Positions 1 to 64,000 of a stretch of 64,000 bases of DNA are shown one piece after another; position 1 is the first letter of the stretch; each line of letters begins with the position of its first letter. A model generated the notes under the pieces. The model saw only the letters and a list, made by a program, of their open reading frames with translations, searched no databases and was not told where the DNA came from. Both the position numbers and the translations under genes were made by a program. Origin of the DNA: Perkinsus marinus ATCC 50983 (Eukaryota; Perkinsozoa; Perkinsida; Perkinsidae); NCBI RefSeq assembly GCF_000006405.1, contig NW_003205565.1:218015-282014 (forward strand), read 5' to 3'.

Positions 1-382
1 ACCAGCAAGCGGCGATAACGACTGATCCTCGTGACCGAAGAAACCATTGCCGAAGTGCCCATCTGAGCCAATCATGGAAGTTCCGGAATCCACAGAGTTG
101 CGCGGAGTTACATTCATCGTAAAAGCTCCCACCAGGGACGTGTTGACGGACTTCAATATTCGGCCCCTTAGGCTTCCGGTGATACCTTGGAAACAAGAAC
201 GCGAGAACAAAGTAGCAATAACCGGTGGCAAGCACGAGCTTCCCCACAAGAGGGTCTTAAATACCGCATCGGATAGCTCACCGCTCCATGCGCCTGGCTC
301 GATCGGCCTGTGGCTTCCCGATGAAACTCGAACTCTCAGTTGCGGTCTCTTTTGCTGACGCGGTCTTCCTTCGGCGGACCAT
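1..382 (-). CDS. 3'-unfinished unknown gene, runs off the window start
   Basis: On the minus strand there are two competing readings, and neither is recognised. One starts at an ATG at 382, gives a basic N-terminus (MVRRRKTASAKET) and meets a GTGAGC donor about 100 nt in; after a short intron a hydrophobic stretch (GYCYFVLAFLF) followed by RYHRKPKGP would resemble a small membrane protein. The other is a single frame that stays open without a stop from about 360 to position 1 but has no good start. The gene lies just downstream of the stop of the neighbouring coiled-coil gene at 411 and on the same strand. Transcript data would decide. I assign no function. Confidence 0.35.
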
Positions 383-410
383 CTGACAGTGATGAATGAC
401 AATTGAATCG

Positions 411-3400
411 TTATTTTCTAGAAGACGCTTTTTCGAAAACCACTGATGAACGTCTTTGATCCCACACGCGGTTTTTCCTCACTTCGTCCTGCACGGCCTC
501 CTCAATTGACTTTCGCGATTTCCTCGGCGGATCTGGTTCGTCGAGCTCATCCAAGGCTGCGTCACCTTCAACAGGCTCATCTTCTTCAACTACGCTATTC
601 TCGGCTCGCTTCCGAGCCACATCTCGTCGGTCCTCGCGCTGAGGTAGGACTCACGCGAGAGCCGATCGGCCTCCACCTGTGCTCACTTGTTTGTCAGGCA
701 AGTCACCCGCTCGGGACCACAACCGGTCCATAATCTCATCGTCGACGTCAAAGTCGAGATGCTGTAGACATCTCCGCTGAAGCTCCACGAAGGGGATTTG
801 CCAGAGGCAGTGTGGAAGCACGAAACGCTCGAGAAATTCACAAGGTGTTGGAGGGATGTTGGGACTGATATCTTGCCACTCAGGATCGTCTTGTACCTCA
901 CGAAAAAAACACTACGAATTGAGAAAGCGATCTTGAATGCCCACACGGGAATCTGGTTACACAAAGGTGATGCGGGACCAACATTCTAGAGAACGATTTG
1001 ACGTTGAAATAGGTAATAGTACTGACCATGGAGGACGAGTTCAAGCTGTAGTCATCATCATCGGATGTTCGATCAGTCTAGTGATTTAGGACTTTCAAGT
1101 CTCATGCATATGATCCAGGTTCGAACCTCAGGATGGTAATTTTAAGAACACCATTGCCTACCGTATTAGCATCTTCGCCTTTTCCCAACAGAACTGCATG
1201 ATGGAGATCTTCCATGTGCACGGCGACCCGGTGGTACAACTCAGCCGCAGCATTCCATTCCTTTTCACACGCTGCGGCCAGCGACTGATCGTCGAGCTCC
1301 TTCAACAAGTACAGCATACGGCAGATATCCAAGTGCACGCAGAATAAGTTCAGCGCCCACGAGATCTACCAAACAGGCAGGCGCATCAAGAAGGATCTTT
1401 CCGGATTTCCATTTTACTCACAGATTTATGTTTCCGTTTGTTGCCGCGGCTCAAGCCTTTCTGAATGTGTGCCATAAATTGACCACTAGAGGGACTCTTC
1501 ACCGCTGTGATTTGACTCAGCGAATGCAGGACGGCAGCGACGCGGCTTCGATCGCCACTCTCCGTAACATAGCGGAGATAGTCAGTGATGATCCCGTTGC
1601 TGAAGGCGGAGTACTGCCCGCTAACGTCACCCGAACCGTATGACATGCCCTCAAACTGGCTTGACAGGAACCCATCAAGTTCCACCTGAGCGGAGCGATG
1701 AAATTGGGCATTGCCTCATTTCATTATCAACCACACCTGTGAGAGAGACTCAGCATTTTCTGCAAGCAGTGGCCGCTCCCTCGCAGGAACTTCAACCTTC
1801 TGCGAGCTCTGCGAGGGCTCCCCGTCCTGCCCCGTTTCTTCCTGAGTTGCAGCTTCGTCATACCGCCGAGGTAAAGGACCCTGCTTAAACTATGAGAGCG
1901 GAACTAAGATGAGTTGGTATACAGGTTCCATGCTTTCATCCTTCATCACTGGAACCATTCGGCCGTTCACTCGCGTCCACACTATCTTCTCAGCAGCGCC
2001 AGCTCTGATTCTGCCCTCTGGTTCTCGCAGTACCAAAGCCACAGGTCCCCCAGGACAGCTACGGCGATTCGCGGCAATTCCACCCGGACTCGTCGAGCTC
2101 ACCTACCAAGAGAAGAAAACATTCCAGATCGGACAGGCCTCGCAGTCGTGAAGCGAAGCGAGTCCGACACATGCATCACACAATGGCCCGAATATGCCTC
2201 CACAGTGCGACGCCTCGAATCGTTACGTGGACGTATTGATCTCCTGAGCCTCCTCCTCGCAGCTGATGACGAACCAGGCGCAGTTCTTTCTCCAGTGCTG
2301 CATTCCTGGACCGCAATTCTGTTATCTGCTCTTGTGCAACTACCTGAACGGAAAATCTCTCACGGACGGACTACTAGCTGTGTAGTCTAGTGGTACAATT
2401 CTCATTTAGCAAGCACTAGACCCTGAGTTCAAATCACGGTACAACCTTCATTCCAGATAAGTCCCGATACAGTCACACTATGGCTGCTAACCCTCCTCAA
2501 TTCCACTCACGCAATACTACCACCGCTGTCGTCGAGCCCTGATGCTCGTCAACTGTCCAGTCACTCACCAGTTCTCGTCTTAGCTGAGCTATCTCAACGA
2601 TGAAATGCGAAGTTTCATCTCCTGGATGTCCACTATTGTTGAAAGAAGGCATTCACTGGTATATAGCATGCAACTATTCAAACCAACGGGGGTATATTTC
2701 GAGATCCTCTCAACTACCCAACGAAACGACAAGTGCAGACACCCACGCTGTGTGAAGCACGTATGCCGCCTCACAGTGTCGGAAAGTATGCACATGGCCA
2801 ACTACGTGCGTTGGTGGAAATATGATGATTCTGGAAAAATTTTGGTATACTTGGACGCTTAGCCCCTGTGTGCAAGACTGTCTCTCATCTCCATCCTGCG
2901 TGAATGAAATTCCCGAGCTTATCTAGGGGAACCAAACATATATTCCAAAACCGCCGCCTCGACTGAATGAGATCCAACGCATCTGTAATCAACTCAACAA
3001 CAACGTCACGATACACCGTCTCAATACAAGGCATGTTACCATCAACAATATGCCAGCAGCATTCTACTACGTCCATCGACGAGCTCAGTCGCTGCAGCCG
3101 GTGCGCCTCCCAGCTCTACTCCTCATCAGATCTCTCAACTCATCTTGGAGGTCGTCGAGTAACTGCTCGTACTTCTCCAGTCGTCCCTTTCCACGTCCAT
3201 TCCTAGATGCCACTCTTTCTCCTGTGCCAGAAGGATTGTCTCTATCAGTGCTGGACGATGGCCGCCCACGACTACGTTGCCTGTCACTAAATTTTCGACT
3301 CAATAATGAACACGCATTTACCTTGGTTTCACCGTGGTCTTCGGTGTTAAACGATCAACCTCAAGCTTTAGATGCTGATTTTCAGTCTTCAGCCGACGGA

Positions 3401-5486
3401 GCGACGCCCTCATCTGTTCCATGTAGTTCGGAACGCGCTCTCCACTGCGGCCACCGATACCACGCGACATACTCCCGCCTAAAGAAAGGCTATGATCCGG
3501 TCGCAACGGACCCAGGATATGAATATCTGGACACTAAATTAATGTACAATTCCATATCATAATTTCTCCATCGAGATATATCACATAAAATTTCATAGTT
3601 ATTTATATCACCATTATATTGATAGTAGGCAACTAACGTAGGCAACTTGGTCACCCACTCCTGTTCCCTTCCCTCTTCCGTATTGTCAAGGCCATGACTG
3701 CATTCTCCAACCCGTCAACAGCAGCAGACAACGACGTATCTTCTTGCCACGACGATACTCGAACTGAACCACCAATGCACCCCTCGACGCAGCTTCATTT
3801 CCTCACTCCCAGCCAACGTGTTGAGGCTTCTTGTGAGTATTCTTATGTCACACGCTGCCTCCTCCATTTCCTTTCGACATCGCCGTTCCGAAGGACATGC
3901 CTGACACGAAGTTCGACTACCGACCGAGCTGAAAACTGAGGCACATCAAACTTCGGCTCCCTCATTATCCGATCTCGGGGAATATTCTGAAGTGAGGTTT
4001 CGTATACCCTCAACAGTTTGCATCCAAATTCACCCTCTCGGTTCGCACGAGGCGATCCAGCAACCCAATAGCCGTTTTACTTTCCCTTAAGAGGTCGTCA
4101 AGCCGAGCTGACATCATGGACTGGGACATCCGCACAGATCGAACTAACACCGCGAAGTCAATGCCTCTCTTCTCAACACTAACTCCACATCGGCTAAGCA
4201 ATCCACGAAGATCCTCCCCTATAAGACTACTTGACAACTGCTTCCTCTCAACGGGAAATCACACAAGTTGGCGCCAAATTCCTCATGAATCACTTTCGTC
4301 CGTTGAATTCACGCGACTAAACTCAAATCAATAACTATGGGGTGATGGATAGTAAACGTTCGTGTTGCTGATACAACACGAGAGGATCCAACGAAAAGCA
4401 GGTCACTTCTTGCTGACCAGATTGCTCTTCTTGGACAGGTACGTTGCAGGGATGCTCGTGAGCACGAGATCACCAACGTGTCGGTCAGTACGCTGAAAGT
4501 TAAAACAATCAATACATCGCCCCTTACACGCTCGCGATTCTCCATGGGACCTCACACGCGAGTAACCATACATACATCGACCGAACCTCAACTGCCCATC
4601 GGGAACTCTACCATCGCCGGTGATTTTATCGTTCTTAGCAGAATCAGACGATCATCCCTAGCTGAATATTCCACTCCAGACGGTCGTCTTCAAAATTCCA
4701 CTTCACAACCCCCGTATGATGAAAAATGCAAAGTATCGACAAGGAAGTAGATACAAAATATGTATCACGCGTCCCCTAGATTTGTTTGCTGCATATAGGA
4801 GCGTAACCAACCTGCATCATCACGTGTGAGAAATCAAAAGATGCGACAGATCGTCAAGAACAGCCCCAAGAGCTGCACATATCAAATTTTCTTCCCTTGT
4901 CGATGATAATAACCTCCTAATTGGTATTACCTCATCACTCATGTTCTCTATCCTCCACTGCCTAACACACTCTTGTCGTAGTGCTTTCCACGGCATCTTC
5001 CTTCCTTCCTGCTTATCAAGGACGTCCTCAACAATCTTCTCTAATCTTCTCTTACCAAGAACACCTCCTCGAACAAACCTGAAGGCAATCTATGTCTCGG
5101 AGCATCACCCATAATTTACACGCTTTCGAACATCTCGAAAAACTTAGCTGAGGTCAACAGGTAATTGACTCAAGGAGAAACCGAAAATGATGTGAGGCTT
5201 ATGTTAGTTCAAATAGAAGTCACGTAAGTAACCCGTTACTACCCTCGATAGAGACGGTTGTCAGGCATGTGCTGATCTTCGAATCGTTTAGTTCGCAACA
5301 CTGCGGTCGTGCCTGAGGGTTCCGAATACACCCGCGTAGGTATGTCGACAAGCCAGCCCTACCAGGAGTTCCCTTCACTCTTCCCAGACCTCCTCGACGA
5401 CCACGTTTGCTCATCCCCTCCGACAGATGGTCATGTAATGAGATTAGTCGTGAATCCTCCATAGTCAATAACTGACAGTCTGCCAC
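411..5486 (-). CDS. Multi-exon coiled-coil protein, function unknown
   Basis: This span contains a chain of minus-strand coding blocks that join through short GT-AG introns. A likely first exon starts at 5486 (MADCQLLTMEDSRL) or at the internal Met at 5462. The next block (about 4930-5075) encodes GKRRLEKIVEDVLDKQEG and PWKALRQECVRQW. Further blocks lie at about 4010-4237, 3318-3506 (NYMEQMRASLRRLKTENQHL), 3085-3303 (LEKYEQLLDDLQDELRDL), 2230-2345 (QITELRSRNAALEKEL), 1890-2102, 1386-1685, 1102-1338 and the last at 411-620. Heptad-like Leu/Glu/Arg stretches indicate coiled coils, and the C-terminus is acidic and charged. It could be a cytoskeletal or flagellar/centrosomal protein, but no diagnostic domain was found. 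Exon edges are approximate, and two adjacent genes cannot be excluded. Confidence 0.5.
1072..1136 (+). repeat. tRNA-like sequence (probable SINE or tRNA relic)
   Basis: There is a box-B-like GGTTCGAACC at about 1119-1128 and an upstream AGTCTAGTG that resembles a box A. A short stem GGACT/AGTCT occupies the place of an anticodon arm. The acceptor stem is not convincing, so this is not called a tRNA gene. It falls in a probable intron of the coiled-coil gene. Confidence 0.3.
2385..2447 (+). repeat. tRNA-like sequence (probable SINE or tRNA relic)
   Basis: A good box A match (TAGTCTAGTGG) is followed about 40 nt later by a box-B-like GAGTTCAAATC. The anticodon stem does not pair well and no clean acceptor stem is visible. 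It shares AGTCTAGTG with the element near 1075, which suggests a dispersed tRNA-derived family rather than a functional tRNA. Confidence 0.35.
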
Positions 5487-5838
5487 TTACAACGAACGAG
5501 GTTAACGTTGATCAACACACTACTGGACGATTACTGGCCTATAATTCAAAACGATAGGAGGAGTAGCTGCCCTCGAGCCTATCACTCGCGAGAAATTCGG
5601 GTGAAAATATTTCACTTCGCAGACGATTAAGCGAATAGGCCTTGAATGGTAAACGTGACGCATGGAGAGATTCTGACAAAGCATGCTACACTAACCTACA
5701 AGTGGAAGACTCGCTATGCCTCTCTCATATAATATACTACTATCACGCCCTGAGAGCTCATGTCTTCTGTGATTTCGCAAGCACCGAAAAAATTAATAGA
5801 AATATCAATTCCTGGAATTGAACCCGGGACCTCTGTGA
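5487..5838. other. Intergenic stretch before the repeat element
   Basis: No supported gene. The right end (about 5812-5838) carries GGAATTGAACC, the complement of a tRNA box B, immediately next to the insertion point of the TIR element. Confidence 0.5.
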
Positions 5839-5849
5839 CCTCATCTCTG
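5839..5849 (+). repeat. Candidate target-site duplication, left copy
   Basis: The 11-mer CCTCATCTCTG lies directly outside the left inverted terminus. The identical 11-mer, in the same orientation, lies directly outside the right terminus at 10963-10973. Length and placement fit a target-site duplication made by a cut-and-paste transposon. Confidence 0.7.
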
Positions 5850-5854
5850 GCGAT

Positions 5855-5894
5855 GCGGGCCTGCTGTCACCAACGACCGGGCCTGCTGACACCA
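5855..5894 (+). repeat. Left terminal inverted repeat
   Basis: It begins GCGGGCCTGCTGTCACCA and contains a second GGGCCTGCTGACACCA. The reverse complement of 10920-10959 matches it at 38 of 40 positions. Confidence 0.8.
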
Positions 5895-5944
5895 GCAGTC
5901 GCGCACGCCCAATTTTTTTTAGCACGCGAATTGTGTGACGCACT

Positions 5945-5963
5945 CCGCGGCCTACGGCCGCGG
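5945..5963. repeat. Subterminal hairpin, left
   Basis: Perfect inverted repeat: arms CCGCGGCC and GGCCGCGG with loop TAC. The right end has the equivalent hairpin with loop GTA at 10824-10842, the opposite orientation, as expected if it belongs to the inverted terminus. Confidence 0.7.
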
Positions 5964-6040
5964 ACTCCAGGGCCTAATGTCCACAGTGAATCAGAGAAAT
6001 TTAGCATCACTGTCTATTACTGGTATTTCAGGTTCTGCTG

Positions 6041-9000
6041 CACTTGAGCCAGTGCGCGGATCTATGATTCAAATTCAAACTATCCAACACAGTTACCAAT
6101 AATCCACAAGTGATACTAAGTTCCGGAACTGTCACCAGATGAGTGTATACGCTGCACTTGAGCCAGTGCGGTGGCTCTAGGGCTCGGCTTCGGATAACCA
6201 AACACAATTACCGATACTCTACAAGTGATACTTGGTTCCGGAACTGTAACCAGATAGGTGTATATGCTGCACTTGAGCCAGTGCGGTGGATCTATGATTC
6301 AAATTCAAACTATCCAACACAGTTACCAATAATCCACAAGTGATACTAAGTTCCGGAACTGTCACCAGATGAGTGTATACGCTGCACTTGAGCCAGTGCG
6401 GTGGCTCTAGGGCTCGGCTTCGGATAACCAAACACAATTACCGATACTCTACAAGTGATACTTGGTTCCGGAACTGTAACCAGATAGGTGTATATGCTGC
6501 ACTTGAGCCAGTGCGGTGGATCTATGATTCAAATTCAAACTATCCAACACAGTTACCAATAATCCACAAGTGATACTAAGTTCCGGAACTGTCACCAGAT
6601 GAGTGTATACGCTGCACTTGAGCCAGTGCGGTGGCTCTAGGGCTCGGCTTCGGATAACCAAACACAATTACCGATACTCTACAAGTGATGCTTGGTTCCG
6701 GAACTGTAACCAAATAAGTGTATATGCTGCACTTGAGCCAGTGCGGTGGCTCTAGGGCTCGGCTTCGGATAACCAAACACAATTACCGATACTCTACAAG
6801 TGATACTTGGTTCCGGAACTGTAAGCAGATAAATGTATATGCTGCACTTGAGCCAGTGCGGTGGATCTATGACTCGGCTTCAGATAACCAAACACAACTA
6901 CCGATACTCTACAAGTGATACTTGGTTCCGGAACTGTAACCAGATAGGTGTATATGCTGCACTTTAGCCAGTGTGGTGGATCTATGATTCGGATTCAAAT
7001 TATCCAACACAGTTACCAATATTCCACAAGTGATGCTAAGTTCCGGAACTGTAACCAGATGAGTGTATATGCTATAGTTGAGACACAGCAGTGGGTCTAT
7101 AACTCGGCTTCAGATAACCAAACACAATTACCGATACTCTACAAGTGATACTTGGTTCCGGAACTGTAACCAGATAAATGTATATGCTGCACTTGAGCCA
7201 GTGCGGTGGATCTATGATTCGAATTCAATTTATCCAACACAGTTAGCAATGATCCTTAAGTGATACTGGGTTCCGGAATCGCAACCAGATAAATGTATAT
7301 GCTATTATTGAGACACTGCGGTGGATCTATAACTCGGCTTCAGATAACCAAACACAATTACCGACACTCTACAAGTGATACTTGGTTCCGGAACTGTAAC
7401 CAGATAAGTGTATATGCTGCACTTTAGCCAGTGTGGTGGATCTATGATTCGGATTCAAGTTATCCAACACAGTTACCAGTATTCCACAAGTGATGCTAAG
7501 TTCCGGAACTGTAACCAGATGAGTGTATATGCTATAGTTGAGACACTGCGGTGGATCTATAACTCGGCTTCAGATAACCAAACACAATTACCGATACTCT
7601 ACAAGTGATACTTGGTTCCGGAACTGTAACCAGATAAGTGTATATGCTGCACTTGAGCCAGTGTGGTGGATCTATGATTCGGATTCAAATTATCCAACAC
7701 AGTTACCAATATTCCACAAGTGATGCTAAGTTCCGGAACTGTAACCAGATGAGTGTATATGCTATAGTTGAGACACTGCGGTGGATCTATAACTCGGCTT
7801 CAGATAACCAAACACAATTACCGATACTCTACAAGTGATACTTGGTTCCGGAATTATAATCAGATAAGTGTATATGCTGCACTTGAGCAAGTGTGGTGGA
7901 TCTATGATTCGGATTCAAATTATCCAACACAGTTACCAATATTCCACAAGTGATGCTAAGTTCTGGAACTGTAACCAGATGAGTGTATACGCTGCACTTG
8001 AGCCAATGTGGTGGCTCTAGGGCTCGGCTTTAGATTCCCAAACACAATTACCGATATTCTACGAGTGATACTAGGTTCCGGAATCGCAACCAGATAAATG
8101 TATATGCTATAGTTGAGACACAGCGGTGGGTCTATAACTCGGCTTCAGATAACCAAACACAATTACCGATACTCTACAAGTGATACTTGGTTCCGGAACT
8201 GTAAGCAGATAAATGTATATGCTGCACTTGAGCCAGTGCGGTGGATCTATGACTCGGCTTCAGATAACCAAACACAACTACCGATACTCTACAAGTGATA
8301 CTTGGTTCCGGAACTGTAACCAGATAGGTGTATATGCTGCACTTTAGCCAGTGTGGTGGATCTATGATTCGGATTCAAATTATCCAACACAGTTACCAAT
8401 ATTCCACAAGTGATGCTAAGTTCCGGAACTGTAACCAGATGAGTGTATATGCTATAGTTGAGACACTGCGGTGGATCTATAACTCGGCTTCAGATAACCA
8501 GACACAATTACCGATACTCTACAAGTGATACTTGGTTCCGGAATTATAATCAGATAAGTGTATATGCTGCACTTGAGCAAGTGTGGTGGATCTATGATTC
8601 GGATTCAAATTATCCAACACAGTTACCAATATTCCACAAGTGATACTAGGTTCCGGAATCGCAACCAGATAAATGTATATGCTATAGTTGAGACACAGCG
8701 GTGGGTCTATAACTCGGCTTCAGATAACCAAACACAATTACCGATATTCTACAAGTGATACTTGGTTCCGGAACTGTAACCAGATAAATGTATATGCTGC
8801 ACTTGAGCCAGTGCGGTGGATCTATGATTCGGATTCAAATTATCCAACACAGTTACCAATGATCCTTAAGTGATACTGGGTTCCGGAATCGCAACCAGAT
8901 AAATGTATATGCTATGGTTGAGACACTGCGGTGGATCTATAACTCGGCTTCAGATAACCAAACACAATTACCGATACTCTACAAGTGATACTTGGTTCCG

Positions 9001-10645
9001 GAACTGTAACCAGATAGGTGTATATGCTGCACTTGAGCAAGTGTGGTGGATCTATCATTCGGATTCAAATTATCCAACACAGTTACCAATATTTCACAAG
9101 TGACGCCAAGTTCCGGAACTGTAACCAGATGAGTGTATACGCTGCACTTGAGCCAGTGCGGTGGCTCTAGGGCTCGGCTTTAGATTACCAAACACAATTA
9201 CCGAGATTCTGCGAGTGATACTAGGTTCCGGAATCGCAACCAGATAAATGTATATGCTATAGTTGAGACACAGCAGTGGGTCTATAACTCGGCTTCAGAT
9301 AACCAAACACAATCACCGATACTCTACAAGTGATACTTGGTTCCGGAACTGTAACCAGATAAATGTATATGCTATACTTGAGACACTGCGGTGGATCTAT
9401 AACTCGGCTTCAGATAACCAAACACAATTACCGATACTCTACAAGTGATACTTGGTTCCGGAACTGTAACCAGATAAGTGTATATGCTGCACTTTAGCCA
9501 GTGTGGTGGATCTATGATTCGGATTCAAGTTATCCAACACAGTTACCAGTATTCCACAAGTGATGCTAAGTTCCGGAACTGTAACCAGATGAGTGTATAT
9601 GCTATAGTTGAGACACTGCGGTGGATCTATAACTCGGCTTCAGATAACCAAACACAATTACCGATACTCTACAAGTGATACTTGGTTCCGGAACTATAAT
9701 CAGATAAGTGTATATGCTGCACTTGAGCAAGTGTGGTGGATCTATGATTCGGATTCAAATTATCCAACACAGTTACCAATATTCCACAAGTGATGCTAAG
9801 TTCTGGAACTGTAACCAGATGAGTGTATACGCTGCACTTGAGCCAATGTGGTGGCTCTAGGGCTCGGCTCTAGATTCCCAAACACAATTACCGATATTCT
9901 ACGAGTGATACTAGGTTCCGGAATCGTAACCAGATAAATGTATATGCTATAGTTGAGACACAGCGGTGGGTCTCTAACTCGGCTTCAGATAACCAAACAC
10001 AATTACCGATACTCTACAAGTGATACTTGGTTCCGGAACTGTAACCAGATAAATGTATATGCTGCACTTGAGCCAGTGCGGTGGATCTATGATTCAGATT
10101 CAAATTATCCAACACAGTTACCAATGATCCACGAGTGATACTTGGTTCCGGAACTGTAACCAGATGAGTGTATATGCTATAGTTGAGACACTGCGGTGGA
10201 TCTATAACTCGGCTTCAGATAACCAAACACAATTACCGATACTCTACAAGTGATACTTGGTTCCGGAACTATAATCAGATAAGTGTATATGCTGCACTTG
10301 AGCAAGTGTGGTGGATCTATGATTCGGATTCAAATTATCCAACACAGTTACCAATATTCCACAAGTGATGCTAAGTTCTGGAACTGTAACCAGATGAGTG
10401 TATACGCTGCACTTGAGCCAATGTGGTGGGTCTAGCGCTCGGCTTTAGATTCCCAAACACAATTACCGATACTCTACAAGTGATACTTGGTTCCGGAACT
10501 GTAACCAGATAAGTGTATATGTTGCACTTGAGCAAGTGTGGTGGATCTACGATTCGGATTCAAATTATTCAACACAGTTACCAATATTCCACAAGTGATT
10601 CTGAGTTCTGGAACTGTAACCAGATGAATGTATACGCTGCACTTG
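6041..10645 (+). repeat. Tandem array of about 40 copies of a 115-bp unit
   Basis: The monomer begins CACTTGAGCCAGTGCGGTGG and repeats every 115 bp over 4.6 kb. Two main variants (around TATCCAACACAGTTACCAAT and AACCAAACACAATTACCGAT) often alternate, giving a 230-bp dimer. Longer blocks recur at larger multiples of 115, for example near 6948 and 8328 (12 units apart) and near 7408 and 9478 (18 units apart). Nearly every copy has the palindrome GTTCCGGAAC. Because 115 is not a multiple of three, the 61-72-codon ORFs inside are incidental and are not annotated as genes. Confidence 0.95.
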
Positions 10646-10823
10646 CACTTACTGAAACTCTCCGTATGGGAAAAGGCAGATTAAAAGGATAGGACCACAT
10701 TTTTTCATGAGATATTCAAATGCACGAAAAATGCGAGAAAATGCGCGGGGGGCGCGACACAACCAACATGGAGTCAAAAACGGTGGGTATCGTCGGTGCC
10801 AGACCTATAACAAAGCGAACCCG

Positions 10824-10842
10824 GCGCGGCCGTAGGCCGCGC
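10824..10842. repeat. Subterminal hairpin, right
   Basis: Arms GCGCGGCC and GGCCGCGC with loop GTA. A second palindrome, GCGACC-GTA-GGTCGC, follows at 10861-10875. Confidence 0.7.
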
Positions 10843-10919
10843 ACCCCCTCGGACATCGCCGCGACCGTAGGTCGCGTGTGGGAGAAACTGGGAGATAGTG
10901 GGAGGCCGTGGGAGTTCTT

Positions 10920-10959
10920 TGGTGTCAGCAGGCCCGGTCTTTGGTGACAGGAGGCCCGC
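10920..10959 (-). repeat. Right terminal inverted repeat
   Basis: Forward strand reads TGGTGTCAGCAGGCCCGG and onward; it is the reverse complement of 5855-5894 with two mismatches. Confidence 0.8.
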
Positions 10960-10962
10960 CGG

Positions 10963-10973
10963 CCTCATCTCTG
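10963..10973 (+). repeat. Candidate target-site duplication, right copy
   Basis: CCTCATCTCTG, identical to 5839-5849 and in direct orientation. Confidence 0.7.
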
Positions 10974-11031
10974 ACTTGTAACTTGTTTCTCTAAAGCAAA
11001 TCCCCGATGACTATGGCGATTTTGGCAGTGG

Positions 11032-11754
11032 TTGTTCATCGACATGTCACAAGCCCCGACCAAGAAGCGTCGAGTGATATGCTCGGGTTGCGAGCGGCCC
11101 GAATCCGTTTGCATCTGCAGCTCCTTTCCAGCAGAGCCTTTGTCGCTGCCAGCAGGAGTTGATTCTGTCGTTGTTCTCATGCACCCTAGCGAGCGGAAGC
11201 GAAAAAACCGCACCGTCGACTTGGTCGCCACAAAGTGCCTCAGAGGAGTTCACGTTGTTGTTGGTCGTCGCATCTTGGCCGACACATTGCCGATCGATTC
11301 TCCGCTCCAGGCGGTGCTGAAGAATCCTGAAGAATGTGCTTTGATCTATCCCACTGAGGATGCCGAGACGGTTCACGCTCAACACAGTGGTGACTCCAAA
11401 ATACGACATCTTATATTTCTTGATGCCACATGGAAGTACGCCAAGGAGATGTATGCATCGTCACCGCCACTTGTCGCCCTCAAGCACAAGTGGGTGTTGA
11501 AGCCCGACAAGGAAGGAGCATTCGTGATTCGGAAAGAGCCTCTTGCGAACGCAGGACTATTGTCAACTGCCGAGGCCATCGCTTTCGCCCTCGACGCCCT
11601 CTCGACCGACCATTCACGACTTCCTGTAGTGCGAGAGGTGCTGACACGGTTTTCCGAGATACAAATATCGCGTACTGAGCATGTGATCCACCATCGAGAG
11701 AAGAAGAACTATGTCGAGAACCTCTACGATCTGGGAGAGAGGTCCGCTAAGTAA
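11032..11754 (+). CDS. DTW-domain tRNA-uridine aminocarboxypropyltransferase
   Basis: This intronless ORF encodes 240 aa (236 if translation starts at the Met at 11044, MSQAPTKKRR). DTW-domain enzymes (TapT/TuaA, DTWD1/DTWD2) transfer the aminocarboxypropyl group of S-adenosylmethionine to N3 of uridine in tRNA, making acp3U. Visible here are an N-terminal Cys cluster (CSGCERPESVCICSS, residues about 18-32) typical of the family and the signature DATWKYAKEM (about residues 129-138), a DxTW variant of the motif that gives the family its name. The length fits the family. The 3' end of the TIR element lies only about 70 bp upstream, so the promoter and 5' UTR must overlap or lie inside the element. 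The ORF has no sign of decay. Confidence 0.88.
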   Translation: MFIDMSQAPTKKRRVICSGCERPESVCICSSFPAEPLSLPAGVDSVVVLMHPSERKRKNRTVDLVATKCLRGVHVVVGRRILADTLPIDSPLQAVLKNPEECALIYPTEDAETVHAQHSGDSKIRHLIFLDATWKYAKEMYASSPPLVALKHKWVLKPDKEGAFVIRKEPLANAGLLSTAEAIAFALDALSTDHSRLPVVREVLTRFSEIQISRTEHVIHHREKKNYVENLYDLGERSAK

Positions 11755-12530
11755 TTGTGATGTCTCTGGTTAACGTATACGATCTCCGCTTGCTCGATTT
11801 GAGTGTTTCATTCACTTCCACAGAATTGAGTTGATAATATGCAAAGTAACGTTTATTCTGCGGTAACGATTTCCGAGTCAGCACAGGCCTTCATGGAGAC
11901 CTCAAGTGCTTCCAACCTTCTGAGAGTGAATACTTTTATGAATTGAAGTGGCCGGTTCCCTGCAAACGGGAGTGCGAGGCTAACCCGCTAAACACGGCTC
12001 CTTCACCGTTCTATATGATAATGATTCAGCGCACGAAACAGAGCTCGCAATTAGAATATGTACTTGGCGATTGCCGTCAAGAAACTACTCACCCAGGCAT
12101 AGCAGCGCAACAATATACGAGCTTGGCCGTGCGAACCAGTGCCCGTCTGGCACTGCCAGATGCCAAACTCCACGTGAGTGCAAAGTGAACAGTTCATACG
12201 ATGCCGATTGTAACGATTCCCGTATGATGGGCGGAGCGTTGGCGATAATGGTGACGTGCGTAGTGATGATGATGAACGGTTGATCCAGATGATAATAGTG
12301 GGACGTGTGATGTATCAGCGCATTGCGCGAAAAAGGGAATCACAATGTGAATTTTTATTCAAAGCTACAGCGCAGAACTCTTTGTAAACAGATGCGTTCA
12401 AGTACACTAGCAGAGTTTGGTAGGTAGCGAGCCAATGGAATAAACGACACCCCTTTTACTGGACACTGCGCAAAACTTCTGATCCTGGAGGAACGTTAAC
12501 ATACTCATTCAGAGTAGTAATAGCTGCCAC
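11755..12530. other. Intergenic, between convergent DTW and RPB8 genes
   Basis: No coding block, RNA gene or repeat that I can support. It should contain both 3' UTRs. Confidence 0.5.
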
Positions 12531-13235
12531 TCAATAGACCTTCCTGATGAGGAGGTAGAGACGATCATCGAGACGAATAGACTCGTCCACATCGCTCCTC
12601 TGTGCCTCCAACTTCATCAAAAGTCCACCAAAAGAGACGTATCTACAACCAGACTCTCCACATCGATACCTTTCCACAATCAGCGCGGCACAATCACCCA
12701 TGACTGCTTGACTCAGTTCTTACATGATAGTGCGCGAAGCAACGGTCTCAGTTCCCACAGTCTTGTTCATCTTCTTGTAAACCTGAGAATGCTCATAGCC
12801 CTCACTCCCCTGAATTCCCCCTCGCCACTACCTTGCCGTACATAGCATACTCGTAATCGTCAATAATACCTGGCTGGGCAGACTCTCCCTGGTAGCCCTC
12901 ATTGGCGTCAGCGGCCGAGGCAATAGCGATTCGCAACTGAAGACAGCAACATACTTAACTCACGAACGCCTCTCTTCACATAATATCTAGCTCATCATCA
13001 CCACAAACAATGAAAGTGACCAACATCCAGACTACCGTGTCGCTGCTGCCGATTGGGTAGATCTCGGTGTTGATGTCAACCTCAATCTCTGCATTGTAAG
13101 TGTGTGACTGCGCCTTGATTCGAGATACTGAAGGAAACACTGGTGAGATTCTCGACACTCGGAGAGACTACCCCGGTCAAACTTCTCATCATCGATGTTC
13201 TTAACATCGAACATGTCATCGAAAATAGCAGACAT
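12531..13235 (-). CDS. RPB8: RNA polymerases I, II and III subunit RPABC3 (RPB8)
   Basis: Small common subunit of the three nuclear RNA polymerases. Five exons can be placed: 13172-13235, 13036-13127, 12832-12936, 12724-12782 and 12531-12642, joining in frame to 143 aa, close to the usual 145-150. Conserved RPB8 segments appear in order: FDDMFDVKNIDDEKFDR at the start, VSRIKAQSHTYNAEIEVDIN, the IYPI strand, DDYEYAMYGKVY, YVSFGGLLMKLE and the C-terminal DDRLYLLIRKVY. Introns are 44, 99, 49 and 81 nt, all GT-AG; read without splicing, the last one would shift the frame. The neighbour upstream on the same strand is a coiled-coil gene, so its promoter lies in only about 60 bp. Confidence 0.93.
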
Positions 13236-13296
13236 TATGCACGGAGATGATCAAGTAATCGGATACCACCCAACTGCACAGCAAGAATATCCCCTA

Positions 13297-15960
13297 TCAA
13301 CAAAGCCAACCGCTGAGTAGTACTACTTCAGCGACTGAATCGCCTTCACAGTCCCCAAATAAACGATCACCCACGAACCGACTATGGCCCAGCCCAACGC
13401 AAGCAAATTCGATGGGAAACAGAGGCTGCTTGCGTGCCATCATGTCGTACAAAAATGATCGTGCTGCAAAACTATCATGCGATGCTCCTATGAGCACATT
13501 ATGTTCACTTCTTCATTCTCGACAAGCAGTCCGCCGCCACCCATCACGATTTTGATTCTGAACACAGACCGGCGTCCCATTAGAGTCCAGGGCGATGCGC
13601 CGCTCGAAAACTTCACAGACCGCAATAGTGCCCGACCTTCCTCTTATGCCTAGCAATAAGCTCCTCTTTCAACTTATCAGTTTTTCTCGCTAGCGCCTCC
13701 AACTCCCTTTCGTTAGCCTGATATGCTACAGAGAGAACACCAGCCCACCGAAAGGCTTCTGATTTCTCCACGAAATAATCTTACCTGCAGTTGCGCTGCG
13801 TTCGCGAAAAAGCCGCGCTCCATCTGAGCAAGTTCATCCAAACTCTCATCGGGCACCGCCTGAGCCGATAGCAGACCGATCCGACCATCCCAGAATGCTA
13901 TTACTGTCTCCTTCCCTGCCACAGAACTCCCACTCTGTCTGCGCTGTCGAAAGTCGCCAATATACTCTTGCATCACGTCAAGGTGCTGCGCGAGTTGGTC
14001 CAGCTCCTGAGCTCCAGGATGAAGTGTGCTGGCGCATTCCCCTACATTCTTTTCTCGCCGTAAGCAATCCTTACGACCGTCGATTCCATGAGCTCTGGTA
14101 CTTCTCACAGACCCCATTTGGTGATTGGTTCCGCTCAGTCTGTCCAGTGTCACCACCAATTGGCGTTCCAAATCCTCTCGCTGACAGCAAAAGCAGCTCC
14201 TCACAAGAAGGCTAAGCCTATCGTCTTGGTCTTCATAGCCCGATTGCACACCGAGACGGCATGACGCTCACCTTCTGCCATGTTTCTCGTTCGCCATTTG
14301 TAAGGTCGGTCATAATGTCGGGAACCTAGGAAATATAAAAATGCCAACATACCCAGACCGAATTTTCTCAATGCACCGTAATGCGAGGAGTACGATCTAA
14401 TGACCGCCCCTTTGTGGGAGAGGCGCACGCGTAAGCCCTAGCTCCACTCAGGAGCTACTAACCTCGTCAAGCACTTTCTCATAGACATCTAAATCGGAAT
14501 GAGCGACTTCCAGTGAGTGCTGGCAGCTCCTAACTCGGCGACGCACTGTAGCGAGATTCGACTTGGCCGCACTCATAGCAGCGTTGAGCTGAATGGCAGT
14601 ACAATAGGACCGATTCAATACTCGCACGCACTAACTTCGCGATGTTCTAACGAAAAAGCAGCACCTGTCTTAGGGCGGCCACTGGATGCATTCAAATATT
14701 GGGAAGAGTGCAAACGCACCCGTTCACCTTCCTCTTCGTTGCTCGACGAGACATCAGCTGCTCTTGCAGACTTTTCCTTTCTCTCTCATGCTCTTCTTTA
14801 CACTTTCGTAACTTCCCCTGCGCTGATTCCTCCACACTTCGCAACGAAGCAACCTAACTGAAAGGCATAAGGAACAGGAGTCTGAACTTCCCACTTAACC
14901 TCATCCCGACGATCAACGAGGGCGGACTCTCGCATCTCAATATCAACCTCCAGCTTTCTTAGTTCGCCTAAGCATCGCCATCCTGCTCCCACCCATTCCG
15001 ATTGAATACTACCAGCAAACCGTTCTTCCTCGTCAAGCCGTGCTTCAGAACGCTTCAGCTCTCCTCGAGCTTCGGTTACTGCTACCGATAAGTCGTCCGA
15101 TAATATCCGGAGCGCAGCTTGACTGATAAACCGCTAAGATTCTTTGATAAATCGCTATACCCACGAAAAGGAAGAATTCCATGTTACGATGTGCATCCAA
15201 AATTCGCGAAGTTTTCCTATTGTAAGTGGCTACTTGAGAATAGACGTGCTTTCCTAACATTTGGAACGTCAATACAACTTCGTCACCCTCCCGATAAAAT
15301 TAATCAGAATAGATGTTCGCTTTCCTCAGCTGAGCTCAGGCGATTTCTCACATATTTTAGAAGCTTGCAGTAGAGGTGTTGAGAAACCGACAAGAATTTC
15401 CCGAAATTTCCATATCTTCTGCAACACATGTAGTTAATCATGTACATGTTTTCCCACACCAACACTGATAATGCCAGGCCTTTCGCCACTCACCCTGCAG
15501 CAGCCAACTTGCCTCTGTTAACAGCACATCGCCTTCTCTTCACATCGTCGCTAATAAGATGCTCGAGACGAGACTAATTATAGATCGGCAGAAATGTGTA
15601 CAAGAAATTTTTCAGATCTTACCTTGCACAGTATAAGCTGTTCCTTCGCGCCACACTTGCACTTGCTATCCAGAAGCCTATCAACCAAAGTTGTCAGTGT
15701 CGAGAAGCCCGAGTGGATGCTGCTCACTTCTTGAGAGTCTACAAATAGAAATACTAGGCCAGCCTCACGGCGTTAGTTATACAGCTATACGCAACGAAGA
15801 CGGATAACCAGCGCGATCCGGAATGTATCTGTGTACTACCTCCTACAGTAGACACCTCCGCTCTTAGCATCAAGTTCCCCTTGTTCAGCGCTCCATTCCA
15901 GCAGCATGCGCCAGAACTCCTAACAAAGCGAAGAGTTATTGGCGTTTCCTGGCTGATCTA
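13297..15960 (-). CDS. Multi-exon coiled-coil protein, function unknown
   Basis: A succession of minus-strand blocks is clearly coding but unrecognised. From 5' to 3': about 15850-15925 (EFWRMLLEWSAEQGELDAK), 15625-15740 (FSTLTTLVDRLLDSKCKCG), 14890-15125 (SVAVTEARGELKRSEARLDE, then ELRKLEVDIEMRESALVD), 14700-14860 (KLRKCKEEHERERKSLQEQL), 14465-14610, 13790-14245 (QELDQLAQHLDVMQEYIGDF), 13670-13740 (ERELEALARKTDKLKEEL), a more globular block at 13510-13640 and a last block ending at 13297. Most of the protein is predicted coiled coil. Introns are short, and frame choice near 13600-13640 is unclear. It could be a kinetochore, centrosome or cytoskeleton component; that is a guess from structure only. 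The start exon may lie beyond 15960. Confidence 0.5.
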
Positions 15961-16314
15961 GCTCGAGTGGAGCTATAATTCGCAGAAACCACGGATTGAA
16001 GAGAAGACTGTGCTCGAGAAAACCTCCCTACAAAAGTTGGTGATGGTTATGCCTTGCCGTAGCATTGCTACGGTTAACCGCCGGTACCTGAGAGCATATC
16101 CTGCGGGGACCTCGCAGAATTGTTGTTACCCGCAGCCAACCGTTACGGCCTGCTGATCGTTGAGCCATGTATGCGGACAGTCAAACTAGAACAATCCTCC
16201 GTGAGGACCCGCGTCTTCACGTGAGCTTCAGATCAATGAAAATTCAGTCCCTGACCTGTATGCTCATCTATTATTAGTATAACTGACCTCATTATTCTGC
16301 CTATCCGGGGTTGC
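15961..16314. other. Intergenic, nothing supported
   Basis: No frame with convincing coding character. It may include the 5' end of the coiled-coil gene. Confidence 0.4.
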
Positions 16315-17563
16315 GTGAATTTAAATAGTAATCGATTACTATGGCGCACGCGAGAACATAAATCGGACATGCGAAGTAAGGCAAAGGTGTTACGGGAACC
16401 CCAGATACTAGTGCGGGACCGTAAGTCAAAGCCAGAGTCCAAGGTGAATCTTTCGACGGTTTCACTGGAGACGAAACCATTAATGAAGTACATATGGTAT
16501 GATGATGATAAGTGCTGCTCGTCTCAACGGCCTGACGGACATAGGCCTTGCGTCAGAAACTGGTGTGATTGCCAATAGCTCAAATAAGCTATCACTCGCG
16601 AGGAACTGCACGTGGCTTACAACTGCGACGCATCATCTACGCAAAGTCCAGACTATTTTCAAGCTCTCGAGAGTGCAAATGCAGCTCCTGGTCCGCCCCG
16701 TGGTGAGTTGCCATTGTCTGACACTTGAGACTTCAGAATGCGATCTCTTACCTGAGAACACTGAGGATATTCCGTTGCCAAAGCGCTTTGACATCGACCA
16801 CTCGGAGACGTGCTCAATCCAGTTCGCGTTTGGTGGCGCAGGGTGGACAGAAGATCCAGTGATCACAGTTGATGCTAACAATGCGTTCTTGAGTCAAGGT
16901 GTCCTGACGCTTGCTGCTATGAAAGTTAACTGGTATCAGACGAACCATCACACTGGCTCGTTCACGGCAGCCACGAATCGATCCAAAACCAGCTACTTCC
17001 TTAAAGTGATCCGTTCTCAGGCTGAGATGTTCGCGTGATCGGCGTTCTGCATGGCCTAGGTCACGCTATCCCCACTGGTGGAGCTATGAAGGATTGGTAC
17101 TGTGACGGGAGCTCAAGATAGTGCCAATTTCCCAGCTCTTACCAATGATGCTAAGCTAAGACTCGCATCCATGCCAGCAAGGGTGGATAAGTTAGCTCTT
17201 GCACCCGCCGGGTTGCGTATAATAGCGATGAGCCCGTTGAACGGTAACATTAGGGTCACGAGCCAAGCTAATGTGGCAGAATTACTCGATGCTGAGGCGG
17301 GGGTTATTCGTGAGAGTGCACGTTTCCATGTTGCATCGAAATATCGAACTGGCCTTGAGAGGCGTCTGATAGGAGATGCATGAGTGAGCAATGAGATTCT
17401 GGTATCTATTATGGCCAACGTTGCGGCTCTCGATGAATTCACAACTTTACTTGCATCACCAAGGATTTCTCCTATTGATGAGCTGAAGATCAGGACGGAA
17501 ATTCAGTGCGTGGCGGGTAATATCATCTTCTTCGATCAGCTAGTGAGCAAGATGTCGTTATAA
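16315..17563 (+). pseudogene. Broken unidentified ORF block, possible endogenised viral or element relic
   Basis: Coding-like sequence runs for 1.25 kb but changes frame: 16315 onward in one frame, 16499-17038 in the next, a short segment from about 17035 (VLHGLGHAIPTGGAMKDW), then 17102-17563, which is interrupted by an in-frame TGA at 17381-17383 and then open to a TAA at 17561. No GT-AG pairs explain the shifts neatly. Composition (for example VNWYQTNHHTGS, ARVDKLALAPAGLRIIAM) is protein-like. The lack of introns among intron-rich neighbours and the decay suggest an inserted sequence. A structural protein of an RNA virus or an element is possible, but I recognise no diagnostic domain. Confidence 0.35.
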
Positions 17564-18372
17564 ATCGAAACTAGGATCACCACCTTCCATCTAACCGCTC
17601 CATTCAGATGCATACATGAAATCATAGAAATAACCCGAGTGAAATCACACAACCGGGATCACGGCGTCGCTACCAAATACATCATGAAGCTAGTGGTACC
17701 GACCTCTCCACACTATTTGACATACACTCACGGCTCATGTTACAGTTCATGCATTCGATTGGTAGATCAATAATTGATTAGACTAGATTATACTCATTCA
17801 CATAACATCGGAGTAAACCGGGTTTACTTAACCCCCGCAAGTTGAGACTGATTATTTCGTATTCCTGACTATCCAGCTGAGTCTGGTGGTTCGAGCTTTT
17901 GGCACTTTTGATTCGGCGCTGGTATGGTGGTCTATCGTGAAGAGGTAGAGAGTTATTTTTAACTGACGGCGGAACTCCTACCCCGTCAATATTGACGACT
18001 GAATACTAGATATAGTGTTAGAGTGAGTGTTGTGGTTTAATCACTAAACTTCAGCGATAGACTCGCAGAGACAGAGAGAAAACAAGAGATGGAGCAGCAC
18101 AATTGCGAAGATCGATCACCCCATCCCATCACCAGGCTGCCCCTACGGGGAGACAGGCGGTATGTCAGTGGCTACGCAAGATATGTTATTGGAGCCAGCG
18201 CCGCGTTGGCAGCGCGACGCCTCGCCGAAATATGATAGGAGTGTCGGTGACCAGTGAGTACATCAAGTAGGTGCAACAAACGTGAGTAACAAAGACGAGA
18301 CAGCCTAGCCCAAAGCTAACACGAAGCTTTATATAGCCAAGTCTCATGGTCTTGATGAACTAACCATTAAAG
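17564..18372. other. Intergenic, nothing supported
   Basis: No gene, RNA or repeat that I can support over about 800 bp. Confidence 0.45.
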
Positions 18373-19588
18373 ATGACCGCCAATAAACGCTCCAGTAACT
18401 GGAATAATTATCGGCCTCGTAGGCGGGCCAGAACCTCCTCGCCTACTTCACCCGCTCCATCACCTATGTATCCTGATAGTAACACGTGGGAAGCACTTAG
18501 GTGTTACACTACGTCATTTCTGGAAGACGTCTTCGCTTTGACAGGGAGAACAGTGGTCATGAGGCGACCCCAAGACCGTTCTCCCTTGGAGGCCCCATTG
18601 GGGCCCGTCCCCACGGCCGAGCAAGGAAGACTTTCAGGTAAGTTCCTTCTTCCCTGCCTTTGTATTCTCCTTGCCTTCAGGTGTCCGCCAATCCGTTCTC
18701 TCGACTCTTCCCACTACTACTACTACTACACTCACCACTCCCTCACAGCCGAGTCCGCCCCCTACTACTAGTACTGCCCCGTTGCAATTAAGTTCTACTA
18801 CTACTACTATCATCCCACCACAGCCGAGTCCAACTCCTACTCCTAGTACCACTCCTACTACTACTATCATCCCACCACAGCCAAGTCCGACCCCTACTAC
18901 TAGTACCACTCCTGCTGCTACTATCATCCCACCACAGCCGAGTCCGACCCCTACTACTAGTACCACTCCTGCTGCTACTATCATCCCACCACAGCCGAGT
19001 CCGACCCCTACTCCTAGTACCACTCCTGCTGCTACTATCATCCCACCACAGCCGAGTCCGACCCCTACTACTAGTACCACTCCTGCTGCTACTATCATGC
19101 CACCACAGCCGAGTCCAACTCCTACTTCTAGTACCACTCCTACTACTACTATCATGCCACCACAGCCGAGTCCAACTCCTACTCCTAGTACCACTCCTAC
19201 TACTACTACTATCATGCCACCACAGCCGAGTCCAACTCCTACTCCTAGTACCACTCCTACTACTACTACTATCATGCCACCACAGCCGAGTCCAACTCCT
19301 ACTCCTAGTACCACTCCTACTACTACTATCATCCCACCACAGCCGAGTCCGACTCCCGCTGGTACTACGATATCATCACATCCAAGTCAGCCTCCTTCTA
19401 CTACAACTGATCCAGCTAAGTCAAGCTCTACTGCTGTCTCTGCTGAGCTGGCAGAGTTAAGGTCTGACCTCAGAGCTCTCACTGCTCTTGTAGGTCGCTT
19501 GGTGGCTGCTCAAGCACCTACATCTTCGTCCCCTTCCCTTTACCCTACTCCCGCTGAGGAGGGTATGGATGATGTTAAGGAATCATAG
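18373..19588 (+). CDS. Thr/Pro/Ser-repeat protein with C-terminal coiled coil, unknown
   Basis: Two exons (18373-18637 and 18681-19588) join across a 43-nt GT-AG intron, giving about 390 aa. Order of regions: a basic, Arg-rich N-terminus ([18 protein letters not shown]), a short globular stretch ([19 protein letters not shown]), ten copies of a 19-20-residue repeat of the form [12 protein letters not shown]-x-STTP-xxT, and a C-terminal coiled-coil segment ([20 protein letters not shown]). There is no signal peptide or membrane segment. The reverse strand of the repeat is also open for 232 codons, which is an effect of the repeat. The layout (basic head, low-complexity middle, coiled coil) could suit an element-encoded nucleic-acid-binding protein, but no relative is recognised. 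Confidence 0.55.
18797..19366 (+). repeat. 57-60-bp coding minisatellite, 10 copies
   Basis: The unit ATCATCCCACCACAGCCGAG and onward, 19 or 20 codons long, repeats in frame inside the preceding gene. Copies differ by whole ACT codons and by a few substitutions (ATC/ATG, ACT/GCT), the pattern expected from slippage and unequal exchange. Confidence 0.9.
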
Positions 19589-19627
19589 CAGCACCTATCA
19601 TATCGTTTCTTGCGTTTGAGGTGTTAG

Positions 19628-19712
19628 TTGTGGGTATCGAACCTGGGTCTACCGATAGGAAATTCACACACTTACCATTAGCTAATTTAGTACTACTGAA
19701 CCATCGATTCTA
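19628..19712 (-). repeat. tRNA-like sequence (probable SINE or tRNA relic)
   Basis: On the minus strand a box A match (TAGCTAATGG) precedes a box-B-like GGTTCGATACC by about 40 nt. The anticodon and acceptor stems are poor. Confidence 0.35.
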
Positions 19713-20380
19713 CTAGGACAAGCTGTACCATCCAGTGCACCTCGGTACATTTCTTTCAAATACATTTTTGCCAAATACTCCTATATCGAGGTTGAAAGGC
19801 ATCTGGGAGCTGGTCCATGAGTCTCAGGCTCTCCTTCCAGGCTGGTTCCAGCAGACCTATTCCCCAGCTATGTTTGGGCTGCTCAAACACAACGCCAGCA
19901 GGGTAGCAAGGATCTAGTAGGATGTCGAACAATTAGATAAGGTAGTCCAACTAGCAGAAAAGCATCCCTGTTTACCCAGACAGAGCTGCTATCTCCGAAA
20001 GAGGCACCCCAGGTTCGCAACCTGTGAAACCTCTGATCTGCGAGTTCGGGAGGGGCAGTGGTCGAAAACCACAACACGGAACCCGTAAACTGGGTCCGTG
20101 ATTTGTAGCTTTCGGCAACTGCAAGGTGGATGATCTCTCGTGGCCGGTTTTCTAACGCAAACCAGGGCCGAGGTGAACAACTACCTCTCGCTAGACCTCG
20201 GTTAAATAAGGGAGATAAAAAAAATATGAGCAAAGACCCGAGTATAGCTCGCGTTCTTTGTAGAGGCTGGCACGCTCTGGACATGCTCGAATGAAACGGG
20301 CAAGTTCTCGATCGCCTCAGCGCTGGGGGATCCGCACTATGATAGGGAAGTGTGACACCCAATTTCATCCTAGTTGGGTT

Positions 20381-20466
20381 CGTTGCACAGCAGCTGTGCA
20401 ACGAATCCATTGACAGTGTCAATGGATGTCAATTTGACACCCACGTAGCTGCTACGTGGGTGTCAA
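20381..20466. repeat. Cluster of three perfect hairpins
   Basis: 20381-20403: CGTTGCACAG-CAG-CTGTGCAACG. 20405-20427: an 11-bp arm (ATCCATTGACA) with a single-base centre. 20434-20466: a 15-bp arm (TTGACACCCACGTAG) with loop CTG. The right arm of the third hairpin runs into TGTCAATGGA, which also occurs in the second. Stems are perfect, with only 1-6 nt between hairpins. Confidence 0.85.
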
Positions 20467-20821
20467 TGGAACAATGTCGAAGGTATTGGTAGGATCGAGC
20501 TTGATTGGACCGTTTTTGGATGATTATGGACCGACTAACCGCGATTGCTACCTCCTCCCGCACTCCATGGGATTTCATGCTTGCGAAAAGAGATGTTGAG
20601 GAAAGTCAATCAGTGGCAAGATTGCTAGATTTATAGCGGTTTCTCTATTCGCTCAGTTTCCTTCGCGTGTCACCGAATCCGTGATAGCTTGCGGGCTCTA
20701 CCGCCGGGGTAGATTTGGTCGCATAAAGCGCAGTTGGGAAGTTGGGATTTGTCAACTTAGGCAGGTGCTCTCCTCACCGCTAATCTGAAGGCTTTTGGCA
20801 GTAATTTGCTGAGTCCTAATT

Positions 20822-22768
20822 ATGTGTGGTATCTTCGCGTATTTGGGCGACAGACAGGCACTTCCTTGCCTAATCACGGCTCTCAAGCGATTGGAGTATA
20901 GAGGTTATGATTCAGCCGGGATTGGTATTCATAACGGTAAGCATATAAAGATATGTAAGAAGATTGGAAAGGTGGTAAACCTTGAAACTGCTTGTGGTGG
21001 TGTCAACAACCCGGAGTATGCCGGTACCATGGGTATTGCTCATACTCGTTGGGCTACCCATGGCGCTCCCACCGACGCCAACGCTCATCCTCACTTTACT
21101 GAGGATCATAAGGTTGCTGTGGTCCATAATGGTATCATTGAGAACTACGCCAGTCTTCGTGAGGAGCTTATCAAAAAAGGGTATCATTTCACCTCGGAGA
21201 CCGACACTGAGCTTCTTGCTCACCTGGTTGCTGATGTCCGTAAGCAGATGGGCCCTGACCCTTCATGGTCTGTTATTGTCTCGTGTGCATTAAGCATTGT
21301 GACGGGTGCCTACGGCGTTGTCTTTATATTCGAAGACGAGCCTGGCCTCATGGTCGGTGCTCGCAAGGGTTCCCCCCTTATTTTAGGCGTTGGTGAAGGC
21401 GAATTTATGCTTGCTTCCGATGGATCAGCTGTAGTTGAGTACACAAAAGATGTGGTTTTCATCAGAGATGGAGAGCTTGTCGAAGTGCGCAAGTCCGGTT
21501 ATCGCTTGAGGACAATTGAAGGCATCAGCGCCAGAGGGATGTCTATTGACGAGGACGTTACCAACCCCTTGGTTCAGCTGGAGGTGTCTCTCGAGCAAAT
21601 TGAGAAAGGTGGTTATCCTCATTTCATGATTAAGGAGATCATGGATCAGCCTAACTGCATCCGCAACACATGCCGAGGGAGGCTGTATCAACCAATGCAA
21701 GAGCAAGAAGGCGATAGCCCTCCAAAATGGGATATTAAGTTGGGTGGTCTCAGCACTAAAGTTCAAGGGACAGATAGAACTGCCTTAGAGACCATCGCTA
21801 GTGCCGATCGCATCATCATCTGTGCCTGTGGTACTTCGTGGCACTCCGGCCTCATTGGAGAGTATCTTATTGAACAGCTGGCTCGTATTAACGTTGAAGT
21901 GGAGTATGCTTCTGAGTTCCGCTATCGCAACCCTCTTCTCACTTCAAAGGATGTCGTTGTTGCTATTTCCCAGTCTGGTGAAACTGCCGATACGCTCGAG
22001 GCTATCCGTATTGCTAAGTCAAATGGTGCACTATCTATCGGTATTGTCAACTGTGTTGGCTCAACTATAGCCCGTGATACTGATGCAGGCATTTACCTCC
22101 ATGCTGGCCCCGAGATCGGTGTCGCCTCCACCAAGGCTTTCACCTCCCAGGTTATGGTACTGACTCTTTTAGCCTTGACCTTGGCACGTCAACGTTACAC
22201 AATCGAGGAGGAGTACTTCTACACGCTTTGTGAAGAACTTCATAACTTCCCCCAGTATATCTCGACTGTTCTGAACACGGCGAGCCAGGTCAAGACTATA
22301 TCTAAATTCTTCCGCATGGCTCATAACTTCCTTTTCCTCGGCCGGGGAATCCATTTCCCTGTTGCCTTGGAAGGAGCCCTAAAGCTGAAGGAGATTTCTT
22401 ACATTCATGCTGAGGGTTATCCTGCTGCTGAGATGAAGCATGGTCCCATCGCTTTGATTGACCGTATGATGCCCGTTGTCTGCATTGCTCCCAAAAGTGA
22501 TCCGACGTATGATAAGGTCAAGGCCAATATCGAAGAGGTTAAGGCTCGTGATGGAGAGCTCATCATAATTACAGAGGAGGGTAACCATGACTTGGATAGA
22601 TTTGTCAGTGACGAAGAATACATCATAAGGATCCCCTCTGTGGACGTTAATTTAGAACCTATAATCGCTGTTATACCGCTGCAGCTTCTCTCATACTACA
22701 TTGCAGATCTCAGAGGTTGCTCTATTGACCAGCCACGTAACTTGGCTAAATCTGTTACAGTTGAGTAG
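20822..22768 (+). CDS. GFAT: Glutamine:fructose-6-phosphate aminotransferase, copy 1
   Basis: This intronless gene encodes 648 aa. GFAT makes glucosamine-6-phosphate from fructose-6-phosphate and glutamine, the entry step to UDP-GlcNAc for cyst-wall, glycan and GPI synthesis, in the cytosol. The protein starts MCGIFAYLGD, so Cys2 becomes the N-terminal nucleophile of the glutaminase domain; RWATHGAPTDANAHPH and HNGIIENY follow. The two SIS isomerase domains carry CGTSWHSG, SQSGETADT, STKAFTSQ, EGALKLKEISYIHAE and the C-terminal DQPRNLAKSVTVE with the catalytic Lys. It is the most divergent of three tandem copies, differing mainly in the inter-domain linker and the segment before the second SIS domain. 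All three are in the same orientation with separate intergenic regions. Confidence 0.97.
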   Translation: MCGIFAYLGDRQALPCLITALKRLEYRGYDSAGIGIHNGKHIKICKKIGKVVNLETACGGVNNPEYAGTMGIAHTRWATHGAPTDANAHPHFTEDHKVAVVHNGIIENYASLREELIKKGYHFTSETDTELLAHLVADVRKQMGPDPSWSVIVSCALSIVTGAYGVVFIFEDEPGLMVGARKGSPLILGVGEGEFMLASDGSAVVEYTKDVVFIRDGELVEVRKSGYRLRTIEGISARGMSIDEDVTNPLVQLEVSLEQIEKGGYPHFMIKEIMDQPNCIRNTCRGRLYQPMQEQEGDSPPKWDIKLGGLSTKVQGTDRTALETIASADRIIICACGTSWHSGLIGEYLIEQLARINVEVEYASEFRYRNPLLTSKDVVVAISQSGETADTLEAIRIAKSNGALSIGIVNCVGSTIARDTDAGIYLHAGPEIGVASTKAFTSQVMVLTLLALTLARQRYTIEEEYFYTLCEELHNFPQYISTVLNTASQVKTISKFFRMAHNFLFLGRGIHFPVALEGALKLKEISYIHAEGYPAAEMKHGPIALIDRMMPVVCIAPKSDPTYDKVKANIEEVKARDGELIIITEEGNHDLDRFVSDEEYIIRIPSVDVNLEPIIAVIPLQLLSYYIADLRGCSIDQPRNLAKSVTVE

Positions 22769-23222
22769 ACACGCTAGGATAATTTGAACTACCATGTGAC
22801 GTCCCTGGTTTTTCATGATGTCACGTCTGAGAGTCGTTATCTCTCCATGGCCTATCTGTCATCGTTGGGACAATTCATGATTTTTCTCTAGAGTGTGAGT
22901 TTTGTTCGGAGAGCCGATCCTTTCCCATCTTATTTTTCCTCCACGTTTCCGAGGCTCTGTAGGATCATGAGAAACGACTGGGCGCATGGGAATTGTTCAG
23001 ACAGAATTCACTATGCAGACTCTCATTTGCATCGTCGATACTTTACTCATCCTGTTTGAGATTTAACACAAACCCAACTATTGTTCCGAGTGACCATTCA
23101 ATGTGATCTTCGCTCCGCCCTGTGGAATCGGCTGAGGCTAGGATAGCGACACAAAAAGGGATAGATGGCCCGTGATCTCTATTTTTGCCTCTCAGTTCCT
23201 AGTGTTTCTGAATCTTCCACCT
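22769..23222. other. Intergenic between GFAT copies 1 and 2
   Basis: Not similar to the region between copies 2 and 3, so the duplicated unit did not keep a recognisable common flank. No other features. Confidence 0.5.
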
Positions 23223-25184
23223 ATGTGCGGTATCTTTGCCTACGTTGGAGACCGTCAGGCTCTTCCTTGTCTCATCAAGGCGTTGAAGCGTTTGGAGTAC
23301 AGGGGTTACGATTCGGCAGGTGTGGGAATTCATAATGGTAAAGAGTTGAAGATTGCCAAGAAGGTCGGCAAGGTCGCTAACCTCGAGGCTTACTGTGGTG
23401 GTGTCAACAACCCGGAGTACGCCGGTACCATGGGTATTGCTCATACCCGTTGGGCTACCCATGGCGCTCCCACCGACGCCAACGCTCATCCTCACTTTAC
23501 CGAGGATCATAAGGTTGCTGTGGTCCATAATGGTATCATCGAGAACTACGCCAGTCTTCGTGAGGAGCTAATCAGTAAAGGGTATCATTTCACTTCAGAG
23601 ACCGACACCGAACTTCTCGCTCACTTGGTTGCTGATGTTCGTAAGCAAATGGGTCCCGATCCTTCATGGTCCGTTATTGTTTCGTGTGCCTTGAGTCTCG
23701 TTACTGGTGCCTACGGTGTTGTCTTCACGTTTGAAGACGAGCCTGACTTGTTGATCGGTGCTCGCAAGGGTTCTCCTCTTATTTTGGGTGTTGGCGATGG
23801 TGAGTACATGCTTGCCTCCGATGCCTCTGCGGTTGTCGAGTACACTAAGGATGTTGTTTACATTCGTGATGGTGAGCTTGTTGAGGTCCGCAGGTCGGGT
23901 TATCGTCTTCGAAGCATTGATGCAATCAGCACCCGCCAAGTTTCCGTCGATGAGGATATTAACAACAATCCCTTGGTTCAGTTGGAGCTCAATCTCGAGC
24001 AGATCGAAAAAGGTGGTTACTCCCATTTCATGCTCAAGGAGATCATGGATCAGCCACGCTGTCTCGAGAACTCTTGTCGTGGTCGGCTCTACAAGGTCAA
24101 CTCGGATGACACGACCCACGGTTCCAATGGGGTCTCTTCCAAATGGGGAATTCGTTTGGGTGGTTTGGACACTACCGTGCGCGGCACCGATCAAACTGCG
24201 TTGGATGCTATATGCGGGGCCGATCGTATTATCATCTGTGCCTGTGGTACTTCGTGGCACTCCGGCCTCATTGGAGAGTATCTCATCGAGCAACTAGCTC
24301 GTATCAACGTTGAAGTTGAGTATGCCTCGGAGTTCCGCTATCGCAACCCTCTTCTAACTTCTAAGGATGTTGTTATTGTGATCTCACAGTCTGGTGAAAC
24401 TGCTGATACCCTCGAGGCCGTCCGTATTGCCCGTGAGTATGGTGCACTGTCTATCGGTATCGTCAACACAGTCGGCTCCACCATTGCGCGTGACACTGAT
24501 GCTGGAATCTATCTTCATGCTGGCCCGGAAATTGGCGTAGCATCCACGAAGGCCTTCACTTCACAAGTTATGGTTCTCACTCTGCTGTCTCTTCGCTTGG
24601 CTCTTGCTCGTGGTACGATTGATACGGAGTATTTTGACACCTTATGTGAGCAACTGTCTCGTTATCCCGAGATCATCCAGCGAGTGCTCAAGTTGAGCTC
24701 ACAGGTGAAGAACCTGTCGAGGTATTTCCGGCTAGCAAGCAACTTCCTATTCCTCGGGCGTGGTATTCACTACCCTGTCGCTTTGGAAGGCGCGTTGAAA
24801 TTGAAGGAGATTTCCTACATTCATGCCGAGGGTTATCCTGCTGCTGAGATGAAGCATGGTCCTATCGCATTGATCGATCGCATGATGCCCGTTGTTTGCA
24901 TTGCCCCTAAGAGTGATCCGACTTACGATAAGGTTAAGGCGAACATCGAGGAGGTCAAAGCTCGTAATGGTGATCTGCTTATCATTACCGAAGAGGGTAA
25001 CCATGACTTGGACAAGTTCGCCGGAGACAAGGATTTCGTTATCCGTGTGCCGACGGTGGATATTGTCTTACAGCCTATTGTTACTACAATACCGTTGCAA
25101 ATGCTCTCCTATTACGTTGCTGACCTCCGTGGTTGCTCCATCGATCAGCCTCGTAACCTCGCTAAGTCGGTCACCGTCGAGTAG
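23223..25184 (+). CDS. GFAT: Glutamine:fructose-6-phosphate aminotransferase, copy 2
   Basis: Intronless, 653 aa. The frame is open 51 nt further upstream (Met at 23172), but the start must be 23223 because the glutaminase nucleophile is Cys2 of MCGIFAYVGD, which must be exposed after Met removal. All glutaminase and SIS motifs seen in copy 1 are intact, including the C-terminal DQPRNLAKSVTVE. It is closer to copy 3 than to copy 1, and some stretches (for example around 23400-23570) are almost identical in nucleotide sequence among all three copies, including silent sites. It is probably fully functional; whether the copies are used in different life stages cannot be read from sequence. Confidence 0.97.
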   Translation: MCGIFAYVGDRQALPCLIKALKRLEYRGYDSAGVGIHNGKELKIAKKVGKVANLEAYCGGVNNPEYAGTMGIAHTRWATHGAPTDANAHPHFTEDHKVAVVHNGIIENYASLREELISKGYHFTSETDTELLAHLVADVRKQMGPDPSWSVIVSCALSLVTGAYGVVFTFEDEPDLLIGARKGSPLILGVGDGEYMLASDASAVVEYTKDVVYIRDGELVEVRRSGYRLRSIDAISTRQVSVDEDINNNPLVQLELNLEQIEKGGYSHFMLKEIMDQPRCLENSCRGRLYKVNSDDTTHGSNGVSSKWGIRLGGLDTTVRGTDQTALDAICGADRIIICACGTSWHSGLIGEYLIEQLARINVEVEYASEFRYRNPLLTSKDVVIVISQSGETADTLEAVRIAREYGALSIGIVNTVGSTIARDTDAGIYLHAGPEIGVASTKAFTSQVMVLTLLSLRLALARGTIDTEYFDTLCEQLSRYPEIIQRVLKLSSQVKNLSRYFRLASNFLFLGRGIHYPVALEGALKLKEISYIHAEGYPAAEMKHGPIALIDRMMPVVCIAPKSDPTYDKVKANIEEVKARNGDLLIITEEGNHDLDKFAGDKDFVIRVPTVDIVLQPIVTTIPLQMLSYYVADLRGCSIDQPRNLAKSVTVE

Positions 25185-26513
25185 GATCGTTATTATTAAG
25201 TCAATCGTTTTCTTTTTTGTTCTATAGCTTCTCACCCTATGCTGTCATCTTCGGTGGCATCATGGTGTGTTTGAGACATAGATTACTATCTAGTCGTATC
25301 CTTAGATGGAGGGCATCTTGGACTCATTTTGCCTGTAAACGGGCCAAAATCGGTCATATACGCTGTAAATGATAATCATACTACGATAGATTGGACGTGA
25401 TCTCTTGTGTTCGTCAATGGCTTCCGTATCGGAACTTCGCGGCTGTCTTTATTGGAGTCTGGAAATTCCGCTCTGTTGAGGATCAGGTCTCCGTTCATCT
25501 GTATTGGCATATCTGTGACTGAATCGTTTTGTGGTGTTCTTATGTTTGATTTTCTAGAACATCAAGGGTTTCAGGAATGGCGGAATGTAGACGTCTCGAA
25601 ATAGGTTGGTAGGCGTTCAAATCAACTTGCTCAACGCAGTCGCATGCATTCGTCGAGCTAAACGAACCCTGCCTTGGGTCATCAAATACTCACTGATACT
25701 GCGCGATCCGTATGGAGAGCGGAGGCATGATCCGCGCTATCCGCAGTCTTTCGAACAGTCAACTTCTCGAAGGAATCCATCGCATCCATTCCGATACGTG
25801 CAGTCCGCTGTAACACTCACAGCACTCGGAGCGCTATGATACACTCCGGGCACGCGTTGCATCTCCCAGCACTTCGTGCCCCCAACATGTCGGGGAATTC
25901 TACGCCGAACAAAGGTTACGACAGCAAGCTCGGTTACTCAACGCACGAAAGTGTCAATGACTCAGTCATGTCTGTGATGGTTCTGACTGTGTCACTTTTT
26001 CAGTCATTGAATCCTCCGTGATCATCGTTTCTTAGGTCAGTAGGTGGAATCGAGAGAAGACCTAGACAATTCAAGTTATGTCGCTTATGATAATGATAAT
26101 ACGAGGGGGAGAGCAATTTAGCATCGAAGTCACACGCGGGTTCACAAGAGCCTCTCCAGTTATCCAGTCTGTTCCCTAATAAATAATTGTGCCAGTCGAA
26201 TTGTGTTGGTAGTCCGCGACATATTGTCTCCCACTAGGTGATGAGCATTGCACATAACAAGTCAGAAAGCGAAAGAATCCTTCAGCGTTGGCAATGTACG
26301 CATGGTTGAATAGCCGAATACAGAGCGTTCCTATAATTAAGATGAATCTAGCAAAGCTAAGTTCAGACCTGGATGAGGGGACAACAGCGAATAACTAAGC
26401 TGAGCTGAGGAGATATTGTGCCCTCGACACAAGAAGTGACATTCCATTGATTCCTGTGGAGATCCAGTATCGTGGTCGTACGTGGAACGTCGTGTCTCAG
26501 TTCATTTTGATCA
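25185..26513. other. 1.3-kb intergenic region between GFAT copies 2 and 3
   Basis: Only short ORFs without recognisable content. It presumably contains the copy 3 promoter. Confidence 0.5.
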
Positions 26514-28339
26514 ATGTGCGGCATTTTCGCCTACGTTGGGGATCGACAGGCTCTTCCTTGTCTTATCAAGGCGCTTAAACGCTTGGAGTACAGAGGTTAC
26601 GATTCAGCAGGTGTGGGAATCCATAATGGTAAGGAGTTGAAGATCGCCAAGAAGGTCGGCAAGGTCGCTAACCTCGAGGCTTACTGTGGTGGTGTCAACA
26701 ACCCGGAGTACGCCGGTACCATGGGTATTGCTCATACTCGTTGGGCTACCCATGGCGCTCCCACCGACGCCAACGCTCATCCTCACTTCACCGAGGATCA
26801 CAAGGTTGCTGTGGTCCATAATGGTATCATCGAGAACTACGCCAGTCTTCGTGAGGAGCTTATCAGTAAAGGGTATCATTTCACCTCAGAGACTGACACT
26901 GAGCTCCTCGCTCACTTGGTCGCTGATATTCGTAAGCAGATGGGTCCCGAGCCCTCATGGTCTGTGGTTGTTTCCTGCGCATTGGCGAACGTCACTGGTA
27001 CTTACGGTGTTGTCTTCACCTTCGAGGATGAGCCTGATCTATTGATCGGTGCTCGCAAGGGTTCTCCTCTTATCTTGGGTGTTGGCGATGGCGAGTACAT
27101 GCTTGCCTCCGATGCCTCTGCGGTTGTCGAGTACACTAAGGATGTTGTCTACATTCGTGATGGTGAGCTTGTTGAGGTCCGCAGATCCGGATACCGTGTG
27201 AGGAACATGGCCGTGATCAGCGAGCGTCGCATGTCGGTTGATGAGGATATCGACCACAACCCGTTGGTAGAATTGGAGTTATCTCTCGAGCAGATCGAGA
27301 AAGGCGGTTATCCTCACTTCATGCTCAAGGAGATCATGGATCAAGCTAAATGCCTGGAGAACTCTTGTCGCGGTCGACTTTATCGGTTGAGTGAGGCAAC
27401 TGGTATACCAGCGGATTCCATTTCTAAGAAGTGGGGCATCCGTTTGGGTGGTCTAGATGTTACTATAGATGGGAAGAATCGTACGGCGTTGGAGACCATC
27501 GCTAGTGCCAGTCGCATCATCATATGTGCTTGTGGTACTTCGTGGCACTCCGGCCTCATTGGAGAGTACCTTATTGAACAGCTGGCTCGTATNNNNNNNN
27601 NNNNNNNNNNNNNNNNNNNNNNNNNNNNNNNNNNNNNNNNNNNNNNNNNNNNNNNNNNNNNNNNNNNNNNNNNNNNNNNNNNNNNNNNNNNNTCGCCTCC
27701 ACCAAGGCCTTCACTTCGCAAGTTATGGTCTTGACCCTCTTGGCTCTGCGTTTAGCTATGTGCCGGAAGACAATTGATGCTGAGTATTTTGATACTCTAT
27801 GCGATCAGCTATCTGAGTTCCCTAAGACCATCGAGAAGGTTCTGAAGCTCAATGGCAAGGTCAAGGACCTCTCTAGGTTCTTCCGTTTGGCTCAGAACTT
27901 CCTCTTCTTAGGCCGTGGTATCCACTATCCCGTCGCCTTGGAAGGTGCTCTAAAGTTGAAGGAGATATCTTACATTCATGCTGAGGGGTATCCTGCTGCT
28001 GAGATGAAACATGGTCCCATCGCTTTGATTGATCGTTTAATGCCTGTTGTCTGCATCGCTCCTAAGAGTGATCCGACGTATGATAAGGTTAAGGCGAACA
28101 TCGAGGAAGTAAAAGCCCGTAATGGTGATCTCGTCATTCTTACCGAGGAGGGAAACTATGACTTGGATAAGTTTGCTGGCGACAAGGACTTCATCATCCG
28201 CATGCCGATTGTTGATATTGTGTTGCAGCCTATTGTTTTCACCATACCGTTGCAAATGCTTTCTTATTATGTTGCCGATCTTCGTGGATGTTCTATTGAC
28301 CAACCCAAGAATCTTGCTAAGTCTGTTACTGTCGAATAA
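26514..28339 (+). CDS. GFAT: Glutamine:fructose-6-phosphate aminotransferase, copy 3 (with assembly gap)
   Basis: Starts MCGIFAYVGD and ends DQPKNLAKSVTVE; the glutaminase domain and the second SIS domain are intact. The first SIS domain is interrupted by 100 Ns at 27593-27692, immediately after LIEQLAR. Reading straight through the Ns puts the frame off by one. In copy 1 the same interval, from the base after CGTAT to TCGCCTCC, is 233 bp, which would restore the frame and a protein of about 650 aa. So this is an intact gene with a mis-sized gap rather than a pseudogene (inference from the paralogue). The 5' half is nearly identical to copy 2. Confidence 0.93.
27593..27692. other. Assembly gap (100 Ns)
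   Basis: A round 100-N run placed in one of the most conserved parts of the three GFAT paralogues, where short reads collapse. Its true length is probably about 233 bp. Confidence 0.95.
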
Positions 28340-28815
28340 ATGCAAGGATTGCATCGATTCGGATCGCTCGCGCTCGTAAAAAGCAAAGCGATTTCTGTCC
28401 GTGTTGTCACTCTGTTTATTAGCATGAACTTCTTATACTACTAAGGTCAAGTTCATGCCATGCTATTGCGCTATTTCTGATTGCAAGTTGTCGTATCCTG
28501 ATGTATTCATATTTCACAACTGTTATCTAGCCTGCGTCTTGTTCTATCTTTTTCTCACTAATTTGTTGTTGTGCTTGAACAGTGGTTATAGAGTATGATC
28601 CCATGGTTCTCATGTTCTATGGTGCCATTATGGGATGACGGGACTCCCACAGGTCAACCCTATGAGACCCACCCAACATGGGCAGTTTTTAAGTTTCCCA
28701 CCCAGCGATCGACACACACCCCTCAGCTGACAGTCCTTGAATAGTCCTAACACTAAGCACATCCAACCGTTACTCACTCAATGGAAACCGTAGGTATCAG
28801 AAACCGTAATAGGTG
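28340..28815. other. Intergenic, convergent gene ends
   Basis: 3' regions of GFAT copy 3 and of the minus-strand gene that ends at 28816. Nothing else seen. Confidence 0.5.
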
Positions 28816-31451
28816 TCACCGTGATTGCCATCCAAAAAATGATATTAGCTTCTCTAGGAAGGTCTCTGCTTCCGTTTGCTCTAATACTTCCTCCTCCTCG
28901 GGGAGCTCCCCATCCCACTCCGACTCTCGTATTGGATCAATCCCTAGGCTCTTACCAGTGTTCAGCATCTCAAACGAGTGGAGCGGCTCATCGTCCTGAC
29001 GATACTTCAATTCTAATGGGTGCTGCTCGATGATGGATGGTCGAGGGGGGACCACCGGGGTAGGATCCCAGCTGACCGGAGTGAACAATTCGTATCAAGT
29101 TCAGCCGTGCCCCGACCAGTTTTTCATGCTCCTCAAGAACTAGTTTAACCGGTTTTCACACTGTAGTCGGAGACCATTACATTTCTCGTATACTCTCGTG
29201 AATGTAGTCATACTCCCCATCTGGGTTAGAAATGATCCTGATGATACCACCAAGGGACATCGCAGCAAGAATGGCATTGAAAGGGAGAAGTCTCCAAAAT
29301 CGATCACCTGATCGATTACAGTCCGCTAACTTCTCAGACACTCAGCATGCAGCACTACCTTCTCCTCCTACGATTGCGTAAGTAGTCTGCGATGGGTATC
29401 TCCGCTGTGAGCAAAGCCGAGGACTCTTGGAATTGATTGTGCGGAACATGATGAAAGAAACTCAAACACCACTGACGCAAGTGCTGGAGATCACAAAGTC
29501 CAGGACACTGGAACGATCGTTAGGAGGTAGCGATGCAACACAGCCTCCGACTAGTGCTCTCAATCAACAACGACCCTTCCTTAATCGATGTCGTTCCGAG
29601 CTATTGTCACACATTCAGATCCCACCGGCTCGTGAGTAGATCCGAAGCATACTTCTCACTTTGTCGACTTCATGCGAAGAATCCTCTCCACAAGCTTCCG
29701 AGTATAACCAACGCTGTGCACATCGTCAAAAACTCGAAAATAACATGATGATTCGTCTGGTATTCACTCAGCAGTGACACGGGATCAATAATAACGATTA
29801 GCGTCTTCAAATCGAGACTCCTTGGGTGCAAACCTAAGCGAACGACTCCAGGTACACCACCATCACTCGAATGAACGCCAAATTCTCTGTGAACATATGA
29901 ATAGAGCAGTACCAACAATACTGATGAAATACCTCTCCGAGAGACAGTCATAACAAGCCGACATAAGCTCGCTTTCTTGTCTCCTACGGTTTTCACCCAA
30001 CTCCAGTAGAAGTCAGTGAAATGTCTCAACCTGGTCACGCATGGAGTTTCAATTTGAGACTCGCGTGACAAAGTCGAGTTACGAAACTCTCCGACCAGAA
30101 CCTTCCCCGCATATTACAAAGTTTTCAACAACCTTCGTGTGACCGGCAACTCGTCAGGATTCAATATTACAAAAAATAGCATTCCAACACTTGTCAACCC
30201 AATCATACTCCCGAACACCGAGAATCTTTCGCGATCTGAGAGACCAGCCTTTCGACCATCGCAATAGACCTCCAAAGGAACGTGATTTGCGCACAGCGAA
30301 GATTCCCACGTTTTTCTGACTCAGAACTTCTGACCACCACCTCAATAACTTTCTGATACGTGAAAGCGCGAGAATTTGGTCCGTTCACGATATGGAAGCC
30401 CGAGGCTGAGGCGAAAGATCCCGCGCTCTCAACACGGCATCACTCCAATGTTTGTCAATACACTTACTACGTGCAACGACGAACATTGGAGTCAATACGA
30501 TATGATCTCATTATAAGACTCCTATGTTAAGCTGAACATCTCGAAGATCCCAATTGAACTAAAATCGCCTCCGGATGATGACAGCGAACTGAGTGATTCT
30601 TTTATTACACGTAACCCTCCTCCCCTCCCTAGTTGACAGCGTAGACCTTCTGGGGTTCTCAAAATACGTCCAAGTCAGCCGAACGGGAGGGCGCCGGAAC
30701 ATATACACACTTACAGAAATCTGCCATCGGAAAATACCAGATTTTTCCTAGACACAGTCTTCACCAAACACCGGTAATGTCATCACTGAAACATTGTAAC
30801 ATTAAAAGCTTCGCTCCGCTAATATCCTCTGCCCTCAATTAGTGCCTTCTCTTTCCTCGCCCTCCGTCCGCTCATGAAACCCGTAAAGAGGATAATTCCA
30901 ACTCCAACAGGATACACCCATCTCCACGCTGCCGGTGAACGATCTTCAATAGTGGGACCACCAGTCGGATTAGCCCACGCTGAGATCACAGAGCTGTACA
31001 GTAGACGAGTTTCGGATATACTCTCAGCATTAAAATCAACGTGCTAAAGCCCATCCTGAAAGCGGTTTCGAAACTCCATAGAAGCCTGGCGAACAGCGGG
31101 AAACTTCTCAGAAATCGACTCTGCAAGTGACAGTTCCTCTCGGCGACAAACCCCTTCTCGGCTCAGCTCTGATGATTGCGAATAATTCAATTCCGTCCAA
31201 GAACGCCTTGTGTGATTACGAACAGAAGAAATTCGATTCCCATTTGAGCAGCGCCCACTTGATACTAACGAATTACGGAAGATATTACTGATAGGATTTC
31301 CAACGTCCTTGGAAGTGTTCTCCTTCTGTTCCCCTTCGCTCTTCTTTTCTTCACCTTTTCCTTCACTGCAGAATCCCCGTACCGCCGCGAGCCGACGGAT
31401 CGCCTGCCTTGTCAGTACGCCTCTCGACACTGGACGGATGGCGACGAACAT
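28816..31451 (-). CDS. Putative mitochondrial membrane protein with P-loop-like motif, multi-exon
   Basis: The start at 31451 gives a classic mitochondrial presequence (MFVAIRPVSRGVLTRQAIRR, rich in Arg, no acidic residues), then a Lys/Glu-rich stretch. Later blocks: the end of the 31044-31451 block (EKFPAVRQASMEFRNRFQDG); about 30840-31040, with one membrane segment (WVYPVGVGIILFTGFMSG) followed by RRARKEK; 30203-30388 (TYQKVIEVVVRSSESEKRG); about 30085-30120 with ICGEGSGRRVS, a degenerate Walker A; 29670-30071 with a Walker-B-like strand (LKTLIVIID) and FDDVHSVGYTRKLVERIL; about 29170-29290 (FWRLLPFNAILAAMSLGGI, hydrophobic); and the last exon to 28816. The order presequence, membrane segment, ATPase-like region recalls Yme2/RNA12-type inner-membrane proteins, but this is only a guess. 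Exon edges are approximate, and more than one gene is possible. Confidence 0.45.
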
Positions 31452-31974
31452 TGGTCGGGAAAACTAAGAAAAATAGAAAGAAAAAATCACTCTCATTTCC
31501 AGGAGATTGATCAGTAGTGCCTGCCAGTGAAACGAGGACGATACCCCTACACAGTGTGGGAAAATGTGCACGCGCCTTGGTGACCATGAAAAAATTCAGC
31601 AGAAATTTTGGTGAATTCTCGCGAGTTCATGTTCACCCATACCCTGTGTAAATGCTCCTAATGTAACGACGTAGCATCCCAACAATGCATCTACATATGA
31701 CAGACTCCTCAACTGAGACTTCTTCATCATTAAACTCTCTCCCTATCCAATTGAGTATATCACTCGACACAATAATCAATTCTACAACATGACGATTCAA
31801 TGGTCACAGCTCCTCGTGGATTACATGGACCCTCAGGCTGCTGCGGAGACTAACCTAAAAGAGGCACTCATAACGTAGTTACTCCAGCACGCGTGAACCA
31901 ACTTTCCTATGCTTTCCTATTCTCCCTCGCCCGCCTTACCAGCTCGACCAGAGGGCTCCTTTCCTATTAAACTG

Positions 31975-33355
31975 TTAGAGCTGTTCATACTGTGTCGATT
32001 CGTCGACTTGCACAGAAATTTCCTTCCTCGACAGCCGACTTCCCTTCCCACGAGAGTCTTCAGCTGAACTACGATCCACCCCAGCCGACTCTTTCGGAGC
32101 TACACTATCGCCACCCTCAGACCGTGCACTATTATGCTCCTCAGAAGAACTCTCCATTCGACTATCAGTTTGCCGAGGCGGTTTCCTTTCCTTTTCGAGT
32201 GACTCCTTGTGAGTTGGACTCTCAGCCGGCGCAACGAACTCCTCCTTAGGAGTCGTTTCAGCTCGCCTAGACGGCTGTTTCTCGCTAGACGAACTCTTCA
32301 ATTGGCTTTGGTCCCGTCTAGATGACTCCATCGGCCGAGGACTGCGTTCTGTTTTCTTCAATTGTTCTCCCGACTGCTGACTTCTGGATGTATTAGGGGC
32401 CGAGTCGCGTCCTAAAAACACGTAATACCGTCAGGAAATCCACGCTCAATCATATCCTTATTAATATATTTATCTCTATAGTATATTATAATGTAATCCT
32501 AATAAGGGGATATATATAAATCTATTGTGTATAATTATAAGTAATATTAATAATAAGATATATTTATATTATATAATCCTGTATATTATATTACGATCAA
32601 AAGGGATGACAATAAATCGGCATCTCATTCAGTCCTCCACTACCCCTTTGCTCACTATCGGCCACCCGTGGAGTGCCGCTCTTAACAGCCGAGTCGGCCA
32701 AAGCTGTCAGCTCATCGATATCCACCTTCCGTGACTGGATTTTCTTCTGTCGAGCCTCCATGATTCTACAAACAACACAGATTTCCAACTCTACCACATA
32801 AATAGGGTATTTCCATTCTCTACTCACGCACGAACATGCATACCACCATACATGAACTTCGAAAACCGACGGATAAGAGACTGAGTTCACCCATAGGTTC
32901 TCTTTAGTAGTATTACTATGAAAGATATCAATTTCTGAGCCAAAACGTCACACAGCGGGCGAGCTACACTACTCTGCAGAGAAATTCACACAACAGGCCA
33001 ATGGCTTCCACTACCTCGCCTCGTCATCATCCTCATATAAATCGCCGCTCTGCACCGCAGGAGGATCGGAGGGCGGTGTAGTGTCACCACCGCTCTTTCG
33101 CGTCACATCCGCCTGACACGCGAATCTGCTTAGTCATCCATAGAAATTCCAAATGCCAATCAGCTTCTCTAATCTATCGGGAGCCTTCTCCAATTCATCA
33201 TAGGCATAAAACGCCTCTCCAGCAACGAGGATGAGCTCACATATATTCCCTACGGCATGTATACTGATACCCTCCCCTCCTACTACGTTTTCTTCCTCGG
33301 AAGTTTTACCCAGGCGGTCACAACAACCACCTTCGCTCGAAAAGAGGTTACCCAT
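31975..33355 (-). CDS. Disordered, probably N-myristoylated protein, unknown
   Basis: The start at 33355 gives MGNLFSSEGGCC: Gly2 with Ser6 and nearby Cys, which fits N-myristoylation and palmitoylation at a membrane. Short exons follow at about 33020-33105 (SGGDTTPPSDPPAVQSGD, then acidic LYEDDDEAR) and about 32665-32760 (EARQKKIQSRKVDIDELTAL). The last exon (31975-32410) is strongly biased to Ser, Glu, Lys and Arg and ends QVDESTQYEQL. There is no folded domain. An AT-rich intron lies between the last two exons. Exon links are inferred from splice signals, and the N-terminal exon could belong to a separate small gene. Confidence 0.45.
32440..32605. other. AT-rich tract within a probable intron
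   Basis: About 165 bp, nearly all A/T, unlike its surroundings. It could be an organelle-derived insertion or simply a degenerate intron. Confidence 0.5.
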
Positions 33356-33491
33356 ACCACCACAGAGGCATACACAAAATAACCAAACTTTTCAGCACCG
33401 CCGCTTAGACGCAACCACAAAACATGTTCCCATAAACGACATGACACGGAACGCAACTCCCAGCGCCCAAGAAACGTAGGAATAATCGGGC

Positions 33492-36400
33492 TCAGCCAGT
33501 CTCTGATAACGTGCTCGGCGGGTTGCTCACAGCATCAGGTGCCACCGATGAGTCCCCCAGCGATGGTGTAGGGGCTGTCGGGGACCCAGGCCAGGATTGG
33601 TCGAATACAGCGTCCAGCGGCTCGCGGTCGAGCAGAAGCATCGCCTCGCAGTGGTACGTGTGAGGGAACATATCAACTGGCACCTGCACAAGGGGCGACC
33701 AGTAGTGCAAACGCTGAATACGAATCCGGGTAAATTACAATAATTTTCGGCACGAGAATTCCGCCCTCTTCCTTCATGCCTTCTTGCCCGCCTGCCGCAG
33801 TATAATCAGCTTCCGGCCTAGAATACGTCATTTGCACGCATGCACACAAAGATACCGCTCTCATTACTTCGTAAGTTGTATAACATCTCGGCTCAGTGTA
33901 TCCGGATTGCACGATACATAGACAATTCTCGTTATGAACGAGCACCGCCTCAAGCATCGAAGTACCTGTGTGAGGAACACCTACATTTCTGTGAGCCGCG
34001 ACTCCACTTCTGAGCCACCTTCGAATATGATGATAACACTGAGCACCTCTTTATGGAGTTCAAGCAACAAGCTACGATAATTACTATGATAACGATAGTA
34101 GTTGTAATAGCTATTACAACAATTATATTTCAGCCTCATTTTTATGAGGCTCAATAATAATATACAATAATGCAGTTTCACCCGTTTTACGTGAAGTGGC
34201 GTAAAACTCGATATTCGCGGTATGCAGCAGTCGTGAAATATGTTTTTCACTACTGTTTTTCATATCACGGGTGAAACTCCAATAATATACAATAATAATT
34301 CCTGCCTCATTTTATGACAGAACGAATATCCAGTCATGCTGAGTTCGACCTGCCTACATTCGGATGCAGTCCTGACCTTGGCGGGTCTACTATAACCGTC
34401 AACTTCTGACCTCCCTGGATATCCGAGCATGCTTCCTTGATCACATCTTCGATGGTCTCCTCGGCTCTTCCTACACCGAAACTCAGTCTTGCACGCATGC
34501 ACAAATCGAGAAGCCAAGTTCGATTCCCACACCCGACAACTAACCTGCAATGAACCTCACTGAGCTGTCCAACTTGTTAGCCCTAGCCGACGCCTTGGCA
34601 TCCTCTACAGCATCCGGGACGAGCTCCAGACCATACACCCGAGGCTTTCCATCGGGTTTAGGCCCCAGGATGCTGGCGAAAACCTGAAATGCTGTTACAC
34701 ACGGAAACTGTGTGACGGAAACAGCAATACGAATAACTCTGTGAAAGTGTTACTAATTATGTTATAAATATGGTTATGATTATGCTCATTACCATAACGC
34801 ATGTGACAATAGTCAGAGTTATGGTATACACCATATGGGTATACTTTATTTATCTCTATGTAAAATCGTATTAAACATATTTATAGATTCATAAGGCACT
34901 ATTACCATACACTCACTATACAATGGAGTTTCACCCGTGATATGAAAACACTAGTGAAAAACGTATTTCCCGACTACTGCATACCGCAAGCATCGCGTTT
35001 TTCGCCGAGTCTTACGCCACTTCACGTAAAACGAGCGAAACATTCGCTCACTACTGTCGAAGCCATCGGAATCTCAACGGCATGTGACCAGTCCTACCTG
35101 AGTTATAGTTCCCACCCCTGAACATACATCGACTACTGCTGCCGGCATTTTAGCCGAATCCAGTTCCTCCAATTTTGGTAAATCGTCCCCATCTGGAGAC
35201 CCAGTGAGAGCTAGGCGTACCTACTCCACTTCATGTCTATTCCAATAGGAAGCTGCGTCTTCTATTCCATCACGTTAGCGAATGCATATAAATCCAACCA
35301 TCGATTGAAAATCAGTTCATGATGAAGGGACGACAATTTTTGGATTCTCTCATAAAGTCCTTCTCTTCACTATTTCGGATTGAAAGCAGAGTAGACTACT
35401 GCGAATTCGTTTCCTCCCAAACTCACTGCCATTGTATACAGTTTCTTGCACATAACCACGTTCGTCTGGAAAAAGGATGCAGGTTGCAATGGGAACTCCA
35501 GGCCCAGCATATCCATCATCACTCTCGTGTCACCATATATCTACCACAACCAGCGAACGTTACTCGACAACCTTATTCGCAACTCTGATGAAGTGCCGAA
35601 ATTTAATGGCATATACACTATGGGGGAACGCGAAATGTGTTACATATAGTTTTCTCTATCTCATATTTTTCTATCGTGCACAGATTACACGCAAAACAAA
35701 GAAGGCGTTGGTATTACATGATGAAGATCTTCAGCCTTCATATCGCATGCATCACAAACTCCATTATTAGTCTGCATGAAGACGGAACTCACCGGCACCT
35801 GAGAACACGCGACAATAAACAACCAAAGGAGAGTTTTACTACGACTCCAATTTCAGTGAAGAACTTAATATCGACACGCTGCTTAGAAATCCGCACGATT
35901 ATGAGTGCTGGGTTTCTCGCTCGCCCTCGTATACCATAAATGGTTTCGATTGGCTATATGATAACTAGTTACTTTACATATGCCCTGTTAAAGTTTCAGC
36001 TCGAAAATCTTAACAACTGCAAATCTCACACCACAGTATCATTACTATTCTTCAGCGAAAACTATATTCCTCAACAAGAAACGCTGAATTTGAATTTGCC
36101 CGAGAAAAAAAGACGCCCCTCAATACTACCGGTAGACTCTTATTAGCAGCACTCTCAGCCCACGTCTTGATGATGTTGGTGGCCAACTCGTAAGGCTCAC
36201 AGCACATAACGACCATCAGCATTTGATCGCGAGATGGTGACCATCGTAGCATTACTTGACGCCAAGTGCCTTTCTCTGAAAACCAAGGACGACTCGCGCG
36301 ATCAATAGACCATCAGAAAATAGGATTCGAATTCTCTACCAGAAACGTAAGAGGAGTTCCCCCTATACTACTCTGATGCCTAGAGAACGGCTTCACCTGA

Positions 36401-37506
36401 TCGTAATTTTCCAGTACCAGTTTTCTCAGCTCTCCTTCGATCGCCTTCATACATGCAGGAATCTGACATCGCAATCACACATCAATCTCACAGACCCAAA
36501 TTTAAAGCCGAAAATTCCCATTGAATGCTCGTGAGCGACCACCAGCAGTAGAAACTGAAGACCACTACGCTCAATGCACAGTGCTACTACATGCGGTAGC
36601 GCCTTCCCAGACTCAATTAGTAGCTCGTGTCCTTCCACTCGCCGTACGAAACCAACCTCAGGCTTGCTACCTGCAACACGAAGCAGTTATCCGAAACAAT
36701 TCTGCAGACTACCAAGAAAGAGAGATCGAAAGTTCACAGATAATCGCGACTCAAGTCCAAGTGCTTCAACATTCAACTCAACTCTACACTATCTAGAAGG
36801 GTTTCGGCTATTCTACTTTATAAACTCACACAATCTCAAATGCATATTCCAAACGAAGCCTGATGAATCCATTCCACCAACATCACTCCATCGACTTCTC
36901 CGCATCGCACGAGGCGAGCGTTAGCAACACGAGAATGATAAAAGAATTTCACACCATCGTAGACATCCTATATGTGGCCAAGTTGAATTTGAGTGCTGCT
37001 GCGCTCCACCATATGCTTTCAGAAGCCGGACCGTGAACTGTTGAAACATAACGCGAAACATTTTCACGCCTTCGAAAGGCGAGATGAGTCTCAAAGCCTC
37101 CGATATGCGCCCGGGATGCTCAAGACGCCCTATCTGTGATCGGTTTGAATTTGAACGCTCCTACGGTTCACCACATGCGAACCAAGTCAGAAGGTAAAGC
37201 AGTGGAACCACGAATCACCACTTAGACGAGAATCGCGCTTTTCAAAGTTGAGATGCCTGCCGTTAGCGTGACGAAGAGTAGACCGCTATGCGCCAGGAAT
37301 GTTCAGGACTGTAAATTCGAACACTTACATTGGAAATCTGAATATCCAATCGTGAATTCACACTTGTTGCGGTATCCCTCCAGATTCGTCTCCGGACTTC
37401 CCACTATCTCATGGACTGTGCAACCAGGCTTATTCTTATGAACCTATCAACGATAACATCATCTTGAAAACCCATCGAAACTAAAAGAAATCATTTCGAT
37501 GAGCTT

Positions 37507-37540
<34 letters not shown>

Positions 37541-37545
37541 AGTAG

Positions 37546-37605
<60 letters not shown>

Positions 37606-39018
37606 CCTAGCCCAATTAGGAAACGGGTACTGCCTCTTCTCGCAGTGTGCTTTAACCTGAGTCACAATAGTATTCACCCACTGCACCATTTAGTGCTCCC
37701 ATTCCAACTTTCAATATGTGATGCCACTTCAAAGCGATAACGAAATAGCCACGATATGACACTATCGAAGTTGCGACCCGGCGGAAGACCAGCAGAACGA
37801 CGATTTGCAATTTTTCCGAGTACATGCCTATTCGTTACTCATTAGCACGAATACTATTTGACTAGTATAACCACCGAGGGCCGCTGGAGTCTAGAAATTC
37901 CAAAAATACTATCACTGGTGAACCGAAGAACGCCAAGCACGTGGTGCTACTACCGACTACCTCCCTCGTGAAGTTCCTGGCAGCATGCATGATGAACTGC
38001 TCCTTCAACCGCAACTGCTCAGCATATGAATATGTGAACAACGGCGCGCTCTTCTCTAGGAGAGTTTCTAAAGAGAAAAATGTAAAGACAAATCGCAACA
38101 TCAACTCTATGACAATCGCAGAGCTCGAATCCCCGCAAACAGTGTCCCACGAGCGAAGCGATGAAACTTCGTAATGTGAGAATTCGCTCCCCAGATTCCC
38201 TAGAAATTTCTCGAAAGTGAAGGTGAATTGTTCGTCCAATTGAATTACAATGAGCGACTCAAGGAGTGAAAAATGGGGAAAAAATTTTTTCCGATACCAA
38301 AATTTCCAACTTACTATCCTTCTCGTATTTCGCCTTCTCCCGCATTTCCTTCAAAGTTATGTTCTCCATCCTCCTCTTCTTCCTCAAAGCCGCTCTCTCT
38401 TCAGTTTCACACCGCGCCTTGCGAGTTCTCTTACTTTTATCGCCGCCATAGAAATCATGTATGTCCAATTCGGCGCCTTTGAACTTCAGCTCAGCAATCT
38501 AACATGAAATTTTATTGATATAATTGAACGATATATATTCCATCAATGCTATTGTGACCAGTCGAACGCACATCGTCATCACGAAGACGCGCCAAGTCAT
38601 CTCAACTCAAGAGTGAGAGAACAGCCACTAGATATCATTATCGAATTACATCATTCTTGAATTGGGCAGTGTCCGCAGCACTCTTGAACTTGACGAAAAC
38701 GTAACGCGCCTTGCCAGTTGCTGCATCGAGAGTATCTACACCACAATTAGACGCATAGCGCTGTTCATCAACTCTTACGATGTTCGTGAACCGTACACGC
38801 CCTATGTAAATTCTAGTCGAGGAAAGACCAACTCCCGAAAAAGCCCATAAGTATAATCGCGCACGTCGATGTCGAGTGCTTGGGAGAGTTATTCGATTTG
38901 CATCTAGAGGTTTTAGAAACCCGAAGAGCTCATCATACGCTTGCCAAAAATATAGTGAAAAATGTACGGTGAAGTGAGCATTCCGACTCTGCAAACTGTC
39001 TGAAGGCTCAACACGCAC
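33492..39018 (-). CDS. TRMT2A: TRMT2-type tRNA (uracil-5)-methyltransferase with N-terminal RRM-like domain
   Basis: SAM-dependent enzyme that makes m5U in tRNA. Conserved blocks occur in family order over 5.5 kb on the minus strand: an RRM-like region (38640-38800, ARYVFVKFKSAADTAQF; then ELKFKGAELDIHDFYGGDK near 38465-38510), YAEQLRLKEQ (about 38000-38040), SKPEVGFVRRVEGHELL (about 36600-36670), SPSRDQMLMVVM (near 36220), the SAM motif VVDVCSGVGT (about 35110-35140), VYGLELVPDAVEDA (about 34590-34630), VDPPRSGLH (about 34370-34390), IVYVSCNPDTLSRD with the nucleophilic Cys (about 33885-33925) and VDMFPHTYHCE with the catalytic Glu (about 33640-33675). The tail after LLLDREP is a Pro/Ser-rich extension. 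Two introns carry MITE-like insertions. The start at 39018 is tentative. It is divergent from SEM1. Confidence 0.85.
34172..34280 (+). mobile_element. MITE-like element, copy 1
   Basis: About 109 bp with inverted ends (GCAGTTTCACCCGT at left, ACGGGTGAAACTCC at right). It is flanked by the 16-bp direct repeat AATAATATACAATAAT at 34156-34171 and 34281-34296, consistent with a target duplication or a duplicated flank. It lies in a TRMT2 intron. A hairpin AGCCTCAT-tttt-ATGAGGCT lies just to its left (about 34132-34151). Confidence 0.7.
34925..35043 (-). mobile_element. MITE-like element, copy 2
   Basis: The same family in the opposite orientation: begins GGAGTTTCACCCGTGATATG and ends CACTTCACGTAAAACGAGCG. 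About 119 bp, in another intron of the same gene. The distal terminus is diverged. Confidence 0.65.
37507..37605 (+). repeat. (CTA)n microsatellite
   Basis: About 100 bp of CTA/ACT repeats with a single phase break (ACAGTAGTACT) near 37540. It is in an intron or spacer of the TRMT2 gene region. Confidence 0.95.
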
Positions 39019-39548
39019 TTAATCGTCCACGGATGAAATACGGTTTTTCCCGATAGCACTTCATCAGGTTTTCGCGAGGAAAGTTCATTCGGAAACTAAA
39101 AACCGACTCGGGAAACAATTCCAAAATTTTTTCCCCAAAAAAGTTCAGCACGAGCGCTCCAATGGTTACATTCAACATTGGATTTCACTTCACTATTGAA
39201 CCACTCCGTTTTCGCCTTTTCTCCGATGTTGTTGAACTTCTTGCAAAATATTTGCAGTTTTAAAACATCCCCTTGCCGCTGCGGTGCCTGATAAGTGTAT
39301 CTTCAACTTCAGAGTGCAAGATACGAAACAGGTCCGATTTTGGCCACCCTGATTACATTCGAATCTTCGACAGAGGTGGGCGCCTCTGAGGACTTCACAG
39401 ACTGGGGCTCGGACATCGAAATAGAAGTAGGGAACAGAAGTCGCGATAATTCGAACTGTGAAATCTTACAAAATCTTGCTCTCTTGCATTTCCTCAACGT
39501 TTTCCTTGCACTCCTGCACAATCACTCTTTGTGTGTAGTCGTTTTATC

Positions 39549-40510
39549 ATGCCCTCTGACAATAAGAAGGTTACTGACGAATCGGTTGAGGAGCCGGTCG
39601 CTGGCTTCGACGAGGCAGATGAGTTTGAGGAGTTCGAACAGGAAGGTACTGCTTCCTGTGTGTAGGCAAAAGCTATGCTCCAACATAGAGCTCAGGCGCT
39701 CTCCAGTTGAGATGTGCATAAATTCGATATATATTCAGAGATTATTGTTTCGAATTTGATTCTCGTCGACCATGCTCAACTCTTTGTTGTGAAGGAATAT
39801 TCTTCCATTGTGACTTTGATTCAGATTGGACTATTCGTGGTCACCGAGCATCTACTGATCTCAGTGGAGCAGCGCCCGATGCTACTCAGTGGGAAACCAA
39901 GTGGGACGAGGCTGGCTGGGATGAGGAGGTAGGCTTGAACTGGATTGTGTATCTATCTCTCTCGAAATATTGAAAATCGTTGAGAGCATGAATGATTGTT
40001 GAGCGAAGCGGCGATGGAATCGCCAACACTTAGGAGCATCCAGTCATTGGTTCGCCATATGGAGGAGTTCGTTGAGGTTTTATGAGGAGCCTTTACATGT
40101 CGAATTTACAGCGTTTGAGTTCTCTGTTGATACCCTCAGAGCTAGTCTCTCTTTGGAGTGTTGGGGTCGTAAATGGAATTTGGTTTTTCCACGGCACTTT
40201 CGAGACTTAACTCAGCATAGCGACCGTTCAGAGATGTTAATATTCCTTTTCATGCCTTTATCTTATTTAGGGCTAACGGTTGGTGATCTTGAGTAGTACA
40301 ACTTAGAATTTACAAGTGCTTTCTGGTCGTATTAGTGAATGTGTTGATGTATGTGTTGAACTATTCGCGTATAATCTATCCGCACAATGTGGCGTACATA
40401 GTGGTTTTTTTGGAAGGGATGGATCTCGGAGTTTTTTTATTCAGGACCCCGACGATTCCTTCCAGCAGCGACTGAAGGCCGAGATAGAGAAAGCAAAAGC
40501 TCAAAAGTGA
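39549..40510 (+). CDS. SEM1: 26S proteasome subunit SEM1/DSS1
   Basis: Exons 39549-39645, 39825-39928 and 40445-40510 join in frame to 88 aa. DSS1 is a tiny acidic, intrinsically disordered protein of the 19S proteasome lid and of the TREX-2 and BRCA2/Rad52-type repair complexes. Its two signature acidic-aromatic patches are present: DEADEFEEFEQEDW (residues about 21-34) and WETKWDEAGWDEEDPDD (about 54-70), followed by the C-terminal helix FQQRLKAEIEKAKAQK. Size and order match the family (70-90 aa). Introns of 179 and 516 nt are long for this window. The TRMT2 gene lies divergently upstream. Confidence 0.9.
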
Positions 40511-40625
40511 TGAAAACTATAGTTCACTTTTCGGCGATTGTGAGGTTCTTAGTTGAAGTGCACTTAATATAACGAGTGTTCGTTGATTTTACGTGAGGTT
40601 GACTCAGTTGTGGTATCTCGTGTGA

Positions 40626-43493
40626 ATGGAAGGATCGTACAAGGCCGTCGTGGGCGGTGCTGATGCCTCGCCAGATGCATCCACAGTCTCAGGGTGCGCT
40701 ACAGGACCTTACTCTGCCGCCTCAAGCTGGTCGTCGTCCGCACACTCTATTGTTGACAATCCTCATGAAGAGGTAGGTTGACGGCTGCTCTGAGTGAAAT
40801 CCGACACGGGAAACTCGGCGGCTGCTCGTTGAGCGGAGTCCCTCTTGAGAGAGGGCTACTTCAACTTAGAATCTATATCATCTAGTTGGGGAAATATAAA
40901 TTCTAGTTGGATTCGCGCTTATTGGATATCTCCTCTGTGCGTTTCGCGTGAATCAGTAAGGTGGATGCTAGGGGTCAGTCGAGATCTTGTTGCTCTCAGC
41001 CGGTGTGTCACGATCAAGTCCCTAAAACGCCGAGACCAGCATATAAGAATCCAATTGTGAGGAAATTAAAAGTAAGCCTTTCGTCTCGTCTTCTGATAGC
41101 ACCTCTTTGTATCGAGGGTCGTTCGCCTTACTGTGGTTCGGATTTCATGAACTTGCTTGCGTTGCTAGTCGTGGAGTGGTTTCTAGATAGATTGAGTTCC
41201 AAGGTGTTGACCCCACGTTGTAGCCTCTCAGGTGTTTGTTGGTGGATTACCTCAAGGCCTACAAGAAAGTGATTTGAGAGAATATTTTAATAATTTTGGC
41301 GATGATGTTGTCGAGGTTGAGATCAAAATGGACAAGGTCAGACTCCACGTCGCAAAAGGAGCGCGGACTATTTGTGTGTGAAAAATGAAGTTCATTTGAA
41401 ATCAGCGTGTCGAAGATAGTCGCCTCGCCAGTGCCTCTGTGATTTTGAATAAAGTCACTGCGGTGTCGCATTTAAAGTAGAGTGCACGAGTTGGATGCTA
41501 GTCGGAATCTATGATTATTATTATGGATTATGGATTATCATTTTATTATGGAATTATATCAGCAGGTCACTGGTCGCTCGCGCGGCTTCGGCTTTGTCAC
41601 TTTGATGAACGGAGATTCGACCAGACTTTTTAATAACAAGCACAGAATCAAGAACAAGGACATTGATGTCGATGAAGTAGGGCCGCGGGGATCGAACCTG
41701 CGACCTCGCGCATGATAGTCTACCAGGTTACCGAGACGAAGATTTTCGTCGGCGGTCTGAACCCAGCAACGGGAGAGCAAGCCGTTGTTGACTATTTTTC
41801 CAAGTAAGGCTTCTTGTTAACTTTTGTGATGAATACTGTATCTCTGTTGGGAGTATCACTGACACGTTCATTGGGTGGCTGTGATTTTTGAAAAATTGAT
41901 TGCTATTCTAGCAGTAAGTCGAAGCTTGTGAGGCGCCTTGGGGAAAGATTTCGGTTGAGTATGTAGTTGATACAACAATTATAGTGACAGATCTGGATCT
42001 GTTTCGAATCTTGAAACGATAAGATTCAGTGTTGTGCACATTTTTCATGTTCTAAGGTATGGTGCGATTGTGAACTGTGAGCTCGCCTTCGACTACGCGG
42101 GAATGTCCAGAGGCTTTGCTTTTGTTATCTTCGAGGATGCGGAAGCTGTCCATGTAGGGAATTCTCCGATCCTAGCGGAGCGATGCATATTTTCATCAGA
42201 GAACTCTCGACGCCTGTCCCTCGGGCCACACGATAGAGGATCGAATGGTGGATGTACGAAGAGCTGAACCTCGCAAGAAGCTTCCGGTGAGTGCTTAGGC
42301 TGTCCCCGTTCTCTTTTCTGGTCGCTATAGGGACTAGTTCACCACATATTTTATGATCATGAATATTCTCGTAACTGTTGTTATAACAAGCGATAATAGA
42401 ATTAAAGCTTTCTACGGGATCCGATGAACCACTTTCTTCTCAACTCGGAATCACCTCGGTATTTGTTCGCTATACGGTGTCACGTTTCAGAATGGTCAAT
42501 CGCTTTCACAGAACATGTTCGGCGTGCCGGATCTGCGTCAAGGAGGTCCGATTCGAAACGGATCGGCACAACACCCTCCGGCAGGGCTCACGTAAGTCAC
42601 TTGGCATATGAGCTGATATTTGTGGTGAAAGTTTTGCTATTGTGTTCATACCGTTTACGAGTCATGAAGTGATTGACCCGTCGGGCGAAGTTGATTTGTA
42701 GTGGTCTCTCGTCGGAGGATTTGTGCAACTTGTGGCAATCATATCTTTCGAGCTTACCACTCCACGTCGAACTCTGTGATCCTCTATGGTCGCGGTATTC
42801 AGGGGCACCTTCCTGGCCGTGAATGGCCTGTCGCCGACAAGCACATCCTCTTCTACTACCTGCGGGTCTCCGACGGCCACGCCCTTCGTATTGGAGGGGC
42901 GAGATGGGGCTCCGGTTCAGAGGTAGGGGCATTGAAAGCTCGATTATGATGAGTGTCATGGTGCCAGTTATGACCCCCCATTTGGGGTTGTTGGACCCCA
43001 CTCTGGATATGGTGGTTATGGAGGGCAGAGGAAATCCGCTTCTACCAAGATCAAGCTGGCTGGTCCACCTGGGTGAGTATTGCTGACCATCTGTGTTTCG
43101 TGGTATCTGAATATATAAAGAATTAAGAACAGTGCATCAAACGCTTCATATTCCGATCCCCTCTCACGCATTGCCCTGTAGTATAACACTGTGCTCTACT
43201 CGTATAGTTGAGCGGTATTACGGTGCTCTGTGGAACGTAGAGGAAATGCATGTAGTTGTGCTTCACATTTGATTTGCATGAACGTACTCGTTATCATCCG
43301 CCAACACAGAGGAGCACCCTCCATCCTGATCGATTGGTTTGTGTCAGGTACGGATATGAAAACGGTAGTGGGTATGGACAGTCATGCCTAGGAGGAAACG
43401 AGTAAGTTGTATTTAGTAGAAATTCAGTGTAGCGGCTACTTGTTATGATTGACAACTGATGATCATGTTCGCTTTCGGTGTTCTTCTAGTTGA
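40626..43493 (+). CDS. Two-RRM RNA-binding protein (Musashi/hnRNP A/DAZAP1 type)
   Basis: At least nine exons splice in frame: 40626-40772, 40961-41071, 41232-41336, 41566-41676, 41727-41803, 42057-42153, 42200-42286, 42491-42591, then blocks at about 42812-42930, 42945-43072 and 43351-43402, with a final 4-nt exon giving the stop at 43493. RRM1 has RNP2 VFVGGLP and RNP1 RGFGFVTL. RRM2 has RNP2 IFVGGLN and RNP1 RGFAFVIF, closing with VDVRRAEPRKKLP. An N-terminal Ser-rich region precedes them, and the C-terminus is Gly/Tyr-rich (SGYGGYGGQRKS, YGYENGSGYGQ), as usual in this group. It likely regulates mRNA splicing, stability or translation. The 42.6-43.0 kb exon edges are tentative. Confidence 0.88.
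41677..41735 (-). repeat. tRNA-like sequence forming a 50-nt intron of the RRM gene
   Basis: The intron at 41677-41726, read on the minus strand, contains GGTTCGATCCCCGCGG (box B and T-arm) and, overlapping the exon edge, GGTAACCTGGTAGA (box-A-like). The whole intron is therefore little more than an antisense tRNA-like core. Confidence 0.4.
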
Positions 43494-44379
43494 CTTGATC
43501 GTTTAAAGAAGTTCCGAAACCGCCCTTCCTTGCACTATCGATTGCTCAATTTTATGGTACCGTGCGATAGGTACACTGGAGCGTGCCGATTTCCCCTCCT
43601 CTCAATGGACGCATCCCCGGTGAGGTCGAACCCCATGACCTTTGCTAGCGCGCCTTACTAACCTCGTGATGCTCTCCGGGTCCACCCGGAAGCCTCTGTC
43701 GCTCAGGTTTTGCTCGATTGTCCCCATAGTTTCGAGTGAGATTGTGAGCATCTAAATTGACTTATCGTTTCAGTTGTGAAGTCTCGTTATATTGGATGGT
43801 GTATTTGCTCGTCACATTTAAGCCTGTTCGCACTGTCCTATTCTTTAACGTAGAACCGTTTCCCGATCAATCGTTTCCGCGTCCCCGAGTTGTCTCAAAT
43901 TTTTTTCTCTATTTGAGTAATAGATCTTCTGAATTGCGTGTCGAGGTCAATTACTACCCGGTTTACACACGGAATTCACATGTTTACGAAGTGGCGAATG
44001 CATTGAATATAATAGGTGAGAACGCAACACACTGATGATGATAAAGTACATCGTTGGTATGTTATCATCACGTTGCAGCAAGCAAGTTGCTTGGCAAGAG
44101 CTTAAGCCCTACTTGTATGATTATGCATGAATAGGCATAAGCTGCGTCGGCTTTTTAGCTTTCAATGCTGCAAGCACAGACGGATCGATTTCAGAATTGG
44201 GCTGGCATGTCAAATCGTACACTGGTCCTCCGCAAAGGTCGACAATCCCGTACCTGGCAAGTTACAATCTCGCAGTTTCCAAACTAGCGTTAACGATCCG
44301 CATGCTTACACTCGTTGTGATCTCATCCGTCTGAGTAGTGATGCGTCCATCTCGTCACTGACGAAGACGGCCCAGTGGT
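43494..44379. other. Intergenic, convergent gene ends, with a tRNA-like sequence
   Basis: At about 43610-43680 the minus strand reads GGGGTTCGACCTCACCGGGG, a box-B/T-arm match with GTTAGTAAGG upstream. A 92-codon plus ORF at 43757-44035 has no recognisable motif and is not called. Confidence 0.4.
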
Positions 44380-47188
44380 TTACCAGCACACAGATACGGT
44401 CGCCGATGAGAATCTATAGTAGGAAGGAATGGTAAAGCGAAACGATCTGGATCGGTCTCTTCTCACAAGTTCAACTTCATCGCCAACTTCTGGCAGTAGC
44501 GACTCCTCCAGTTTCCTCCACTGCCGACCGTCGTAGAAGGTTGTGTACAACGTGCGTCGTTGACTAGTGTTCACCTTATTTCTACTGGAACTGCTGAAGT
44601 TGTATCCAAAGAGACAAATATCTGAAAAATGACCATGTGAAACGTACATATCATTATGAACGAGTGACAAGGCACAGCGTTGTGATTGGACCCCTACTTT
44701 TCTTTCCGGGTATCTCATGAAAGTCGTCTCGTGTAGAGAATCCGATGCCGAACATTCCATGGTGACCATCATCCGTGGGAAAACTTTGTACACCTCTCAC
44801 CGAAACTTTGAAAGACCTACACGGTTGAATAAGTCACTGACAACGATTATCAGTAATCATTATCATTATCATGATCTCGAGTTATCAGTCGAGATTCTCG
44901 ACTGTGGAGAGCCCCATTCACCTGTAGACGTCTTGACCGTTGCGTCCGCCAATTAGCTCTGCCAAGGGAGCGTGTGTCACTGCCCATGATACTCCACAAG
45001 GATCATCGCAGGGCAGTCGGTGTCCAGGAGCCCTCAGAAACACCCTCTGGCCTTGACAGCGGATCGCGCTTGAAGCCCTGATGACAAACACTACATACGA
45101 AAACCGTTGAACTCGTCGTTGAGAGTTGTTCTGATAAGGAAGAATTTTGTTACTGGGAGGATGTTATGTATTGTTTCATGTTTTTGGTATTATAAACCAT
45201 TGGGGTTCCACCCGTTTAACGTGAAGTGGTGTAATACTGCATGCCAACTATAAGACGTATATGTTTCCGCGACCGATAACACCATTGTTTTCCGCCAAGT
45301 GAAATATGCTTTTCACTAGTGTTTCTCATTTCACGGGTGAAACTCCATTATATGTTTTCATTCTGTTTTGTCATACATTTCGTGTTCCCTAGAGGACCCT
45401 TGGAAAGGCTCATGGGGTATGTACAATACCAGTAAGGATATTTTACGTCGGCTATCCTCAACCAAAACTCACCCTCGCATCATTTTCCGGTCTCCACGTG
45501 GTTCGCTGCTAAAGCTTGTCACAGACGACACGCTACTACTGCTGTAGCTGCTCTCCTGGAGAAAGTCCATCGACTTCTGGAAGACTTTGGCCGCCGATAT
45601 GGGCACATCTGGTGCTCGAGGATGCGTTGTGGCAGACCTATACACAAGTGAAGTATCACTAGTGGGATACTTTCCATTACCTCGTCATCAGCAATGAGTG
45701 CCTCGGTTCAGGACTTTCGCCCGAAATCACAGAATCGCGGCTGTATGTGGTGTTACTCAGTGTGTGGACACCGTGCTCTCCAACACCTCGTCCCACACCG
45801 GGTTCAACCGAGAGTGTGCTAAGACTATTTTCGCCCCCAAGGACTTCCTCAGGAATAACGGGACAAGCATCGCCCAGCTTCGCTCCGCCAGAGAGTTTAA
45901 ATTTTCTGAATTCTTCCCAGCCACGTACTCTTTCCCTCAAAGTTAGCCATTTCCCCTCAGACATACGTAGACTGAGTCTGAGCGTTGACCTCCCGACCAC
46001 TTCCAGAAAGATACCCAAAGATCCTCGCGCACTCGCTAGATTATACCGCCTTACATCGAGACCAGCGGTGTCGGACACTACTAGCTTCGTGTCTCTCGTG
46101 TTTATCGTGAAGGTCCGGTTTCCAAGTAATAAAGCGTGGCTCGCATCGCCCGAAAGCATCCACAACAAGGAAAAAAATTTTCCACGGCTGATGGGTCCGA
46201 GTTTAGACCTTTTCCCTATGGGAGGCAGCACTGAAATGACCGATGGTGTGCTGCAGTAGACTCTTCCGCGCCCCCGCAGCCGCAGCTCGCCGACGGGCTT
46301 GGCGTTTCCATCAGTATGAAGACGCCACAAGCCAGAGTTTATAGAAACCAGACAACATGTCCCTACCGGGAATCGAACCCGCATCTCCCCGCCTTCCAAT
46401 GTTGCCTTCAGTACAAGATTCTCATGGCGTCTCACGACAAATTGCTTCATACCATCCCCGGCTAAAATCTCTCTGAATTTGATCCACTGTCTCCAGCCTC
46501 GGAAATAAGACTGTATTCTTATGGCAGCCCTCCGAATCCTCCAAAGTCTCTGTATAAAAGTGAGCGCCCACTCCAGTCGTTTTGCTAGCATTTGCGATAT
46601 TCTAGACCGGACTTGACCCCCTCTATGAACGGCCTGGATCAATTTCGCTGCTCGAATTCTCCTCCGCGCTCGCGTTAGGAGCATCTTAGCTCCAGTAGCT
46701 GCTACTGTAAGCGCTCGGAACCTCCGACGGCGTCTTGCACGGACGTTTAGGATTCGACGCACTACTATTCCACGGAAGACAGCCTGGAGTTTCACAGCAG
46801 CTTCCGTGCGTCTCCAACGCTCTCGCCATACTTCGACATCGTTTCCACCCCGGAGAGATTTCCGGGAGGCGTGATTCGATGTTGTTCGCTCTTTTTCTAA
46901 CGCGGGAACTAACCCCAACCTGGCACGGTTCCTCAACAATCGCAGCGGCGAGCGGCTCCTCTCGGGGGAGGTTTTTCTCTCTCTGCTTTTGTGTTTCCGT
47001 CGCGAAGACCGATCTGACGCTTCGCGAGAGCGAGAAGTTTCCAACGACTCGACGAGCTCTTCAGCGGTTACGTCCGATTTGAGCCTCGATTTTCCCTTTG
47101 AGGACTCTTTTCTCGGCTTTCGCCGACCTCGGCTTTCTTCAACTGTGACATGCAGTGTCGTCGGAGGAGCAAAGTGGACGCGGCTCAT
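44380..47188 (-). CDS. IQ-motif protein with beta-rich C-terminal region, unknown
   Basis: Exon 1 (45681-47188), exon 2 (45473-45637), exon 3 (44922-45077), a block from about 44815 (VSVRGVQSFPTDDGHHGMFG) and a last block to 44380 (TLYTTFYDGRQWRKLEE) join in frame. The N-terminus is basic, with Ser/Arg-rich segments. Residues about 130-250 hold four IQ-like calmodulin-binding motifs: AAVKLQAVFRGIVVRR, AAKLIQAVHRGGQVRSR, ALTFIQRLWRIRR and AAIRIQSYFRGWRQW. The rest resembles repeating beta-strand units with Gly turns (VGTCCLVSINSGLWRLHTDG, LEVVGRSTLRLSLRMSEGKW), perhaps a fascin-like beta-trefoil. It is probably a calmodulin- or myosin-light-chain-binding cytoskeletal protein. A MITE sits in the exon 2-3 intron. 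The 3' end is approximate. Confidence 0.65.
45203..45346 (+). mobile_element. MITE-like element, copy 3
   Basis: Begins GGGGTTCCACCCGTTTAACG (with CGTGAAGTGGTGTAATAC next) and ends TCACGGGTGAAACTCC. Same family as the copies near 34.2 and 34.9 kb but with a longer centre (about 144 bp). It is in an intron of the IQ-motif gene. Confidence 0.65.
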
Positions 47189-47631
47189 AAGTTTAGAACT
47201 GAGAGCACTTCAGAAATGCCACTTCTTCGGCAAGCAACTTCCTCTCGCAGTTCGGAAATCGGTGCATACGCGTGCGCCCAACTAATCGATATCGGTGCTC
47301 GTGTTGAAATTTGAAGGGCAACTTCGGGCCTCGAAGTTCGAGGCTGGGTCATCGTATCGGTGAAGGCGCTCGAACGCCCTGAGATCCTTAAAATAACAAT
47401 TTCGATCCAAGAGGTAAGATCAAAATCCTGGGTCGGATCTGGAAATTAGATTCCCCGGGCTCGGAGTATTCACTTGGGATTCATAAGGGGCTGAGGCTGA
47501 ATGGCTCGCTTCCATACGTGGTACGTAGAATATGGGATATAGCGGCTAGTAGACCCACCACTGCTCCAGCACAATAGGAGCAGCTCCAGGAAGGAGTTAC
47601 GTCTTAGACCAGCACCCGAAATGGTTCCTGA
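47189..47631. other. Divergent promoter region (IQ gene and LicD-like gene)
   Basis: No coding block. It separates two divergently transcribed genes. Confidence 0.5.
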
Positions 47632-49578
47632 ATGGGTCTTCCTTGTAACTTGATAGTCAAGATGACATCGGTCACGTCAGACTGTGCTTCGAAGGTGGTC
47701 ACTTCCGCCCGCCTTTTCCTCTGGAGCATTGTCGTCATCGGAACATGTAAGCTGTTTTCTGGTTCTTCCCACTGGAAAGCAGCTTGCTCAGGTTCCCTCT
47801 TGTTACGGCCTGCCAGATGGTACTTCCTTCCCTCCGACTCCACGATTGCTCTCGAGACCAATCTTTCGGAAGAACCCATTAGCAGGGGTTGCGCCAAATA
47901 TTTCCCATCTTATCGGTTCGCTGCTACCAAGCCCAACTTCACATGCCCGTTCCACGACGTTGTTCGGGGCATGATTGGAGACAACATTCTATGTGGCGGA
48001 TTTCCACAGACCTTGAATCACTCGATAGCATACATTCCTCCTGATCCGGACACTTTCTGCAATCTAGAACCGATACCCCCGATGTGCCTTGAGGAATCCT
48101 TCCGCCTTGTGAAGAGCCGAGACCGCGCTTCTGATGCTCCCAGCTTCGAGGACGACGAGTATACGCCTTTCATGGAGTACCAGAGCGATAGGTGTGCAGC
48201 AAAGACGGTCGAGGTCATGGATTTATCGCAGATATAGATTCGCCTTGCACGTGCTTGAGCACATCGGGTGTGGCCTCAGGTGTGTGTTTGAGCCCGAATA
48301 TACTGACCGTCACCGACCATAAACAGATATTGGATCGTACAAGGAAACGCGATTTCTATCATACGCCACGGCGCGTTTTTCGGCCACATGCCGAAAGGGA
48401 AATGGGACTTGGTTGACTCAGACTTGGACATCAATATCGTACTGCCCAAAGCTAAAACGACGGGTAGTGGAAAATTCAACAGATCGTTCCAGTGGTGATC
48501 GGTGAGCAGGATTGACGTTACGGCACGTGTTTAATCACCTCCAACATAGCGGGGGACGCATAAGCTGTAACGGAAAGGGCTTTTCTGAGAAGACCGTGTG
48601 AGCTTTAACCGGCTTTCGGCGCATACTCATCATCACTAGCTTCGTGCGAGGTAGCCATTGCTGGGTGCTCTGTCCGAAGGGTCCGAAAGAGTATGGTTTG
48701 ACGCAGCCGTGGAAACACCTGTCGGGCGGCAAGGAATGCCTTATTGCGGAAAACTGCGCCGCTGATTCTGACAAGAACTGTGGAGCGGTTGAGCTCAAGT
48801 GGGGATGCCCTGACTTGTGGACTCCAGTTTTGCTCATGTTTCAGACTCGTACGGGACGCGGCGGTTTTGGAGGACGTCTTCCCACTACATCGGGTTTGGT
48901 CCGGTTTGCCTCCAAGGCAGGAATACCCGGTGTGGGTGGCTAACAACATAATTCGCGACGCGAAAGCTCGATCCACTCTTGTTGGGTCGTCTTGCTTGCC
49001 CTTGCACGACAAGCCTCTGAACGTGAGCTCATTCTCAAGGCTCGGGCTCTTCGTGACGAAGCATGTTTCGTATTCGCTTCCAAAACGATAGAGATAGCAC
49101 GCCAGTGAATTGCAATATAGAGAAGGCAATGTTCAAGAGCGTAAATGACGGCGTGTTGTTGGCAACTAGTGTGCACACAACCCTGCTCCTATTTCCGATC
49201 TTCAGGGACCATCCAACATGCCTGCTTTGGCCAGGAAGCACTGCAATAGGTATGAACAACGGCTCGGGCCTGAAAAGTACAATGCACGGTGCGAGCGAGC
49301 TCCGCGTTTGAGTACAGAGGAGCTCAGTGAATTGGTTGTCCGCGCTGAGCGATTGAATAAGCGAGGAATGCCGAGTTTCTGGGATGCATTCGTGGCGATG
49401 CTTACGACGAAGCAGTTCGGAGGATGCGCGAAACAAATGCCTGACCAGCTGCCTGACCTGGGGAAACTGCAACTGTGAGATCTATGTCTTGGACATGATG
49501 GGGACTGAGCGCGACAACTTCTTCCATATCGTGCCGAGCTTCTCGTCCCAGGTTCGACTCGCGTGCAACACGGAGTAA
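47632..49578 (+). CDS. LicD/fukutin-family type II membrane protein
   Basis: LicD-fold proteins transfer phosphocholine or other phospho-groups to glycans (bacterial LicD, fukutin/FKRP). The start at 47632 or the in-frame Met at 47662 gives a signal anchor (RLFLWSIVVIGTCKLF) and then a Cys-containing luminal region (KPNFTCPFHD, DPDTFCNLEPIPPMC). After a 40-nt intron (48192-48231) and a 47-nt intron (48280-48326), the LicD core reads YWIVQGNAISIIRHGAFF and then DLVDSDLDINIVLP, matching the family pattern of a Tyr-Trp strand, an Arg-His helix and a D-x-D-x-D-I/V metal motif. Later blocks (about 48655-48807; 48854-49091, ending SLPKR; 49218-49578) continue with probable short introns. Substrate unknown; the location is likely Golgi lumen. 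Exons after 48475 are tentative. Confidence 0.65.
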
Positions 49579-51090
49579 AGCAGTTGATAGCAACTCGTCG
49601 CGTTCCGACGTTGAGCTCTCTTGGATCGATGAGAAACCATTGGTTTAGACGACATTATATTTCTATCATGTTTTCTCAATGATCGAGTGTACTACTTGAT
49701 GTCCTCGTCCGCTTGCGTTATACGAGTAAGAGTCGCAGTATGCCATACTGAGTATGGGTGAAGAATCTGCATCCGACGTACAGCTACGGCGAACATAAGA
49801 AATGTTTGCCTCCTAGGAAAGGTAGCCCAAGCTAGGATATGGACTTTTCGAGTCTGGAAGATGATGCGTCTGGTCGAGGAGGAGTTTTCCTTCGTCGAAG
49901 AATCTCATTTGAACTTGGAATCTAACGTTGTTGTTCGTTATGTTACGACTTTTGGAATGTTTGCGATACTCTTCCGTGATCCTACGAAGTTGCTCTTCAG
50001 TAGGTGTACGTGGAAATAGGATAACACATCGTACTCAATAACTCTCGGATCGCACTAGTAACCTGTAGTTACATTAATGTCAGCTTTCTATATGTCGCTA
50101 GGCACACTGATCTTTCGTCTACGTTGTACCTCACTCTCGGAGTATTATAATAACTTGTCGTCATCTTTGGGTGTTCCCCGACTTTTACCCACCCGCGTTT
50201 GTGTGAATGCACTCTCCATACTGAAATGTTACATTCAAGTTTGACACGATCAAAAGTAAGTTAGACACGGTTGAAAACGTTTCATCCAACTTTGAGAATA
50301 CATGCTCAACTTTGACTCCTGGTTGGTTAATCTGAACTAAATTGCCGAACCCCATGGAGTATGCAGCGCTACGAGATGCATCGACAACATTCTGAGATGC
50401 CTTGAAATGTGATCAGTTTTGAAATATTCCAAACGGGTTGATGGCCAGCAAAATCGATATCATTCGAGCACTTCAGATAATTATACTCATCCGTATCAAG
50501 GACGAACCCAGCCACTCGTAGGCCCCCCACTGCAACACAAATCACCACCGCGAACTAGAGTAGGCGACCCAACTACATCCTATTAGAAATCTTTACGATC
50601 TCACAGGCGATTGGCAGTATGCAATGCGATAGAAAGGAATGCCGATGCATAAGGAGTAACCAGCTCGCTTCGAAACCAGATAGAGCATCAAACTCCGACT
50701 ACATTCGGGACGTAAGGCAGTTCTAACGATTTCCATAATGAGAAAGACTGTGCAAGCCCAAATGGCTCCCATTCTGGGCATAAAATTGCACAGCGTACTT
50801 GCAATGAGCACAGCACTCCAGATACATCTAGTAGAGAACCAGATGCTGTGATTAGATATCGTCAGCAGATAGATGAACGCTCAACGTATAATGTACAACG
50901 TCATGTCCAGAAAAGACGGAGTGAGCAAAGTGGGCTTGACGCCACAGATACAACCACGGACAGCGATACCTTCCATCAAGCTAACAGAATGAGTATTCAC
51001 AATGCAGCTCATCGAAGTCAGAGAAGAATAGTACCATACAAGGAGAGAACAAAACCATACAAAAAATAACTTCAGAATATCCATCAACTC
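49579..51090. other. 1.5-kb region without a supported gene
   Basis: Only short ORFs, including a 72-codon minus ORF at 50593-50811 with hydrophobic stretches, none convincing. Near 50225-50325 there are several variants of CAACTTTGA/AAGTTTGACACG, a loose local repetition. No RNA gene seen. Confidence 0.4.
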
Positions 51091-51690
51091 TTAGTGAGCC
51101 ATAGGGCACTTGCTTTCTTCTTGTACGGGAGGCAAGTCAAAGCCTGCAATGTGCGGGGCAGTGTGAGAGACCTTCACCTCGGACTCCGTGCGGTTGCGAA
51201 ACAACCTCATAGGACATTCACCATGTTGAGGGCCTTCTTCAGCGCGGTTCTCGGTGAAGGGGCCATAGGCTGCCATGAAGACACAGAGGCCGTGGATATA
51301 AGGCTCCACAAACTCCCGAGGTAGGTTGAACTCCTCACAAGCCTTGAACTGCATACGAAGCCAACGATTTCGCTGTGCCTGAGTGAACCCAGCTCCAACG
51401 TAACCAGCCTCCTTAGGAGCCGTTGCACGGTGAGGGCAGTGTTGGGCCTTCTTATGCATAGTGTTGATCATCCTGGTACCACCACGCTTAGTCATTTCAT
51501 CATCAAGACCAAGAGCAGTGAATATCCAGCGACAGAACATCATGTAGTGAGGTTCCTCTTTGTCCTCGTACAAGCAACCGAGAATGGGGTCTTCAAACGA
51601 CAACTCATAGAATCTTTTCGCAACCATGAGCACAGCCTCTCGACCTCCCACGCGGTCGGCCAAATCAGCAGGGAAAAGACGCATTACCAT
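51091..51690 (-). CDS. Truncated haemoglobin (2-on-2 globin), probably group II
   Basis: Intronless, 199 aa. The globin core covers about residues 10-140: DRVGGREAVLMVAKRFYELS (helices A-B), FEDPILGCLYEDKEE, MFCRWIFTALG, a His-rich F region (MHKKAQHCPHRA) that should supply the proximal haem His, and FTQAQRNRWLRMQFKACEE, where the Trp of RNRWL matches the Trp G8 typical of group II. The C-terminal 60 residues are an extension beyond the usual 120-135 aa, ending CPMAH. Such proteins bind O2 or NO or detoxify reactive nitrogen species. The start used here is the first Met; a start at MRLFPADLADRVGG is equally possible. Subgroup assignment is tentative. Confidence 0.85.
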   Translation of the reverse strand: MVMRLFPADLADRVGGREAVLMVAKRFYELSFEDPILGCLYEDKEEPHYMMFCRWIFTALGLDDEMTKRGGTRMINTMHKKAQHCPHRATAPKEAGYVGAGFTQAQRNRWLRMQFKACEEFNLPREFVEPYIHGLCVFMAAYGPFTENRAEEGPQHGECPMRLFRNRTESEVKVSHTAPHIAGFDLPPVQEESKCPMAH

Positions 51691-52927
51691 ACTGAAGAAA
51701 AGAAAGATAGACCTATGATGTAATCAACCAGTGTGAAGTGATAGCGGAGAGGCTTGTTGACAATGAGCATTCGCGGGTGCTGCATGACGTACGCATGCGT
51801 TCAATCTTGCCAATCTTGCGAACTTGAGGCTATTTTAGTGAGGCGTCACGTGTCTAGACAGGGGCCTTTTTCACAAGGAAAGCTCCTTAAGGTGCGCCTT
51901 GATTTCAGGAGCAAGGGGCAAGGAGCCTTCACCTAACCGTACTCCTATCCCGCAGATCGTAAGGATGTGACAGCGCCGTGCAATGAAAGCGTGAGGAACC
52001 TCGCAATTATCGCTCCTATACTGAGATCACTGCCGTTGATCTCAATGTGTAGGGAAGAGAATTGAGGCGTGTGCGTGACCACGCGTCATAAGGCAAATGA
52101 ATGCGGATATGATAACAGAGTGATGCTCATGGACTAGGACTCGCACTAATCACTACATTAATGAGATCGGGCATCTCTATTAGAGATCATCAGGTAGCTG
52201 ACAGCTACGCCCCGAATAGTGAGTCTCCAGCGAAGCCAGTCGGCCGTTCATTGTTTCTCACGACCGTTACTCACGATCATTGCTCACAATCGTTATCTGT
52301 TGAAATTTTTTAACTGTTGGGAAGTTTCTAGGGTAGAGCTGATTGGCATATAGCTGGCTTGAGTACCCTGTTCAGCTTATGTGCCTTCATCCTCGCTGCA
52401 TATTTTGCTCCATAACGTCTGTTCGGCGACCCTGACTCTGGTGTAACAGGCCATGTTGCGCTTAAAAATGGTGAAACAAGGCGTAGGAGAAATCCTTTTC
52501 CGGGCTCAATATAGTTTATGACTGGAAATCGAGGGTCCACAGATCACATTCGAGTCGTTCGAATAGTCATTCTGTATATCGAATAGAATGTTATTAAGGT
52601 TTTAGGTTTTATAAGTCTATGGGGCGCTAGATAGTATGGGCCTTGACCGCATGAACTACGGGTGTTGGGCTAGTGAGAGGAATTCCCATTAGTTCCAGTT
52701 GAAGCGAGTGGTTCATTATATGAAACACTGCGAATCACGCCATACATAGGACGTCGGTATCGACTGTAACGACGTGAGCTGTGTGTTAGAAGATGTATGT
52801 GTTTAATGCACGTTCGATCATCGATGTATCCTCTTCACACATACTAGCACTTCTTCGTGGCGATCGATGCGGGTAGAATATTTCGTGACGTGAACATGCT
52901 AGTTGTGTCTGTTCGTCTCTGTTCACA
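51691..52927. other. Intergenic with a small tandem repeat
   Basis: At about 52256-52296 three 13-bp units (CTCACGACCGTTA, CTCACGATCATTG, CTCACAATCGTTA) follow one another. Otherwise nothing supported. The last few hundred bases should hold the START gene promoter. Confidence 0.45.
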
Positions 52928-53560
52928 ATGGAGGCCGTTAAAGATGCCCAGACCGTTCTGCTCGGATACGAAAAGGACGAGAGGTTCAAGTCCAGCGGCA
53001 AGTCAGGCGATGTTGAGCTGTCCGTTCGTCCCCCTACTGCTACCGAACGGCAGGTCGTATGCGGCAAGATGAGCTTTGGTAAGGACTATTCTATCCAACA
53101 GATCATGCAGTTTATCAATGATCTCACGGTTAAGGGGACCTGGGACAGTCAATTCCAGGATGGCAAGATACTAGAGACCTATATGAAATCGGACTCGCAG
53201 GAGTTCCTGCTGTGCTGGGCCGCTTACAAGAAGCAGTTGGGTGTATCGGGGCGTGACTTCGTGTATGAAGTTCTCACTGAAATGCTCTCTCCTACTCTTG
53301 GTGTTATCGCTACTCGCTCGGTGGAGAAGGCAGAATATCCGGAGCATAAGTTTTTGGACACTCATTGCAGAGGCTTCATCCACAATGCTGGGTATATCAT
53401 TCATGATGTCGAGGGAGAGAAGATGGTATCCTATTATAATCAGGTGGATTTGAGAGGTTTGATACCGACTTGGATCGTGAACAAAGTTCAGATTCAACAG
53501 CCTACTAGTCTAAAAGACACCTACAAGGCCCTCAGACAGTACAAGTTTAGCTCCCTCTAA
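52928..53560 (+). CDS. START-domain lipid-transfer-like protein, intronless paralogue
   Basis: 210 aa, a single exon almost wholly made of one START/SRPBCC fold. START domains bind sterols, phospholipids or ceramide in a hydrophobic tunnel. Features: MEAVKDAQTVLLGYEKD helix, VELSVRPP strand, a FINDLTVKGTWDSQF segment, WAAYKKQLGVSGRDFVYEVL, HCRGFIHNAGYIIHDVEG, and the typical late strand-helix VSYYNQVDLRGLIPTWIVNK leading to the C-terminal helix. The two multi-exon genes at 57.8-62.7 kb are paralogues (same VELM/VELS-RPP, GxIPTWIxNK and C-terminal helix) but have many introns and an extra myristoylated N-terminal region that this copy lacks. It may be a retrocopy or an ancestral single-exon form. 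Confidence 0.8.
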   Translation: MEAVKDAQTVLLGYEKDERFKSSGKSGDVELSVRPPTATERQVVCGKMSFGKDYSIQQIMQFINDLTVKGTWDSQFQDGKILETYMKSDSQEFLLCWAAYKKQLGVSGRDFVYEVLTEMLSPTLGVIATRSVEKAEYPEHKFLDTHCRGFIHNAGYIIHDVEGEKMVSYYNQVDLRGLIPTWIVNKVQIQQPTSLKDTYKALRQYKFSSL

Positions 53561-54537
53561 AGCCTAGTTGTTGCACTGACATGTTCATCGATGTCAGAAG
53601 TCTCATCAATACTATGGGTTGAACTCCGTCTAGTAGGCATCGTCCTTAGTTTTTTCTGGGCAGCTCATAGCGTCATCCGTATTTGAGGTCGGCCACTTCT
53701 CTTGGGGTCATGTGCAACCTCGGCGTATTACATTGTCGAGAGGCGGCTATGCGTTTTTGATTTTATTGTGGGGACAAGCTGCATATATCTCTCGCGAAGC
53801 TAACTTCTTATGAGCTCAACGTCGTTGTGTTATCAAGTCTATTTGTCCCTGACTCCATTGAGAGTCCGGATTATACTCAAGTGAACATTTCAAGATAATG
53901 ATCAATGATACACTCATGAAGTGACAAGTTTCACACGTGCTCTTTGAACTCCAAGATGACGAAGTGTACTCTCCATCACAACAGGGCTCGCGAGCATTAT
54001 GTGGTACGTAGGACTAATCAGACTAGTCACCAAGTAGAGTGGGACGAGAAACTACATTGACTAAGGGATGCACATGAATGATAGTAATGTATCCATCCCG
54101 TGCGTTTTGGAACACTATGAACTGCTTGCAACTTCTTGAATGATTACTGGCAGCGTAGATGAGTAATTAACGATGGGAAGTTTTTGGAAACGTCCTGGAT
54201 GCATTATGTTAATCTGAGGGATCGAGTTTCAGTTCCTTCAGATTCACCCGACGCCTACTTGTCAGCTCGAGCTTCTGTATTATAGTGCTTGACAGTTCTC
54301 GGAGAATGAATCGACGTACGAGATTGAGACTAGCTCCGCTCGCGAAGAGTCAGGAGTTAACTTTCGATCTCAGAACTCTCCATAGCAAGCACAGGTCAGC
54401 ATCGCAAATGAATCATCAGTGAAGACCTCTTCGTCTGTGCGGATGTGCTCTCGAAGTCACACCGTGGAGAAGATGTGTTTCCCTCCAACTAATAACTCGA
54501 CAGCTCTATTATGCAAAGAGTTAGACAGGCAATGATA
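53561..54537. other. Intergenic, convergent gene ends
   Basis: Nothing supported in about 1 kb between START-1 and the hydrolase gene. Confidence 0.5.
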
Positions 54538-55697
54538 TCAAACACCTGCTGCGAATCCGATTGTTTTCAAAAAGGATGTGATACTTGAATTCACCGTGGC
54601 CGGGAATTCCTGCATAACCTAACAGTAGAGGGAAGCAATGGAGACACCCATCGTCAGTATAGTAGAAATTCTCACCTGATGACCAGCTCTTTCAATAACC
54701 TCGAGATTGTGACGAACTCCCCCCTTGGAGGCCTCTTCAAGCGAGGCTCGTGTGTACTCCACTGGGGTGGCCTGAGAGGCAGCCATCGCACGCGAACGCT
54801 TATCGAACAGATTCTCACCTTATCGAGTTCGCCAACGATGAAGAGGCCCTTGATCTGGCTTCCTTGATGGTTTGAGGGAATTAGTATGTCCGTTCCCCAT
54901 TGAGTGTAGAAAGCCTTGTACATGTACACTGGATTCCTGGCACTGGCCTCCTTCTCTTGACGATATAAGTCAGGGCTTGCAGAAGGTCCAAGAAGAGCTG
55001 CTCGAAATTGGCGACCAACATATGGACGGATGAACCAAAGCCACCACCTAGGCTTGTCGAACTTGTTTCGAAGATGGGGGGCCCCGCGAGAGCTGAGCGT
55101 TTTGGCATTCGGCGAAGCGATACAGACGAAGCCAGATAACTTGAGAGTGTTCACCAGGTAACGATCCATGGATAGACCGAGGACAATCGCTGCCCCATAG
55201 GAATGACCGATGATGACACTTCCGGGAGTGGCGAACTTCTCGAGGAAGGCAACCACGTCGCTCTTGATCTGAGCAGTGTGGTAGGCCTTAGGGTCATCGG
55301 GCTTCTCGCTGGCTCCGCAACCGTAGAGATCTAGAGCTACCACCCGATGCCCTTGAGCGGTGAAGTGGTCTATTTGCGCCTCGAACTGTTGCATGCGTGC
55401 ACAGCTTCCATGGATGAAGATGAGCGCCGGGCGACCGGTCGAGACAGGCAGGTTTTCATACACAGCAATGCGGCGACCTGGTCTGATCTCGACGAATCTT
55501 ATGCAATCTTTGTGGCGGGCATAGAAACCGTCGACCAAGGCAGTGGCGGGACGGTCATAGAAGAGCCAGCGGGTCCATACGTGGTAGCCGAGCCTCAAGG
55601 CGATGACAGAGGCCAACCCACCAGCAACAACGGCACCAGCGGTCTTCAGCGCTTGCGGGGGTTGTGGTAGTTCTTTCAGAGAAGGTAACATCATCAC
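54538..55697 (-). CDS. Membrane-anchored alpha/beta hydrolase
   Basis: Exons 54819-55697, 54676-54771 and 54538-54618 join in frame to 351 aa; without splicing the frame would lose the catalytic His. An N-terminal hydrophobic segment (AGAVVAGGLASVIALRLGYH) should anchor it in a membrane. The hydrolase fold shows the oxyanion HG (LIFIHGSCARMQQF), DLYGCGASEKP, the nucleophile elbow GHSYGAA with catalytic Ser, the acid strand LFIVGELDK and the catalytic His in VIERAGHQ (exon 2). Order and spacing fit the abhydrolase/ABHD family, whose members act as lipases, esterases or acyltransferases. The substrate cannot be told from sequence. Confidence 0.85.
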
Positions 55698-56026
55698 GTA
55701 AACCTAACTAGCAGTTTCACCCCCTACCATATAATAACAGAGCCGTGACCGACTAACATCCCCTCTAAGACTGATGCTACTCAAAACTCATGAGACACAA
55801 CGTTCATATCATTCGGAGCACGTCGTGCAAGATTTTTCTTTCACTTTGAAACTCTCATGCGATGACATCAAAGGCTCTTCGATGAGTAGAACAGCTTCAC
55901 TCATCCCCTACCAGTGTCTAAGTAATGGAGAGCTGCGGAGAATAGCAGTCTAAGCACAGCCGTCCATGTGCTTAGCTAATACGGCCCTGCTGATGACGAG
56001 ATCAGTGTCTTCCAAGTTGTACTTTG
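55698..56026. other. Intergenic, upstream of the hydrolase gene
   Basis: Nothing supported. It should contain the hydrolase promoter. Confidence 0.5.
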
Positions 56027-57496
56027 TCAAGATGAAATCTCCAAGCGGCGGAGCATCGTCAAACCAAGCAAACATGTACGTGTGGAACGCCGAGTGGTGA
56101 ACGCATTTCCAACCTCCAGGTATTCGGTCGGCGTGAACATACCATAGATACCAGCAGCCACGGCAATACCAATGAAGTAGTGTAGGGTGGCAGCACCCAG
56201 CAGAATCATATACATGACTAGGCGCACCCAGTAGATACTCGGATACCTCGGTTGTTCTGGGAGTTCCTCATCAGAAGAGTGATGAACTGCTGCGTTTTGC
56301 TGCTCGGCCTGACGATAGCTCTAATCTCACTGCCATTCAAACGAGGAACACTGCTCGCATCGTCCCTGGGAAGTACTGCCTCATCTTTGTTTGCTTTTGT
56401 GTTATAACGCTCGACGAGTGCTTCGACATCGCCGTGACCAGGGAAGTTCATGACATGCTTGTCGGGGTTAGTGAGGGTCGGTACAGGATAACCGCGAAGT
56501 ACTCCGGGACCTTATCCGGTTGGCCAAAGTACATGACGTTGCCCTGGACGAGGAGGCACACTTTGCTGAGCGAGAGCCATATGTTACCACTAGGCTGATG
56601 GATGGTCACGAGAATTGTGCACTTATCTTCAGTGGCTAGAATCTTCAAGTATTCCTTGATGTAGTAGGCCAAGGGTAGACACTCACGGCTCGGAAACTGG
56701 TGGAAACTCTGCGACGAGAAAATGTGAAGTCGGCATCGTTACTTCTGATGAAGTTCACAGTCAATGTTGTTGCGCGCTATTGCTCGACAATAGCGAGGAT
56801 TAAGGTTACTGACGTGGTCGTAACGCGACACACGACTTGCGGTTCGACTTCACGGACTGGACTCGCCGTACGCACGCCCGTTCAAAGATGTAGAGCCAGG
56901 CTATGCCCAGACTAGGAATGACAACTATAATAGATGAGGTCCACGGTAGATGAGATGAAAAATATATTTGGTCTTGGGCTTAGGTCGTGCTGGTATCTCA
57001 TCCTATAGATACGGTATCTGTATCCTGTTTACTTTTCATGTTGTGCGCGAGTGGGCGTGCGCGAATCGAGCTAGGCGGAGCGAAGCGATTCAGAATCAGT
57101 AATTTGGAGTAGCATTTTCTTCCTGTTAACGTCACCTTCAATTGTGATCAACTGTTCGGAGGGTATTCCTGCCGTATCCTAAGGGGCAAGGTAAATGAGT
57201 TGTTTGCCTTGACGCGAGAAAAACTTCGTAGGGTGGAGAAAATGCCGTGGAAATAGTACGATTACGCTGGGCTGTTCGTCTGAAGTGCGAACCTTGAATT
57301 GAAATTTCACTCGCTAGCTGGCATTCGTTCGTGATTGCCCAGCACCACCGGAGATGAAAATTCTTACATTGATTTCTCTAGATGCAGCTGTTTCGCTCCG
57401 CCGACGACCTGCCCGTTGAAAGCTCCGAGAAAGGTAGTTCGAGCCGAAGATAGAAACCACCGGCACGTAGCTATCGTCTACGTTATCATCGACCAC
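56027..57496 (-). pseudogene. Decayed ABCG-type half-transporter
   Basis: Minus-strand remnants follow ABCG order. Near 57390-57460 a Walker A region is broken by a frame change: VVSIFGSN in one frame and RTTFLGAFNGQ in another, with Arg where the Walker Lys should be. The region that should encode the signature and Walker B/DEPTSGLDS is not found. At 56448-56672 the switch region is clear (CTILVTIHQPSGNIW, GNVMYFGQPDKVPEYF), then VPTLTNPDKHVMNFPGHGDV, a linker to about 56290, and a first membrane segment (YWVRLVMYMILLGAATLHYF) that is one base out of frame with the linker. The rest of the membrane domain is missing. Frameshifts plus missing motifs mean it cannot make a working transporter as read. 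Confidence 0.65.
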
Positions 57497-57774
57497 ACTA
57501 ATGACATGGCCCCCACCTATAATGCCTCTAACCGACTAATGCTACGGAGATCTCCGTAGTCCATCGCCCAACTCAATATCGTTGTCTCACTGCATCGAGG
57601 GAAGTATTACAGCGAATTGGTCTTCCGTTCGGGGATCGATGGTCGCTTATACCGACTCGGACGTGAGGTTTCCACACCGGTATTGGGTCTAGCTCTGGAG
57701 ATGGCTCGTCGGTACGATCAATTTAGCGACCTTTTCTCAACAGATAGCGGTCTAGTCTGGATTTCGTCATCGAA

Positions 57775-60297
57775 ATGGGATGCACCTCGTCCAAGTCAAG
57801 CAACATGATCGTATTGGACCCTCTCCAACTAAAGAGGAGTCCCTCTGGTCATCATCTCCAATTTGAACTACCAACTTCACCTTCGGCCATTCATGGAGGG
57901 CCCATTATCGAGGAGCTCGCAAGGGAGGAGGCGTGTGGCTGTAAGGCCCACCAGCAGGTAATGAAGTCAGACTCTCTGATTAGCAGTCCCTGGGTGCGCC
58001 TAGTCGTATATTTCAGCCTGATGATTCTACAGCAGTGACTTCGTCTTCTTCGCAAGATGGCAGTGCGAACGGACAGGTAGTGATCTCATCGTGAAAACCG
58101 TGAATGAATATTTTTCTGTTTTGTGATGTGACGGTTGTCCAATATACTTTGAGTCAACGAAACGCCACTGATCTCATGTAGATCGTAAAATCAATAACAG
58201 CAAGTATATGTGATATTCAGTAGGAGCTGACTAGCATACTAGGTCGACGCTAGATGCACAGCTACATCACAATAATATGATTTTCTCTGTCTTCATGATA
58301 CTACAATATTCCCAAACCCAGCAGATTCTTCTGAGCATACCTGATGACGACTTCATGGATTGTATATCTGTGGACACTGGTAGTGATACCAAGGTGAGAG
58401 GTTGGAGACCTCTCGATAGTAGAACATGCGATTCAGGTTGGTCCGCTGGTCCACCAGAAACTTGCAGAATTGGATGGGGTCTCTCGGGTAGTAGCGAGGT
58501 GGAGAGTAATAGTGTACTGTATGCTAGTCGAACGTTGGTATTGAACTGTGGGCAGTTGTATGAATTAGCACAAGGTCAGTTTCGACCATGTAACTCTCTC
58601 GTAAGTCTCTCTCTTGAGAGACTACTGCACCTTCGTCCTTGTGTGGGATGATCTATCGATCTTGAACTGAATCTAGGTCATGTTCGATGCGGCCCGCAGG
58701 GCTCAAGCAGAGATCCAGCACTACCTCACAGCAGAGGGAGAGAGTGAATTCGTATCGGTCGGCAAGGCGGGTCCAGTTGAACTCATGGCCAGACCGCCCC
58801 CTGTTGGGGAAAAATTCCAGGTAGTGGGAGGGCGTTTGGAAGAGGTGTCTACATATGAGATCATTAAGGCTGTGGTTTTGGTATCGGTCCTGTTTGGAGT
58901 GTCCGATACCTGAGAAATCTTTGATCGGATAAGTTGGGAGTTTTCGCTCTTCTGGGTGCGAATGCTCCAGGATTCCCAGTAGCTATGTAGTGTTAACTCC
59001 ATAGTTGAAAACTCTGATGGTTAAAGAGTTGGGAGAAAAATCGCTTGCTGTAGATCAAATGGAAAGTGGGGACAATCTTTGTGTCGCAATGATTCTTTGC
59101 TTCTTTGCTAGATAGTGCACCTGTTTATCCGCTATTTTGGAAGAGTTTTTGATTTTTTATTTTGAAGGCGGAATTTTTTTCCAAATTGCTAATGCCTGAA
59201 CTAGGCACGCAATAGCGGTCATGTTCATAGTGGCAGCGGCCGTAGGAGAACTCTGTGACGTTGTTGATCATCACGGCGAACATATTAGGGGTCGATCTCT
59301 TGAGCCCGGGATAGCAAGGGTCAAGTTTCAGGTTATGATGGGCCGCCGTTCATTCGGGCGTCGCGAGATTGACCTGAGTAAGCTGTTGGATACGCTGATG
59401 GATCCAACTGCATTGTCTAAGTACAACTCACATGCATCAGATGGTGCGTTAAGGTTATCGGCAGCGTGACAGGACTTTGACGAGATATTCGTCTTGTCGC
59501 TTTTCCCCTAGGTCGAATTCTGAGGAAGGGCCTGATTGATGAACCCGAACGGCGACTAGATCTACAGTACGCCACATTTAAAGGTACTGGGAGCGGCTCG
59601 ATGAGCATTGGGATGTGCAGCAAAACAGGTATGTTCACTGTGGCAGCTAGAGACGCCGTGTATGCTATACTACGTGAAAGGATTCATGATAATCTGTGGA
59701 TAGTTTCACGGCGATCAGTGGACATTCCAGGTGAGAATGATTCTCGTCTGCTCATGAGGAGGCTAAGGAGCCGTTCTATCGAGCACTCGTGTTGTTGAAC
59801 TTGTGGTACCAACTACATAGCTGGCGTCGAGTATTGGTGCTCGGGTATGTGTGTACGTTGCACAGAAAGGGGTTAGGAATATCTCTGTCCAAGTCTGGAA
59901 TAATTTTCTATCTTTTAGATTGTCCTTACCAGGACCCGCAACCCGGCTTAGTGAGGTGTGAGTTCTTATGCTATGGCTATGCGATAATGAGAGACCCGCA
60001 GACAGGAGAGCTCAGTGTTACTATGTTCAGCCAGGCTGATCCTGGTGGCAATGTGCGGAACATACCAACTTGGATAGCGAATAAAGGCCAGGTTGGTGTG
60101 TGGGTCGATCACGAGAGGGCATGTGGACTTGTTATTAGAGGGCACAACCAGCGAGCCTGAATCACTTATATAACCTTCTTAAAGCGGACCAGAGAGTAAG
60201 CTGTAGTGATCTCTGTGTAACGCGACTGGGACGATTGTCTTTGGTCGCTGGTCAAGGAAAGCACGGTTTGGGGATCCGAGGAGTTCCACTTGTTTAG
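57775..60297 (+). CDS. START-domain protein with myristoylated N-terminus, copy A
   Basis: Exon 1 starts MGCTSSKSSN: Gly2 and Cys3 predict N-myristoylation and palmitoylation, so membrane attachment. Small linker exons follow at about 58038-58078 and 58325-58392 (DDDFMDCISVDTG). The START domain is spread over about 58680-58820 (AARRAQAEIQHYL, VELMARPP), 59330-59440 (MMGRRSFGRREIDLSKLLDTLMD), 59510-59584 (KGLIDEPERRLDLQYATFK), 59640-59730 (RDAVYAILRERIHDNLWIVS) and 59930-60090 (YGYAIMRDPQTGEL, IPTWIANKGQ). Splicing at 60091-60137 adds a last exon (SLNHLYNLLKADQRV) to a stop at 60297; unspliced, the stop would be at 60160. It is paralogous to the gene at 60712. Confidence 0.7.
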
Positions 60298-60711
60298 GTC
60301 ACTCCCTGATGGGTGTAGTTTGGTAGTACTTCCAATCGGCGGCCATGCGTGAACCGTGTGTAGTAGTCGTTGCAGCCGACCATTCGAAATCAGCAGAGGT
60401 TGTTGTGGCGGCTATTGCCTGGTATGAATTCTTTTTCCCCAAGTACAGTAAGTAGTGTACACTCGTCATGTGCTCTAACTGTACGTTGATGGTTTTGTTC
60501 TGTTCTGATTGATTTTTTCGGCATGAGGGTCACGTCTCTCGATTGAAACGGGATGTTGCGTTATGGGGTCTCGTAATTTGAAGGGTTTGATTTTAATGGA
60601 TGATGTGGCGTGATGGTGAAGGTCGCTGCTATCATGGTTTAGGTATTGGGTTCAATCCCCGCAGTTGTTTCTACATAGCAGTAATCATTTGCTGTTCACT
60701 ATCATAAAGAA
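60298..60711. other. Short spacer between START paralogues, with tRNA-like core
   Basis: At about 60640-60652 the plus strand reads GGGTTCAATCCCCG (box B/T-arm), with TGGCGTGATGG (weak box A) about 35 nt upstream. No complete tRNA. It should hold the promoter of the next gene. Confidence 0.4.
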
Positions 60712-62681
60712 ATGGGATGCACCTCGTCCAAGTCAAGCAACATGATCGTATTGGACCCTCGCCAACTGAAGAGGAGTCCCTCTGGTCATCATCTCCAATT
60801 TGAACTACCAACTTCACCTTCGGCCATTCATGGAGGGCCGATTATCGAGGAGCTCTCAAGTGAAGAAGCGTCGCATGATTTCAATAAGCGACAAAAAAGG
60901 GTATTACGGGAACGGTATTGGATTTTTTTTTATTTGTGTTCCATTCTGATTACCGATACGTCGGTTGGCTATTATTTCTAGTCTATCGAATAGTAACCTA
61001 CAAGGCTCTCAGTATTTTATCGGTCCACATATATTACTACTATATCATGATGATGGTTGTTCAATCGTTGCGATGCCCATGCTGATAGCGCTTGTCTTTT
61101 CTCTCAGCTACCATTGACAGAGCCGCCCACAACTGACACTTCACATGTCGAGGATGATGAGGTGCGGTCAGCATAGAAGGTCTATGGACTGCATATATTC
61201 TTCTGCTCTTGTCAGAGTCGGCTGATGCGGGTTAAATCGTGGCGAAGTGAGGATTTCGCAGACTGTGTTTCAGCGACTTCTGAATCACAGTTCAAAAATG
61301 GAGAAGTGGTGAGTGCATCTCGGGATTGGATTTCTAGTTGACATATGCTGCTTACGTGGTTCATGTTTGGGAGAGTTTGGTGACTCGTAGGTAACGCCGA
61401 AAGTGCTGCCTGCTATCCCCACTTTGGACCCCGCCACTCAGGTGAGGTCTATCGCTTGATTTTAAACGATGAGTTTCCATCTCTTCCAGAAACTGTTGAA
61501 CGCCGCGATGGAATCACAAAAGAAGATTCTCTATTATCTTTCCCCAGAGGGCATGGGAGAGTTCAAGCCTAATGGCAAGGTCGGTCCAGTGGTGTTGATG
61601 GTCGTACCACAGACGAGCGATGCCCCGCAAGTAGTGTGAAGTATTTGCGATTTCTAGGCGACAGAGCGTGATCTTAGGTGGTGATGGGCTATCGATCATT
61701 CGGGTGCGGTGAAGTCGAATTACAAGACCTGCTGGATCTGCTGATGGATCCGTCCGCGAGGAAGAAGTTCGACAATCAAACTGCCGAAGGTAGGACTGGA
61801 CGAGCGAGATTGATAACGAGAGAGGAGTGTTCTGTATGCAGGCAGACTATTGAGGAAGGCTATCATTGATGAGCCTGATAGACGACTTGATCTTCACTAT
61901 GGTGCATTCAAAGGTAGTAGAGAATTCTCGCGAATCCTCTGCGGGAAACACAGTAGGGTCGAACGAGGAATTACATCGGCTGGGCGGCTCCTGTTTGATT
62001 CGTACGCCTATGTATCAATTTATTATTCGTCAATTCGTTCGACTTCGCCCCGAGTGGGCAGATTGAGATTCGTTCTTTTGTGCTTTAGGAATGATGAATG
62101 TGGGAGGTCGAGACTGCGTGTACGCTATTTTGCGACAGAAGATTCGAGATGACTTGTGGATCGTCTCTTCGAAGTCAGTGGAACTACCAGGTGAGCTTAC
62201 ATGACTCATTTTCATGCAGCTGACCTATTGAGCAGTGTGGGGAAATATTCGCATGGTTAGCTACTTGTGTTGGTGGCGAGAAGGAAATTCTGAGGAAAAT
62301 TTGGGAAAATCTTGGTGGTTTCTGAAAACCCGAATTCGCGTATGAACTCCTCAAATTAGCTGAGGAAAGCGAGCATTTGTTCCAACCCTGCTATTGAGCA
62401 CTCTTGTTATCTTCAGAATACCCGGAGAATGGCGTTCTCCCCGGATATGTCCGATGCGACGTTAAGTTTGCTGGATATGCGATGTCGACCGATGCCGACA
62501 CTAAGGAGCTCACAGTGACGATGTACAACCAAGTAGATGTTAAGGGTAACATTCCCACTTGGATCGTCAATAAAGCTCAGGTAGGGTCCTCCTAGTGCCA
62601 TCAGTCGTACTCGATCCGCTCTTGTTTCAGAATAAACAGCCCGGGTGTTTGAATGATATGTACAAGCTTCTCAAGAACTAG
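60712..62681 (+). CDS. START-domain protein with myristoylated N-terminus, copy B
   Basis: Same architecture as copy A. Exon 1 (about 60712-60870) is nearly identical to exon 1 of copy A, starting MGCTSSKSSN. Linker exons follow at about 61110-61163 (LTEPPTTDTSHVEDDE) and to about 61310 (SEDFADCVSATSESQFK). START blocks: about 61490-61635 (ILYYLSPEGMGEF, VGPVVLMVVP), 61680-61790 (MGYRSFGCGEVELQDLLDLL), 61857-61912 (AIIDEPDRRLDLHYGAFK), 62090-62190 (RDCVYAILRQKIRDDLWIVS), 62419-62580 (AGYAMSTDADTKELTVTMYN, GNIPTWIVNKAQ) and a last exon about 62630-62681 (CLNDMYKLLKN). The protein differs widely from copy A outside exon 1. It probably transfers or senses a lipid at a membrane; ligand unknown. 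Confidence 0.75.
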
Positions 62682-63305
62682 CGATCAGTCCTCATAACGG
62701 GGAACTTCACCACGAATTTCTTATCGTTTTCCCTAGATGACGCTCTCGTAGGGTCATCAGTACCATTGCGCCCTTTTTCGCGGGAGACTCGCCATGTAAG
62801 ACGTTCTGCGGCGAAACTTGTGCGGATAAAGCTTTATTCATATGCGGTCTTAGCGTTGGGTCTGACCGCCAGCCTCTTTGCATAACGCAGCGACGTCGTA
62901 CCGTCCACTTCCTTCTTCTTGTGGATCTTGCGTTTGGATAGTGGAAGGCTCGAGATCGACTTGGAAGACGAGCATGCTCAGCACGACTTCAGTTCACATT
63001 ATGTACATGATTTCAGAGGAGTGCATTTCGGCAGATATGAAAATCTCCGCCCGAATATTTGCAGTTGGGACTGTGAGACTTAGTCTTTCGACTCTGTTAT
63101 TTCAGTGTTTGGTTGAAACCCGAAACCCAAAAGTGCACACAGACAGCACCTTAGTGTTGAGCGCCGTAGATGGGCTTCAGCGGGCGCCATAGAAGCTCAC
63201 TCATTCTGTTTCCTACATGCTTCCTCTTCGCCGAGGGTTTATGCATTACTGAGCCCTACGTGGTAACTCCAAGTTCTTCTTCATCTTGTCAGTCTCATTT
63301 GTCCT
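62682..63305. other. Intergenic upstream of the pyrophosphatase gene
   Basis: No supported coding block; short ORFs only. It should hold the pyrophosphatase promoter. Confidence 0.45.
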
Positions 63306-64000
63306 ATGGCTCGCTTACGACAAGGCACTCGCTTCTTGGGCCTCATCATCGGGGTCGCTCTATGCGTACTCAACTCTTCGTTATTTGTTCAGCCCAGTAC
63401 GCAAGCTTCAACAGCAGCCAACGCTGCGTTGGTTGGGTCTGTCCGAGGTGGGAATCTGCGCCATTCTGCGATCGCGTCCAGCCTTCAAACGTCATTCTCA
63501 CCCTATTTGTCGGGTCTGGCCATAGCCGCAGTCGGTCTGGGCCTTATCATGTTTACTCGGGCCGTTGGCCGGAAGGCACTACCCGAGAGATATCAGCTGA
63601 TGGACGCCGGTACTGGCGAGCACAGATCGTTTTGGCATGATGTGAGTCTCTCCTACAGGAAACTCCACTCGGGGCATTTTCCTCCGATCCCGTGATATGC
63701 ATATATCAGATACCCCTCCGTGGAAGCGAAGGGAAGTTCATGTTTGTGACGGAGATACCGCGAGGAATGCTCGCTCGGTACGAGCTGGAGCCGGACACGT
63801 CAGATATTGCCAATGATCCTCGTGGGACCACGGCGTTGAAGAAGTGACGACCTGTTACTGACGACCGAATGCCTTCCAGACATTTTCTATCAGGTTGGGA
63901 GAAGGACCATGCTTCAATTACGGATTTCTACCACAGACGTGGTCGGATCCCATAGACTGGCATGACAAAATCACTGGCCTCAAGGGTGATGGCGATCCAC
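63306..64000 (+). CDS. PPA: Inorganic pyrophosphatase with two-segment targeting leader, 3' end outside window
   Basis: Exons 63306-63641, 63710-63843 and 63894 to the window end join in frame. Family I soluble pyrophosphatases hydrolyse PPi with Mg2+ and pull biosynthetic reactions forward. The catalytic domain begins SFWHDIPL (first intron inside HDIPL), then KFMFVTEIPRGMLARYEL, RGTTALKKLGEGPCFNYGFLPQTWSDP and LKGDGDP, the start of the metal-binding Asp cluster; the rest lies beyond 64000. The first 95 residues are unusual: a hydrophobic segment (FLGLIIGVALCVLNSSLFV), about 40 Ser/Thr/Ala-rich residues with few acids, then a second hydrophobic segment (YLSGLAIAAVGLGLIMF) and basic RAVGRKALP. 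This matches signal peptide, transit peptide and membrane anchor in complex-plastid targeting, so a plastid location is inferred. Confidence 0.9.

What the first reader, a model, noticed from the sequence alone, without database searches (positions are those of the whole stretch)
5839..10973. Minisatellite array enclosed in a transposon-like unit with TIRs and an 11-bp target duplication
Seen directly: 40-bp inverted repeats at 95% identity, an identical 11-mer (CCTCATCTCTG) immediately outside both, and nothing between them but subterminal hairpins and 40 tandem 115-bp units. Terminal structure with no transposase suggests a non-autonomous element whose cargo is a minisatellite, a form that could move whole satellite arrays around the genome. 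I do not know a described family with this layout in perkinsids.
Basis: partly seen in the sequence, partly recalled or inferred. Interest (0 to 1): 0.88.

Follow-up and report, generated by a model that had tools for sequence, protein, structure and literature searches.

The report
Jumping gene carrying a minisatellite array
A 5.1-kb stretch of this genome, which seems to belong to a relative of the oyster parasite Perkinsus, looks like a "cut-and-paste" jumping element that has no enzyme of its own and carries forty copies of a 115-letter repeat; related repeat arrays sit inside jumping elements with different ends elsewhere in the genome, which suggests that transposons have spread this short satellite.

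Summary
In detail: 40-bp inverted termini (38/40), duplicated flanking bases, forty 115-bp units between. The best-supported boundary is 5850-10964 with a 9-bp, not 11-bp, target duplication (TCATCTCTG); the related element C66 allows exactly 9. The termini recur at C25 and C52, and a C52-like locus, C69, is unoccupied. All seven arrays of five or more units found have, at one or both ends, a tip made of a 22-bp motif twice (0 in 128.8 kb of control); 17 of 19 ends scanned have a G+C hairpin 75-131 bases inside; four of four elements with both tips readable have perfect 9-bp duplications. Two larger elements with such ends hold frames for a MULE-type transposase beside a PIF1-like helicase. 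So the window element is most likely a non-autonomous Mutator-like transposon (MULE) with minisatellite cargo. Unexpectedly, outside the window units are 90-94% alike between elements with four kinds of tips, while the two putative transposases are about 40% identical, so the satellite may have passed between MULE families. No transposase was found with the window's own tips. Minisatellite-bearing MULE relatives (Rehavkus) are known; I saw no description of one satellite shared across tip families in the listings and passages I looked at.

The parts
5841..5849 (+). left copy of 9-bp target site duplication TCATCTCTG
   Evidence: 9-bp reading rests on C66
10965..10973 (+). right copy of 9-bp target site duplication TCATCTCTG
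5850..10964 (.). whole non-autonomous MULE-like element with minisatellite cargo
5850..5894 (+). end A: terminal inverted repeat beginning GCGATG; tip holds a 22-bp motif twice
   Evidence: recurs in C25 (90% over 114 bp)
10916..10964 (-). end B: terminal inverted repeat beginning (on - strand) GGCCGG; 22-bp motif twice
   Evidence: recurs in C52 (89% over 334 aligned columns)
5946..5962 (.). subterminal G+C hairpin CGCGGCC-TAC-GGCCGCG, starting 97 bases inside end A
10860..10876 (.). subterminal G+C hairpin, starting 89 bases inside end B
10825..10841 (.). second subterminal G+C hairpin, starting 124 bases inside end B
6036..10645 (-). minisatellite array, 40 units of 115 bp, best TRF period 230; strand given relative to the unit frame of C18
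10646..10919 (.). right subterminal spacer, shared with C52
11044..11754 (+). host gene with DTW domain, first ATG 70 bases beyond the right target duplication (neighbour, not part of the element)
   Evidence: Pfam DTW 118.2 bits, cut-off 33.7; open frame 11011-11754; start codon inferred

Best explanation
The unit at 5850-10964 is a non-autonomous Mutator-like DNA transposon (a satellite-loaded MULE). Its two ends are recognised in trans by a MULE transposase, probably working with a PIF1-like helicase made by larger relatives; a 9-bp staggered cut gives the flanking duplication. Its interior was replaced by a 115-bp satellite unit (perhaps by interrupted gap repair with template switching, a route recalled from the MULE literature, not from a call), which then grew to 40 copies by unequal exchange or slippage. 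The same kind of satellite is carried by elements of several other tip types in this genome, so transposons disperse satellite arrays. Shown: ends, duplications, other copies, an unoccupied locus, larger relatives with transposase and helicase frames, related satellite in elements with other tips. Inferred: trans-mobilisation of this tip family, the capture route, the growth route, movement of the satellite between families.
For: TIR and duplication. Tips recur at C25 and C52. Locus C69 is like C52 along the flank (main pieces 91.8-97.2% identical) and uninterrupted where C52 has the element. 4 of 4 elements with both tips readable have perfect 9-bp duplications: C199, C18, C66, C137. 7 of 7 arrays with 5 or more units have the 22-bp double tip at one or both ends; control 0 in 128.8 kb; the motif length was chosen after seeing the first tips. 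Hairpin within 150 bp of the tip in 17 of 19 ends scanned; control 2 in 128.8 kb. C294 carries tip type T2 and frames matching MULE (PF10551, 28.9 bits, cut-off 27.6) and PIF1 (54.5 bits, cut-off 25.9). C137:850.5-856.8 kb has the same order of frames, 32-40% identical, inside a T4-like end. Outside the window, units of different loci are 0.90-0.94 identical, about as much as within one array.
Against: No transposase was found between tips of the window's own type (T1); T1 tips are not significantly similar to T2 or T4 tips by a shuffle test (best pair: 62 of 1000 shuffles reach it), so the MULE label for T1 rests on architecture, duplication length and related cargo. The putative autonomous relatives are not shown to be intact: their genes are split over several frames, the C137 alignment runs over two stops, and no Pfam scan of it was obtained (one search failed). 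The C52 end cannot be checked for a duplication, and its last presumed duplicated base differs from C69 (C against T). A short array at C268 (about 3.6 units) and a 2-unit stretch at C261 show no double tip within about 1 kb. Right end of C251 not found; right side of C60 has an assembly gap, so T3 rests on one end of one element. Relative to end B the array lies in opposite orientations in the window and in C52. The window's units are only 0.75-0.79 identical to the others.
Confidence: 0.85

Rival explanations
1. Vertical descent: one ancestral MULE already carried the 115-bp array; its descendants' tips diverged into the four kinds while the units were kept alike by selection or by gene conversion between loci, so no satellite moved between families.
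For: Common anatomy of the ends; the hairpin GCGGGCC-TYC-GGCCCGC sits 75-80 bases from the tip in 13 of the 15 T2-T4 ends scanned; T2-T3 and T3-T4 tips are weakly similar (best 5 and 1 of 1000 shuffles, uncorrected). In several arrays most units have their nearest neighbour in their own array (C60 22 of 28, C137 12 of 19, C52 11 of 16).
Against: Units are 90-94% alike across tip types while the two putative transposases are 40% identical and most tip pairs are not alignable above shuffles; the two transposase-bearing copies have no array in the parts seen; array orientation differs within the T1 family; nearest neighbours often lie in elements of another tip type (C18 12 of 17 in C52).
Confidence: 0.3
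2. hAT element: the 8-bp part of the duplication and the hAT transposase frame beside the C25 end make the window unit a hAT derivative.
For: 850-codon open frame with DUF4371 and Dimer_Tnp_hAT domains about 1 kb from the C25 T1 end.
Against: A sequence resembling a hAT terminus lies between that frame and the T1 end (seen by eye; its partner was not found in the stretch searched); C66 has a duplication of exactly 9 bp; two elements with ends of the same architecture hold MULE-type frames.
Confidence: 0.04
3. Ordinary satellite array that by chance lies between two imperfect inverted repeats, with a chance 11-mer.
For: Only weak: units with no recognised tips exist at C268 and C261.
Against: Tips recur in the genome with a zero control; unoccupied locus C69; similar anatomy at all 7 longer arrays found.
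Confidence: 0.02

Closest known systems
Rehavkus DNA transposons (MULE relatives; arthropods, annelids)
   Same: 9-bp target duplication, terminal inverted repeats, a minisatellite as a regular part of the element (PMC6446971, passages; a 164-bp satellite unit in the inverted termini of Rehavkus-1_TC, PMC10218199, passages)
   Different: In Rehavkus the repeat lies before the 3' TIR or in the inverted termini, and the transposase has a PHD finger; here the array fills most of the element between the TIRs, no transposase was found in it, no PHD finger was found in the C294 frames, and related satellite is shared by several tip types.
Pack-MULEs of plants
   Same: MULE TIRs that enclose foreign DNA and are moved by a transposase provided in trans (PMC6431247, passages)
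   Different: cargo there is gene fragments, here a tandem satellite
Satellite-bearing MITE-type elements (miDNA4 of Xenopus, CvA/pearl of bivalves) and Tetris of Drosophila virilis
   Same: non-autonomous DNA elements that contain tandem repeats and can seed satellites (review PMC9659126, passages; Tetris PMC4079207, listing and abstract start only)
   Different: other kinds of element; the passages I saw do not describe one repeat shared across elements with different termini
Dada transposons
   Same: possible preference for Pol III-type targets (PMC3706591, listing and abstract start only)
   Different: here only 4 of 23 flanks have a box-B-like word within 60 bp, and the duplication is 9 bp (6-7 bp in Dada is recalled, from no call)

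Membership tests
MULE (Mutator-like) superfamily | target duplication of 8-11 bp (PMC6446971) | tested here: met
   9 bp in 4 of 4 elements with both tips readable; exactly 9 in C66
MULE (Mutator-like) superfamily | terminal inverted repeats (some MULE families lack them) | tested here: met
   window 38/40; C18 left against right 99% over 381; the two C66 TIRs are each 96-97% to the C18 TIR
MULE (Mutator-like) superfamily | MULE-type DDE transposase in the autonomous partner | tested here: inconclusive
   PF10551 above cut-off in the T2 element C294; in the T4-like element C137b by tblastn similarity only (Pfam failed); none found with the window's own tip type T1; catalytic residues not examined
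Rehavkus | minisatellite inside the element | tested here: met
   array 6036-10645
Rehavkus | PHD finger in the transposase | tested here: not met
   no PHD family among Pfam matches at E<=0.1 for the four C294 frames (best 25 per protein shown); the window element itself has no known protein, so this tests only a relative with other tips
hAT | 8-bp target duplication | tested here: not met
   C66 allows exactly 9
Foldback/Tetris-like | tandem repeats inside both long inverted arms | tested here: not met
   single array in one orientation between short TIRs
Helitron/Helentron | no target duplication and no terminal inverted repeats | tested here: not met
   both are present

The most novel reading that the evidence does not exclude
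Perkinsid genomes hold a group of MULEs that carry a PIF1-like helicase next to the transposase and end in a 22-bp double tip plus a subterminal hairpin; a 115-bp satellite behaves as a hyperparasite of this group, being loaded into the non-autonomous members of at least four tip types and spread by them, perhaps because the helicase-assisted copying that moves these elements also multiplies tandem units.
Probability: 0.4. Interest if true: 0.78.

Novelty: new variant of a known kind. Interest (0 to 1): 0.64.

Why it matters
How satellite arrays reach many places in a genome is an old question. Here one genome holds what looks like the vehicle, the cargo, an unoccupied site and larger relatives with transposase and helicase frames, and related cargo in vehicles with different ends. 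That allows a direct test of whether satellites are passengers that change transposon families, and of whether a helicase-bearing MULE makes tandem arrays as a by-product of moving.

Tried and rejected
The hAT frame beside the C25 end was considered as the partner transposase and set aside. An 8-bp duplication was considered and dropped because C66 allows exactly 9. ARAGORN and Rfam (gathering scores) found no tRNA in the window and the loci given, also after joining the window flanks in a script. A second copy of the window's left flank was not found. The 1.4-kb interior of C52 was searched for a link to a transposase; it matches scattered repeats piecewise. For tip type T3 (C60) no second copy was found. 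Sequence homology of T1 tips to T2 or T4 tips could not be shown. The tip in L055 (here T5) was first taken for the right end of the C137 element and is entered as T4R in the shuffle test; the right end is at C137:13885. C67 has T2-like sequence at both ends but its left tip is degraded, so it was left out of the duplication count. In one search four ends (C144, C277 and both of C67) were not scanned for the hairpin. C129 and C71 (under one unit each) were not fetched. The control stretches (window outside the element, L021-L024, L027-L029) include homologous pairs (C52 and C69), so they are not all independent.
Full report
WHAT IS THERE. The finding's coordinates hold a unit with inverted ends (38 of 40 bases), an array of forty 115-bp units at 6036-10645, three G+C hairpins near the ends, and an 11-mer present only at the two junctions in the 64 kb. 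A search with four protein pieces of a related element (MULE and helicase) finds no such gene in the window.

OTHER COPIES OF THE SAME ENDS (type T1). The 37-base terminus with up to 3 mismatches matches 4 places in 54.46 Mb: the two window ends, C25 and C52; the control pattern matches none. C25 has an end A (90% over 114 bp), C52 an end B (89% over 334 aligned columns). C52 then runs through 1.4 kb that matches scattered repeats piecewise into a 115-bp array that reaches the contig end. C69 holds the same flank as C52: pieces of 5,400 columns at 94.6%, 3,330 at 94.9%, 2,123 at 92.3%, 1,096 at 91.8% and 285 at 97.2%, besides an overlapping one of 639 at 83.4%; it continues without interruption where C52 has the element. 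Whether C52 and C69 are alleles or duplicates was not settled. A search with 641 bp of the window's left flank found only itself.

ARRAYS ELSEWHERE SIT IN ELEMENTS WITH OTHER TIPS. A unit search found matches on 12 contigs (the tool warns that counts are lower bounds). C18 and C66 are complete elements with TIRs of about 345-390 bp that lie within about 90 bp of the array or meet it. Their TIR sequence (T2), in whole or in part, also occurs at C251, C294, C42, C86, C304, C144, C67, C194 and C277 (C194 and the left end of C67 lack the tip). C60 has a third tip (T3; one end seen, no second copy found) and C137 a fourth (T4, with its own right end at C137:13885 and further copies at C9, C345 and, 74% alike, C137:857 kb). 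All seven arrays of five or more units found (C199, C52, C18, C251, C66, C60, C137) have a 22-bp motif twice at one or both ends (at least 14 of 17 bases alike); the same test gives 0 in 128.8 kb of control, though the motif length was chosen after seeing the first tips. Of the smaller arrays examined, C86 has it at one end and C268 and C261 do not. A hairpin (7-bp stem, 3-base loop) lies within 150 bp of the tip in 17 of 19 ends scanned: at base 75-80 in 13 of the 15 T2-T4 ends, at 89-131 in the 4 T1 ends; C66 end A and C345 have none; control 2 in 128.8 kb.

TARGET DUPLICATIONS. The four elements with both tips readable have perfect 9-bp duplications: window TCATCTCTG, C18 ACAAACTTT, C66 GGGTGATGG, C137 CGTAAAAAT. 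C66 allows neither more nor less; the other three would also allow somewhat longer ones. With the boundary set there, the two ends of each element differ in the first six bases in a similar way (one begins GC, as GCGATG, GCTACC, GCTGCG; the other GGCC or GCCC); this was seen by eye, not tested.

LARGER RELATIVES WITH A TRANSPOSASE. C294, with a T2 tip on the left and T2 TIR sequence on the right (its right tip falls in a run of N), holds frames with a MULE transposase domain (28.9 bits, cut-off 27.6) and a PIF1-like helicase domain (54.5 bits, cut-off 25.9); a SWIM match stays below its cut-off. C137:850.5-856.8 kb, inside a T4-like end, has helicase and MULE frames in the same order and orientation, 32-40% identical; its other end was not located, its MULE alignment crosses two stops, and a Pfam scan of it failed on coordinates. 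In both, the genes are split over several frames, so they are putative autonomous elements, not shown to work. No array was found in either in the parts seen; C294 has one 21-bp match to the unit. A protein search with the C294 transposase gave two hits, the only named one a Perkinsus marinus protein, 52% identical (only the 8,000 candidates sharing most words were scored). I searched for MULEs with PIF1 in print (18 papers held four or five of the five terms; I looked at passages of two of them, and saw none), so I do not claim that this pairing is undescribed.

THE SHARED SATELLITE. 159 near-full units out of 171 hits in nine arrays were aligned (C261, C129 and C71 not included; C86 gives one unit, C268 three). 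Outside the window, mean identity between loci is 0.90-0.94, and within loci 0.91-0.95, across tip types T1 (C52), T2 (C18, C251, C66, C86), T3 (C60) and T4 (C137). Some locus structure remains: units with their nearest neighbour in their own array are 22 of 28 in C60, 12 of 19 in C137, 11 of 16 in C52, 11 of 29 in C251, 2 of 6 in C66 and 2 of 17 in C18. The window's units stand apart: 0.84 among themselves, 0.75-0.79 to the rest, and all 40 have their nearest neighbour inside the window array. So the close sharing is shown for the other loci, and the window array is a more distant member. Tip sequences of T1 against T2 or T4 are not more alike than shuffles; T2-T3 and T3-T4 are weakly so (21 pairs tested, uncorrected, one of the seven tips being the T5 tip). 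The satellite therefore looks younger in its present places than the split of the tip types. The alternative, homogenisation between loci of an anciently inherited array, is not excluded.

HOW IT PROBABLY WORKS. Shown: ends, duplications, recurrence, an unoccupied locus, larger relatives with transposase frames, related cargo. Inferred: a MULE transposase acts on the window element's ends in trans; the interior was lost and replaced by the satellite during incomplete repair after excision; the array then grew by unequal exchange or slippage. The window insertion lies 70 bases upstream of the first ATG of a DTW-domain frame, in keeping with the recalled habit of MULEs to land near gene starts.

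COMPARISON. Rehavkus is the nearest described kind: MULE-related, 9-bp duplication, minisatellite (PMC6446971, passages; PMC10218199, passages). The window element differs in position of the array, lack of a known gene, the absence of a PHD finger in its C294 relative, and in sharing its kind of satellite with other tip types. Searches for satellites in MULEs (20 of 30 papers listed; 10 listed), for Rehavkus (8 listed) and for transposons of Perkinsus (20 listed of 5,059 and of 9,469 that hold at least three of four terms) listed no paper whose title or abstract start describes this arrangement; most listed papers were not read.

Noticed in passing
window 5790-5849; L020 4919-4978; L044 left of the C67 element; L065 (C137:857 kb): 4 of 23 flanks have a box-B-like word (GGTTCRANYCC, up to 1 mismatch) within 60 bp, all with a hit in the same orientation; background 120 of 8502 60-mers, binomial P about 3e-4, post hoc. 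Possible preference for Pol III-type or SINE sequences.
   Followed up: partly
window array 6036-10645 and other arrays: Most units hold a 10-bp palindrome around TTCCGGAA; the outer pair is A..T in 85 of 119 units elsewhere and G..C in 28 of 40 in the window; the core is broken in 14 and 4 units. It is as if a symmetric site were kept.
   Followed up: partly
L017 1485-4037 (C25): Open frame of 850 codons with DUF4371 and hAT dimerisation domains beside the T1 end.
   Followed up: partly
L045 (C277:48489-48600): The 22-bp tip motif of T2 is repeated four to five times in a row; no longer T2 TIR match was found there.
   Followed up: no
L055 1080-1215 and L066 480-572: Another 22-bp double tip (T5; cut by N in L066) beside a tRNA-like stretch, inside or next to T4 ends (seen by eye).
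   Followed up: no
L020 5915-6175 (C52): A repeat of about 260 bp with 68-77% identical full or partial copies on more than ten contigs.
   Followed up: no
window 18798-19356 and 37507-37605: A 57-bp tandem array and a CTA microsatellite.
   Followed up: no
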